Below, one piece after another: positions 1 to 64,000 of a stretch of DNA of 64,000 bases. Each line of letters starts with the position of its first letter. The stretch's first letter is position 1. The DNA comes from Morinoia aosen (Eukaryota > Arthropoda > Malacostraca > Amphipoda > Talitridae): positions 62,494,201-62,558,200 of the forward strand of contig CM059562.1 of NCBI GenBank assembly GCA_030386875.1, written 5' to 3'. The position numbers and the translations under genes are program-made. A model generated the notes under the pieces. It had not been told where the DNA came from, ran no database searches, and worked only from the letters and a program-made list of their open reading frames with translations.

Positions 1-1364
1 CGACTTCTAGACAGTGAGAGCAACGGCTATGTAGTAGTAGATGATAAAGTAAAAATTAATAAGAAAAGGTGCAATAGTAATATACTGAGCTAGTGTGAAC
101 AGCAACCAGGTTCTTTTCCGCAAGGCAAAGCTAGCCCCTGTTAGAGCTGCGAGCCCGTCCTGAGAGGAAATGCTAACATGGCTTCAGGATAGCCATAACC
201 ATACAAGTTAAATGTAGAAACCTGACCGTAATCAACCACGCACTCATTCGTTCACTGGGAAAATTACAAATCACACAAAAGAAAAAAAAAGCTCTCAGAA
301 GAACATGGAAACAAGGCCGTCCCAAAGCTGCTTGACTGCCACTGGACAAGTCAAACAGCTCTGTACAAACTGTGGACTTTGCTCCGGTTGTGTCTGTTGC
401 ATACTCCATGAAACCTGAGAACTGACTTCAGACCGCTCCCGCTGTGCGACCTCGCTCTCTATGTAGGTCCAGCGGTCTACCGCTGTAGCGTGAACTACAA
501 CATGAGGCCCTGAGAAATCTGCGGGGAAATTTGTCTCACAATCTTTGCGAAATGCTGTTGAACGTTGTGATTCTACACGAGAGACTTAATTCCCAGCGGC
601 TTGTAAAGTATTTGTTATAACCACTTATCGTGATAATCCGAAAACGAACTTTATTACGCCTGGCGTCAAACGATTTGAGTATGTTTTGAACTTCAAAAAG
701 AATTAAATTCCTGTTCAAACTCGTTGCTTAATATTGTGCAGCTTTCGAGAGCTTGACGTGATGCTTTCTTCAATCCTATTGTGAATTTTGTTCATCGCAC
801 CTCAGCAAGTGACTGCTCCAAACAAAAGATCGGACGGGTATGAATAAATAGAATAAAATAAGAAATATCAGTTGTGGCAGCTAACTTCACTTTCGAAGTC
901 TCACCTTATTCAAAGCAATTCACTCATCCAGAACTGGATAAGACAGCTCATATTCCGTATAGATGAAAGCAAAATAAACCGCGAAATACTAGGCTTTGAG
1001 AAACAATCAATCATTACAGGCAACTAGAATGCAGAAAGCCTCAAAGTAAAATCTAAAATATTCATCATGAGCAAGGTCAACAGTGCAGAAACTGAACTTC
1101 AGGGAATAGTGGTAAAATTCAACTGTGTAGATTTTCATTTCCATTTATTTAATCACATTTTATACATGTTCTGGTATTCAGTAAAAACTGTAAGATTTAA
1201 TTTTCTATGCCTGAAACTGTGTACTGCGATGGTAAGTTATAAAATTTGTCAATTTACGACCCTAGTTGATTTCCACTGATCATTTGTTTCTAAATTGCGG
1301 CTTTTAGGTACAGCGCCTTCTTATGCACTTCACTGTTAGGAATCACGTCAGGAATAATGTAACA
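1..1364. other. unassigned AT-rich DNA
   Basis: No protein domain, RNA gene or repeat could be recognised on either strand. The open frames here are short and lack recognisable motifs. Confidence 0.5.
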
Positions 1365-1576
1365 ATTTCCCACCAGTCCTCATTGTCACAATGTTGCACC
1401 AGTTCTCATTGTCACAATTTTGTACCAGTCCTCATTGTCACTATTTTGTACCAGTACTCATGGTCACATGTGCAGTATCGCCCCGGCAATTCTTGTCACA
1501 TGCAGTTTCGCTCCAGGCCTTATTTCTATAGTGTCTCACCAGTTCTCAATGTCACAGTTTCGCACCAGTCCTAAAT
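1365..1576. repeat. 26-bp minisatellite
   Basis: The unit CACCAGTCCTCATTGTCACA plus a short TTTTG-like spacer recurs with a 26-bp period: CACCAG or TACCAG starts at 1371, 1397, 1423 and 1449. The copies become degenerate after about 1470, with a last recognisable copy near 1540-1570. Short open frames in this stretch are translations of the repeat and are not treated as genes. Confidence 0.85.
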
Positions 1577-3461
1577 TACGCTGTACAATGCAATGCACGC
1601 CTGACAATTGGGATAATGCGTCATAGCAAGTGCAGAAAATGTTTCTCAGTAATTTTGAAATTTAATCAAAATTAAATTATTCATGCTAAAAATAATTCAA
1701 GATACGACGGCGAACGGCATATCTCCAAAGACAGATTTTAGAATCCTGTCATCACAAATTCTGAAGCTCACTTGATGGGCCAATTACCGCACGGACAGTC
1801 GATGCAAATTTCCCTCGGTTAGGCAACCGCAATTTAATCTAATTCGAGAGCTCGTCAGGAATGAGTGATGTGTAGGCTAACCCAAAATCCTAGTAGAAAG
1901 ACAACGGTGAAATTTCTAGAAATTGAGAAGAATGAAGTACGACTAGCAATATTAAGAAACGAAACATGAGAATGTGAGACGCTATGAGTAGATTTATTGA
2001 CAATTGAACATTGCAATATTAAACCGTCTAATTTTGTTTTTGTGTTACATCAAATACTGATGAGATGTATTGGTGTGACAGATGAGGCTGCACGTATAGT
2101 GCTTCTCACAGAAACACACACAACTATGTAACTTTTACTGGAAATTAGGCGCGCTAAGTTGAGGGTCATTTAAGGTTTTGGCAAGCAGTAATTGCTACGG
2201 CATTGAATGCGCTATGCCCAACGATTGCTTGGACAGGATGCAGCAGTCAATCCCGCATTTTCGAGGAAGCTGTAAAAGTCTTAAAAGCAGGATTGACTGT
2301 CGCACCCTGTACATTCGTGAATTTAACGCTTGCATTTACTCATATTTACCTTAACATAAACGTTTTATAATGAATAAGCATCCCATTCATTGTTACTTAC
2401 TAAAATTAACTAGTTGGCTTATTTTTTTCACAACTCTCCATGTGCTGCAGTGTTGAGATCTGTTGAAATATTCATCATTTGGCAAAAAAAAAAAAAAAAA
2501 ATGAGTGACATATTCCAGGGCTTTTGGCTTGGTTTTAAAACTGATCAGCGTGAATGAAACTGTTTTATTGACAAATTCTCTCAGAATGAGCTTAAATAAT
2601 TTACTTCTAAGATTCTGGAACTTTTTACAATTTTCCTGATTTTGAAAGGTTATTCTTTGTCTTAGGAGATATAATATCACCGCTCCTATAAAAGAACATA
2701 CGATCAGAATTGATGTTTTCACTCACAGGTCTCCCAAAGAACGCTCATCCATTGCTTTACCTCCGCTAGCGATGCCTTTGACTTATTTTTCAGAATTTCA
2801 GAAGATGATGTTTTGGTCTCGTTGGATACCTTACAGTTTGTTTTGAATACAGACAGAGTAGCAATTATCAATCGAGAAGTTATCACGAATGAACCACTTA
2901 CAGCGACCGACCACCGAAAATGCGACAATCCAATAATCGGATCAGAAATATTTGGAAACAAATATTTCACTCAAATGACGTAAATTGGTTACAGTGTAGC
3001 ATAATATAACCTTTGTGGGATTATTCCCAAGGTTTTATTCAGTAATTACTGAAAAATCCCTCGTTTCGAATTCTCACTGATGAACCGGTCCACGGCAGAG
3101 GCATCATGTGAGATGGGGGAAACAAAACTATTTGCCCACTCGGATATTCGCGTTTATTATTAAACTTTCAGAATTGTCTAACATACTCTAAACTCTGACA
3201 GATTATAATTCAAAACGAGTAAACTGAAGATGTACTACATTTTTTCAGATAGTGAAAGTACGCAGATTCATTTAGTGCAAAAGCATGCATGACTAATAGT
3301 AGAAGTATTCCATCACTTCAGTGAAAGGAATTAAAGGTAATAATTATCACCGTTTTAAAAGACTATTAATTAAGCACTGAAAAATGCCCAAACATTCTAG
3401 AGGTAGGTTGTAGAACAAGAATCTAGGTGGTTAGGTGAAAAATTTTGTCAGTCTTTAAAAA
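1577..3461. other. unassigned DNA, possible 5' end of Tc1 element
   Basis: Nothing coding was recognised. A run of 18 A lies at 2484-2501. The hexamer CAGTGT at 2992-2997, just after a TA, could be the left terminus of the decayed Tc1 element that follows. Its partner would be ACACTG at 4620-4625, giving a length of about 1.63 kb, typical for Tc1. The right side lacks a flanking TA, so this pairing is only a suggestion. Confidence 0.3.
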
Positions 3462-4510
3462 ATGTGCCACCGTTTCAGAATGTCGTCCAAAATAATTCAT
3501 GAAAAAGAGAATGAAGTCCCGAAATCGTTCCGGAAACAAATTATTCAACTTCCTTCGGGAGGAATTTTAAGCGAGAAGAATTTTACCGAATTAAATGCAA
3601 TAAGTTATTCAGTGAATATATATTTTAAAATGCGATCAGTTATTCGCAAAATTAAGAGCTTTGCTCAACCATTAACTTTCCAAGGTCAGGTGCACCGAGG
3701 AAGATCAGTATTTATGCGAGTCAACCAAGCTGAGCAGGGCTTAGAATAAACCGGTGACTACTCAAAAAATGTTACAAAATGATACCGAAACCTCCTGCAC
3801 AAATCTAAATAACAATTCATCAGAAGGGAGATGTAAAAATATTACATCAAAAGTAATATATCATGGAAAGTTCCCCTGGTAACTAGGACGTACGTTGCAA
3901 GCCGCCTAAAATTTGCGAAAAAATATTTAGACAAAGGAAATCAATTTTGGAAGACAATCCTTTGGTCAGATGAAGTCAAAACTGGATTGTTTGAATGTGA
4001 TCCTGCTGGTCGTTTTTGGAAGGCAGAAGGGAAAGCGAGTGAGCCTAAAAGTACACTACAACTGCGAAGCTCAAGGGTTGTAACATAATGGTTTGGGGTT
4101 TTTCTTTGGGCACATTTGGGGCACATCAATGAAGGAACAATAGATGGGGCCGAGTATCGTGACAATTTGAAGAAAAATATCATCCCGAGTTCCGAGCGTT
4201 TATTTAAAATTGGCTTCTGGACGCTCCAACAAGACAGAAACCTTAAGCACACTACAAAAAATTGAGAATGGTTGTATGTATGCAGAATCAATGTTTTCCA
4301 GAGGGCAAACCTATACCGCTGGATTTCAACCCGATTGAAAATCTTTGGGGAACACTGAAGAATCAGATTATTCAAAGAAGTCCAGAAAATCGTGCAGAGT
4401 TGACAAAATGTGCGTAGTAGAATATGTGAAAATCGCACCACAAACTTGCAAGCACCTAATTTCATCACATGAAAACCGTTTATGAGCAGAGACAAAAAAT
4501 AAATGCTATT
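3462..4510 (+). pseudogene. Tc1-family transposase, decayed
   Basis: This is the remnant of a DD34E cut-and-paste transposase that would bind terminal inverted repeats and integrate at TA. An N-terminal helix-turn-helix part is readable at 3486-3745 (KSFRKQIIQL, then SVIRKIKSFAQPLTFQG, the usual end of the paired-like domain). After a gap, the catalytic core reads LKFAKKYLDKGNQFWKTILW with SDE at about 3900-3975 (first Asp). It continues in other frames to QQD (second Asp, about 4231) and to DFNPIENLWGTLKNQI (catalytic Glu, about 4325-4370). Several stops and frame changes lie between these blocks, so the gene is dead. Family assignment is firm from the motif order; the exact ends are not. 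Confidence 0.85.
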
Positions 4511-4625
4511 CGACTTAATATTGAATATTGAATAGTTTGGTTGAATACTATCGTCCCGAACCATGCACGATTTTATAGTTTTTGAATCCGTACAGTTGAA
4601 AAATATGCTGTTTTAATTCACACTG

Positions 4626-7600
4626 TCAGTTTATCCATTGAAAACTATATTCCTATCAGACATTCGTGTATGCTGGCCTACTTATAGATAAATAAAATTT
4701 GCGGTAAAATTTCACACGTGGAAATACTTCGCCCCTTCTCAGTATGACAATGAGCTTTCCCTCTTCGAAATGAGCATAAAATCGACAAGAACTTGTTTTT
4801 ATCCTAAAATAAAATGCGAAAAATATTTCAATCCGACACTGTTTTCAAAAATGCATCGTATTACTGAACATTTTTCAATATAATGATTTTAACGTTTGAT
4901 GAGCTTCAAATACTATCAATTACAGAATGAGTTAATAATGTGATTGCAGCTGCATCGCTAGATCTTGAAGGAATTTGTTTCGTATTCCATAATCCAGACA
5001 TTGAAGTACACTATTTCTCATCGGAATTGACGACTTCGTTGATAAAGGTCCGAGAAATTTTCGACTGTATTTAAATCTGAAAAAAATCCTCGCCTAATGA
5101 TTTGATTATTTTCTCTGGATTCAAGCCGAGCAATATGTGTCTTGGTTGCTCTGACAGAATGCAAAGAGCATTGCCTAGAGTGAACCCTGTATTTTTGTTA
5201 GGAAATGTTTATTTCCAGGCCAAGGAAGATGAGCATCATATTAAAGTTCGTAGTATTTAGCTGAGTTAATTCTTACCCACTATGAATCATTATTTTATTT
5301 GTTCATTTTTGTTCACATTATAATTGGTATTCACATTTATGGCTTATTTACCTATTTCACCTTTCATTATTTGTAGTCTCAGACCACAACATCGCACCGC
5401 CCCAACTAAGATGGCGACCAAAATTAGGATGCGACTCCAATTCCAACCATCCATCAGGGCCATCCTAGCTTACTTGCTCTTGCCTCATCAATAAACAGTT
5501 CGAGCCGCGATTGTTGGCCCTGTCTACCCTCAATGACATGTGCGAACTTGTTAACGGAGATTATTTTCTGGAGATCCATCGCTTCCCATAGTTTCATAGA
5601 TTCTTTTTTTAGTGGCTTTTTGATATATTGTCAATGTAAGCATTTGTAAAATTTCACTTCATGTTTTTTCCAGAGCACTTTACCTCCTATTTCTTCATAC
5701 TCTTTAACCTCTCGCCAGGGCAAGACTTTCATTTGGCATTCATCACACTACAACTTTCGATTTGAAGCCTCTTTCCAACGTCTTTGCATGGAGTGCCCTA
5801 AAATGGCGGCATAACATATTTGAAATAGAAACACCAAAAATATCATTAGCAGTTTTCTCGATAATGTTTACCCTCCCTACACGTGTAGGATCTTTATCAG
5901 GCTTCTTATTAAATTTTAAGAGAACTGACAAAAATTTCGGCTCCCCTTGCTAAGTAAACGGAAACAAGGATAATAAAACGTATTACAGTTATCAAGGGTG
6001 GCCCTGTAGAAATGGCTACGGCAAATAAGTTTATTCGGGAAAAAGAATCTGTTACACTTAAGATGAGGTAATAGCAATGCAATGAAGGTGCAATAAACTT
6101 CAGCCTATATCGTAGCATATATATTTATACAGCATATATGCTACGAAAATCTACTATAAAAGATTTAGACTGATTGAGCTCGTTTGAAACCCCTTCTGTG
6201 TCATGCTTGTTCAAATGTCACTTGAGAAAATTGCAATGCTCTCGAAAATGAGGCCATGGACATCTATAGTATAGTGAAGAAAAAATCGAAGAAAATTTCC
6301 GGACCAATCCAAACTTGCATTCACGCTTCATTGCTTCCGTAATTCTGCGTTCAAAGAAAGTAAGAGGCACTGCATTCTACGCCGTACGATCATTTTTTAT
6401 GGGGGGAGGAATATTATCTGCTGGGCATCTCTGTGAACACCCAGGATATTTAGAACAATCTCGACGATTGCTCGTAAAGAGATTTGGGGGTTCAACAAGA
6501 AGCCTTCTGGCGGCTGGGCGGCGGAAGCTTTGGTCACTAGAAAAACGTGGGAAATGAACAGTGCCAAACAAACAGTGACCTAGTGTAGCGCTAAAAACGT
6601 AAATGCAAGGAACAGCTTTCAAAAAAATATGAGGTAGTCTAGACAGACGAGATCAAAATTGATACGCTTTGAAGTAACCCAACGTTCTGTGCCTGTGGTT
6701 GAAGGCCAGAGCTTATAACTTTGAAAAAGTATTAAAAGTTTGAATGACACTTTTTTGTGAAAAATTTGTCTCAGAAGATTTAAAGTATTTTCAACGTAGG
6801 AAATACGAGGCATCTAATGGTTACCGTCGATCTTGTCCAATAACTTCCGTTCGTTTCCCGGTAAAAATTAAAATAAAATTGGAATGTTTCCCTCTGACGT
6901 CAAATAAACAAATTTTTAGACGAACGCTGGTCTCATTCTAGATCGTCTGAGTAGATTGTCCGTGGGTTACCAATGTTTTCGACAAAGTGTTTATTGGGAA
7001 GTTCTTATTATCATTATATATGATCAGCGAATGCACGAAACTTCACGTTTTAAGCATTTATTCTGCTTTTGTTTGTGACGGAATGAATGTCTTACAAAGT
7101 TTTCTTAGTTCTGTCATATTTTATTTTTAGTTCTGTAATATATGTTCTGTTGTGATGGTTTTTTGTATATGGTATCCTCGCATCGTTCAGCAACTGTAAA
7201 ATGAAGTTGTATTACCGTCGATGATTTTATTTTTTGCGGATATGTAAAGTATTCGGCTACTCTTTAATGCTAACATGTGGTATGTCAGTATTTTTCAAGT
7301 ATTTTTTTTTAATTTTTCAATATTCAGTTTTCATTTTTTTCATGTAAATTGCAAAAATTTTAGATCAGTACCTTTTGCGGAAGTAGGGTGATAAAATCAG
7401 GTCGTCTTTGAATATTCTTCTAAAACTGCTAGAAGAAATAATGTTTAATGGCTGCATTTTTAGCGCACTGCTCTATGAAAAACATTATATCGACAAATGA
7501 AATCCAATACAAAATGACTAATGTTAAGACCAGTAGAAAAACGACACTCAGTAACTTGTCACAAGCTCAATGGCGTTAATTACACTCGAGCAATGCATGT

Positions 7601-9660
7601 ATTGGCATGGAGTCTATAAATTCTGTTACAATTGTCTCTCGTTCTTGTTCCTGCCAAGTTCACCGCCAAGTTGTCCGATCTTTCTCTTGTGTTCTGAACT
7701 TTGCCATTTTTTATCCCTTACTTTAAACGTTTGAAAGTTTTACTTTCTATTTTTCGTCCTCGCTTGTCTGTCTTTTTCCTAAATGCAATTCTGAAGCTCA
7801 AATAAAGCATGATGTTTCTGATGCTTCTGGCTAGCCCGAATAATCGTCAACAGGTCATGTCACAGTGTCGGAACTATCGCTTCATTTAGCCTGTCGTGTG
7901 TCGAAGTCTCAGAAGCAGTTGAAAAATTTGTTTGGAAAAAATGAGCCATTAGTTTCAACTTAACTTGAGCCGTCGAGAAACTCGTTACAAAGTATCCTCA
8001 TACTTTTCAAAAAGCCGATTTGTATCTTTGCTAAAATTTTCAAATTTAATTACTCAATAATTCATGATGTGTAATGTGACGCGAAGGAAAATTGATGCAT
8101 ATACTTAACACGCAAATTTCTAATACTTTTCTTTCGCACCTTTTTATTTGTTCCTGAAATAAAAAAGATGTCAATAAATAAAAGGTGTCAATGAATAAAA
8201 GATGTCAAACTGACCAACGGAGACAAATATGACCGATCAATTAATTGCTGTTTGTCAACACAATAAGTGCAAACCTCTGATTACTATTTTCTTTCCTAGA
8301 ACTACATGTTTTCCAATTTTTACAAGGCCATCAATTTCGATGCTTTAACCTACAAAATGAAATGACTAGGGACGAAGCAATACCATTGTATCAGCTCTAA
8401 CCCTACGATAATGAATGGTAGCAATGGGAATGAATTAAGATTTAGCTAGAGAAGACATCAGAGCTGAATGGAAATCGCTATGGTAATTTTAAGGAGGAAA
8501 TTAAAAGCGAACAATCAACAGCAGATGTATTGTAGTTTCTTTAGTTTCAAGACGACATCGTTGTCCATTGAAGTAGGTTATAATTTAGAAACCTTTTATA
8601 TTAACTTGATTAGTTTAAGGATCGACGTATCCTGTAACGGAAAGACAAGAAAACTGAGTACAAACTAAACAAGCTTACAGAAAGTTACTATGTTTCAGTT
8701 ATAGGCACCTTGTTTTGTTCATGAACAGGAATCTCCCTCTGCTCCCACAAACAATAACGCAGGCTTGTTTATAGTATAACCAGGCGACTCGCCGACGATG
8801 GGCCTCCACAACTACAAGGAAAGTCCAAGCGCCACCGAAGAAGTTGACATGCGCCGCGTATTCTTATCTGAACAATGTACAGGTTCAGTTCAAAGTTACG
8901 TTCACTGGGACACGATAATATAAAGTATTCAACTAATTCACGAAAGTATGACAATATAATCAATATAATAGTTTCATTATACCTACCTAGTTTACGTACC
9001 TATTTGTCGCCTTCAAAAGGGACCACAAACAAGAGCTTCTGTGAAGCTTTTAGAAAGAGGAAAATAGAGTAAGAATAGTTCCACTCTATTATACCAAGAA
9101 AGTTAATTTGTTAGGAATCATGCAAATAAGCATGGTTTAATTTTAATTAGTTAATTTAAGGACATCGCCTCAAGTAAGTTAAGTTAATTCTGCTTTCACG
9201 CAGCCAATACATTAGTTAAAGGTTTAATTCTGCGTATCGCAGCCGATAAGGTAATCCGCCACACGGGCAGCCAGAGGGTCACAGACAGCTCCTCTACTTC
9301 TAGTTTAAGGTAGTTTAGTTCAATTTATTAATTCGTTTTTAATATGAAAGATTAAAACCGGCATTAAGCCAAACTCACGAACAAACCAAAGAGAGGAACT
9401 AAAGGGGTGCAAACATGCAAAATTATGTTTCAATAAAACGAAATCACAGTCACATAAACTAAACATTAGGCGGAAATGAAGAAACTTAACGAAAATGCAC
9501 TTAATGTGCGAACAAAACGGCTCTTAAATCGAATCTCCTACTGCCTCCGCAAGACCCGCCTATCACACCTCCAATTGCAGGTGTAAAACAATTGACTGCA
9601 TTCAAGCGCACGCTAAATTTTCAAACTCAATTTTGAGGGTCACGGCATAAGAATCAAATT
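4626..9660. other. unassigned AT-rich DNA
   Basis: No recognisable protein domain or RNA gene. Small local repeats only: an AATAAAAGATGTCAA-like unit three times at 8160-8210, and a 22-bp direct repeat containing TTAATTCTGC near 9185 and 9222. A TATAAA at about 7614 and AATAAA at about 7800 could suggest a solo LTR, but no matching ends or target duplication were found. Confidence 0.45.
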
Positions 9661-9664
9661 TTCA

Positions 9665-10560
9665 CTATCGCACTCAAAAGGTGGCGATTCATGAACCATT
9701 CAGTGACTGGAGACAAGTAACTTCAGGATCTCGCTCCTCATCACCATCCATTTCGTTGCCTATGACTTCGGAATCATAAGGAAAATTAACAGATTTATAG
9801 ATGACACAAAAATTTGCCACGTGGCGTTCACTCAGCGAGGTACAATTACTATCCAAGCAGACCTATAATCGTTTTCTTTGAGGGAGTGAAACCTGGTAAA
9901 ACAACTCTAACGTCGAAAATGGTCGGTAAGCGCATCCGAGGTAATAATCGGTACTTCTTACGTACCATGAATGAAACTGCAATTGATTTAGTAGATCAAC
10001 CAAGAGATTTTAGCATCACTGTCTAAAAATCTTAAGCATAGTAGACAAGCGGAAAGAAATATTATGAAGGCATACAGAATTATTGGCTTCATTGCAAGAA
10101 AGTGATTATACTACTCCAAGACCGGCACTTACCCGACTATATAAAGAATATACTCAGTACAACTCTGGTGACCTACTCTGAGAGGAGATATCCGCGAAAT
10201 GAAGCAAACTTATCATAAAACAACGAAATGGATTCCGAATTGCGTAATCTCTGCTACGAGCGACGTCCTAACTATGAACTATTAAACTCATTTCCCTCGA
10301 AGAACAGAGATTACGAGATCAATAAATGGAGACCATCTAATATCCTAACAGCTTTAGTGATGCTACCCCATGGCAGGTTTTCGATACTAAGGACAAAGTC
10401 CAAATAAGAAATGAAGGCTGGAATTAGGAAAAAAAATGAAAAGACAGCTCAAGCTCTAACCGTTTTCCATTGTAAAATTTAAGAAATCTAGAACCTTCTC
10501 CGAGAAAATGTTGTCGCTGCAATGATCACGCTCAAAAATCATGTCGACCATAACTGGGTT
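9665..10560 (+). pseudogene. CR1-like LINE reverse transcriptase, 3' half, decayed
   Basis: This is a remnant of the C-terminal half of a non-LTR retrotransposon RT. In order it shows FSDWRQVTSG (segment before the RT B motif, about 9695), FIDDTKI (altered F-A-D-D active-site box, about 9790) and the thumb-like stretch NETAIDLVDQPRDFSITVSK followed by AERNIMKAYRIIGFIARK (9968-10104). It then shows LYKEYTQYNSGDLL (about 10138) and MDSELRNLCYERRPNYELLN (10230-10290), the segment that normally reads near LRNLSYEERL. The C-terminal block RENVVAA with HVDHNW closes it near 10555. Stops and frame changes are frequent. Upstream RT and endonuclease parts are absent, as expected for a 5'-truncated LINE copy. 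Confidence 0.75.
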
Positions 10561-10605
10561 GGCATTCCCTCAGTATTCTAACGTACGAAAGTTGACCACA
10601 GAGTG

Positions 10606-10820
10606 CCAACAATTTTGTGCCCACGTTACCGTTATTGCAAGCACCGTTATTTAACTGCCACTGGCATCTGGTTGTCATCGACATCAGTATGTAGGAGTCC
10701 ACTCTGCAGTGGACATCGAGCAAGAAATTACGGGCAAAATATACTGAGTAATTAAGTAATAAGGTAAAAGTGTGCTTTCGAAAGAGGATAGTATAGTGTT
10801 CTGGGACGTTAAAGGGTTAG
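10606..10820 (-). mobile_element. piggyBac-type MITE, second diverged copy
   Basis: The sequence aligns along its length with the reverse complement of the MITE at 14166-14384. Shared blocks are TTACCGTTAT, CACTGGCAT, GAAAGAGGA and the terminus GGGACGTTAAAGGG (10803-10816), followed by TTAG where TTAA is expected. The other end (10606-10624) is strongly mutated but still ends in GCCCAC. It lies directly behind the LINE remnant. It is non-coding and would need a transposase in trans. Confidence 0.7.
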
Positions 10821-12229
10821 CCGGAATTCAAGGGAGATAAGAAGAGAAAAACTGCATACGTAGTTCGGAAGGCATCATCAAAAGCTGCGTTTCTTCATGG
10901 GAAGTATTTACGATTTCATTGGTGTTGCCTCATCGAATACTAACTTGAACATGGCATGTGAAAAGAGGATCCGTTTTCCCGAATCCACCCACAAACACCA
11001 AATAAAGGTCATATCATGGGATATAATTTTGTGTAATGTCCGCGATCAGAGATATTGTGTTAAGTAAACGCACCAATGCTTATGCGTGAAAATTGATGAC
11101 TAGGTATGGTTCATTTTAATTTGTGTCTGTGCGTTATTGGTGTCTGGCGGCAGAGAACTCAGGGACAACTCGAGATGGGGCCACTTGGCTCGTTTCTGCT
11201 GCAATTTCCTAGTCTATGCAATATGATTCATAATTCACTGTAACAAAACGTTGTCAAGATAAGAATAAAATTTTTCAGAAGAAAATGCTGCCAAGATACG
11301 AGGGAAACATTTTTTCTTTCGAAGGGAGTATAGAACAGCAGATAACAGGCAGAACTCCAGAAGCTAATTTTCTCCCAAAGAACATGATTCACGACCTCTG
11401 TGTGAAATTTTCGGTGTGCTGTAATGCACACGTCCGTCGAAATGCCGCGGCACTGTGAGTGAGAAAAGTAGCTCACCTGCTGAGCACCTGAATTATACTG
11501 TAGAATATTCGGCCACCGCTATCGCTTAAGAAGACTTATCAGACCGGCATTACAAAATCTCCAGGACCAGCGAGAGCAATCTCGAAAGAATTGTTTTCTG
11601 AAGTGCTCTGAAATCGATATCTTTTTTCATTTATTATGCACATTCATGGAACAATTCTCATATATTCATACAATAATTATTTCAAAGTGTTATTAGAATT
11701 TTTTCATGCTTTCATAATTTATTTTATTGAGTTTATGGTCTATTTTATTGAGAGCAATAATTTTTGAGTTCCACAAAAGATTCGGCATCGTTTTTACCCC
11801 GAAACACTCGAGTTATGTAAATATTTTTCCTGACAAAGTTTAAACCCAATTCGAAACAAACATTTATTGTACGCATATGCATTGTTGCGAGCAGCCCATG
11901 TGAATAAACGCAATATCTAACAATCAGCAATACATCGGGAGAGTCGCGTGTTTCTCTCAGCATCTCATGTTCGGGACCAGGGTTCTTAGACGCCATCACC
12001 TAACAAGGCTCTTGCGACTCAGGTTACTCCAATTGCAGTAAGACAAAACCCTGGAAGCCTGGCAGGAATACATTGCAAGGAGCGTAAACGACAATGGAGA
12101 TGAGAAGGTGCGACTTCTCATCTTGCCGGTCACGTTTGACTCTCGCCACCCAACGTGTTCTGTCTCACAGACTCGCGCCTGAGCTAAATATTCGAGAGAT
12201 TTTTTTGAGCGACCGGGCATATGGTTGTT
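10821..12229. other. unassigned DNA
   Basis: No domain, RNA gene or clear repeat was recognised on either strand. Confidence 0.4.
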
Positions 12230-12517
12230 AGCCGGAAAGGGTTTTAACTTGTAACAACTTGTTGTTGACTCCGTGAGTCCGTGCTGTGAGGACGTGCTCT
12301 GTCCTCGGTCGGAAACAAAGTGTCACTATTGGTTAGAAAAAATGTACTCCTAACCAAAATGGGTATCCACTCACGCCATGAGGATTCAAATGTGATTTAA
12401 ACATATCATTCATCAAAATTATTAAACTAAAAGTGTAATATTCACTCTAAAAAGAGTGTGGAAGGGAAAGTGTTCAACCTTCATCTAGCAATGAACCGAG
12501 TGTTCTCAATCTTCAAC

Positions 12518-13340
12518 ATGGCGCCCAAGAAGCGAGGCAGCAACAGCAGCAGCAGCAGCAGGAGCAGTAACAACAACAGCAGTGAGCTTCAGTCGAAGTT
12601 TGGGCCATATCCTGATGTGTCTAGCTTAACGAAAGAAGGCCAGGAAGTGATTTTCTGTCCTAATAAAATACTTCGACTCAGCGATGACAAAATTTATTAT
12701 TAAAATTGAAAATATGGAAAGCGAATTGAGTAAGATTAAAACAATATTTGAATCAATAGCGGAATAAGAAGCAGAACACAAAGAAATTCTCGAAGAACAG
12801 AATGAAAAAATAATTAGATTAGCCTCCCGTCTCGACCGCTTGGAAAAAAATGATCAGCGCCGAGATTTAGAAGACAAAAAATGCACTCTCGTCATTTCTG
12901 GGAAGGGACTACCGCAATCACACACAAACGAAAGCTGCAAATAAATAGTCTGCCAGCTCCTGAAGGACCAATATCAACATCAACATCAGGCTCTACAACA
13001 CTGACATCACGTCAGCTACCAGAATGGGGAAAAAAACAGTAACTGGGAACGTAGATCTAAGAAACATTGCATTTGAACTAAAACATTATAACAAGAAGCC
13101 TGAAATCCTCACCGCCTGCCAAGAAAAGAAATTGAAGTTCTTCATTTAATGAATGCCTGATACCTTCACGAGCTAAAACCATGTACATTCCGAGAGTAGC
13201 CAAAAGGAAATTCCCGGAGAAAATAAGAATTCCGAGAACACAAGACGGAAACATCTTCGTATCTCACCCCGGAAACCCAGATTCAAGACACCACCAGATC
13301 GACACGCCAGAAGACCTCGAGCAATACCTGATGCTATAAC
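12518..13340 (+). pseudogene. LINE ORF1 remnant, coiled coil plus RNA-binding-like part
   Basis: The likely start is the ATG at 12518 (MAPKKRG, then a Ser/Asn-rich low-complexity run encoded by AGC and AAC repeats). After a frameshift near 12700 the reading continues with MESELSKIKTIFESIAE, a stop, and EAEHKEILEEQNEKIIRLAS followed by RLDRLEKNDQRRD, a clear heptad-type coiled coil. CTLVISGKG then looks like the first strand of an RRM-like domain. The C-terminus reads YIPRVAKRKFPEKIRIPRTQ and ends with DTPEDLEQYLML. This is the usual layout of a LINE nucleic-acid-chaperone ORF1. It is broken by stops and frame changes. Confidence 0.7.
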
Positions 13341-13939
13341 TGAACATGTCAGCGAAACAGGTCTTGGGTGACTGGTCTCGGGCGATCACCTCAATTAGAT
13401 ATCATGTCAGTTTCACCTTAATTAGATATCAGTTTAACCTCAATCTAGACAAATGTATAACAGATGTGGGTAAACACTTATGACAGCTGTATGTGAACTT
13501 TTGTAACAACTCCATCAGCAATTTTTACCTAGCAATGTTACAGTGGAATTTAGATTTCCACCTTGTTTGCTCTCCTACCTTATTGGTATGAAAACTTTTA
13601 TTTTTTTCATTTTTTACCACTAAAGTCATTATAAAGTGTAAACCATATTAGCTGATTATGTCATTGTCGTCAAAATGTTTAAAAACTTATTACTAGTTGT
13701 ATGAAAAATTTGTGTCAACGCCCTCAGCAAGTAGTACGTACCAACGTTGTGATATTGAACTCACATATTATTCGCTCATGGACTGTGTTTGTGTACTCAC
13801 GAAATTTTGCTAGATTTTTACTCTTTTCTCTCTTACTTCCTAAGCTAGTTTTTAGGCAGGAATAACATCCTTTTAATTTTGACTCCGTATTGCTTCTTTA
13901 AAGTTATGTATTACTTACTTCTTACTGTTTATTAATTTT
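13341..13939 (+). other. spacer between LINE ORF1 and ORF2
   Basis: No coding signal. It contains an imperfect direct repeat TTAGATATCA near 13396 and 13421. It is either a genuine inter-ORF region of this LINE family or includes an unrecognised insertion. Confidence 0.4.
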
Positions 13940-16900
13940 AAATGACTGATCACGCTGATTTATTCGATGAAATCGACCAAGATCTCAATCATTTCAACAG
14001 AATATATCCAAACCTAAACGACTCGCAAGACTATAGGCATACTAATATAACAAAATTCAACGAAACTATACGAATAACTCGCCATGATTTCTCACTCCTA
14101 TGTTGAAACTGTAGGTCACTCTATCCAAAATTGGAAGAGATACAATGTACTATTACTGATCTTAACCCTTTAACGCCCTAGTGGACTGTACGGTCCTCTT
14201 TCAAAAATAACAATGATATATTGTATTCCTTATTCAATTTGTTCACTAATGTGTCCTTTGAACTTCACTGCCGAGTGGCAGTTCCTTCCCCATCTTGAAA
14301 ACAGTGACTACCTAATGCCAGTGTCGGTTTAGTGAAGTGGTTGTCATAACGGTAATATGAGTATAAAAAGTGGGCGTTAAAGGGTTAAGTATAACATAGA
14401 TGTGATTTGCTTCTCCGAAAGTTGGCTAGATGACTCAACCAAAGACTTGATTCGATTTGAAAACTATCATAGTTACCATTCGCTATGAAAAACCAGCGAG
14501 GCGGAGGCATCAGTACATATATTTCTAACCACATAGACTCGAGAATCATAGCAAGTGCAATAATAAATCGGGATCATATAAAATCCCTCTTTGTAGAACT
14601 GTCTAGAGATGGTAAACGAATTGTGCTTGGAACAGTGTATAGACCTCCTACACCCTGACCTATATCCATCCTGAATGAGCTAAATCGTATGATCAACATG
14701 AAAGCTATGAACCAATCTCTAATTTCCTAATAGCCTTTCAGTCTCAATCTTTCATTCCGATCATCACAAAGCCTACACGAATAACCTCAAAAACTGCTAC
14801 GCTGCATGGCAATATCTTTACGACAGACCCAACTGATTTTCTAGCTGGAATCATTACTTCTAACGTATCAGATCATTTTCCAGTTTTTCTCATTAAGAAA
14901 AATGTCTATATTGCTTGCACCAAACCACGGGCTGAAACTTACTCCTATCGTAAAGTAAACGAATCAAATTATGAAGAAGTACACACCGTTCTAGAAGAAT
15001 CAATGCCAACATTGCACATCTTTGAACACAATAATGCAACGAGCATTGATGACGCTGTAGTAAAGTTGACTGGAACTATAATGGCCGCATACAATCAGTG
15101 TTGCTCAATAGTAACTCGTACAGTTACCCTGAAAAATAAACAAAAGCCCTGGATCACTGAAGACATACTGATAAAAATAAAGAAGCATCAAGCATACCTA
15201 GCCCTTCTTTGCACAGGGCGAATATCTAGAGAAACATGTAACCGATGCAGAAACTATGTGACAAACCAAATAAGGACATCAAAAAAGAACTACTTTGCGC
15301 TCAAGTTTACTCAATTTAAAGCTGACGTTAAAAAGACTTGGCGCCTCCTTAACTCTTGCCGTAAGCCGAATAACGCCGATAAAAAGAAAATTGAATATGT
15401 TGTACAAGGTAAGGTATAATAACATGAGAAGAAAGAAATTGCTAATCTCTTTAACAATTTCTTCGTAAACGTAGGGAAAACTATAGCTGATGGTATTCCA
15501 AGTGAACCTACTGATCACCTGGAATACATGGATCATATTCGAGAACACAACTCCTTTTTCGTTACGCCTACCAACTCTTCCGATGTAGTTGCGTGTATAA
15601 ACAACCTGAAAAATAAATCGAGTGGGTTACAAACGTTTCCGACAAAAGTACTTAAAATTATTACTGATATTGAGGCCCCGCTGATATCCAATATTATTAA
15701 CCAGTCTCTCTTCCTAGGCACTTTCCCGAACTCCTTCAAAGTTGCTAGAGTAACCCCTATCTTTTAAAATGGTGAAAAAACCTGTGTAAACAATTATCGA
15801 CCTATCTCCGTGCCACCAATTATTAGCAAGGTATTCGAGAAAATTGTGTATAAAAAGTTTGCTTTTATTTTGAACAAAAATCATTTCTTTGTGATAAACA
15901 ATGCGGCTTTTGCTCTAAAAAATCAACAACACAGGCTATATTAAATCATTTACAATTCCTTTATTCTAATATAGATGAAGGAAAGCCTGTCTTCTCTGTT
16001 TTTCTTGACTTTCGAAAAGCATTCGATTGTGTTGACCATAACATATAACTCTTGAAACTACACTGTTATGCAAGTCGAGGGGTTGCCTATGATTGGTTCA
16101 GATCATACCTAACAAATCGGAAGCAATACGTTGTCATTGACGATACAAAATCAGACCCACAAACAATTAGCCATGGAGTTCCACAAGGATCTGTTCTTGC
16201 GCCTCTCCTATTTCTGATTTTTATCAATGATATCATCAAATCTACATCATTTTTCAAATTCATACTTTTGCCGATGACAGCACGCTTTCTTCGGTCCTTC
16301 CGAACCAAAATCCCGCTATGATTGCAGAGAGTATAATTTATGAATTTCATAAGGTTTCATTGCGGCTCAAAGCTAATAAAATAAGCCTTAATATCGATAA
16401 ATCAAAATATATTACATTCTCATACAAGAAAAATGTATCTCTCCCACGCATTAAAATTGGCGGAGGTGAAATCGAAGAAACCAACTCAGGTAAGTTTTTG
16501 GGCATCATAATAGATAAACATCTGACATTCAAAGAGCACAACGCTCATATTAGCTCTAAATTATCTAAATCCATCGGAATCCTACATAAAGTTAAAAATT
16601 TCCTGCCTGAAACAGCTTTAAAAATGCCCTACCGAACGCTCATTTCTCCATACTTGCAATGCGGAATAGAAGCGTGGCACGAAACTGATAAAAATAAAAC
16701 CAATAAAATTTTTACGCTGCAAAGAAGAGCCATCAGAGCAGTAAAGAACCTAGAATATAATGCTCACACAAATGATTCGTTCAAAAATTTACAAATACTT
16801 ATACTTTCGAATCTCTACAAAATCTCCATTTGTAGCTTCATTTATAAAACATTAACAAATGATGGCGACAATAGCCTAAAACAATTATTAACTGCGCAAA

Positions 16901-17094
16901 CCGGTCATCACGACCATTTAACCCGAAATAGAAGTAAATTCATGCTTCCTTATTATTCAAAGGCCCGGTCGCAACGCAGTATCCTCTTCGATGGGACTAA
17001 AACTTGGAACTCAATACCTGCGGAGATCCGTGAAAGTAATTTTTACAAAGTATTCAAAAGAAACCTTGGGTCTCACTTCTTATCAGAATACTAG
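13940..17094 (+). pseudogene. LINE ORF2 remnant, APE endonuclease and reverse transcriptase
   Basis: The reading starts MTDHADLFDEIDQ at 13940. Endonuclease motifs are NCRSLYPKLEEI (Asn), FSESWL (Glu, about 14420), GTVYRPP (about 14630) and SDHFPVF (about 14870). The G-D-F-N block normally between the last two is missing, so the endonuclease has lost catalytic residues. RT blocks follow: NNYRPISVPPIISKVFEK (about 15790), FDCVDH (about 16023), HGVPQGSVLAPLLFLIFIND (16174-16233) and ADDST (about 16272), the last shifted by one base. The C-terminal region (16318-17094) is open and ends FLSEY. Stops lie at about 14111, 15418 and 15767, among others. A MITE at 14166-14384 interrupts the endonuclease domain. 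Confidence 0.85.
14166..14384 (+). mobile_element. piggyBac-type MITE nested in LINE ORF2
   Basis: This 219-bp non-coding element has perfect 13-bp terminal inverted repeats, CCCTTTAACGCCC (14166-14178) and GGGCGTTAAAGGG (14372-14384), flanked on both sides by TTAA (14162-14165 and 14385-14388). CCC-starting termini and TTAA duplication are the hallmark of piggyBac-superfamily elements. On paper, removing the element with one TTAA joins the LINE reading as TITDL then KYNIDVICFSESWL, so the insertion point is exact. It encodes no transposase. Confidence 0.93.
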
Positions 17095-17490
17095 TTCGTG
17101 TAAGATCACCAAGTCATATCTTGCCTCCTTCGTGTCTGGTCCTAATAATGTAATTTGCCATGGGTAACATCGCCGGTCTTCAGTCTGCTCTTAAATCGCT
17201 TATCGAATATACTGTTATATATAGCCAAATTGACTTATGTTGTGAAATGCAGCATCACATATCGAGTTTAGTATCCTCACTGATCAGTCTAATGCGAAAC
17301 TAAGTCAAGTGAATTAGGTTAAACATTATTGTACACCTTAGAATAACGAAATGGTAGGATGCCCTAGAAGTCGCTGAACTTGTTCGGGCCCACAGGTAGC
17401 TATACTCAAATTTAACCTTTGTACTGGACTTAAGAAACATTCTACCTCTGTATCACCTGTGGTAAATAAATTGTTAAATTTTTTTTTAAA

Positions 17491-19015
17491 ATTCGCTTCT
17501 TTTAGCTCGAGATAGACAGAATCATCAAAATTCTAGCCGCAAATCTGAATAAAAATGATAGCGGAATTAAATGTAACATCTGACATATATTCAATTTTGT
17601 GGAAAAACTTGACTTTTTCAGCTCACTAAGCCATCGTGTGCCGCTTATTTGTTCAAATATTTGCAAGTACAGAAAAAATTAAAATATGGCTTACAACGGT
17701 GAGGCCACTGCGCTTTAATTTCCCTAATGTTGAAATCCCGCGTTTGTGTATTTTCGTGAAGCTGTGTGTGAAATAACTTGCATTTTCCGGTCAGTTCCTT
17801 TTCAAAACGTTTTCACTGATGGCAAATTAATTTATACACAGTTCTTTAGACTCAATATCCCGACGGTATAAGGGTAACAGTAAATCTGCTGATATCGACA
17901 TAGGATTTGTTTTTTCACTGCTATTTTGAGAATTTGAGATCACCACTTAGTCTTGCAGATTAGAGGAGAAGTTTTTGGACAATATTAATCACTGCGCATG
18001 ACCATGCATTAAAAATAATACATTTTACTCACTGAGCTCTTCTAGTGAAATTTAATTTGGAAAGAATAAGAAGAGTCGTGATAAATTTACCCAATGTTTT
18101 GCTTGCAATTTCCCAGAGCATAGTTGTCACCTATTCGAGCACGATGAGATTTTGTCTGAGCACTTCTGATAGCACGCTGCAGTCTTCCGTCGATTTCAGA
18201 ACATTTTGTAAAGGACAGAAAAAATCCATCCCGACTTGGCGGTAGTCCTGGACTGCGATAACATCGATTAGAGTGCAATCATCTTATTTGTGTGTTGCCG
18301 TATTGTGTCAAATTTTATGAAGAATAGATGCAATGACCAAAAAATATACTGTATATCTCTGTTAGTAAGAAGATATTCCAAAATAAGGAGGGTAAATACT
18401 ATTGTAAGATTGAAACTGACGCTAGAAAATTACTTCTTTGTCCGTAGTGCATTAATTGTAACCCTTTTTCATACGCCTAAATTTAACAAAAAATACAAGG
18501 CTGGCACAACTGCTTCTTTCCAGCTAAAGACGCTCAAAAACTCAGAGAAATAAAAAAACTGCTGCGAAAAGACGAAAAGAAGTGTTCTTGTGAGTTCATT
18601 TATTTTTCTGAAAGTAACGAACTACAGATTAGATGATCCATTGGGAGTAAAATTTTCCTCAGAAATTTTGCTCCCAGATAAGCTTTCTTGACAAACCCGT
18701 GGGCTTATTTACAATCGAACGATCTTGTGTTTGTCCTTAGGATATGATCCAGCTCCATGAGAGCCGGGCCCGAGCCTGTTTACCAGAAGTCTTTGCTTAA
18801 CGACTTCTCAAATCTCCGAAAAGAAGAATACCATTTCAATTGCTTCTTCCCAGGGCGAAGTTATGGAAGTTATGGGCGACATTGCGCGTAATTTTAGGTG
18901 CCCCCTAAATCTTCTCAGGAGTGATGACAGGCTTCCGCTATTTATTTTCAGGAGCGGATTTTCGCCCATTTTCACCTGCTTCGAGACTATTATGTTGGAG
19001 CAGTTTTATACTGAC
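17491..19015. other. unassigned DNA
   Basis: No recognisable coding sequence, RNA gene or repeat. Confidence 0.4.
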
Positions 19016-19240
19016 GCAGGGCGCGAGTACACGGGTGCCTGCACATCAGTGTACACATAAGTACTCGGGCGCCTACACATCAGTGTACACATCAGCACAC
19101 GGGAGCCCACACATCGGTGTACACATCAGTGTACACATCAGTACACGGGGGCCGGCACATCAGTCTACACATCAGCACACGGGCGCCTACACATCAGTGT
19201 ACACATCAACACACGGCGCCTACACACCACTAAGGACAAA
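19016..19240. repeat. 34-bp minisatellite
   Basis: About six imperfect copies of a GC-richer unit containing ACACGGGCGCCTACACATCA and GTGTACACATCAG. The ACACGGG-type starts lie near 19028, 19063, 19097, 19142, 19177 and 19211. One interval is about 45 bp because an 11-bp GTGTACACATC subunit is duplicated. The frame through it encodes a Thr/Ser/His/Tyr-rich repeat, which I regard as incidental. Confidence 0.8.
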
Positions 19241-21532
19241 TGTGCCTCACACCTACACTCAGGCGTCGTATGAGCTACAGGCACCAAGCTTAAGCACGAC
19301 TTCATCATAGCCGCTGAAGCAGAAATATTCAGAGATAGGAGATAAAAGCGCAGCTCTACACACACGCCTCATGGCCTTCGAGTAACCACGGGGTGCCAAT
19401 ACGGGAGCTTTCTTGCTTGCAATCCCGTATAAAATTACAGCGTTGGTATCCTTCCTCCTAATTTTTGCATTAATTTAATTCAGTGTTCTTCATTGTGCTT
19501 GCTTCCTCGTATTTGATCAATAAAAGGTGAAAAACTTTTTAAAGTTTCATGTAAGGTTGAAACTGAGTAGATTAATTTCAGTTAGATTACGTATCACTGT
19601 TTCCAAAATCTGATCAACGCCCAGTAGTATAGAAAGTCTTCGATGGTAAAAAAAGGGCACACAGTCAAGGCATAATATGCCACAAATGCACTTGATTGAA
19701 TTTAACATTCTACCGACATATCACGTAATCCAAGAAAATCCAGTTTCTGTGTTCCAGCTTCTTTATGTTGTTTTATTTTTTCACTTTCGTAGTGCAGAAC
19801 TAAATGCATGTGAATAAAATAATTATGCAAAAGATTGAGTGGAAACTAATTGGAAGCAATAAATCTTCAGTACGATTATAAGTTATAGAGAGTGACCACC
19901 GCATTTAAAAATAATTATCAACGCTAATCAAATACTCCATGGTAACTGATAAAAGTCATTTAATTTTACTCGTCTATTTGCTTCTTAATGATCTGACAAT
20001 ATATGATAACTAGTGTGCACGGCCCGCCAATGACGGGATTCAATACCTTTCTTGTACAAACTTTCCAGACGTGGATGACTAACAAAAATATCTATCCCAA
20101 CAGTACCCGTGTTAAAAAATATTATTGTACTTGCGCTCTGGTAAAACTATAACTATCACAGATATGGTCATTATGGCTATCTTTATGAGCATGACAGAAA
20201 AATGGAGAAGTTTACTAAAAAAAAAAAATAAACCAAGGATATTGTTAGGTAGTAGCAAGACCCGTGGAAATTCCTCGGACTCGTGGAAATTTCTAGGTGG
20301 ACCCGTGCAAAATTTCCGTCAATATTACCTACCCTATGCTTACCTATCATATTCTAATTTAACCAAACCTATCCTAAACGAACACATCCTGGTACAATTA
20401 ATTATTCAAACACATCAATGCATGTAAAGGCTATCTTTTAATGTTATACTGAGGAATCCGGTATCCATGATATCGCAAACTCAGACATCCTATGTTTCTT
20501 AAGAAGCGGACACCAAACAGATATATAAATAAACACACAACGGGTATTATTAGGTTAGATAATGAGAGTAATTACTTTTAAAATTATGTGAGAGATGTTA
20601 CTTTATAAACATGTTCGAAGGTAAGACATTTCATCTAATTTTACATTGGGAAATTAATTCACTGTACAAATTTTGGATTGCAGTTGCCGATTTGCTTCAC
20701 TCGAACTTCAGCGGATGTCCCTTTGGCAGCAGAAAATCAAAGAAAAAAGCCGCATAAAAAAAGCTGCGACTCTCATTCAGGTAAATCTCTTTAAAAAATG
20801 ACGTGAAGTTCAGTAACAAATATAAACTCATGAGAAAAATCGTTTGGCTCTTTTTACTTAATTGTTAGCACAAATTTAAACTTTGTCCGTTTCGAAAGTA
20901 ATTAGAACAGCACAATGCATACTCACGAGAAAATTAATTTCGACTTCTACTGCTCAAGCTTTTGTATCTGATTCTGCTCAAAAAAAGGAATTTCTAATTC
21001 TTCCCTCAACCCTTCATGCGCAGTTGATCACTTTGATAATTTTTTTGAGATTAAACATTCCATGTAATTTTATAACAGCTTTTTTCTCCCTTTGGGTCAA
21101 AATTAACTCATGATATTCGAGAATGCAGTCAATTTTTTGCTAAAGCATTAGTATTCTTTCCACAGAGTAGTTTCGAAACAAGATCTTACATGCGTGTAGA
21201 TACAATCTTCAAATTTATTTTCATTATTAAAGGGTTTTAGCATCCGTTTCTAACACTTTCAATTTAAGCAATGTGTGAGAACTAAAACTCAAGCCACTTT
21301 AATAGTTTCCTGAGAAAGCCTATCCGAGTCTATTGCATAAAATGTCTCTCCTTTCCGTTTATCCCGATTTATGAAAATTTACGGTGTCATGTTTCAGAGC
21401 AATAGTTAAGCTTTTGATTCCAGTGAGTCAAAACTTGAGCATTTTGTTCTCCCTACCGAACTTAGTTTGAATGTGGTTGAAAAGATAAAAAAGCTCAAAG
21501 ACTGGCTTAACAGGTTCGGAAACAATAATGAA
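19241..21532. other. unassigned AT-rich DNA
   Basis: No domain was recognised. One small triplication of a roughly 20-bp unit (GACCCGTGGAAATT-like) lies at 20257-20312. Confidence 0.4.
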
Positions 21533-21825
21533 GGCATCTACGGATGCTTTATTTCCAATCAAGCCTGATACATATCACCTTGTACATTGGATTTTCAAAT
21601 GCCTTATGACTAACGCCAGGACGCAATGACGCTTTCCCCCGGTCGAGACCGGTACCCATTTCAGACACCTGGGTAGAGTGGGGTATTGTGCTTGGAATTT
21701 TTCTCCTATACCCAACAGAGAAAATCGCCACTGCCAGCGCCGAGATTCGATCCCGGGTCTCCCGAACGGCGGCAGAACCCTCTAGCTGCATGGCTATGGC
21801 GGCACAGCTGCATGGCTATGGCAAG
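21533..21825 (-). mobile_element. tRNA-derived SINE, full head
   Basis: Read on the minus strand, the 5' head resembles a tRNA: an A-box-like TAGCCATGCAGCTAGAGGG near 21785-21803 and a B-box-like GGATCGAATCT at 21743-21753 (consensus GGTTCGANTCC). These would form an internal RNA polymerase III promoter. The body includes CAATACCCCACTCTACCCAG and ATGTATCAGGCTTGATTGG. The 3' end is AAATAAAGCATCCGTAGATG. A 22-bp piece of the head is tandemly duplicated (21783-21823). The same body occurs at 56545-56818 in the opposite orientation, confirming a dispersed family. Confidence 0.8.
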
Positions 21826-22031
21826 CACCAAGGAGACTGATCAGTGCCAGAATTTTTATTTTTCCCGATAACATTCGCATAAAAATACACTGAAAGTTTC
21901 GCGTAAGGAAAGCCAAGGCCTGCACTGACCACGTCAGATACTCCCGGACAATTTATGAGTCTCTCAACGACAATCGTTTCAATGAGAGCTGTGGCGTTCG
22001 ATTTATTTATTTCTTGCAGTTCTGCAGTTCT

Positions 22032-22235
22032 GGGGCCTAACTTTCATCCAATTCACGTTGTCGTAACGGTACATCTGGCGGCTGACTCTACGGTGTTACT
22101 GACTGCTATGCTCTACTTACGCTCAAATTTTATTTGAAAATATCCGTAACGAAGAACAGCCTTAGAAAGAACTTGCCCTGCAAGCGGTACCGTTACGACC
22201 ACGTAAATTTTGTGAACATTCGGCCTTGAATTGAG
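22032..22235. mobile_element. inverted-repeat MITE candidate
   Basis: Imperfect inverted repeats of about 42 bp enclose a non-coding core. Left arm 22032-22073 contains ACGTTGTCGTAACGGTAC; right arm about 22188-22233 is the complement of ACGTGGTCGTAACGGTAC. Both arms begin with GGCC followed by AA and TTCA. The core has a small palindrome CAAATTTTATTTG. No target-site duplication was established. Confidence 0.6.
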
Positions 22236-24316
22236 GCGCAATCGGGCCTCGCGCTGCCGTGAAGGACGCTGAGCCCCTCTAATTAATGAGGGCCATAGTC
22301 TCAGAGGACGCAATTGAGCGTCATCCCCGCTAATGATCAATTAGTTGCGATTATTAGCGAGGGGTGAAAACAAATGGGAACAAGAGGAAGCGGCTTTCAA
22401 ATATGCATGACGTAAGTAATCAAGAAAACTTGGTAATGGTAATCGACATGAAGTACCAGAGGACAACTGTTGCAGTAGTTCACTTTCTCATCCATGAACT
22501 CCACGTAATCATTTAGAATTGAACTTCAGAATATTATTTTACTCATTGTTGGTCTCGGTGTAAAGGTTCAGAATTAACAAAAAACTTGTCATACCCGATG
22601 TACACGCCTAATACAGATAACTGTACAATTTTTAATATAACGTGCATTGAATGTTCTTTTCTCAATTGTGTTTCATATGTTGAAAGTAATTAATGTTTGC
22701 TCGTTGTACAAATTATTCTTTCGTTTTAAACTAAGAAAACGTGAAGGGAACGCTCGTTCCTCGTGAACATGAAATCACTCACATGGCTCTAACATTGCAA
22801 GCGCATTTTGCCTAAGCCAATGGTTATCGCTCCCTGGGCAGTAATTGACAGGCATCCTGCTTTATGCTTGGCTGCACGATCTTCCATGTATTTTTCCCCT
22901 TAGTTTTCGGAGTCAAATTTCAATGCTGCCTGTAGGCATTTCTTGGTGGCAGACAGAATTTGTGAAACGCTGATAGTTATTGCTCCCACGTGAAAGCAGT
23001 TGTGTATTTTTTGCGAGCCTTTTAACGATCTCAACACTAAGCGAGCTCCAAGCTTTGCTTGATGGGTAATCTCACGAGGGTGTTTACTCACCTCACGCAG
23101 ATGTTTCCAGACAAGTTCACGGATTTGAGTGTACCTTTATAGTGCAGTCACGATCTGAACTGAAGAGTGAGAGCCTCGTAGACTCGTGTACAACAGATGA
23201 TTTAGATAACCTGGAATGAAGGATCCATTCTATTTATTCTGTTTCATGTCCGATAGGTACCGTTTTTATGACACTTACGGGCACGTTAACGTTTCCAGTG
23301 TTTTCCTAGAGTGAGAAATTCAAACATCAACCATGGACTGCTCAAATTTACATAAAGCCGGTTGTTGTTATTGAAACTGAAGCGATATATCGGCTCGGAT
23401 AGGCTGTTGGTGAGGACTCTGGGCTTCAATATCTAAGTATTTTTTCTCGAAAATCCCTGTTTGGGCTGAGATCGTCAACAAACCGATCACAACATCTTTG
23501 CACTTTGGAGATATTCTCAATCCACGGCATAAGAGCCGGTATAGTGAAGGATGAAGACACACACAGACACCTTATCACTTTTTTGGCTAATATGATAATT
23601 TACATCTTTCTAAACTTACGCCCTGATGCTCCTAACTCATGACTATAAACATAGTTCGATAGTGAGTAACGAATTACTGTAGTTTCGATCGATATTAAAG
23701 AAAAATGGAAACTCCTTTTTTTGTGCAAAGAAGTTTCTATTCATTTAAATACTCTTCTTCCTAGTTTAACGAAAGATTTGTCAAAGTTACCTTCTTAATT
23801 TGTACTCTAAGACAAATAAATAGTTAGTCAAGATTGACATGGATATGCATAGGTATCTCGCATCATCTTAGTACGACTCTTGAAAAGATTTGGAAGGGAT
23901 CTGGAAATTGGGCAAACGTGGAAGCGTCCCACAACGTAACAACTAATTCCAGAACCTTTTTGCCACTGGAGCTTAAACTGTAAATAATGGTATCTTACGA
24001 ATTGCATGAAAAACATTCCAAATTAATTTAGACGACTTGCCATTAATACTGATAAACTAATTATTATAATAATAAAAAAAGATTAATCTTCGAGATCGAC
24101 AATAAGACTGTGCAATTTCAAAAACTGGTACGGTGATATTCGGAAGAGCTGACAATGATGAGGGTGTAGATCGAAGAAAAAATCTCGTATAACTCTACTT
24201 TCACACAATTTCGGGGTGATGATAAGTTACTCGTACCTCGTACCTACTTGCCGCGCATATTATTTTTTGTCGTATCATACGATTGCCTCTTTAACACACT
24301 CGTTCGTGCCTGTGTG
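22236..24316. other. unassigned DNA
   Basis: No recognisable gene or repeat on either strand. Confidence 0.4.
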
Positions 24317-24761
24317 CACTGAGAAAATTTTTTCCACAGAACTGACGCACTTTTGTGTGTAAAGTTTTCCCAAAACCGGAGCACAAAAGTGGATCAACAA
24401 AATACGTTATCAGTCTATGTATAATGACACACATTTGTGTGTCAAGGGTTTATATGACACACTTAAGTGTACCAAACATGACACACTTTACGTAAGTCAA
24501 TTTTATTTCTGATGTCACGAGAAAAGGTCCCGTCTCCTTGTTAACATTTCATTAACAAGAAGATCAGGTTCTCGGAATTGAGGGAATGGCACACCTCCAT
24601 GACATTACACAATACACAAAAATGTGAGGATATATCAAGAACACAATCACTAAGGAAAGAAAAAAAAACAATGATTGTATACTAAAATAAGAGCTGTGCT
24701 CACCGATAAGCAGAGACACGACTTACACAGCGCATTTTCTGAGCGCTATTTTTCCTCGGTG
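24317..24761. mobile_element. candidate MITE with CACTGAG-type ends
   Basis: The left end CACTGAGAAAATTTTTTCC resembles the reverse complement of the right end, CACCGAGGAAAAA. This gives a 445-bp non-coding unit with short inverted termini. Inside are three TGACACAC starts (24425, 24455, 24479), two of them part of near-perfect dyads (TGACACACA-TT-TGTGTGTCA and ACACTTAAGTGT). No target-site duplication was found, so the element call is tentative. Confidence 0.35.
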
Positions 24762-25001
24762 AGATGTGATGCTAGCGTTAACGGGGTTCTTAAACGCCAT
24801 TGAAATGCTAAAACAACTTTTACAATGGAACACCCTGGTACAAAGCATTAACCGTAAATTACTGGAACTATAAGTAACACACATTGACAAATACTACTCT
24901 GCCTAATTGACCGGTCAATTTCTTCAAGTAAATTACACATCGAACACATATAATGAAATAATGCCTAACTGTCGGGTTGGCGCATTCCAACAGCACAATG
25001 G

Positions 25002-27482
25002 ATGGCTATTTGGCCTCGGCTCACTACTTCTTTCGCCCACGAACAGCTTCAGTTCAATCCCTGTTTCATACACAGTGCATATACTGTCTTTGGACGTTTT
25101 CATGAAGAGGTCGTACTTGCAATCAATAGGAACAAAACCGCCCTCCTGTGGAGCAACAAAATTTTGACGATTACTTTGGTTCTACAATTTTCTCATACAT
25201 ATATATATGCACATATTCAACATTTAATTCAACTGCTCCAATTCTCTTTTACGTTATATGAACCTATCGTTTCCAGCGGTATCTATCGTAACAAAAGAAC
25301 GAGTCTTACCCGCCATGTGTCACCTTCCGAAGCAACGTCAGTGAAGACTATGCAACCAATATCGCCGGATGAGGGAAAACATGTCTGCCAAACCTCCAGC
25401 AATCATTTGAAGGTTCGAAGCAGTGAAGTCTCAGCCGCAGCACCACAACCACCTGCTCCTCATCTGAACAAGCAAAACAGCGTGCCAGCTCCCCAGCTCT
25501 GCGTCAACAACAACGCTCCGAACTGTCCGCCAGCGGCGGGGACACAAACACCATCCTCATCAGTGGTACAAGAAAAAATAGTTTTTACTAATAAGGACAT
25601 TTCAAGCGTGGTAGACTTTTCTCATTCTCCAGATAAAATGTTCGATAATTTTCGCGCACAAACCGATACTGGCAGTAAATTACCCCAGAGCGCAAGCTGT
25701 GAAAACAAAATAAAATTTCCAGTACAGAGCAATAAAAATAACACTGTTGCTTCTTTTAATGGCTACTTGCACCCGCTTCAAATAACAAGCTCTCAAAAAA
25801 TTCATGAAATTATTCCCAATTTGTCTCTAACAAGAGCGTTTTTCAATAAATCCCTAAGACAACGTGAGCCTCCTAGCCCGTCGTCGATTTTCTCTACAGT
25901 ATCAAACATTCAGAACCTAACCGAACAGCTTTTTGCTTTAAATTCACATATAAGTTCTCAAGACCTTGCACCTGTGGTACCTGCTAGTATCTCTTGTGAA
26001 ATCGACTCCAATTGTCGAGAACCTTACGACACTTTGCTGCTAGGTGATAATATCCTAAGCACGATCAGAAGAAAGGACATCGATCGCTCGTGCTGGATCA
26101 AAACTGTTCCATCAGGGCGCTTCGATGACCTTCTCCATACTGTAAATTGCATGCCTAGATTTAAAAATTATATACTAAGTTTTGATGGTCTCTGCCACTC
26201 GCCCTCAGACCTTGCTCGAATCAAACAACAAATTGTAAGAAAGTACGCACTTTCTCGCATTTATATTGCCAATGCTTGCAGTGCAAACGAATTCAACAAA
26301 GCGAGGCATTTTTGCAAAAACCTGGGCCTAAACTTGATTCAATTTCAAACTTACCCAGAAAATGAAAATGGTGACGCACTCAATAACTTTCAATGGCCTC
26401 GGACCCAGGAAGAGAACTTCTGTTTTCTTCAACAACTTGCAATGAAATCAACATTGCGAATCACCGTGCCATATTGTCCTCGTTTCAACAAATGTCAAGC
26501 AATAAATGGAATTGTAGATCATTCCAATGAATCGAAAAATTCACGGAATGAGACAAATAGTCTCACATTAGACTTTCAAAAAGAATATAAGCCTATGCAT
26601 ATCACTGCACATGGTACACCAAATCTTTCAAAATTGATTGCGACATCAAGCAGAGGTCTGAGTAACTCACTCACCCACAGCATGAGGAACGTAAATAAGC
26701 CTGAGCCTTTCCCTGATTCGATCTCAGACAAATATAATGTCAGTACGAAAAATAAATTTGCGTTACTTGCAACAGACACAAATAGTGATTGCGACATGCC
26801 CTCCTTTTCAACCAATTCTCAACCTTCCATTGAGTACGCAGGAACCAAGGAAAGTCAAGCAAATACCGATATTCAAAACTATTCCAAAGAAAATCAAATT
26901 ATTCAAAAAAAATCTGATGCCTCTGCCGGGCCTCCGTCGAACGACCAAACTAATACTGCTACCGAAAAATCAACAGTGAATCAAATCTGCACACGCGTTG
27001 CACACACACTGGACGACTTGAAACGATCGCTCAAATTGGAGCCTGCTTACACGGTAGGTGACGGACACTGTCTCCTCCACGCCGTAACGACGCAGCTTGC
27101 TTCACAACAAAAATCGAAATGGAATTATATATCTCTGAAAAAAGCCATCAAAACTGAGAGCTCCAGAAACAAGGACCAGTATGCAAAATTCGTTGACAAG
27201 AACAGTGGCAGTTTCGAACAACTCATCGATAAATACATCGATAGAAAAGTCTTCGATCACGCAGTTGGAGACCTCATACCCCAAATACTTTCTAATGTAA
27301 CGAGAACACCAATTCACGTATTTGATGAAAGAGACAATGGGATTTGGAAGACGACAATCTCCCCTACATCAAATGCTCTGATAAACTGTCCTCCGGTAAA
27401 CATACACCGGAAACAGGACCACTATAGCGCCCTCTTGAAAATGCGTGATGAAAATCGTGTTGCTCCCTCCCCCATTTTGTGA
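25002..27482 (+). CDS. LINE ORF1 region: SGNH-like plus OTU protease
   Basis: 826 codons are open from ATG 25002; a later start at ATG 25350 (residue 117) may be the true one because residues 1-115 look like translated UTR. Residues about 120-340 are low-complexity, rich in Ser, Pro and Asn. Residues about 342-490 resemble the esterase (SGNH) domain of CR1-type ORF1 proteins, but the nucleophile block reads GDN (348-350) instead of GDS and no G-T-N-D block is seen. It is probably a non-catalytic nucleic-acid or particle-forming module. Residues about 675-815 are an OTU-family fold: GDGHCLLHAV with Asp687 and Cys690, and DHYSALL with His807, the expected catalytic set. A deubiquitinase or polyprotein-cleaving role is inference. 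The TGA at 27480 ends it, in frame with the endonuclease. Confidence 0.82.
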   Translation: MAIWPRLTTSFAHEQLQFNPCFIHSAYTVFGRFHEEVVLAINRNKTALLWSNKILTITLVLQFSHTYIYAHIQHLIQLLQFSFTLYEPIVSSGIYRNKRTSLTRHVSPSEATSVKTMQPISPDEGKHVCQTSSNHLKVRSSEVSAAAPQPPAPHLNKQNSVPAPQLCVNNNAPNCPPAAGTQTPSSSVVQEKIVFTNKDISSVVDFSHSPDKMFDNFRAQTDTGSKLPQSASCENKIKFPVQSNKNNTVASFNGYLHPLQITSSQKIHEIIPNLSLTRAFFNKSLRQREPPSPSSIFSTVSNIQNLTEQLFALNSHISSQDLAPVVPASISCEIDSNCREPYDTLLLGDNILSTIRRKDIDRSCWIKTVPSGRFDDLLHTVNCMPRFKNYILSFDGLCHSPSDLARIKQQIVRKYALSRIYIANACSANEFNKARHFCKNLGLNLIQFQTYPENENGDALNNFQWPRTQEENFCFLQQLAMKSTLRITVPYCPRFNKCQAINGIVDHSNESKNSRNETNSLTLDFQKEYKPMHITAHGTPNLSKLIATSSRGLSNSLTHSMRNVNKPEPFPDSISDKYNVSTKNKFALLATDTNSDCDMPSFSTNSQPSIEYAGTKESQANTDIQNYSKENQIIQKKSDASAGPPSNDQTNTATEKSTVNQICTRVAHTLDDLKRSLKLEPAYTVGDGHCLLHAVTTQLASQQKSKWNYISLKKAIKTESSRNKDQYAKFVDKNSGSFEQLIDKYIDRKVFDHAVGDLIPQILSNVTRTPIHVFDERDNGIWKTTISPTSNALINCPPVNIHRKQDHYSALLKMRDENRVAPSPIL

Positions 27483-27590
27483 CTAAATAACAGTGATCAA
27501 ATTGAACATGAAGCTGAAATCACAAACAATGAACGCGACAATAAAGACCTAGAGACGAATACTAAATGCCCTGCTAGACCTAAAAAATGA

Positions 27591-30446
27591 AATAACTCCA
27601 CTAAAGATCTGCCTATTGAGGTAAATAATATCAAAATATTGCACATAAATGCTCGCAGCCTCAATGGTAAAATGGATGACGTACGAGTAATGTTGATCAC
27701 TAACGATATCGACATTTTATGCGTATCTGAAACATGGTTCGATTCACGAGTCGAAAGCTCATATCTCAGCATTACCGGGTACAAATTGTACCGTTATGAC
27801 GGAGTCAAGAGTAAGAGAGGTAGCGGTTCATGCATTTTCATCAAAGATGTCTACTCTACATCCTTAGTTCCGATAAAAGAAAAATGCGAAGACATAGAAA
27901 TGGTTTGGCTCAATGTTCAAGTAAACAAACACAAGTCTTTCATTATCGGCAGTCTTTGCAGACATCCGTCAGCATCTCTTCGTCCAACATTAGATTTCAT
28001 TGAAAATACGCTTAGATCAATCTCTGCAGCCAAAAAGTCTTTCTATGTTTTCGGAGATTTTAACGTGGATCTGACAAATAAAAACAATCAGCTAAGCAAG
28101 ATGCTGCACAGACTTAATCTTTCTCAAATGGTCCAAGAACCAACGCGAATTACCAACACTTCTAAAACTCTTCTTGACCTAGCAATTACCAACAATCCCC
28201 AAGCAGTACTCAGCACAGAAATCTTACCGTCCTTTTCTGATCACCATTCGGTAGAATGCCAAATCAATATTGCAAAAGAGAAACAGAAATCTAGTTACAT
28301 TACATATCGCATGAAAAACCACTACTCCCCTGAAATATTTCAAGAAAAGCTATTAGACAGATGGAGTGAATTTCAAGGCATGGAAAACACCGATGATGTC
28401 AATCTACAAGTTTTGCTTTTCAACGAAAATTTCGTATCAGCTCTTAACGAATGCGCACCTTTCACTACGAAGAAAGTTAAGCCAAGAATTTCTAAATGGA
28501 TAACAGATGAGATAAAACAGTTGAGCAGAGCTAAAAGAAATTTGCAGCGTGAGTACAAACTGAATAAATCAGACAGTACGCGTCGAAAATTATATAAAGA
28601 TCATGAGAAGATCCTACGAAGAAAAGTTAAGGAAGCAAAACGGGACTACTTCCACAAAGAACTCTTGGCGGCAAAACAAAACCCTAAAAGAACTTGGGAA
28701 ATCATTAGAGAAGCTGCTCAGTATAAAAATTCAGACTGCAAAAGCACTTTTGACAACCCCTCAGAAATAGCGAATGACTTTAACACTTTCTTTTCAAAAG
28801 TTGGCGAAGATGTTTTCAATGAAGTATCCAGGACAGTTTCAGACACATCTACAGAGGCAAATCTGAGCGATGTTTCATCCCCAAATAGTAGCAACAAGTG
28901 GAGACCAAAGCCAGTTAGCGTCATAGAGATACGAAAAATCTTATACTCACTAAAGAATACTAAAGCGACTGGACATGATGGCATAAGCCTCCAACATATT
29001 AAAGACAGCTTCCCTGTCGCAGCACCCTTTATTCGCTTGATAATAAAAACATCTATAGTCACAAACAAGTTTCCCGATCAATGGAAACTATCCATAATTA
29101 AGCCATTACATAAATCTGGTGATATCGACATAGCGTCAAACTACAGACCAATCAGTCTCCTGCCTGTTATGTCCAAAATATTAGAAAAAGTAATAACAAA
29201 CCAGCTCTCGTCTCACATAGACGAGTCACATCTACTGCATCGCAATCAATATGCTTACAGGAGGAATACCAGTACTCACGACGCCCTGTTAAACATAACA
29301 GAAAAAATTTACAAAGATATTGACCAAAAAAAATTAACTATCTTACTATTGCTTGATCTCTCCAAAACTTTCGACAGTGTTGAGCATAAGAAACTTCTAC
29401 AAAAAATTTCAAACCTCAGAATAGACACTCAGTGGTTTGAAAGCTACCTACGAAACCGCTCTCATGCAGTGTGCTTGAATAACAAAATGTCATCATTCAT
29501 ACCAAATAACTTTGGCGTTCCTCAAGGTTCAATCATCGGCCCACTCCTATTTTCAATTTTCATCAACGATTTCCCCACCATGCCGGCAAACACAAAAATC
29601 TCAATGTAGGCTTATGACGTACAAATTGCCACGACAAGCTCAACAGCGGATTTAACAGAAACACAAGCCAACGCTGAAAACCTTCTGAGAAATCTGAAAT
29701 TGTGGTATGACCATAATGGCCTCAAACTTAACGCAAGTAAAACGCAATGCATTATTTTTGGATCACAGAATGCGACTGAAAATTTACCACCATTCAAGCT
29801 AACATTTGGAGACGATACAATTAAACCAGTCGATAAGGTTAAAAATCTGGGTGTTTGGTTTGACAAAAATATGACTTTCAATTCACACGTCGAAACAATG
29901 TGCAGCAAAATTAACGGAACCTTAATGTTCTTTCATCGTAAAAAGAACACACTTGACGAAAAATCTAGATTATTAGTGATTCAGTCTTTAGTTTTATCGC
30001 GTCTGGACTACTGCAGTCTTGTGTGGGGAGACTTACCTAAATGTCGTCAGGAAGAGTTGCAAAAATGTGTAAACTTCGCCGCCAAAGTGGTATGCAAAGG
30101 AAATTTTAATAAATACGATCATGTCACCCCTCTTTTAAGAAAACTCGACTGGATCCCAATACCGAACAGATTCATGATCCAGAAAGCTCGACGAGTATTC
30201 TCCTCTCTGTACCTCCCCCAAAGTAATGCAGAGGTGGTAAAATTTTTTCCATCTAATATCCCAAACGAAAGACCAAACCGGAGGAACGATGTTTTAGTCA
30301 GTTACCGTTCGTCTAACGTGGGACAAAAAGCTCTCTCAGTTTCTGGAGCTTTTTTGTGGAACAAGCTTCCCCAGCATATCAAAAACTCTAAAACTGGAAA
30401 AGAATTTAGAGTAAATGTGTCACGTCATTTTGCATCTCTGTCATAG
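27591..30446 (+). pseudogene. LINE APE endonuclease and reverse transcriptase
   Basis: The frame continues directly from the OTU region after TGA 27480 and TGA 27588. Endonuclease residues are Asn (27648, in HINARSLNGK), Glu (27729, SETWF), Asp and Asn (28056, 28062, GDFNVDL), and Asp and His (28239, 28242, SDHHS). The usual Y-R-P-P block reads CRHPS. RT blocks are NYRPISLLPVMSKILEKV (about 29140), DLSKTFDSVEH (catalytic Asp at 29355) and NFGVPQGSIIGPLLFSIFIN (about 29507). The second active-site box is destroyed: Tyr is TAG (29607) and the sequence then reads AYD where A-D-D is expected. The C-terminal domain (29610-30446) is open and ends RHFASLS. No in-frame ATG precedes the first catalytic Asn, which argues against independent initiation. 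Confidence 0.9.
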
Positions 30447-30790
30447 GGCCTGCAGCATCTCGGTGTGAACTTCCCATCTATCAGAAATTTTAATTTTTCC
30501 TGACATTTCTGTTAGAAATTTAGAAACTATTTCATTTTACGTTTGCTAAGCGATTCGTATATTCATCTTACTTATTTCTGTCGACAACAATGAGCACCAC
30601 AGCCGTCAGTTCAGTGCAGCAGAACGAACGTTCTTTCCATAATTAGGAGTATTTCCTCATTTTTATTTTGTTATTTCTTTCTCTTTTCTGTATTAATATT
30701 TAACGTCCGTATGACAAATATACCATGAAATACATTTTGTGTGTACACCAATAAACAGGTTTATAGACGTGAGGGTTGTGCAAAGTTTAT

Positions 30791-31897
30791 AATGAATTAA
30801 ATTTTTGGCTAACGTTGTCTCGCTATTTCAAAATCATTCTCGAAGATGTTTTCAATCGATTTTCGGCTGAGCTGGAGGGAAAGGGGTAATTTAAGCATTG
30901 CATTTAGTCTTGTTATTTATTTTTTTTAAATTTTTTTTTTATTTTTTTTTCGTGCGTTCAGCGCACACTAGCACTGAAATTTCAAATCGGAAAAAAATCT
31001 AAATTTCTGTAATCAAAATTATCATTTTGGATCAAGGCCTAATCTTCCTATATGTGCCAATTTTGTGAATATTCTCCACTCAGATGTGATATCCAGCCAC
31101 AATGTTACTCCATTTTATCCCACGTGCACATCTCCCTATAATGCTGAAGAGTTGTGTTGCTTCTTGACTATAACCTGATTTTTCTTAAAAATTTCTGTGA
31201 AGAAATTAAAAAACAGCTCATTTTTATGTTTTTCGAAGTCTTCTCTTCCTTTTAGTTATTTTTTTTGCGAAAAATTTCTTAGGGTTACAGTGAGCTCAGC
31301 TGTCATTTTCTGTGTAGTAGATGGTAGGTTGCTTCTATCTTTTATCTTATATATGTATTTTTTTTTCTAATATTTTATTTTCAATAAGTATATAAATTAA
31401 TATGTGTGTGTACGTGTGTAGGTATATATATGTATCTACATAAATAGATATACATGTTTCTATTTCATTTCTTTACGCAAAAACCATTCGGTTAATAAAT
31501 TTTATTGCAATAGCGAAATGATTCAAAAATAGATCTAGCACTTCCCCAGAGGGCGTTTCTGTGAATCGGATTAATGTCATATATAATTAATGAAATAAAG
31601 TGCAATTTGAGCATATGAATCGTAGTGAAATTATTTTTCTTTCCGTATGTTGTACAAGCTATGAATTTTGATATTGAATATATGTTTGTTTACCCATTTC
31701 TACCAATATTTTGTAGATATTTGTCAATCATGAGTGGTAACCGGCTTACACTGTGTCTCTATTTTATTCCATGTACCCATGTCCGCATGATGTGGTGAAT
31801 ATCGAGAAGATACGAAATATGTTTTTGGTGGTGATAGGGCTTTGCATATTTTTAGGGCATATTTTTCATTTCTCATTCAACTACCCTTGACAGAGAT
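30791..31897. other. AT-rich DNA with microsatellite
   Basis: T-rich runs lie at 30920-30955 and a degenerate TG/TA microsatellite at 31395-31455. No gene was recognised. Confidence 0.5.
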
Positions 31898-32335
31898 AGA
31901 CTATTGGCAAGCCACGTGTGGTTTGTCTATTAGTACGCCTCGTATATTTTGTCTATTAATATGCCTCGTATGGTCTATCTATTTTGTACACCTCTGATAG
32001 CTTGTCTATTAGTACACCTCGTATAGTTTGCCTATTATTATTATGCCTCGTATGGCTTATCTATTTGTTCACCTCGGATGGTTTGTCAATTAGTACTCCT
32101 TGTATAGAACTTTTGTTAGACTACTAGCACACCACGAATGGTTTGTCTATTAGTACGCCTCGTATATTTTGTCAATTAATATGCCTCGTATGGTCTATCT
32201 ACTTGTACACCTCTGACAGTTTGTCTATTAGTACACCTCGTATAGTTTGTCTATTATTATGCCTCGTATGGCTCATCTACTTGTACACCTCGGATGGTTT
32301 GTCAATTAGTACTCCTCGTATGGAACATTTGTTTT
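31898..32335. repeat. 220-bp higher-order tandem repeat
   Basis: Two tandem copies of about 220 bp (31898-32117 and 32118-32335), shown by GTTTGTCTATTAGTACGCCT at 31921 and again at 32141. Each copy is built of about eight subunits of 26-31 bp with core TTTGTCTATTAGTACACCTC followed by GTATRG. Subunits at matching positions in the two copies are more alike than neighbours, so duplication of the block came after subunit expansion. Confidence 0.85.
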
Positions 32336-33916
32336 AGGATGCCCTATATTTAAGAAACTTTTAAAAGCCAATATGTTGGCATGTATCTCATGTGACAATT
32401 TGGAAATAAACATTTTTTCTTTTCTTTTTTCTTTTCTGACGACGCTACTAAAAATTTTCTTTTTTTTAAACGACCTCCACGGTACGGAATCTTCTTCCCT
32501 CTGCAAAAGCAAAAATGTAAACTTTTAACTTGTTGCTTCAGGAAAAATATATCTCAACAGGTTTCGCTTCTCACTTATTTTTCTGAGTATAACATTTTTA
32601 AGTTGACACTTATTCACGACGCAGAGTATAACATGTTAAGTTAATGCCTAGCCACGACGCACCTTATCGAGAGGCTCGCAAAAACGCACTGACTCTTGTT
32701 TTTCGTGCTAGCCACAGTGTTCTTGTGGGGCTACCCTCTTTCCAATCATGACCAATGGTACCTCTCGTGCACTTCTAAACAATCGCCTACTCTGTCCCAT
32801 TGGCTGTTCTCGAGGTTGCACGCATCCTATTCGCTGCGAGGTAATCTTGAAGTCAAAACCCGTTGGCGAGCAGGCTTCCCACGCCTTTACTTCTACCCCT
32901 ACCCTTGCCTGGGCCTATGGTCAATAAATTTTTGCCCTTGCGGTAACATAATATGGCCCTTCTTGTTCGAGCTCTCGAGGTCTGCTTACCAAGCACAACA
33001 CTAGCCCCAGCTCGAGTGCCCGCTTCGCTTACACGATACATAAATCTATGTTGAATGTAAACATTCAGGCCTTCACACATATTAGAGCGACCCACTCGCA
33101 CCGTTGGAATGCGCCTGAACACAGTTTATAAACTCACAATTTTAGTTCAAGCAAAAAAAAAATAAATGCGCACAAAATTCGTTACACACAATTCACAAAA
33201 TCCATTCACAAAATCCAACTTCGTTTCCATACATTCTTGTTGTAACTCGAAAATACCTAGTACAAGCAAAGCCGAGAGTTTCTGCGAGAGGGGCTCAGTC
33301 GGTGAGCTGTATCATGAATACCATCTACTGTACAAGTATGAAATTGGTTAGCGTCTTCCTATAGTGGACGGTGTTGGGTTTTGCTGGAGTGTGGGAGTGA
33401 TGTTATGGCGCTGCACTCGTGGCTGTGATGCCCTGACGCAAGAGCATTAGTTTTGGGGCTGTGTTATGTCTACGTAAATACTGTGTGTTGAGGTCCGAAG
33501 TGTGTTCACCAATGGATATTATAATCCTCCATGAAATATTTCGCAACAGGAGCAGTTACATGTGCTTCTGCTTCATATAATTTTATGCGTTCTCGCTTTT
33601 GTTTATTTTTTAACGGGTTAGACTCAAAATTTTTTCTCTTATTAGTTTTAAGAGGTACATGTTGAAAGAAGTAGTAGAAGTAGAGATTAATAACTACTTA
33701 TCCCATGAGGTTTTAAATGGCTTCATCATTTACTTATCTTGAAGGCTCCATTTTTCAGGTTATGTGCGTGTGTCGAAAATTGTTTGTTTTATGGGGGTCA
33801 CCACAAGCCTCTGCCAGGCCCCCGTCGGTCCGGTTATCTTTTTTGTTTTGTTGTTGGAAAAGGACCCTTACGTGGTGGACTATTCGGTCCTAAAATTTTA
33901 TGGCGCTTCGGACACT
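32336..33916. other. unassigned DNA
   Basis: The segment 32690-33110 is less AT-rich and has two CCAAT-like sites (CCAATGG at about 32754, CCATTGG at about 32798) and an AATAAA at about 32925, but no coding motif was recognised. A Pol III A-box-like GGCTCAGTCGGTGAGC at about 33294 lacks a B box. Confidence 0.35.
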
Positions 33917-33953
33917 AGTCCCCTTACACCCCCAGGGGGGGCGTAAGGGGACT
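33917..33953. repeat. GC-rich hairpin
   Basis: AGTCCCCTTAC (33917-33927) pairs perfectly with GTAAGGGGACT (33943-33953). After one mismatch the stem extends through CCCCC and GGGGG around a 3-base loop. It stands out in an AT-rich setting and may be the tip of a transposon end. Confidence 0.8.
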
Positions 33954-33984
33954 AAAATCCTGAATTTTCGACCCCGTATGAAAA

Positions 33985-34910
33985 GAAAACAAAACGGGAA
34001 ATGGAAAATTTGAAACCGTAACTTTGTTTACAATGCTTCAAGAATTCTAAGACTGTCTTTGGTTTTGTTCTAGCATAAAAACTCAAAGAGTTCTATTCTT
34101 TCGAAACATCAATAAAAATGAACTAAAAGACCAATATACCCAATTTTTCCCAAAAAATAAGGCCTGAATCGAAAAAATGAATCGAAGAAATTGTGTTTCT
34201 TTTTAAAAAATACATAACTAGTCAAATTTCATAAGAATTAGACAATAAAAATAAAAAATTCTAATTTTATTAAAATTTTTTTTTGTTTCTTGTAAATTAC
34301 AATTCACTGTGTGAATACGAAGCAGTGCATTGAAATTTTCGAAATAAAAATGAAAACATCATTCAATTACATAAATTGTCCATAATATTACAGTTCAGAT
34401 AAAAATTTATTTTAGCCTTATTACTAACAAACTCTATTTTCATCATTCAAAATAATAGAAGGCAGTGAGTTTTTATGCTAGGAAAAAGCAAAGACAGTTT
34501 TAGAATCCTCGGAATATTTCTAACAAGAGTATGATTCTGTTTTTCCCAATTGTACAAATAATTTTTTTATGAAGCTTAAAACCCAAAATTAGTGTATATG
34601 GTAGTTAGTGATCAACTATCGCATATAAAAAACTAAAAGTTTCAAATGGATAATTTGAAATCATACTTTTGATTGCAATGCTTCAAGGATTCTGAAGCTG
34701 TCTTTGGTTTTATTCTGGTACAAAAACTCAATGACTTCTATTCATTTGAAACATCCATAAAAATATCCCAAAAAATTAGTATTTCGTATTTTTTAATAAA
34801 TAAGGACAAAATAAAAAAATTACTCGAGTAAAATATATATGTTCATTTTCAACAAGTACATATACTGGCCAAATTTCAAACGAATCGGATCATATTTTGA
34901 AAATCGCTGG
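33985..34910. repeat. three-copy dispersed repeat, one inverted
   Basis: Copy A (about 33985-34255) and copy B (about 34640-34910) are diverged direct repeats sharing CAATGCTTCAAG, CTGTCTTTGGTTTT and AAAAACTCAA followed by CATCAATAAAAAT or its like. Copy C (about 34430-34530) carries the same core in inverse orientation (reverse complement TAGCATAAAAACTC). This is probably an old composite or foldback transposon; no coding sequence. Confidence 0.65.
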
Positions 34911-35147
34911 GTTGGCCCCCTCAAATGATATATTTTGATGCAGCCGCTAATTTTTGCGCTGCTGTTCCATAAGTTGTTCTAAAATTAATGTTTGAAAAAT
35001 ATGCATGCAGTTTAATTGTGTTCTTAGATACCAAATAACAATACTAGGTATTTGATTTCACATGCATTTTCTACATTATTTAGACACATCACTGAACGTG
35101 CTCTGAAACCGTTCAGAAACATTGAAATAAGGGTAAACTTCAATACG

Positions 35148-35878
35148 CCGGGTGTCTCACGAAAATATCCCCAACTTTTTAATTGATTTTATCTCCGCTT
35201 AAAATTAGCATATTTAAATTTTGATATTTTCACAATGTAATAAATTTTGTTTCCTTTTCGAATAATTTGAGTTTTGGAAAATCGGTTGAATAACCACTTT
35301 AAAATGATTGACGTGCTGAAAGGGATAGAAAAACTAATTGTTTAGAGGAAAAGTTTTTAAAACAATATTGATATTCTTCCTTACTTTGTATTTTCCAAAA
35401 AAAACAAAGATATAAAGGAGTGACAAATCATTACCCTAAATAACGTTTAGATAAATAAAGTAATTTAGTATCCTTCGAATACTACTTCTAGCCACCATTG
35501 AACGAAGAGTTTTGCGGATTATTTCAAAGTTTTGTTTCAGTTTTTGAAACACTTCTTCAATTCGTTGTTGAAAGAAGTGATACATACTTGGTAGTATGTA
35601 CGATAAATCATTGTGAAATTATTTATGACAGTAGGTATAGAGAAATGAAGAAGAACCCCAGTGTTGTTTTTAAAACTTTTCCTTTGAGCAATTAATTTGT
35701 CCACCTCTTTCAGTGAATCGATCACTGTAAAGTGGTTACTAAACGATTTTCAAAAACTTAAATTGTTCGAAAAGGAAATAAAATTTGCTACATTGTAAAA
35801 AAAAAAATTCAAATATGTTAATTTAAAGCGGAGTTATAATCAATTAAAAAGTCGGGGACATTTTTGTGGAAGACCCGG
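35148..35878. mobile_element. foldback DNA transposon, about 250-bp inverted arms
   Basis: The left arm (35148-35395) and right arm (35632-35878) are imperfect inverted repeats. The left begins CCGGGTGTCTCACGAAAATA and the complement of the right begins CCGGGTCTTCCACAAAAATG. Both continue with ACTTTTTAATTGATT, CTCCGCTT, TTTCCTTTTCGAA and GGAAAAGTTTT. A spacer of about 237 bp carries no recognisable domain. A TA lies close to each end, compatible with but not proving a Tc1/mariner-type target. Short open frames inside are incidental. Confidence 0.8.
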
Positions 35879-35881
35879 TAT

Positions 35882-38800
35882 TTTCAAAGCAAAGTAGTAA
35901 AGCAGATGATTCGCGTATTGGTGTTACGATCCTATTCGTTCATTCATCATTCATGAATAATTTCATTTGGTGGGTAAAACCAGAAAAAATAAAAAACAAT
36001 GGAGAGTAAACGACATCCTTCGAAATTGACGGAAATTCATAATCATGAATTTGCTTCATGATAATGTATCTATTGTGAACGTACCCTGAGCTTTGTTCTC
36101 AGAGGAACATTCTAAAACATCCGAAGTTTGTCGTAGATGACATGTCATGTGTACGTGAGATCGTAGATAACTTGAAATGAATTATATCTTTAAGTGAAAA
36201 TGACGTTTTTTCAAAGAATTAAAATAATTATGCAGGCTTCTCGTAACTCATTTCCTGCAGCACAGGCAATATCCATAAAAAAACGCATTCATGATGAAGC
36301 AAGGACACTGTATCATCTGTCATACATTCGCAAGCAGATTCTTAATTTTAGTAAATTAACGTACATTTATATTACCAGGCCTACCGTGTCGGTATTTTTA
36401 AATATGGAACCGTCAATGGCTATTTCTCGATAAATAAATAATTAATGGGAAGGTTTCAAGCTTGCAATGTATATCTATGTTTTGCTCTCAATATCAGACG
36501 CTCCCTAGGACTCAACGTGATAATTTGGTTTTACCCACGATGTGCTCCGGCTACTCATTCTTTTGTGACCGGATAATAAATCAGACACCATAGTTTATGT
36601 TTTCATGAGTGAATAATTCAGAAAATAGTTCAACAATTCAGCACGCTGGAGAGAATATATTAGGAGACAATACTTAGAAATTTTTCTCCGTGAAAAATAG
36701 AGACGCTTATTCTTCTAAAAGCGATGCCATGGACAAAGCTCATCTATTGATTTTCGGATTGAGTTTTTGGTTCGGATTGACTTGAGCTTCGCTTGGCGGG
36801 CAGGGTCAGCAGGGAAGAGTCAGCGTCAATATTAAAGCTCCTGAAATGTGTCAAATCAGCAGATTTTGAGAAAGCGTTTCTTTTGGGTTCCGACGTGCGA
36901 GCAATCGACTGGTAAGTCAGATATGATGGCTCGGTCGTGGGTTCTTCCAATTTTATCTCTGATGAGCTAGGAAGAACGGGCGACTATCAACTCCGGTAAT
37001 CAGACTCACCTCTACAAATGCGTAAAGATAAGTTCAAGTGTCCTATGCTAACGGATTTAATGGAAGATATACTTTTTCATTATATTTATTTACGTGTTTA
37101 ATCGTTTAATTCTGCTACCTTAAAGTCTTTTAGTATCCGACAATCCCATCCTTGGCAAGTTCCATTGAAACGAGAAGAATTCAAGAGCTTGCGCTGGCGT
37201 CCAGCCTTCTTGGCACACGACTGAGCTCTTCGTATTATGTTGACTTAATTTTAAACAAACTAGTCACGCAGGACTCTTTCATTCCTATTTCTGTTGCTTT
37301 CGGAAGAGGAATTGACTCAACTTTAATTTTCCAAGATTTTCCAAATGAAGATCGGGTAATCAAGGTTGGGTTTCAGTATATTTATTGCGAAATGAACAAT
37401 TATTCTAAGGTTATTCGACATCGATTGATTGAACATCCAGTATTTCTAATTCCCTCTCGAAAAATCAAAATTACTTAGTTCAACAAGTAAACTAACATTT
37501 TGTCCGGGAAAATAAGCTGTGTGACATTCCCTATACAAGAGCACGTCTTACAATCAATGCTAGATAACTGTTCTGAAATTGCCAGGAAATTACTCCCCCC
37601 ATCATGCACAGATGCTCACTGAGAACAGCTACTGTGTTACGTAAGTGGAAAATATGTAAGCGCATTATAAAAGAGTGTTGTACAGAAAAGAAAAGTTATC
37701 ATAGCGTCAAAAATAGGAGAAAATTGAGAAAATTACACGAGAAAATTTCAATTTGGGAATACTATGTTAAGGAACAAAAATTACAATTTGAATCCTTATC
37801 CATACGCATTCCAAAAAAAGTGATGATTTCATACATACTTTGACTCATAAGTCAAAATTAAAGAATTTACTCCGCAGAATTAAAACAGAGCTGCTGCCTC
37901 TGCTTTTGTCTCTCCGCAAACAGATCGAGGTTCGACATTCTGCTCCCACCTGAACCCAATCCTTTGCCTTCCAGTTCCGAGTCCGCAGTTTCCGCACTGG
38001 GCCATCGCGATAGGAACTCGTGTGCGTATAATATGCGCGGCAGAACTGATGCCATACGCCAGCATGGATGCGCTTACCGTTCAAAAAGCGTCGGAAAGTT
38101 CAACTTTTGTTAGCCATTCATTTTTACGGGTTTTTCAGTTAGCGCTCTTTAAAAGTAGAGATGATTTCAATACACAAAGAATTTGACGCGAAGTAAGTTT
38201 TGCATTATCTATAATCTGCTACACAGTAATTGCACTAGTAATGAATTCAGTTTCAACTCTGATGTATACAAAGAAGTACATGTGGAGTTTTTTTCCCATA
38301 TATATCTGAACTTTTTATCCCTTTATTACATGCATAAATAGCTACAACAATCACTTTGCTCTACTCATGGTAATATGCTGTTAGCGAGGCACCCAATTTT
38401 ATTTAAAAAAAAAAAACTTATTTACAGAAAATTCTAAAATTTACCCAGTACTCATTGGCCACTTAGCTTTTCCGTAAGAAGAATCCTTTGATCGAAAGTT
38501 GGCAACTGCTGGCCAAGAATTTTTATGAAATTGTATTTTGATTACTCTAGATTACCTGTATTGAGTCTACATATGTACGTAACATTGTAAATCTTTTTCA
38601 GATTTAATATTATATCAGAAAGGATGTTGTAATCATAATGAATATTAGTCATCCAGCTATAAGTCAAGCTTTCACTCAAATCCGCACCTAAGGAGTCATG
38701 GAGACGCCTAAGGAATTTCGAGACATCATTAATACCGTTCATTATTAAAATCGCACACAATTTAAAAAGGCCACCTTCACTAAGTTTTATGACTATGACA

Positions 38801-41800
38801 CTTCACTCATCTATTTACTAATGATGAGTAGCTAAGTGACCGTTATTCATCAAATCTTTAATCACAGCGACTGAAGCCTTGTATTATGTAAAATATTCTT
38901 GACGCCATTTTATGGTGAATTATTCATTAATTTGGCCATAGCATTGAGGGCAATTTAGTGCTTCTGTTTTACTCGTTCAAGTGTCAGATGACTAGGATGA
39001 TATTTAGGAGCACTCTTTCAATCAACCTTTCGAGCATGTCAAAACCCCGGTCCTTCAAAGCGGAGAAAATTTCTCAATTATTGAAAATAATGTTAATGTC
39101 CTTGGAAAATATTTCACCGCGCTAGAGATGTCTCAACAATTAAAAGTTTCTGTTTCAGATCATCGTATTTCTAAAAATCTAAAAAACGAACTTATGGCAG
39201 TGCTTTTTTGAGGAGTACGGAAACTGAAGACTATGACTATGAAGAATAATTTCTAAAATAGCATTACACGTCTCGTGGTTCGTCCCAGTCTCCCAGACTT
39301 CATACTGAGCGAGTTACTTCATTCGTTTTATAGGATTAAGCAGATGTTGTTTTCGAAGCCAAGTGCTTTCAGAACGGAATGTGTTGTTTCTTTTCTCGAG
39401 ACATCGGTCCTGTTTATGTTAGAAGATCAGTCTGGAGTTGAGCCGAAAAGCCTTTTGTTCTCAACGTCAGTTCCTCGCTTCAAGCTAGTCCATTTTGATT
39501 TCTTTTTAATTTTCCTCGACCTAAATTCTCCGCTTTAACATTCGTTACACTTTCAGTCAATGATATTTGTATCCAGTTCATCATTAATATTATACAATGC
39601 CAATAATACTTTCTTACAGAACTGAATATTTTCCCGCACTTTTACTGCTGTTTGTGTGAAAAGATATGATTCATCTACCTGTTTGTAATTTCATGACAAG
39701 TTTTGCCATGTGATGTGTAGTCTCGAAAGCAAAAATTACAACGAATTCTGCTTGTTATATGCATTATGCAAGCTTTCTCAAGAGGCCTAAAAATCAGTGT
39801 TATAACAGCGGGCGTGAGCAAAATCTTCTTGACTCATTTACAGATTACTGAGAACTCTTTCCGCGATTACTCAGGCCAACAGTAAAATGTTGGCAGACAA
39901 TTTTGGACATATTTATAATACATCGGATCTCGTGATTCTGAAATTTTTGACTGATATATTCCCAGATTGACTACAGTTGTTGATATATATATATATATAT
40001 AAATATATTTTTCATTCCAAATTTAGGTGTTTCAATTATTTTAGCGGACAAAAATATAAAAAAATGGTGTTCCACTATTGTATGTACACACTGGACAAAT
40101 GGAAAGTATTGAATAGATTCGTATAATTCACGGAAGCTCTTTTGAAAAATTCATTCAATGAATTTTGGTGAGGACATGTTAAACTGTTGCTGTTATCACG
40201 CGCTGTTCCCACTTCTGGATCCCCGTGTGGTGAGCCCTAAAACGTGACTGATCAGGCTGTAAAATATTTGTACAAATATGCAAAGGTTTTTTATGTCTGT
40301 CAAATGAGCATACAAAGAGCACTAAGTTTCGTACAATCATTAATTTTACGACAGAAAATAGATGTGCAGTCGTGCTTGTTTGAACCCAGCATGAGCCTGC
40401 GCAATTAGAATGTTTAAACTTAACAACTTAACCTAATAAGAATGTTTAAACTTGACAAATGTGATACTCTGACACTTTCTTGCAAGACCAGTAGGTTAGA
40501 GTCCTCATTTTATCACTGTAGCATAGGAGTTACACAAGCTAGGGTTTCTTCATAGCATTTACCTTTGTCTATTGATATCCAACACGAGGTCGTAAAAAAT
40601 TATCAGATCGAGTAAAACGTTAGCACAGTTATGCAAACCTACGGAAAAACGGTCAAAATTGGACGCGAACACTGAAATCTGATTGAGCATTAGCCGCAAT
40701 CTTTAGAGCACTTTGTAGCTGCAACTACAATTGCTGTCATCCTCGTGCCTATAAAACAGAGAGTGTAAAATAAAATACGACTGAATGGTATATATTTGTA
40801 CCTATTTATCAACGCAAATTACGTTCGTAATATATGATCCCTTGCACACAACATCACAAAAGTTCTGATCGCAGTATAATTTTTTTTGCTTCTGTTCTAG
40901 TCAGGGTCGGAAAAAAGCTTTTTCCAAAAACCCCGGCCAACATGGGTTTTTTGAGTTTTATTGGGTTTCGTTTTTTTTTGGGGAGGGGGGGGGGGGGGAG
41001 GTCTTATTTGTTTTTATTGTGTTGTATTGCTTTTTGTTTTATATTGGATTACGGTGTCCTAAATTCTTTTCACAAGTCTTTTTTAAGCGCACACATTCAT
41101 GATTTCTGTGAGCAGTGTGAACACAGCTTAAGCTACTCCGGTCAACAAAAGTAGCTACCAACCTATCAGGAGCATAATTTTCTAACTTATAAATTTCTGA
41201 TTTTCAGGATCTTTCAGTCTTGCTGTCAGTGTCGTTAAGTGTAAAATAACTGCAGGCTCGACATTAGCAATAAATTTTTAGGCCTATTAATTTCCTGCCT
41301 AGAATATAAGAAAGCAGTATCTGCACCTGCCGTAACTCGTAAGGCCTGCTGGCTTCCTGTCTGCAAGAGATGGAGACGCTTGAAATGAAAGGCAGTTTTG
41401 TATCTCACAGTTTTTAAGTGCTGGACATGTGTGAGAGTGTGTTTGCTGACCAGTATCTTCTTAGGACTTTCAAAATTTCCATTAACAAATATATTTGATT
41501 AAGTGACTCCTTTGAGCTACATTTTTTGTACTTAGATTATTAAAGTAGGATGACCGAAGACCTATATCTAAATAAACACTAACTGATTTTTTTCCGTTGC
41601 CTATAAAGATACAGTGTTCGTGTTGAATAAATACATCAGCATTGCTGTTAGGTTGTGGCAGGAAAAAGGACGAACTGGAGTCAAATAACTGAAATAGAAG
41701 GAGACACAACTAAAGTTAGTTGTGAATTTTTCGGTGACAAAATAAACAACAGGATAAAGAGGTTACGAAATAACTTGGTAAAATGTAAGGATAAGGAAAA

Positions 41801-42590
41801 GCAGGAATAAATAGCAAAGCATGAAGAAGGCATAACGCAGCTAGTATTGAGCCCTGTTAACCCTGCTAACTCAAGATTTGCCTCAGCAATGACCAGTGTT
41901 ATTGAAGTCAGTTAACCGTCAATTTCCTTTTCTTTCACATTAGCACCGACTACAGTGAAGTCAACTGTATCACAACCAGTAAAACGGATTAGGACTTTTG
42001 AGTTCGTTGGCATTTCTCAAGAAGACAAAAAAATAGATGTTAAACTGAGGAAATATTTCCTTAGTTGAAATATTCATTTCAATATAACAGATTATCAACA
42101 GTTCAACAAGTTCTGTTCTGTGATTCAACCAGGGGACATACCGCCAGACCATACCGCCAGTCGGCCTTGTCACAATGTTTGGTGTAGGTTTGGGGCAAGG
42201 AGGGCTCAAATTCTCCTTAAAATATTCAAACAATATGAGGCCAAATGCTGATCTCTAAGATGGTCCAATTTAGACCTAACACTGCCATCATAGTCTTCCA
42301 CATTGTGATACGAATTGTGTTGTACAACACGTAGGAAGTAATTAAGGTGCGAATTAGATTCAATATAATAAGCTTGAAAAAGGGCTAATGAAAGAAAAAT
42401 AATAAAACTTGCACGATGCCTTCGTTACAGATTTGTGCATTTAAATGTAAAGAATACCACTACACAGGTGTTTTTTCAGGCGTTTTTATGGATTTTTTAT
42501 GCTAACCCTGGTTTTATCCCTTCAAAACTGAAAACTGACACCATTGTTATAACCAGTGGTATGTCATTGTTGTGTTGAGATTTCGAGGAT
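35882..42590. other. unassigned DNA
   Basis: No recognisable protein domain. Minor items: an (AT)n tract at 39982-40001, a 20-bp direct repeat AGAATGTTTAAACTT at about 40407 and 40439, and a T then G run at 40970-40999 with G-quadruplex potential. On the minus strand all three frames are open at about 37880-38055, a GC-richer patch; no family was recognised. Confidence 0.35.
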
Positions 42591-42659
42591 GGGCACGAGC
42601 GACATACTGCATACTGCTCGCATTGACATAGACGGTGAAAGCAGTTGCTTGTCGAATTC

Positions 42660-42970
42660 ATCAAAATCCCGTCAGAAGTGAAGCAGTGAGGGCTCGTGAG
42701 ACGAACATTTCGTGGATGTCGATGGCAGGCGTTATCAGGAGTGATGTTGGGTTAGAGCTCGCCCGGACCGTACAAGCCACCACCTCATCCTCCAACTGAA
42801 GCAGCAGGTGCTAGAAGCCCAGTGTGTGCTGCCGCGGTACTCACACAATCGCTGCAGACAGATCCTGCTCTCTGACGACAAAATTTTCACCATAGAAAGA
42901 TGGTTGAACAGCCAAAATAAAAAGGTGCATGCTTTCCCTTTCCAAGAAGCCCTGGGGACACAGCGTACTT
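42660..42970 (+). pseudogene. Tc1/mariner-superfamily transposase fragment
   Basis: The first block reads VRARETNISWMSMAGVIRSD (about 42688-42750), similar to the second helix-turn-helix of IS630/Tc1/mariner transposases. After a frame change, QILLSDDKIFTIERWLNSQN (about 42860-42920) contains the first catalytic Asp in the usual F-S-D-E-K-I-F-T context, followed by KKVHAFPFQ. Downstream catalytic parts are missing. It belongs to a different lineage from the Tc1 remnant at 3.5 kb. Confidence 0.6.
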
Positions 42971-43559
42971 AGACATGGTTCGTACTTACATTATTCGTTC
43001 TTAGACATGAAAATTGATTGCGATTTTCCTTTTATTTGACGTGGAATTATATTTTAAGATGCCCGAAATTAATTCTGCAAATGTACACAGATCAATAGTA
43101 CATCTATTTAAGTTGATCAATGCAGCGGTTGTTTTAGAATTATTGTTTACTTCTCGTGAACTGTCCTTATTTCTCTTCTAGTCAAGTGGGATAAATCTAG
43201 AGCAGCAGACACAGGTTTTTTATTGATGAATTTTAATTTTTTGACTAACCATGTTTTTAAGGTAGTACATGTGAGCAACAGAACAGGACAAATTTTTAAT
43301 AGAATGCCTAATGAAGGTCATGTTCTTTTTCAAGAGAAGGTTTTTGTGTTATTGACTCAGGTAGTACATAATGAAGCTTCAAAATATCTTTTCATACGAA
43401 TTATTGAAGAAACCGAGTGGGGAAAATATAACATTTTAATTTATTCAATTTTATTCCTTAACCCGTATGAAATTTAGGTTAATTTATTACGGGTGCTAAT
43501 AAATAAGCGATGACGTGAAATAAACAAAGCACGCAAAAATGTTAAGTGAAGTTTGTTGA

Positions 43560-44590
43560 TTGGCTATAAGCTAGGAAATTTAGGGTTCGTAGAAGAGCCG
43601 GCGGATTTAGCTAGCAGAGACGCAACACGTCGGGCGCGGCGCTTCCGGCGGCAGCCCACAATAGCAGCCATCTGAAGATTACGAGAGCGTAAGAAAGAAT
43701 TCAAGTTTAAGTTTAATTAACGAGCAAGCTCAAGTTTAAGTTTAATTAACGAGCAAGCTCAAGTTTAAGTTTAATTAAGGAGCAAGCTCAAGTTTAAGTT
43801 TAATTAACGAGCAAGCTCAAGTTTAAGTTTAATTAACGTGCAAGCTCAAGTTTAGGTTTAATTAACGAGCAAGCTCACGTTTAAGTTTAATTAACGAGCA
43901 AGCTCAAGTTTAAGTTTAATTAACGAACACGTTCAAGTTTAAGTTTAATTAGCGAACACGTTCAAGTTTAAGTTTAATTAGTGAACACGTTCAAGTAGTA
44001 GAAATTCAGTTAGGCTGCGTTAATTTTTGATACTATAGGACCGAGAAACGGGATGTTTACAAGGAATAATTCCTTGGGCGGGCCTACGGACAACGGTGTC
44101 TGACAAAAGCGCCCATACCGACAGCACACTTACCGCGTCCGATACATCCTTTGGGCTCGCAAGTAGAGCAGCGGAGCGTCGACGTCCCAGGTGCCGGAGA
44201 AGAGCTTCCCGAAGACACGGCCCGAAGACATAGCGAGACGCCGATGACCGGCTCCAGCGTCCTCCAGCGAACGCTCCCCCCAGCCGGCGAGGCACTCAGG
44301 GAAATTAGCAGCACATGCCTGGTTGGCACTTCATGGTTCCACGGATGAGGCCGTACGTTATGGTGGCGATGACAGGCTGAATTGTATAACAGAGCTGAGC
44401 CGTGTGAGCACGGTTGGGTTAGCGAGGTGTCTGACGACCATTGAACAGTGCGAGCCGACTACACGTTGGCATCGACATAATAGGTTGCGACAAGTATGCT
44501 ATCGACAGAACGCAATCAGATATTTATGTCTTATTTACTTTTATGAAATTCATATTCTTAATAGGATATTTTATACACGAATAAACTAAG
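43560..44590. other. GC-rich block, possible LTR or promoter
   Basis: A block with much higher GC than its surroundings. It begins with GATTGGCTATAAG (reverse CCAAT box plus TATA-like sequence, about 43558), then a GC-rich leader (43590-43690), a 29-bp minisatellite, a GC-rich stretch (44040-44480) and AATAAA at about 44580. This order could be a long solo LTR or a host promoter and first exon. No coding motif was identified and no duplicated flank was found. Confidence 0.3.
43702..43991. repeat. 29-bp minisatellite, 10 copies
   Basis: Ten head-to-tail copies of CAAGTTTAAGTTTAATTAAC followed by GAGCAAGCT, with exact 29-bp spacing from 43702. Copies 1-7 end GCAAGCT; copies 8-10 share the variant GAACACGTT, showing local homogenisation at the 3' end. 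Confidence 0.95.
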
Positions 44591-47500
44591 GTGAGGAAGG
44601 GATTTTTTCCTGGGTATTTCCCCTATTGGGACAAGACGCACATTCTCAGTCCCCAGTATGAATTGTTTACCGTTTGTGTCGGGCATCGGTGCGAGTATTG
44701 TATTCCCATCTCCTAAAAATATATCCTAAGTTTTTTACCATGTGCATGAACATGAAATGACCAAATGCCAGTATCCGAAGTGGAGCACTGTCTGATAATG
44801 TGATTTTGATATGAGTTAAATCAGGAGTGTGATGACGTTCCAATGTTTGGATAATAGTTTTCAGCCAATCCATCGCAATAATTTTCGATGGTTTTCTTAT
44901 TCACCACGACGATTTAAAATTTTCGCTCGACACCATTATTGGGTCTACATTTGAACATTATGCCCTTTATTTCGGATTTATGAGTCATGTAGTGTAGAAG
45001 AGACAGTAAAAACTTTGACTGCAATAACTACGCACCAACCAATTTGAAATGTTCTCTACGTTCTGTTTGAACACAAAATTTCAATGTTACCTGGTGAGAG
45101 GAAAGTCTTGGCATAATCGAAATTCTGGAGTTACTTCGAGTGTACGACATGCAAATGCGAGCTAATGCGCTCATGGATGCGATTCTGGTTCCTGCATTTC
45201 AGAGATGCAAACTCTGTCGATGGATAGCTTGATATTAGGACACCAAAATCCGATCAAAGCCAATGCTCGCTTGTTGGAGCTCATTAGCAGTATTTTTCGT
45301 TTTTCCAAACTTTTCCAATAATGGAAGAGACCAGCTCATGTTTCATGAATGACACGTCCAATATACCTACAAGAATATTATCTTGGAGAAAATCAGAACA
45401 ATATGCTCTATTGCAAATGGGAATTACTCGTCTGCCAGGTTACTGAAGTGAAAATATCACGTCATCGTACGGATTTGCAGCGTCAGTCAAGTTGGTATCC
45501 TCTAATATCGTCGGCAAATTTGGGCTATGTCTCTGCTATTTTGAATGATATTTGAACGTTTAAAGAAGCCTTTGGATAGCAGAAAACTGTTTTGAAATTA
45601 GAAAAAAGTTCAAGGGACTCTCAAGAATACGATCTGTAACTGTAATCATTAATTGAGGTCCGACATTTATAGTTACGTCAGAAGACACGATCTTTTTCCC
45701 TCGGAGTAAAATAAAGATTAAGCCCGTGGTTGTTCGTGAAAATGAACAGAAACGAATCAATAGCAGCCAAATGAATGTAAATTAACCACTTTGTTAGCAT
45801 AGAGCAGTCATTCTTTATAAAAATACATCCCTATGTACGTGCACAATGGATCATCACTCAGCGTAAACTTGTTAACAATATCAATCGTTTTTCATAAACA
45901 TGGTGTGTCTATTCACGGCAAAGTTTTTGTGGAACAATTTTAATAACAATAATCTAATATAGGTGTTGTTGAGAAGTAAATCTAATGATTTAAAACACTG
46001 CTTCTTATAATGTAAGACTGTGTCAATTTGATTATGATAGCAGCCTTTACAAGTGCAGTCGAATTTCAACATCAAAACGTATGCAATGTGTAAATGTTTT
46101 TCAGTTCTCAGTGTCGACGTCGTTTTTGAAAACTGAATTGGTTAAGATAAGAGGATTTAAATTTCAAAACTGCAAACTAATTAACTTTACGAAAAGGATC
46201 TTATCACGGGGAACGAGTTGGCGGATATTTGGATGCATATATGTAATACTTAGTTTAATTTATTCATTCATTAATTTTCTTTGAACTGTATTTCGAATTT
46301 TTTAGGCCTCTAAATGTCATTACTAGGAATTAAAATTGAAAAAATTCTGTTATAATGTGGTAAATTACGTTTTCCACTTTAGACATTAGTTATTCACTAA
46401 GCCAACAAATGAATGCGCTACATTGGGATAACTAAACTCCTGTATTGTAACGCAGTGTTTCTCAGGATTTTACTGCAGCTTGGTAGGCTGAAATGCGTCA
46501 CTAGCAATTCCTGGATGCGAACAAATGACGAGACATGGAAGACTAGAAAGAGAATGGCAGCTCTGGCCTTGTTCCCTGGCAGGAATATGCTCAGGGCTGG
46601 TCCGTGGAGTGCAGCGCACGCATTACGCAGGCCGGTGCTGTACCAGCCGACTTCGTGAGAGGGCAGTGGCTTTCATTCTGTGAAATCGAAATTCAGGTAA
46701 GATTTCATTTTCAATTATTATCAGTATGATAGTTATTAGCTACGTTGTTTGAAATTAATTATGTTGTAACAAATATATATGAACGTACAACAATCTTGTT
46801 GAGCATTACATGGTGTACTAACGTACATGAATGGAAAGCACGTTGCATTTAAAACTGAATTAAGTTAGACGTCAAACGAAACTTTTCCATAAGGTCCGGT
46901 GATGTGAATTTTCCCATTACACATAATTTTTTTATAAGGTTTAACATCTTAAGTGTTTTCGGACGACGTTTTGTTGGATATTACAAGATCTAATCGTCGA
47001 GTTCGATGACCTACAACAGACAGTGCAGCGATCGAGCTGCAGCTAGACGAGGAATTTTTCATCAGTGAAATTAGTCATGAGGCTTGAAAATGTTCTCTGG
47101 TTTTCTTCGCAATTTGAGCACTCTTAATTTGCACTGTTCAGAATTTAAATCGTAAATTTTCTTCTAATCAATTTCAACAGCGAGGATGAATTATAACCTA
47201 AGTAGGAAATATGATAAAGTTGATTTTTAGTACTATATGAGTGTAAGAAACCAGGTTGGCCAAAAAAGCTCATTAATTTTTCGAATTTCATTTTTCCGAC
47301 CTTTTAAAGATTATTTTTATATTCGTATTCTCTAAATCCTGCATTCTGTGCAGCGAGTATGCTTACGTCAGTGTGTAATGCGAGTAGGCCTCCATGTGGA
47401 GAAGTTATTTATTACATTTTCGCTTTCCTTCGAGCCCCTGAAATGGTGGACCAGGCTGAGCACTACCGGCATCAAATGCTTTTTACTTTAGAAAAGAAAA

Positions 47501-50500
47501 GAAAGAAACATAAACGACCCACACACATGGCATATATTTGTGTAACTTTTATTTTTTCCCTCTCTGAAGTAAAAAAGTGTTAGATATCGGTATTGCTTTA
47601 CTTGGTCCGCCATTCCATGCATGGGCTCGAATGCAAGCAAAAATTTCAGAACTTATCTACTCGGAGGCTTGCTGCGTACTGACGAAAACATGCTCGTTTT
47701 ACCGAATAAAGGATCTAGGGAATAAGAACATGAAACGATCTTTAGAATTCCGGCAAAACGACATTCAAATAACGAACTTTTTCCTGCTAATCCAATATAA
47801 ACTTTTGTTATAGTAGGTATTGTTAAATGAATTCATTACATATTTAAGTATATTTTTATCGCGTATTTTTCCCAATTTCTCTTTGAAGAAAACGATACTT
47901 CTCGCTGGTACACGTATTTACCCATAGTTAGAGCCTGCCCCACTATTAATCTGTTTTTTTTTTCAGGTACTAATTATTTTGCTATGAATCTTAATTAGGA
48001 GACATTAAGGATCCATTAACCTATAATCTAACCCGTTTTTAATCAATTCCGGTCGTGGCTTATAATGAAATTAGCTCCTGGCAGGACTTGAAGATAATTT
48101 AGCGGCGCCATTAACTTCACGTATGTAATTCGTAAGTCATAACTGATAAAATTCCAAGAAGAGCAAGTAATTATATGCGATTCATTTACGGAGTGCGTCT
48201 TTGAAATTTCCACTAAACAGTTTGACGTATTTTTGTGCGATAATTTTCGTCATGTAAGCTAGCTATTCAGGTATACAACTAGTTTAAAATTTACCTATTT
48301 TTGGCTAGCAATGTACTATTTCACGCAATTAATAAGAGAAATTTTGACGCTAATTGGTAAAAGTGGGCCAGTGCTTCGCAGTTAAAAGTAACTCTTGCTT
48401 ATTTGATCTTCGTTCTGATACCTTTCATAAGTAAATTTTACTGTATTCATGACTTAAGAAGAGGTAATTAAACTAGGTTACCAAATATTCTCAGGTTCTT
48501 GAATATTTGATGTGAGGATTTTTTATGTTTAAATCGCTCACGTAGTGTTAGCGTAGTTTTGAAGAATAATTTCTCATTAAAATACAATTAGGTTTCAGCT
48601 ATTAAAATTTCTTTTTATGTAAACGTTTAATTGACATACATTAGACGAGCACATTTTCAAATGTGTCTGAGCACATTTTCATTTCGTATTGAGTTTTCAT
48701 ACTCATATATTTCGTTCTTTTTCTCAGGTTTCAGCCTTAATTAACAGTGCATCAAACTATTACTCGTCAATGAATAGTGCCAAGGAATATTTTCCTCTCT
48801 AGCAGAATTAATCAGAGAAATTTCAGAGAAGGATGATTTTACAACCGTTAATCCTGTACGTTGTGAGTGCTGTATGAACATTAAATCACAATATTTCTGC
48901 AAAGTTTAGAGCTCATGTTTTGTTTGAAGTTATTAGCAATATTAAGAAAATTCCGTGAAGCAATAACCATGTGGGAATGTATTACTGCGAAATCAATAAA
49001 TTGCCAATTGCTCAGGCATCCGTTTGATTCACAAGTCGTAGAGCGAGTCTGTCATGAATGGCTCACCGATAATCAAAGGTTTGGCGACACGGAAGTCGCA
49101 ATCAGTAGTATTTCAACGCATCATTCGAGTGGTAATATGTGAGATTATCAGAGCCAATCCCTTCGAGGAACGCGCTACACAAACGTAGGTCGATAGGGGC
49201 ATAATTAAGTTGTGCTGTGGTCTGGCTTTGAACCGCGCGAAGCTCACACCTCTCGATCAGTTATGCAACAATGAACCAAGTTTTGAGATGAAAGCAATAC
49301 CAGAGCCGATTAGACCGATAGAGTCATGTAACATTCATGTAACATTATATATTGGGTTCAAGTCATGCACCTGGAAATCGCTTTAAATGAGCTCTAAAAT
49401 TTCATGGACATCTTTTCCTGAATTAGGACGTCTATACCAATGTGTTGTCATGATCATCGTTATTTTGTGCGCGTACATTCGTGTAATAGAGCTAAGGTTA
49501 GCTTTCTATTTGTTACTCAGAATTCAAGAAGTTTCTCTTGAGCGTCACTCGTAAAACGACTTTGGTGCTTTCATTAACTTGAGCTTAGCTAGTATCGTGT
49601 GCTTTCAGTTTTTAGGGCCTTAAGAATTATTTATAAGGTATAGTTATTATCTTTAATTTGCTCCAACAAAATTTAATATCCATGAGCTTTCGCTGTATCA
49701 GAGTAAATCTTTAAAAACCTGAAACATTGGACCAGCTGTTGACCACTTTTGGATACCAGCTCCAGTGTGAATTCAGTTTTAACTAAAACATGCGAATCAC
49801 AGAAATCCTCGCATTTCGTCCGTACGTTTTCAATGCCATATCAAATTTAGTATCACCCTGTTAATTAACGGTAAGAGGTTTAACACTGATTTGATGGCTG
49901 CTACCGAGTAGGGAGAGCACTAAATGAATCTCATAAGCAGAGACGTTTTAAGGGGCTCAAGAACATTCATGTGCTCTGACACATGACTGCCACCAATCTC
50001 CGGTAACAAATGAGATACGATTTTTGGGCTAGGCGAGGAATATTTATAGAGACAACGTACCGCATTGAAGTATTGTTCAATCACGAACGATTACCGTTAC
50101 CAAACCTAAGATTACATTCCTGAAATAAATGGATTGAAAATTCATTCTAAACAAAATACTGGTTGCTTGATGTAAGTATCTGAACGAAATTATTTCACAG
50201 CATGTGATATAGCTTCACGCAATGTGTGAACCCCTGATGAAATATTGCTTTAAATGGCTCAGTAGTTTGAAGAATTTATTTTCCTTGCCAAGAGTTCATC
50301 AGAGGCTGCATTAGTCGTTTTGGTGGATTAGCGCGGCTTGAAATTCAACTCTTCGAGTTAAAGTCGAGGCTTTTATTGTTGTAAATTATTTTATTCCCAT
50401 GAAAAGCGCACCTACGAACCAATTTCAAGGTATAAAAATCAATTCTACTATACAAAATTGGTGGCAAGGGATTTGCTAAACTTAGGACGTTTCAAAAATA

Positions 50501-51216
50501 AAATGCTAATGTTTCTTTCTTAGGTGGTTGTCCCAGTCCACGCTCTGCTTTCTCTAACAACGTTTGACAAATTCCAAAGCCTGGTTTTATTAATTTATAA
50601 AACAGAGTAAGAAATTTTCAAAAGCTGTCTTAAGAATAAATATGTCACAAGAGTTAACTTAAAATGCAACATTTCTCAAAGCTATGTTCGCTAGGTGGCA
50701 CAGAAGGAATCGATGAGGTTGCTAAGCTTGGAATTGACAACACCGTGTAACAAAGTTTTCCTTTAAGTTGAAACTGTTTTTTCTCATTTACTTATGTCTA
50801 GAAAACGGTAAAATTATTTGTATTTATTTCCACTTTTGCTTTTGGGACCAGGATGATGATATCTTTTAAATTTACCTATTCTCAACTGGACTACTCCTAA
50901 GTGGCAAATTTAAAATTTGACTTAAAACAAAGTAGATACAAAACCACGTATAGCGCAATAATAACGTTTATTTATTCTAGAGTTACACACGTGAGACAAT
51001 AGACACATTAGAAATGAATAGTTCTTCTATATTTACGCTTATAAAGTAGATTACTTTCACGAGTGCTACCATAGCTCGAGGTCTACCGCCATATATCGCT
51101 TGCACAGGTGCATTTTGAGATGTACAATTTGTCTATCGCGAAATTCGTGAAAATCGTGAAATCCGTTAGTAGCCGAACAAACCTAAACTAATGCGACACA
51201 CTTAGATGATTCTAGC
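44591..51216. other. unassigned AT-rich DNA
   Basis: No recognisable protein domain, RNA gene or tandem repeat. A GC-richer patch at 46540-46690 followed by CAG/GTAAGA (donor-like, about 46694) could be an exon, but the frame ends before the donor and no family is recognised. Confidence 0.35.
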
Positions 51217-52604
51217 TAGAGGTAGATCTCATGCTATAGTGTGGTAGACCTCATGCTATAGTGTGGTAGACCTCATGCTATTGTGTGGTAGACCTCATGC
51301 TATAGCGTGGTAGACCTCATGCTATAGTGTGGTAGACCTCATGCTATAGTGTGGTAGACCTCACGCTGTAGTGTGGTAGACCTCATGCTATAGTGTGGTA
51401 GACCTCATGCTATAGCGTGGTAGACCTCATGCTATAGTGTGGTAGACCTCACGCTGTAGTGTGGTAGACCTCATGCTATAGTGTGGTAGACCTCATGCTA
51501 TAGCGTGGTAGACCTCATGCTATAGCGTGGTAGACCTCATCCTATATTGTAGTACACCTCATGCTATAGCGTGGTAGACCTCATGCTATAGTGTGGTAGA
51601 CCTCATGCTATAGCGTGGTAGACCTCATGCTATAGTGTGGTAGACCTCATGCTATAGCGTGGTAGACCTCATGCTATAGTGTGGTAGACCTCACGCTGTA
51701 GTGTGGTAGACCTCATGCTATAGTGTGGTAGACCTCATGCTATAGCGTGGTAGACCTCATGCTATAGTGTGGTAGACCTCACGCTGTAGTGTGGTAAGCC
51801 TCATGCTTTAGTGTGGTAGACCTCATGCTATAGTGTGGTAGACCTCATGCTATAGTGAGGTAGACCTCATACTATAGTGAGGTAGACCTCATGCTATAGT
51901 GTGGTAGACCTCATACTATAGTGAGGTAAACCTCATGCTATAGTGTGGTAGACCTCATGCTATAGTGTGGTAGACCTCATGCTATAGTGTGGTAGACCTC
52001 ATACTATAGTGAGGTAGACCTCATACTATAGTGTGGTAGACCTCATGCTATTGTGTGGTAGACCTCATGCTATAGTGTGGTAGACCTCATGCTATAGTGT
52101 GGTAGACCTCATGCTATAGTGTGGTAGACCTCATGCTATAGTGTGGTAGACCTCACGCTGTAGTGTGGTAGACCTCATGCTATAGTGTGGTAGACCTCAT
52201 GCTATAGTGTGGTAGACCTCATGCTATAGTGTGGTAAACCTCATGCTATAGCGTGGTAGACCTCATGCTATAGTGTGGTAGACCTCACGCTGTAGTGTGG
52301 TAGACCTCATGCTATAGTGTGGTAGACCTCATGCTATAGTGTGGTAGACCTCATGCTATAGTGTGGTAGACCTCACGCTGTAGTGTGGTAGACCTCATGC
52401 TATAGTGTGGTAGACCTCATGCTATAGTGTGGTAGACCTCATGCTATAGTGTGGTAGACCTCATGCTATAGTGTGGTAGACCTCACGCTGTAGTGTGGTA
52501 GACCTCATGCTATAGTGTGGTAGACCTCATGCTATATTGTGGTAGACCTCATGCTATAGTGTGGTAGACCTCATGCTATAGTGTGGTAGACCTCATGCTA
52601 TAGT
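51217..52604. repeat. 22-bp satellite array, about 63 copies
   Basis: Consensus GTGGTAGACCTCATGCTATA plus GT, period exactly 22 bp over 1,388 bp. Copies abut directly with no spacers. A recurrent variant CACGCTGTAGT is found at 51363, 51451, 51693, 51781, 52155, 52287, 52375 and 52485, always a whole number of units apart. Other variants are TATAGC, ACTATAGTGAGG and one poorly matching copy at about 51539-51560. Only single-base substitutions separate most copies, implying recent expansion. No open reading frame of note. Confidence 0.97.
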
Positions 52605-53420
52605 AGCACCCTTTCACGAATCAGCCCTCAAATGTAGTCTCCCATCATGTTTCAATTATAATATAAGACCCTTGGTAGCCGCGTTCAGAGTCCAATACAT
52701 CCTAGTGGAAGCGCTAGCTTTGCTCCTCAGAGTACGCTCCCATGTTTTCCTGAAATATATGAAGATGATCGTCAAGGATATGAATTTTAAGGGACATTCT
52801 GCAATCCATTTTCCCGTATTTTGTCACCATGTTCTCAACAAGCTCCACATTGTTTCGAGCCTTATGATTTCCCAAGAAGCCAAGAACTACCGTGTCAAAG
52901 CTGTCCCGTGCTGCTCTCTGTCTTTCCGAGTTTTTTGGGAAACTCCTTGCACTTAAGGATTTTTTTTATTTGTGGACCAATGAAGACATCGGCTTCAATT
53001 TTCGCTGCGGACAACTTGTGGAAGAAATCTTTGAGAGACTTGAAAGTGGGGACTCCTTACCTAGAGCTCAGACGGATTGTTTCATAAGGCCCAGTTTCAA
53101 GTGGAGTGGAGGAAACAGTACCTTTTTGGGACCCAATATCGGCTCCTATTTGACCCTGTTCTTTTCCACACTAAACTTGGTTTGCTATGAACATTCCCGC
53201 TTGAGGTAGTGTGCCATGGTTTCCCTGCAAAGTCACCATTTTGAAGTTTCCCTAAACCTCCCAACGGTACCCTTCATAATTTAAGGCATCTTGAAAAATC
53301 TTGACACTCTTGTATTTTTCTTTGAGCTGGACAGAATGGGCGAGGGAAGAGATGGATCAAGGAGGTTGGAACAATGAAGCCGGTGTCATCGCTTTCTCGT
53401 GAAGTACATCAACGGCACTG
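52605..53420 (-). pseudogene. uncharacterised multicopy arthropod gene family, pseudogene
   Basis: On the minus strand, blocks appear in order: LAHSVQLKEKYKSVKIFQDA and LNYEGYRWEV (about 53350-53265), AHYLKREC (about 53215), FSVEKNRVK (about 53170), LGPKKVLFPPLHLKLGLMKQ (about 53140-53080), LSAAKIEADVFIGPQIKKIL (about 53015-52960), VVLGFLGNHKARNNVELVEN (about 52880) and KIHILDDHLHIFQENMGAYS followed by EEQS (about 52790-52730). The last readable piece is MMGDYI. I recognise this block order from a family found in many copies in arthropod genomes, often near transposons, whose function I do not know. Several stops (some probably Trp codons turned TAG) and frame changes make it dead. The satellite abuts its 3' end. 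Confidence 0.65.
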
Positions 53421-53652
53421 GAGGGGGATATGCAGTTGCAAGTCATTGCAACGGAGGTGGTACGAAGTTACTGTAGTCTCTGGCTGTCTTAGTAGGAAAG
53501 CGCTGCTTATTTGTGCTGCGTTCAAGACGCACTTTTTCAACACGCCGCTCTCATGCATTGTGCATAAGTACAGAAGTACTTTAAAAAAAGATAGGTGCAA
53601 GCTAGGATTAGATAATTTGTCGCCAAGCTTTTCTTACTTCAAAACTAACGAC

Positions 53653-53852
53653 CAATAGCACAGCCAGAGGGGGGGGGGGGGGCCCGCGGGGGCCATGGGT
53701 CCCTCCGAAATGTTGAGCTGGAGGCCAGTTTCAATCGCCGTTTAAAGTAAAAGAATAAAAAGATTGATAATTAATGTCAGGCTCCTCCCCCTGAAATTAT
53801 TTGTCAGGGATCCTGGTGGCTCCCCCGAAATTTTTGGCTGGCTACACCACTG
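53653..53852. mobile_element. hAT-type MITE with 8-bp duplication
   Basis: A 200-bp non-coding element flanked by perfect direct repeats CTAACGAC (53645-53652 and 53853-53860). The ends are imperfect inverted repeats: left CAATAGCACAGCCAG, right complement CAGTGGTGTAGCCAG. Behind the left end is a run of 14 G. An 8-bp duplication and CA-starting ends are typical of the hAT superfamily. It would be moved by a transposase supplied elsewhere. Confidence 0.88.
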
Positions 53853-53984
53853 CTAACGACGATATCCACTTGGAGAAGACATGAACTGCATTTTTACATT
53901 GACGAATCGTAAATAAAAACACCAAGGCTGCTACTCTCAAAGTCAACATTGGTAAAATTATTTATTGCTGTCGGATATTAAAAG

Positions 53985-54020
53985 GTGAACGTTTCGAGCA
54001 CCGGGCTCATCATCAGTTCA
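53985..54020 (-). ncRNA. hammerhead-like ribozyme motif of Penelope element
   Basis: Reading the minus strand from 54016: CTGATGA, one extra T, then GAGC-CCGGT-GCTC (stem II) and GAAACG ending at 53990. CUGANGA, stem II and GAAA are the hammerhead core, and Penelope-like elements are known to carry hammerheads in their terminal repeats. It lies downstream of and on the same strand as the Penelope remnant at 54118-54560. Stems I and III could not be paired with confidence and the extra U is not canonical, so activity is doubtful. Confidence 0.55.
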
Positions 54021-54117
54021 AGTTGTCTGAAAAGAACAAACCCAAGACAAATAGATAACAATATACGGGAAATAATCACAGAAGTAAAAAAATACTTCTA
54101 CTAAAATCAAGAAGAAA

Positions 54118-54560
54118 CTATGTCCAAACGTCGGCATTATGAGTTTCTTTATGAGGCGGCTTAAGTTTGAAAATGTATAAGGACTCTAAAATTCTGAAAT
54201 CATTCTGATGGCTGGCTGAAGCTAAAATGCTAAAATTACTGCACTGCACACTGGAGCCGCACTGTTCTCCGTCCAGCATGCTCCGCTACTCTGACGCCCA
54301 AAGTTCTGCAGGTTGAGCCTACATAACTAGATGCGCATCGTGCACAACGAAATTCATGTACAAGAGAGCGGCGCATGCTGGAAGGTAATTTATGTTTGTA
54401 GCTGAAGAACGACCCTAAAGTAAATTTGATTTCTTTAGAATAATTCTGAAATCGACATCATGTAAATATGAGTGGAGAATTTTAACAAGCTCTGTTCTCT
54501 TTGTTCAGATTTAGGCCCAAAGTATAAAAAGGGTAAGTATCTCTTTCCAATCTCTCCGAT
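54118..54560 (-). pseudogene. Penelope-like element, C-terminal GIY-YIG endonuclease
   Basis: Minus-strand blocks in order: RYLPFLYFGPKSEQRE (about 54545-54495), FTLGSFFSYKHKLPSSM (about 54425-54375), RRSLVHEFRCARCASSYVGS followed by TCRTLGVRVAEHAG (about 54372-54270), and FSILASASHQNDFRILESLY with IFKLKPPHKE (about 54235-54150), ending at a stop at 54118-54120. The Cys-x-x-Cys plus Y-V-G-S-T and R-x-x-E-H pattern is the Penelope-specific GIY-YIG nuclease. At least one internal stop and frame changes break it, and the RT part is missing. Confidence 0.85.
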
Positions 54561-54599
54561 AGTACTAGACATCAGTGATCAGTTGCATAGAAGCAGCCG

Positions 54600-56544
54600 C
54601 TTCCTAATTTAAATTTAAATGCATTTTGGAATTTAAACATACGCAACTCTTCTTTTCCTCTTTTGCCCCACACTATGCTTCATTTATTTGTAATCGGAAG
54701 AAATTTAATTCCTTACTTTTCGTAAGTTTCTTTCCTACTTCGGTCTTCCACTAATTACTATGCTAATATTTTTAATTATATGACTGAGACTTGGAGCGTC
54801 TACTTTAAGGAACAAATTAAAACATACTCAAGTGATAAATTAGTTTCAATGCGAATGTCTCACGCAATTTACTGTTGCGACGAATGAACGTGTGAATAAA
54901 TTACTCGAGAAACAGAGGAAAGCAGGCATAGCATTCAAATTACGCTCTAAATCGTGGCATGAAATAGAACAATTTGGGGCATAATTCAGTTTAATTGCTT
55001 TAAAATCATATAAGTTTTCTAATTCTTTCGTACGTCTATATTTTACAATACGCTTGAACCTTAACGAATGTATTTGATCTGTTTTCCATATTCTGTTAAC
55101 TTTATGGTAAATTCTTCAACGAAATAGCTGTTCCAAGCCTTAGGGTCAGTAATCAAAAAGAATTTGTCTTATATTCACCAGATCTAGAGTCAATATGTAA
55201 GCAAAATGCGGCCGATATGCGACTGATGAAATAATTAGAGTTTTTGTGAGAATTGCTCATAAATTTTATACTGATACTAATTTCTATTTATTCAGAGTTT
55301 TCTGCAGTACACAGCGGCAAAAAATGATGCTGTCATTTGTATTCCAAAAACAGGCCCGAATCAACACTGAAACTTAGTACAAAGAAACAGTACCTGCTTT
55401 GCTAGGCTTAACGTTGAGTTAAAATGTGGTGTACATTTTGTTTACTAATTACCAAGCACTAGCAGAGTACTTCAATCACGAAACAGTTTCATCATTAAGA
55501 ACTAAAAAGACATTCTTTTCAATCAATGATGATCGTAGTTTTAAGTGATAGTAGAGTTTCTGCATATTTTTCGAAAATGTGTTAATTGTTTTACTGGGTT
55601 TGAAGTGCAGTCCTTTATAACGATTGATGAGGTGACCAATGATTAGACCGCTAAGCGAACACAACCAGAAAAGTTTATGCTCGACTGTATTTCTTGTCGA
55701 ATCCTATATAGCGTTGAATTTTGGGACGTGAGTGTTCAAAGGCGGAGGTCGTTGAAATAGATATGTGTAATAAAATGTCTCTACTGGTTGAATTATTCTG
55801 GAATTGAATGAACGTTTTTGCAATTATATTTAAATAGTTTTAAAACACAAGACTGTCTCGCATCGGAATTCAAACCGGGGTTTTAATAATTTTAATCAAA
55901 TGCAGGGGGAGATTTGATTTAGGAAATAAATTTTGCGGTTATTATTAAGCACTCCGAATCTTTGAATAATTCATAGGCGCTTATTGAGCCTGTGGCAGGG
56001 TATGATAACTACATATATCTATGAACATTCATGTCACACAGTTTCTTGATTTGTTTAGCTGGCTTTAGAGAGCAGGTTGAAGAGTTTAATACACGTAGAC
56101 GTTGCATACAGTTACTTTTGTTTAGTTTAGGTCATATATAAAAAATCATCCACTCTTCACACGAGAGGGTAACGAACGTAACGAGTCTCGTAAGTTTCAT
56201 TGCAGCTGCGCTTTTTAACACAGAGCATAAATTTTAAATTTTCTCCTCACAGTCACATTCGTAGGTAAACGAGCTCGGAAAGTTCACAAACGCAAGCGGA
56301 ATAAAATTAACCATAAATATTTAATGCAGCTGAGACTTAAAAGGAAACTGATCAATTGATCTGCAATCCCGCAGATGACCTAAAAAAGACCCGACTTATC
56401 AAACCCTCAGATTAATGTAGTACATACTTGCTTCTTACGTCCTCTACCCTGTCTTTCTCTATCAACATCAATTTTTGCAAACTGATCATTGTACTGATAA
56501 CGATACTCTGATCATTAGCACATGTTGTTCATTAACACGTAAGC
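54600..56544. other. unassigned AT-rich DNA
   Basis: No recognisable gene, RNA or repeat. Confidence 0.4.
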
Positions 56545-56818
56545 CTGCGCGGCGATTTCTTCGTTGGGTAAAAGGGAGAACTCAAGCACAATACCCCACT
56601 CAACCCAGGTGTCGGAAATGGGTACCGGCTTTACGGGGGAAAGCGTCATGGCGTCCTTGTGTTAGTTGTAAGGCATTTGAAAAACCAATATACAAGATGA
56701 TATGTATCAGACTTGATTGGAAATAATGCATCCTTAAATAAAGCATCCTTAGATAAAGCATCCTTAGATAAAGCATCCTTAGATAAAGCATCCTTGGATA
56801 AAGCATCCTTAGATGCCA
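56545..56818 (+). mobile_element. tRNA-derived SINE, head missing, expanded tail
   Basis: Homologous to the reverse complement of 21533-21825. Shared blocks are GCGATTT, CAAGCACAATACCCCACTC, CCCAGGTGTC, GGTACCGG, GGGGGAAAGCGTCAT and ATGTATCAGACTTGATTGG. The tRNA-like head with A and B boxes is absent, so the copy is 5'-truncated. The 3' tail is a (GATAAAGCATCCTTA)n array of about six 15-bp units (56726-56815), whereas the other copy has one. Tails made of short tandem repeats are usual for CR1/L2-mobilised SINEs (inference). Confidence 0.82.
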
Positions 56819-59290
56819 ACCATTGACGCAGGCTATTGAACTAGCTCTACGTTCGTTCCGGCGGGCCTTCACTTTTCAAGGAAACACCGATGCTGCCGAC
56901 ATTCAGGCTAAGCTACCTCTCGTAGGTGTAACAATGCCGCTTTGTTTATATGTGCTGCGGTCACAGATTAAAGAATACACTAATAAAACAGCTCAATTTG
57001 ACTGGGAGGATAGTTAAACACTGTTATTTTGTAAGTCGTAAATTAATGATGGAAAATATTTTGAATGGTTGGTGTGAAGCGTCCTTAAATTTGTTCTACC
57101 CACTGAATACTTTAGAGATAAAGGATTACAAGTTTCATTTGTAGTTGATATATTCATCTATTTAAGGTGCGCATTTGGGAAACGAATAAACATCTGCGGA
57201 GCGTTGAGGACATCGAGCTTATTTTCATTGCAATAAGTTACATCGTAAGTTCCATGCTTATATGCGAAATCGCATTCCTTCACAATAGTCGTGAACTTTG
57301 AGGGCATCGTTCCATAAGCCCCTAATATTTAACACCATTATGAAATGCATGCTATTTCTTGGTTCTACACCAGTTTCAAAACCTCAAGTTTTTTTGCCCC
57401 CCAAAATGCAACGCCGTTTTAAAATGCATTCTATTCTTCTGCTCTACTCCTGGTTCAAAACCTAGTTGACTGCTTTCAGAGTAGTGAATAGACCTCTAAG
57501 TGTAGATACCTATTTGCTAGAAACAATACTCACTAATAGCAATGAAAACTAATATTCTGCAAGGTAATTTTAAAAATAAGGCCGAATTAACAGCCGAAAA
57601 ATTAAATTTTACGTTGGGCTGCGTCTTCGATCGGGGCTCAAGCACATTGAAAGAAAACATTTTGGGAGAGAAAATGCACGGTGTTTTACGCACCAAATTT
57701 GATGTATAATGACGGTTTTTAATTTTGTAGAATGTACCTTGCATTAAAATAATATGTATTTTACTTTGAATCCGTATAAGAAATCCTTATCACCGTATGT
57801 GAAATCCTTGCCAATGATAGGTTCCGTGCGTTATTGAGTTTCATTTCAGAAGTATCAGAAAATACCGATAATGGGTATGATTTGAAAATAGATTTGAATG
57901 CACAAGAAAATCAAATCATTTAAGTCAATTGAATGGTAATACCAAGAAATAAATTTACGTTTTTACACGAAAATATCTAACACCTGTGTTAGCGAGGTAG
58001 CTTACGAGTCGAGAAGATTAAATTAAATTTAGCGTTAGTGTAAAGCCTCCCTAACAGAACCAAATGAGTTTGCGAAGAATATCAATGATTGTTGAAGAAT
58101 TGGAAACAAAATTTATTAACGCAAATTAACATTTAAATAAGTTTGGGTCGCACCACGCAATTTGAAATTAGCAGTCGTAACCTCCTAATTAATAACAACA
58201 CATCCCGGACAGTCATTACGAAATTAACCTGAAAAAATGCGACAGAGAAATCGATTAGAGTGTATGAGAAATAATTTAGCGATCCTGAAGGTGTATAAAC
58301 CCCAGGCTAGTGAAGTACTTTTTGTTGTTTGAGTTAGCATCTTTTTACACAGAGCTCAGTAGACAGAACAGCTGAATAAATTTTCGTGAGTTTGAACAGA
58401 GTTTAATCAACTACTTTTGTGCGATAAGCTTGGTGAAGTTTCAGGGCAAGTTTAACGAACAAAGATTTACTGGTAGCCGGCAGTATTTGCAAACATCTGT
58501 ATAATATGCCAGAGTCCACAAATGCCCCCATCATCACGAAACATTATATAGAAGACGCTAGACAAACAATGAGACTTAGACAACCAAGTGAAGTTATGCA
58601 GCTAAAGTCGTACATGCTCGCTGTTTGTTTACCTTTATGCACACTTTCTTCAAAGACCGACTTCAGAAAACGTCTCTGTGATTAGTATTTGTTTTCAGAA
58701 CTTGTTCTGCGATAATAAATTAAGGCCATGTAATTTTTGTGTGCAGCGTACCTCCCAGACTCGCTGTCATCCGTCGACAAGTTGTTTCATTCAGCCTGGT
58801 CATCTTTCAGCAGAAGATAATTTGGTTGAAGCATTACCCCGATAATTCATCGAAATATTTCGGCAGTCCTGCCTTTTGAAATGTCTTTGTGGATATACAG
58901 TATGTCGTCGTGATGGCTGTTTGGATCTTGCTGCGTACCTATAAATAATACCTCGCTGCGACAGTACGTGCCTGTGAATAAGCACCTATGCATATATATA
59001 TGTATATATGAAAAGTTCAGAACGTATAAAAATAAATTTTCTATATCCAGCTGTACCAAAAATGCCCACATTTAGTTTCATTCTATTTATTACGCTCTTT
59101 GCATTGGACTAATGAACTTAACATGCAGAACTCAGATTCTGAAGCTGAAAGCGCATTTCCCCACAGACAAAATTCATAGTTTAATAACTCGCCGCGAACG
59201 CTACTTTCTTTCTCTGCACTGATGATCTGAAAATAACTTCTGTAGATTAGACCAATATAGTAGTACTTATAGGGCGATTCTTAGGGAATC
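56819..59290. other. unassigned DNA with one local duplication
   Basis: An 80-bp-offset imperfect direct repeat lies at 57341-57383 and 57421-57463 (AAATGCAT, then GTTCTACACC or CTCTACTCC, then TTCAAAACCT). Nothing else was recognised. Confidence 0.45.
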
Positions 59291-59768
59291 TTATTCTCAA
59301 AATAGAAAGAAGAACCAACGTTATAGAGAACATTTATTATAGCAAACGTTTCGGAATAAAATTATTCCATCATCAGTGCTGGAAGAAATAAAAAGTAATT
59401 TTCAGTCATGAATAAGACGGATATGATCTGAATAGAAATACCAAGCACAATCGCTAAAAATAAAAATAAATCCTTTTTAACGACTAAAATAAATGAGTGT
59501 GTTGTGTATGCATGGTTGTGGTCGCCTGTATGTACTGTGTATATTGCCTATACGCTTATGTGGGGTATATTAGTCGTTAGAAAAGGATTTATTTTTATTT
59601 TTTTGTGTTTTTGCTTGGTATTTCTATTCAGACCTTATCTGTCTGATTCATGACTGAATATTACTTTTTATTTCTTCTAGCAATGATGAAGGAATAATTT
59701 TTATTCCGAAACGTTTGCTATAATAAATGTTCTCTATAACGTTGGTTCTTCAGTTTATTTTGAGAATA
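59291..59768. mobile_element. palindromic Penelope-related element
   Basis: Two inverted arms of about 197 bp (59291-59487 and 59571-59768) differ only by scattered substitutions and short indels. They flank a spacer of about 83 bp. Each arm contains AGAACCAACGTTATAGAGAA, AGCAAACGTTTCGGAATAAA and CAGTCATGAAT. Each arm carries a hammerhead-like core: left arm minus strand CTGATGA-T-GGAATAA..TTATTCC-GAAACG (59347-59376); right arm plus strand ATGATGA..GGAATAA..TTATTCC-GAAACG (59684-59713), which has lost the core C. A 9-bp repeat TAGACCAAT at 59248-59256 and 59767-59775 is a possible target duplication. Confidence 0.75.
59347..59376 (-). ncRNA. hammerhead-like ribozyme motif, left arm
   Basis: The core CTGATGA, extra T, stem II GGAATA/TATTCC and GAAACG are all present. 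The layout is the same as at 53990-54016 and 63468-63495. Stems I and III are unresolved. Confidence 0.5.
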
Positions 59769-59775
59769 GACCAAT

Positions 59776-62700
59776 TATTGTTGGGTTTCGTCAACTTGGG
59801 ACCTTAACCGAAATTACAATAAAATTTTTGCATGAATGATCAACTAAAAGGAAAACTTGAATAACATGCTTTCACAACGATTGTTGCTTGAATTGTGACG
59901 TCGTCATCTTTTTGAAAAGAAATTGGACCTTTCCCCAGAAAAACTCAGGTTTTGAGAGGGAAGAAGAAATCAAAAAGAAATCCAAGGTAGTTTGTGCTGA
60001 AAACATGAGTGAGAAAGCGAACATAGAGATGGACTCGAAGAGCAGCTCCAACAGCAAAGACTTGCTAAAAGCACCGACAGTTTTTTATCATGCCAAGGTG
60101 GGCAAATGTACAGCAATAATTTAATTTTAGTGAGCGTGAAATTATAACGCAGTAATAAAGAGCTACATTTTACTCGGAACCAAAGCATTGCTCTACCTGC
60201 TCTTCAGGTTCCCCAACCTGTTACTAACACTTCATCTATTAAGACAATCAATGTTAACTCTTAGGAATGAGATCAAGCAATAATAAATTATTGTAGCTCA
60301 AAACGAGGATCAAACCATCAATATCATGACCTACAAAACTATGAAATTCGTCGTACACCATGTTAAATCAATGTTTCTACGATTGTAATAAATATGAGCT
60401 TCATTTACCGTTGGTAATGTGACGTTAATTGTTATTATTCATCAGTATTATCGTTCATTGCCTCCTTGAAAATACGGTAAACAATGCTAATAATATTCAT
60501 TGCTTGTTCGGTTGTCGTGTGAGTCCGGTTGTAGGGTGTCCAGTATTCAAGTTAGTCCGGTTGTTAGGAACTCAACTGTTCTTTCTTTTAATTATTTCCC
60601 TTACTGTCTTTGAATTATTTCATGAATTATTGTTAAATTCACCCTTACCCAACAAAATTGAAATTATTTTTAATCAATCAATAGAATCTTTCAAATTCTG
60701 GAATGAACAATAGTCTCGGTTTATTGGAACAGCTCTCAAAGTTCATGTATCTGACTGCTCCTGGTGCGCATTTCATTTACTTCAGTGCGAAGCTATTTGT
60801 TGGGCTAATAAATATAAATCGGATGAAAATATGTTTGGCTGGCAAACTCGGTCTCATAATAATAAGCGTTTTTATTTCTGAACGTTTTCTGAATTTTTTC
60901 ACAGCGAAAATTGCGAGTCTCTAGGAACAGTTTAGTTCCACGTGCATATATGTGATAACTTTTTTCGTGGCCTACGGGAAAGACTCCTAGGATGATAACT
61001 AAAAAAGTGAAACCTATTTAACTTGCGGCAGGTTGTTATCCCTTACAGAAAAAAAAACATAATAAACTTCATCAGGGACACAATATGAGCGCTTATTCGC
61101 TTATAATTTAAATTCGAATTGTTCGGCAATTTGAATGAGTCCGTCATTCCTTTTAAAGTTCGTCCGTCACATTTTAAAATCTTAAAATTATCTCTGTTTC
61201 TTCTACAAATTTTCATCCTTTTGAGAGTAAATTAGTACGAGTGATCTGAGATACATTCCCTGTGTTCATTTAAAATGTTTTTTTGAATGAATTATAACTC
61301 AAACTTGGAAATCACTCCGTTATTTTTACCGCTCAGTAACGACGTCTCGACTGTCTTGCGAGAAGCATCGTTTGCTGAAATTCTAAAACTTCCCTTCTCA
61401 CTTCTCGAACAGAAACAGCCTACGCCGGCATTTGCTCTCCGATAATAATTGTGAGGACCCATCATGAAAAAAAGTACTGCAAAGAACAAAAAATAGGAAA
61501 AATAAATTCTTTCTCATCCGCTATTTGACTCGTAATTATGAACAATGTCCTACTTTAGCGCACTTATTTCATAGTTAAATATTATTAGCATAGCTACATA
61601 TCGAGAGCAGTAGAAATAGTGTTTATAGTATCGAAGCAGTCTCTATCTCTGGTGTGAGCACGCACTTCGCGCATACTCGTTTTTTTGTATAAGTCAGTAC
61701 TGATAATTCAATAAATAATACATAACCAAAACTTACGTTATATCCCCGGTGCCTTTTTCGAAAGATCGCTCTGATTCAATTTGACTGAAGTAAGATTCAG
61801 TTAATTGGAGAGTAAAATTTACTGCTCAAGCAATTAATTGTCAGAGTTAGAACTGACGACTCAAGTTAACTCTCTTGAGCACTAAACGGAAAAGAATTAC
61901 TGCGCGATTTCTTCCCGTGGTAAAATGAACACTGGCAATGCTCGTAGAATGCTCTTTCAAACACTTTCTTTTATAATTTCGTGGCTTGGGTATGCTCCAG
62001 CAACACAAGTGTGGTGCTAGGTCTTGTTTACATTCGCATAGGTTAATTCAAGATCGAGCCGCTACACGCAGCAGCACCCGCCATGATAGCTCCAGTGTCA
62101 GGTCGAACGCGGTGAGAGGAAGCGTGGGGTGCGTGGGAGACTTATTTTCCGAAACAGGAAATGCACTACGACGCGAAGAGGAATTATTAAACTATGTCTA
62201 AGAATAAAATTTGAGCACTGTGCTGTTAACTGGACATGGATGGTTTCAATTAACTGATTTCATTCATAGTTCAGAATATCTGAGTGATTTAAAACTAACG
62301 CTTATGCAACGTGACATGTGCAAAGTATACGTGTTCAATTTCATTAAATTTGCATTCCTTGGTGAAGAGTATTTACTTCGTGGAGAAGGACCCATCTCTT
62401 AAGAAAAATCGTAAGCCTTGTGTGTCGTATAAAAAAATGTAATGCTTATGCTATTGAGTGCAGAATTTAGAACCAGAACTAAGCATAGCTTTGACCAAAT
62501 TTAAGAATAATTGTGCAATAAAAGACGTAGTGTGGGAAAATATGCGGTAAATGATGAGTTAATTCTACATTAAGTGCAGATAGAGCATTTTACGATTATA
62601 CAGCATCAATTCATGTCAAAAATGAATGTAATTTTTTCGTAGAGATGTTGTGAAAAAATTGTGAATGATAAGGTGATCTTTCGTATCGTACATATCAAGC

Positions 62701-63467
62701 TGAGAAATCTGTGAGTTAGGAACAATAATTATTATTTTCCTGAAATTTTTGAGAGGATTCGAAGAATTCTACTTCACCCTAGATTTAGCGTAAGAAGACT
62801 ATATCCATTGAGTGCAAAGGAAAAACATGAAGGCATCAATTCATTATTCAATGGTCATCACCCAAATGACAGCATACATATATCTCAGTTGATATATAGT
62901 TGTAGGCCATGAGATTTTTGTTTAAAATCTGTGATCTACTGTGAACTGTGGCCAAATCTACCAGCGCGTCACACTACGGGTACCCGATGTGACCTAAGCA
63001 TACTAAAGGTGTTAATTAGTATGTTGGTTCGAAGTTACGAGGCCTTTCATAAGTATATCATTATTAATTCCTTGTTGTACCTCCGCAAGCGTTATAGTAT
63101 TCGCTGACCTCACTTAACGGATACTGGTGACAGACTTACGTCATATCTATTTTCAGCTCGTTTCTGAAGTGTAATATTTGATATGTAATTCTTCATGTTA
63201 TGGTGTACATCTTAGCATGAAAGGGACTCTGAAAATATGATTGAAGGTGTAAAACTTGTGTGTGACTTTCAAAAGATGGTTTCGCGAAGTAGAATATTCG
63301 GAGACGTGATTGTGGAATAAGTGGAATAGTATTACCATGCTTGGTTGAAGTATTATATGTACTGTTGAAGTTCATCACGTGATAAAGTTCGAAGAAATTC
63401 GCTCAACATTTTATTGGAACAATGTCAATCGTTAAAAAGTACTACCTATGAAGTCTATAAAACGCAA
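59776..63467. other. unassigned DNA, one weak exon candidate
   Basis: The only exon-like signal is at about 60005-60098: an ATG in good context (AAACATGA) opens a 31-codon frame, MSEKANIEMDSKSSSNSKDL and onward, ending at AAG/GTGGGC, a possible splice donor. No family is recognised, and no matching acceptor or downstream exon was found. Confidence 0.25.
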
Positions 63468-63495
63468 CGTTTCGATGTACAAACATCATCATCAG
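63468..63495 (-). ncRNA. hammerhead-like ribozyme motif, antisense to Penelope RT
   Basis: Minus strand from 63495: CTGATGA, extra T, stem II GATGT-TTG-TACATC (GATGT pairing with ACATC) and GAAACG. The following ACG-TTG-CGT could form a 3-bp stem III followed by a U, as hammerheads require at the cleavage site. Stem I pairing is not evident. Confidence 0.5.
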
Positions 63496-63624
63496 GCTGA
63501 AAATATACAGAAAAATTGATGAGTCACATTGGTAAAATGCAAATCTAATTCGTAAGCAATATGAGTCTAGAATGAAAAATGAAATCACAGCACAAAAACA
63601 TTATACAAGTGACTAGATACAAGT

Positions 63625-63926
63625 GAAAATCGTTGTTGAATTTTACGTTTGAGTTGGGCGTGCACGGGAAGCTGCCATTTTTAGATGTTTTGATTGAGGC
63701 GTCTCATTGTACTTTTCATAGATCAGTTTACGTTAAGCAACCTAATGCAGGTAAAACTATAAATTATGACTGTGATGCTCCACAAATGTACAAAGAGGGT
63801 GTTATACACACTTTAATAAATAGGCCGTATAAGGTGTGTAGCAGCTGGTCAAGCTTTCATTCAGAAGTGCTTAGAACTGCAGACTATATAAAATTGGATG
63901 AAAAAAAGAATATAATTTATGAGTAA
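63625..63926 (+). pseudogene. Penelope-like reverse transcriptase fragment, 5'-truncated
   Basis: The open frame reads LNFTFELGVHGKLPFLDVLI, then FHRSVYVKQPNAGKTINYD and KEGVIHTLINRPYKVCSSW. These are the conserved blocks just downstream of the RT active site in Penelope-like elements (F-T-E, L-x-F-L-D, V-Y-x-K, G-V-I-x-T-L-I-x-R). Similarity starts abruptly near 63625, so the catalytic part has been lost by 5' truncation. It ends at a TAA (63924-63926), and no GIY-YIG part is visible before the window ends. Confidence 0.8.
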
Positions 63927-64000
63927 TTTGAAGGTTATACTAGGTTTCAGTTTACTGCCAATTACAGTTAATCATGCATGTTCGTCATATTTTATGCTGT

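Follow-up and report, generated by a model that had tools for sequence, protein, structure and literature searches.

A decayed LINE of Morinoia aosen with a candidate OTU-like cysteine protease domain at the end of ORF1

Results

The window analysed here, a 64-kb stretch of Morinoia aosen DNA, carries on its forward strand a LINE with the features listed in Table 1. The element occupies a single reading frame of 5.4 kb (25002-30446, 1,815 codons) with three internal stops (27480, 27588 and 29607), whereas the other five frames hold 72-145 stops each. ORF1 and ORF2, the latter encoding the endonuclease and the reverse transcriptase (RT), share this frame, a point absent from the original prediction, which had placed the ORF1 protein ahead of the endonuclease/RT. 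This placement holds, since the Pfam endonuclease and RT domains come after ORF1.

Table 1. Features of the OTU-containing LINE; positions are those of the 64-kb window.
Feature	Position	Strand	Remark
ORF1	25002..27482	+	826 aa; TGA stop at 27480
Ser/Asn/Thr/Pro/Gln-rich stretch, residues 116-341	25347..26024	+	46% S/N/T/P/Q
Region of the putative pseudo-esterase, residues 342-490	26025..26471	+	Identity not assigned
Second Ser/Asn/Thr-rich stretch, residues 491-659	26472..26978	+	46% S/N/T/P/Q
Candidate OTU-like cysteine protease domain	27006..27479	+	Pfam match 27057-27356
In-frame TGA past the OTU domain	27480..27482	+	CTA next
Second in-frame TGA, ahead of the endonuclease	27588..27590	+	Frame reading
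APE-type endonuclease domain	27648..28244	+	Pfam Exo_endo_phos, 40.1 bits, E 4.6e-10
Reverse transcriptase domain	29112..29582	+	Pfam RVT_1, E 6.5e-28
In-frame TAG within the RT catalytic motif (KISM*AYD)	29607..29609	+	Sequence reading
RT C-terminal part, 278 aa	29610..30446	+	Without Pfam family
AATAAA	30750..30755	+	3' of the last stop

At the base composition of ORF1, a stop-free run of its 826 codons has a chance probability of approximately 2.6e-21. The true start of ORF1 may be a later in-frame ATG, for example the one at 25350, given that residues 1-115 (40% V/I/L/M/F/W/Y, 4% acidic residues) are unlike the remainder of the protein in composition. Residues 116-341, in which no Pfam domain was found at E up to 1, are probably disordered, and residues 491-659 probably form a linker.

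This copy of the LINE (25002-30446) is decayed. The catalytic motif expected for an RT is of the YADD type; here, the TAG at 29607 replaces its expected first residue and the first acidic residue is also altered, and the copy therefore cannot be active. In a PDB search, the nearest solved sequence to the RT was 8c8j_A ('RNA-directed DNA polymerase', E 1.6e-15), with R2 proteins next, and no Pfam family was found at E up to 1 in the RT tail (29613-30443, 277 aa). The coordinates 25002-30446 describe the extent of the frame only: of 31 direct-repeat families, the 20 listed contained no convincing target-site duplication that would mark the ends of the element. The window contains neither a second copy of this LINE nor any Rfam family at gathering cut-offs. 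CpG is undepleted in the window (observed/expected 0.93), so that the TGAs at 27480 and 27588 are not specially likely to be products of methylated CpG decay.

An OTU-type protease in a LINE had been predicted, and the profile search supports it. Pfam OTU (PF02338) matches residues 686-785 of ORF1 with 31.6 bits (E 2.7e-7) at a curated cut-off of 23.3, and the isolated OTU piece reaches 35.1 bits (E 2.2e-8) at the same cut-off. The candidate triad Asp687/Cys690/His807 (codons at 27060, 27069 and 27420) was located where the prediction had put it, with GDGHC at residues 686-690 and DHYSALL starting at 806. Cys and His are 117 residues apart, a spacing that falls within the range of OTU domains, and a search of all six frames of the 64 kb with a regular expression for an OTU-type Cys box gave a single match. 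The PF02338 match extends to position 99-100 of the 128 in the profile, which leaves His807 outside it.

Two cellular proteins are weakly similar to the OTU domain, VCPIP1 (best E 0.0023) and OTUD7B (E 0.34). The nearest solved sequence to the OTU piece is VCPIP1, found with three chains in two PDB searches (E 0.0023-0.0064 and 0.0035-0.0097), and the similarity already starts ahead of the Cys box, where TLDDLKR is paired with TLEDIKR. OTUD7B, which came next, aligns collinearly in the Cys box and then with DHYSALL against AHFSALV; the stretch around the His, which scores 0.0 bits alone, lends weak support to His807 that is independent of Pfam. The C-terminal 88 residues of ORF1 alone had no PDB match at E 10. 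Further weak matches to the OTU piece stayed below the cut-off, namely DUF3671 (E 0.0092) and Flp_C (E 0.052) in Pfam and the unnamed phrog_28689 (E 0.0066) and phrog_17807 (E 0.1), and ORF1 had no NCBIfam match at E up to 10. The single-sequence AlphaFold model of the OTU piece (mean pLDDT 40.1) was too poor to use, and none of its 24 Foldseek matches is described as an OTU protein; the assignment as OTU is accordingly based on the profile match and the candidate residues. Judged by these, the LINE very probably encodes an OTU domain in which no residue of the candidate triad is missing.

The original prediction had also paired the OTU domain with a dead SGNH-like module in residues 342-490, laid out like an esterase but with GDN in place of GDS. 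The GDN is indeed present (residues 348-350), whereas the esterase-like layout found no sequence support, and the pairing was not supported by Pfam, the PDB or a bacterial SGNH profile. Neither of two versions of the region had a Pfam match at E up to 10, and a sequence search of the PDB (E up to 5) yielded three weak sequences, none of them an SGNH hydrolase. Against an SGNH profile built from 31 bacterial sequences, none derived from transposons, so that a far relative could escape it, the score of residues 334-498 was 14.66, from seven aligned columns that correspond to LLLGDNI only. For 60 shuffles the mean score was 11.2 and the highest 18.8, with five or more of them exceeding 14.66, and 17 tiles of ORF1 scored 9.1-13.2; residues 334-498 thus beat every tile, but not chance. 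Direct reading of residues 342-490 revealed no GxND, the motif of the oxyanion Asn, and placed Asp-x-x-His (DLLH, 376-379) in the first third of the region and not C-terminally as in type IV ORF1s. The single-sequence model, of very low confidence (mean pLDDT 40.2), consists of alternating strands and helices and had no Foldseek match at E 0.001 or better.

An SGNH esterase identity of residues 342-490 was rejected on the lack of Pfam and PDB support and a profile score within the range of the shuffles. Nor was the protein assigned to the type IV (esterase) ORF1s, as it is without SGNH similarity, catalytic Ser, GxND and C-terminal Asp-x-x-His. A dead transposon esterase that has diverged beyond the reach of these searches would nevertheless be compatible with these results. 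Esterase ORF1s have been described in several animal phyla and some SGNH proteins as inactive (PMC3905857), and in the account of 448 Jockey-superfamily elements esterase ORF1s appear in only two vertebrate subgroups (PMC4120745).

A second, more decayed LINE lies in the window at 12431-17094 (+), with endonuclease/RT pieces disrupted by frameshifts and stops and, by eye, a possible coiled-coil ORF1 upstream. Its part 14679-17094 shares approximately 24% identity with ORF2 of the OTU LINE over most of the length, rising to 52% in an RT block of 46 residues. A six-frame scan detected no Cys box in the second LINE; in Pfam, its pieces 12768-12941 and 14679-15416 had no match, and 12964-13146 had one below the threshold that is probably due to chance.

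In viral contigs, single-sequence scans, which reach close relatives only, detected no relative of the OTU piece, ORF2, the middle region or the whole ORF1; an RT alignment of the two LINEs of the window found none either, and the exact Cys-box DNA pattern had 0 matches. The OTU piece, ORF2 and the DNA of 25002-30446 had no match in phages, and the ORF1 protein had none in plasmids, while ORF2 weakly matched an Alicyclobacillus plasmid (E 1e-5, 25% identity). A scan of genome contigs yielded two LINEs (L001 and L002) among 204 candidate stretches, both at approximately 25% identity. Their contigs are filed under Flavobacteriales and Gammaproteobacteria MAGs, but the LINEs are of eukaryote type and probably represent contamination. 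In the three ORFs of L001 and L002 that were tested, Pfam found no OTU domain at E up to 0.1, with L002 starting inside the endonuclease; an OTU family search of their genomes gave no match, but neither did 14 control genomes, and it is thus uninformative on absence.

Discussion

Dualen/RandI elements carry a cysteine protease and are, like the element described here, non-LTR retrotransposons with an APE endonuclease. Dualen/RandI elements are described as having RLE in addition to APE, and RNase H (PMC4640811). By contrast, RNase H was not found by Pfam in the three ORF pieces of this decayed copy of the OTU LINE. The OTU LINE has an APE endonuclease, and its tail matched no Pfam family. The nematode NeSL elements and Utopia-1_TSP are likewise LINEs with an N-terminal ubiquitin-like-processing cysteine protease, but according to the same source this is Ulp1 instead of OTU, and they have an RLE at the C-terminus (PMC4640811). 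In the type IV (esterase) ORF1s of CR1/L2 elements such as ZfL2-1, an extra enzyme domain is found 5' of the APE endonuclease/RT, as it is here; these enzymes are described as SGNH esterases with conserved catalytic residues (PMC3905857, PMC4120745), in contrast to an OTU enzyme in an element whose SGNH likeness is confined to LLLGDNI. OTU-like cysteine proteases are reported for the mobile elements Ginger1 and Helentrons (PMC2836005, PMC4067079) and OTU domains also for Helentron-type transposons (PMC6431247). Ginger1 and Helentrons are, however, DNA transposons with an integrase-like transposase or Rep/helicase, whereas the element described here is a LINE, and only OTU, endonuclease and RT families exceeded the Pfam cut-off in its ORF pieces. 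Given that an APE endonuclease is followed by an RT and that RNase H was not found, the layout most resembles that of the Jockey superfamily.

Ginger and Helentron-type DNA transposons are the sole carriers of OTU domains in the literature texts covered here, and no LINE is among them. A survey of 448 Jockey-superfamily elements uses the words 'OTU' and 'protease' nowhere in its main text, although it was based on aligned subgroups, one subgroup of 13 being without hits, so that single oddities could escape it (PMC4120745). A gastropod non-LTR paper and an insect-LINE helicase paper also contain no mention of OTU or a protease. OTU capture is known in DNA transposons, and an OTU domain in an APE-type LINE, as read from the sequence of this copy, is apparently undescribed in the full-text articles covered. 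If other copies confirm the arrangement, an extra domain would stand beside the five described ORF1 types, and OTU capture would have occurred in an APE-type retrotransposon and not only in DNA transposons. To our knowledge, it is an open question how LINE proteins survive ubiquitin-dependent turnover, and a LINE with its own deubiquitinase-type domain would make this question directly testable.

We hypothesize that the locus is a decayed APE-type LINE, most similar to the Jockey superfamily (CR1/L2), whose ORF1 ends in an OTU domain with a deubiquitinating role (probability roughly 0.45). In live copies, the OTU domain would take ubiquitin off the ORF1 and ORF2 proteins of the element or, alternatively, off host factors within the ribonucleoprotein, and the deubiquitinated proteins would escape proteasomal turnover long enough for nuclear entry. 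For transposition of Ginger elements, OTU/Ulp1 domains have been proposed to act, for example, on DNA repair factors (PMC2836005), and the Helentron protease has been suggested to trigger proteolytic signalling (PMC4067079); neither proposal equals the role considered here. A cellular deubiquitinase may have been the source of the captured domain; by sequence, its nearest solved relatives are VCPIP1 and OTUD7B. An ORF1 that is open over 826 codons, although the downstream frame holds three stops, speaks for this explanation; against it stand the single dead copy known and the finding of no relative of ORF1 or its OTU domain in the databases scanned. The deubiquitinating role of the candidate domain is itself proposed tentatively. 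It is the most likely role, with polyprotein cleavage as a compatible main rival.

OTU-fold proteases process polyproteins in some RNA viruses, and in the LINE ORF1 and ORF2 might be made as one product, either from a single ORF or by readthrough at 27480, from which the OTU domain would cut off the endonuclease/RT. Such a polyprotein is plausible because of the frame shared over 1,815 codons, with its three stops against the 72-145 of the other frames, and because the stretch 27480-27671 is free of in-frame ATGs. The next in-frame ATG, at 27672, falls 3' of the endonuclease stretch HINARSL (27642) and would remove the start of the endonuclease, which leaves ORF2 without an ordinary start in this copy. 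The OTU domain is located at the junction of ORF1 and the endonuclease, and single-ORF elements are described in one L2 and one CR1 subgroup (PMC4120745). The first stop, moreover, reads UGA CUA, given as a consensus context for high readthrough in human cells (PMC4359377); among all 2,720 TGA triplets of the window, counted on either strand and in every frame, 26 are followed by CTA. On the other hand, a second TGA follows 36 codons past the first, so that two stops separate the OTU domain from the endonuclease, and the RNA structure of 27480-27600 is ordinary (z -0.02). A non-AUG start of ORF2 is also possible, two ORFs would share a frame by chance in one third of cases, and there is no known cleavage site. 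Either the TGAs reflect the decay of one long ORF, or the first is read through, or ORF2 has a non-AUG start. Taking both sides into account, we regard a polyprotein-cleaving protease as unlikely. The combination of both roles, in which the OTU domain of a LINE polyprotein (or of a fusion made by leakage at UGA-CUA) would free the endonuclease/RT and also deubiquitinate the ribonucleoprotein, appears improbable.

It is likewise rather doubtful, and somewhat more so than polyprotein cleavage, that the OTU fold is a passenger or a structural module which binds protein or ubiquitin without catalysis, or was picked up by chance in a minor lineage. The single known copy with its broken RT would fit such an origin, and the ORF1s of CR1 and L2 LINEs are described as having been built by domain shuffling (PMC4120745); yet the full set of three candidate catalytic residues has been retained, and ORF1 is open, in contrast to the stops in the downstream frame. 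Very improbable is an artefact, in which a host OTU pseudogene or another mobile element such as Ginger or a Helentron, both known to carry OTU domains (PMC2836005, PMC4067079), would lie beside an unrelated 5'-truncated LINE, because ORF1, OTU domain and endonuclease follow one another in one continuous frame with no frameshift and Pfam identified no transposase, integrase, Rep or helicase in the three ORF pieces of the element, even though the OTU/LINE junction is present in no other copy in the window.

Besides the two LINEs, the window contains several repeats. An open frame at 63627-63926 (+), which we take to resemble the end of a Penelope-like RT (LPFLDVLI...GVIHTLINR), had no match in Pfam (E up to 0.1). 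Tandem arrays are found at 51221-52604 (22-bp unit, approximately 63 copies, 93% match) and at 43701-43980 (29-bp unit, 9.7 copies, 95% match), and an interspersed repeat of approximately 190 bp occurs at 21536-21729 and, 86% identical and in the opposite orientation, at 56551-56739. The segment 59292-59768 (477 bp) has an 82% match to its own reverse complement, similar to a foldback element. Finally, an inverted repeat of approximately 230 bp with 81% identity (35148-35379 and 35650-35878, 270 bp apart) is possibly a small DNA transposon.
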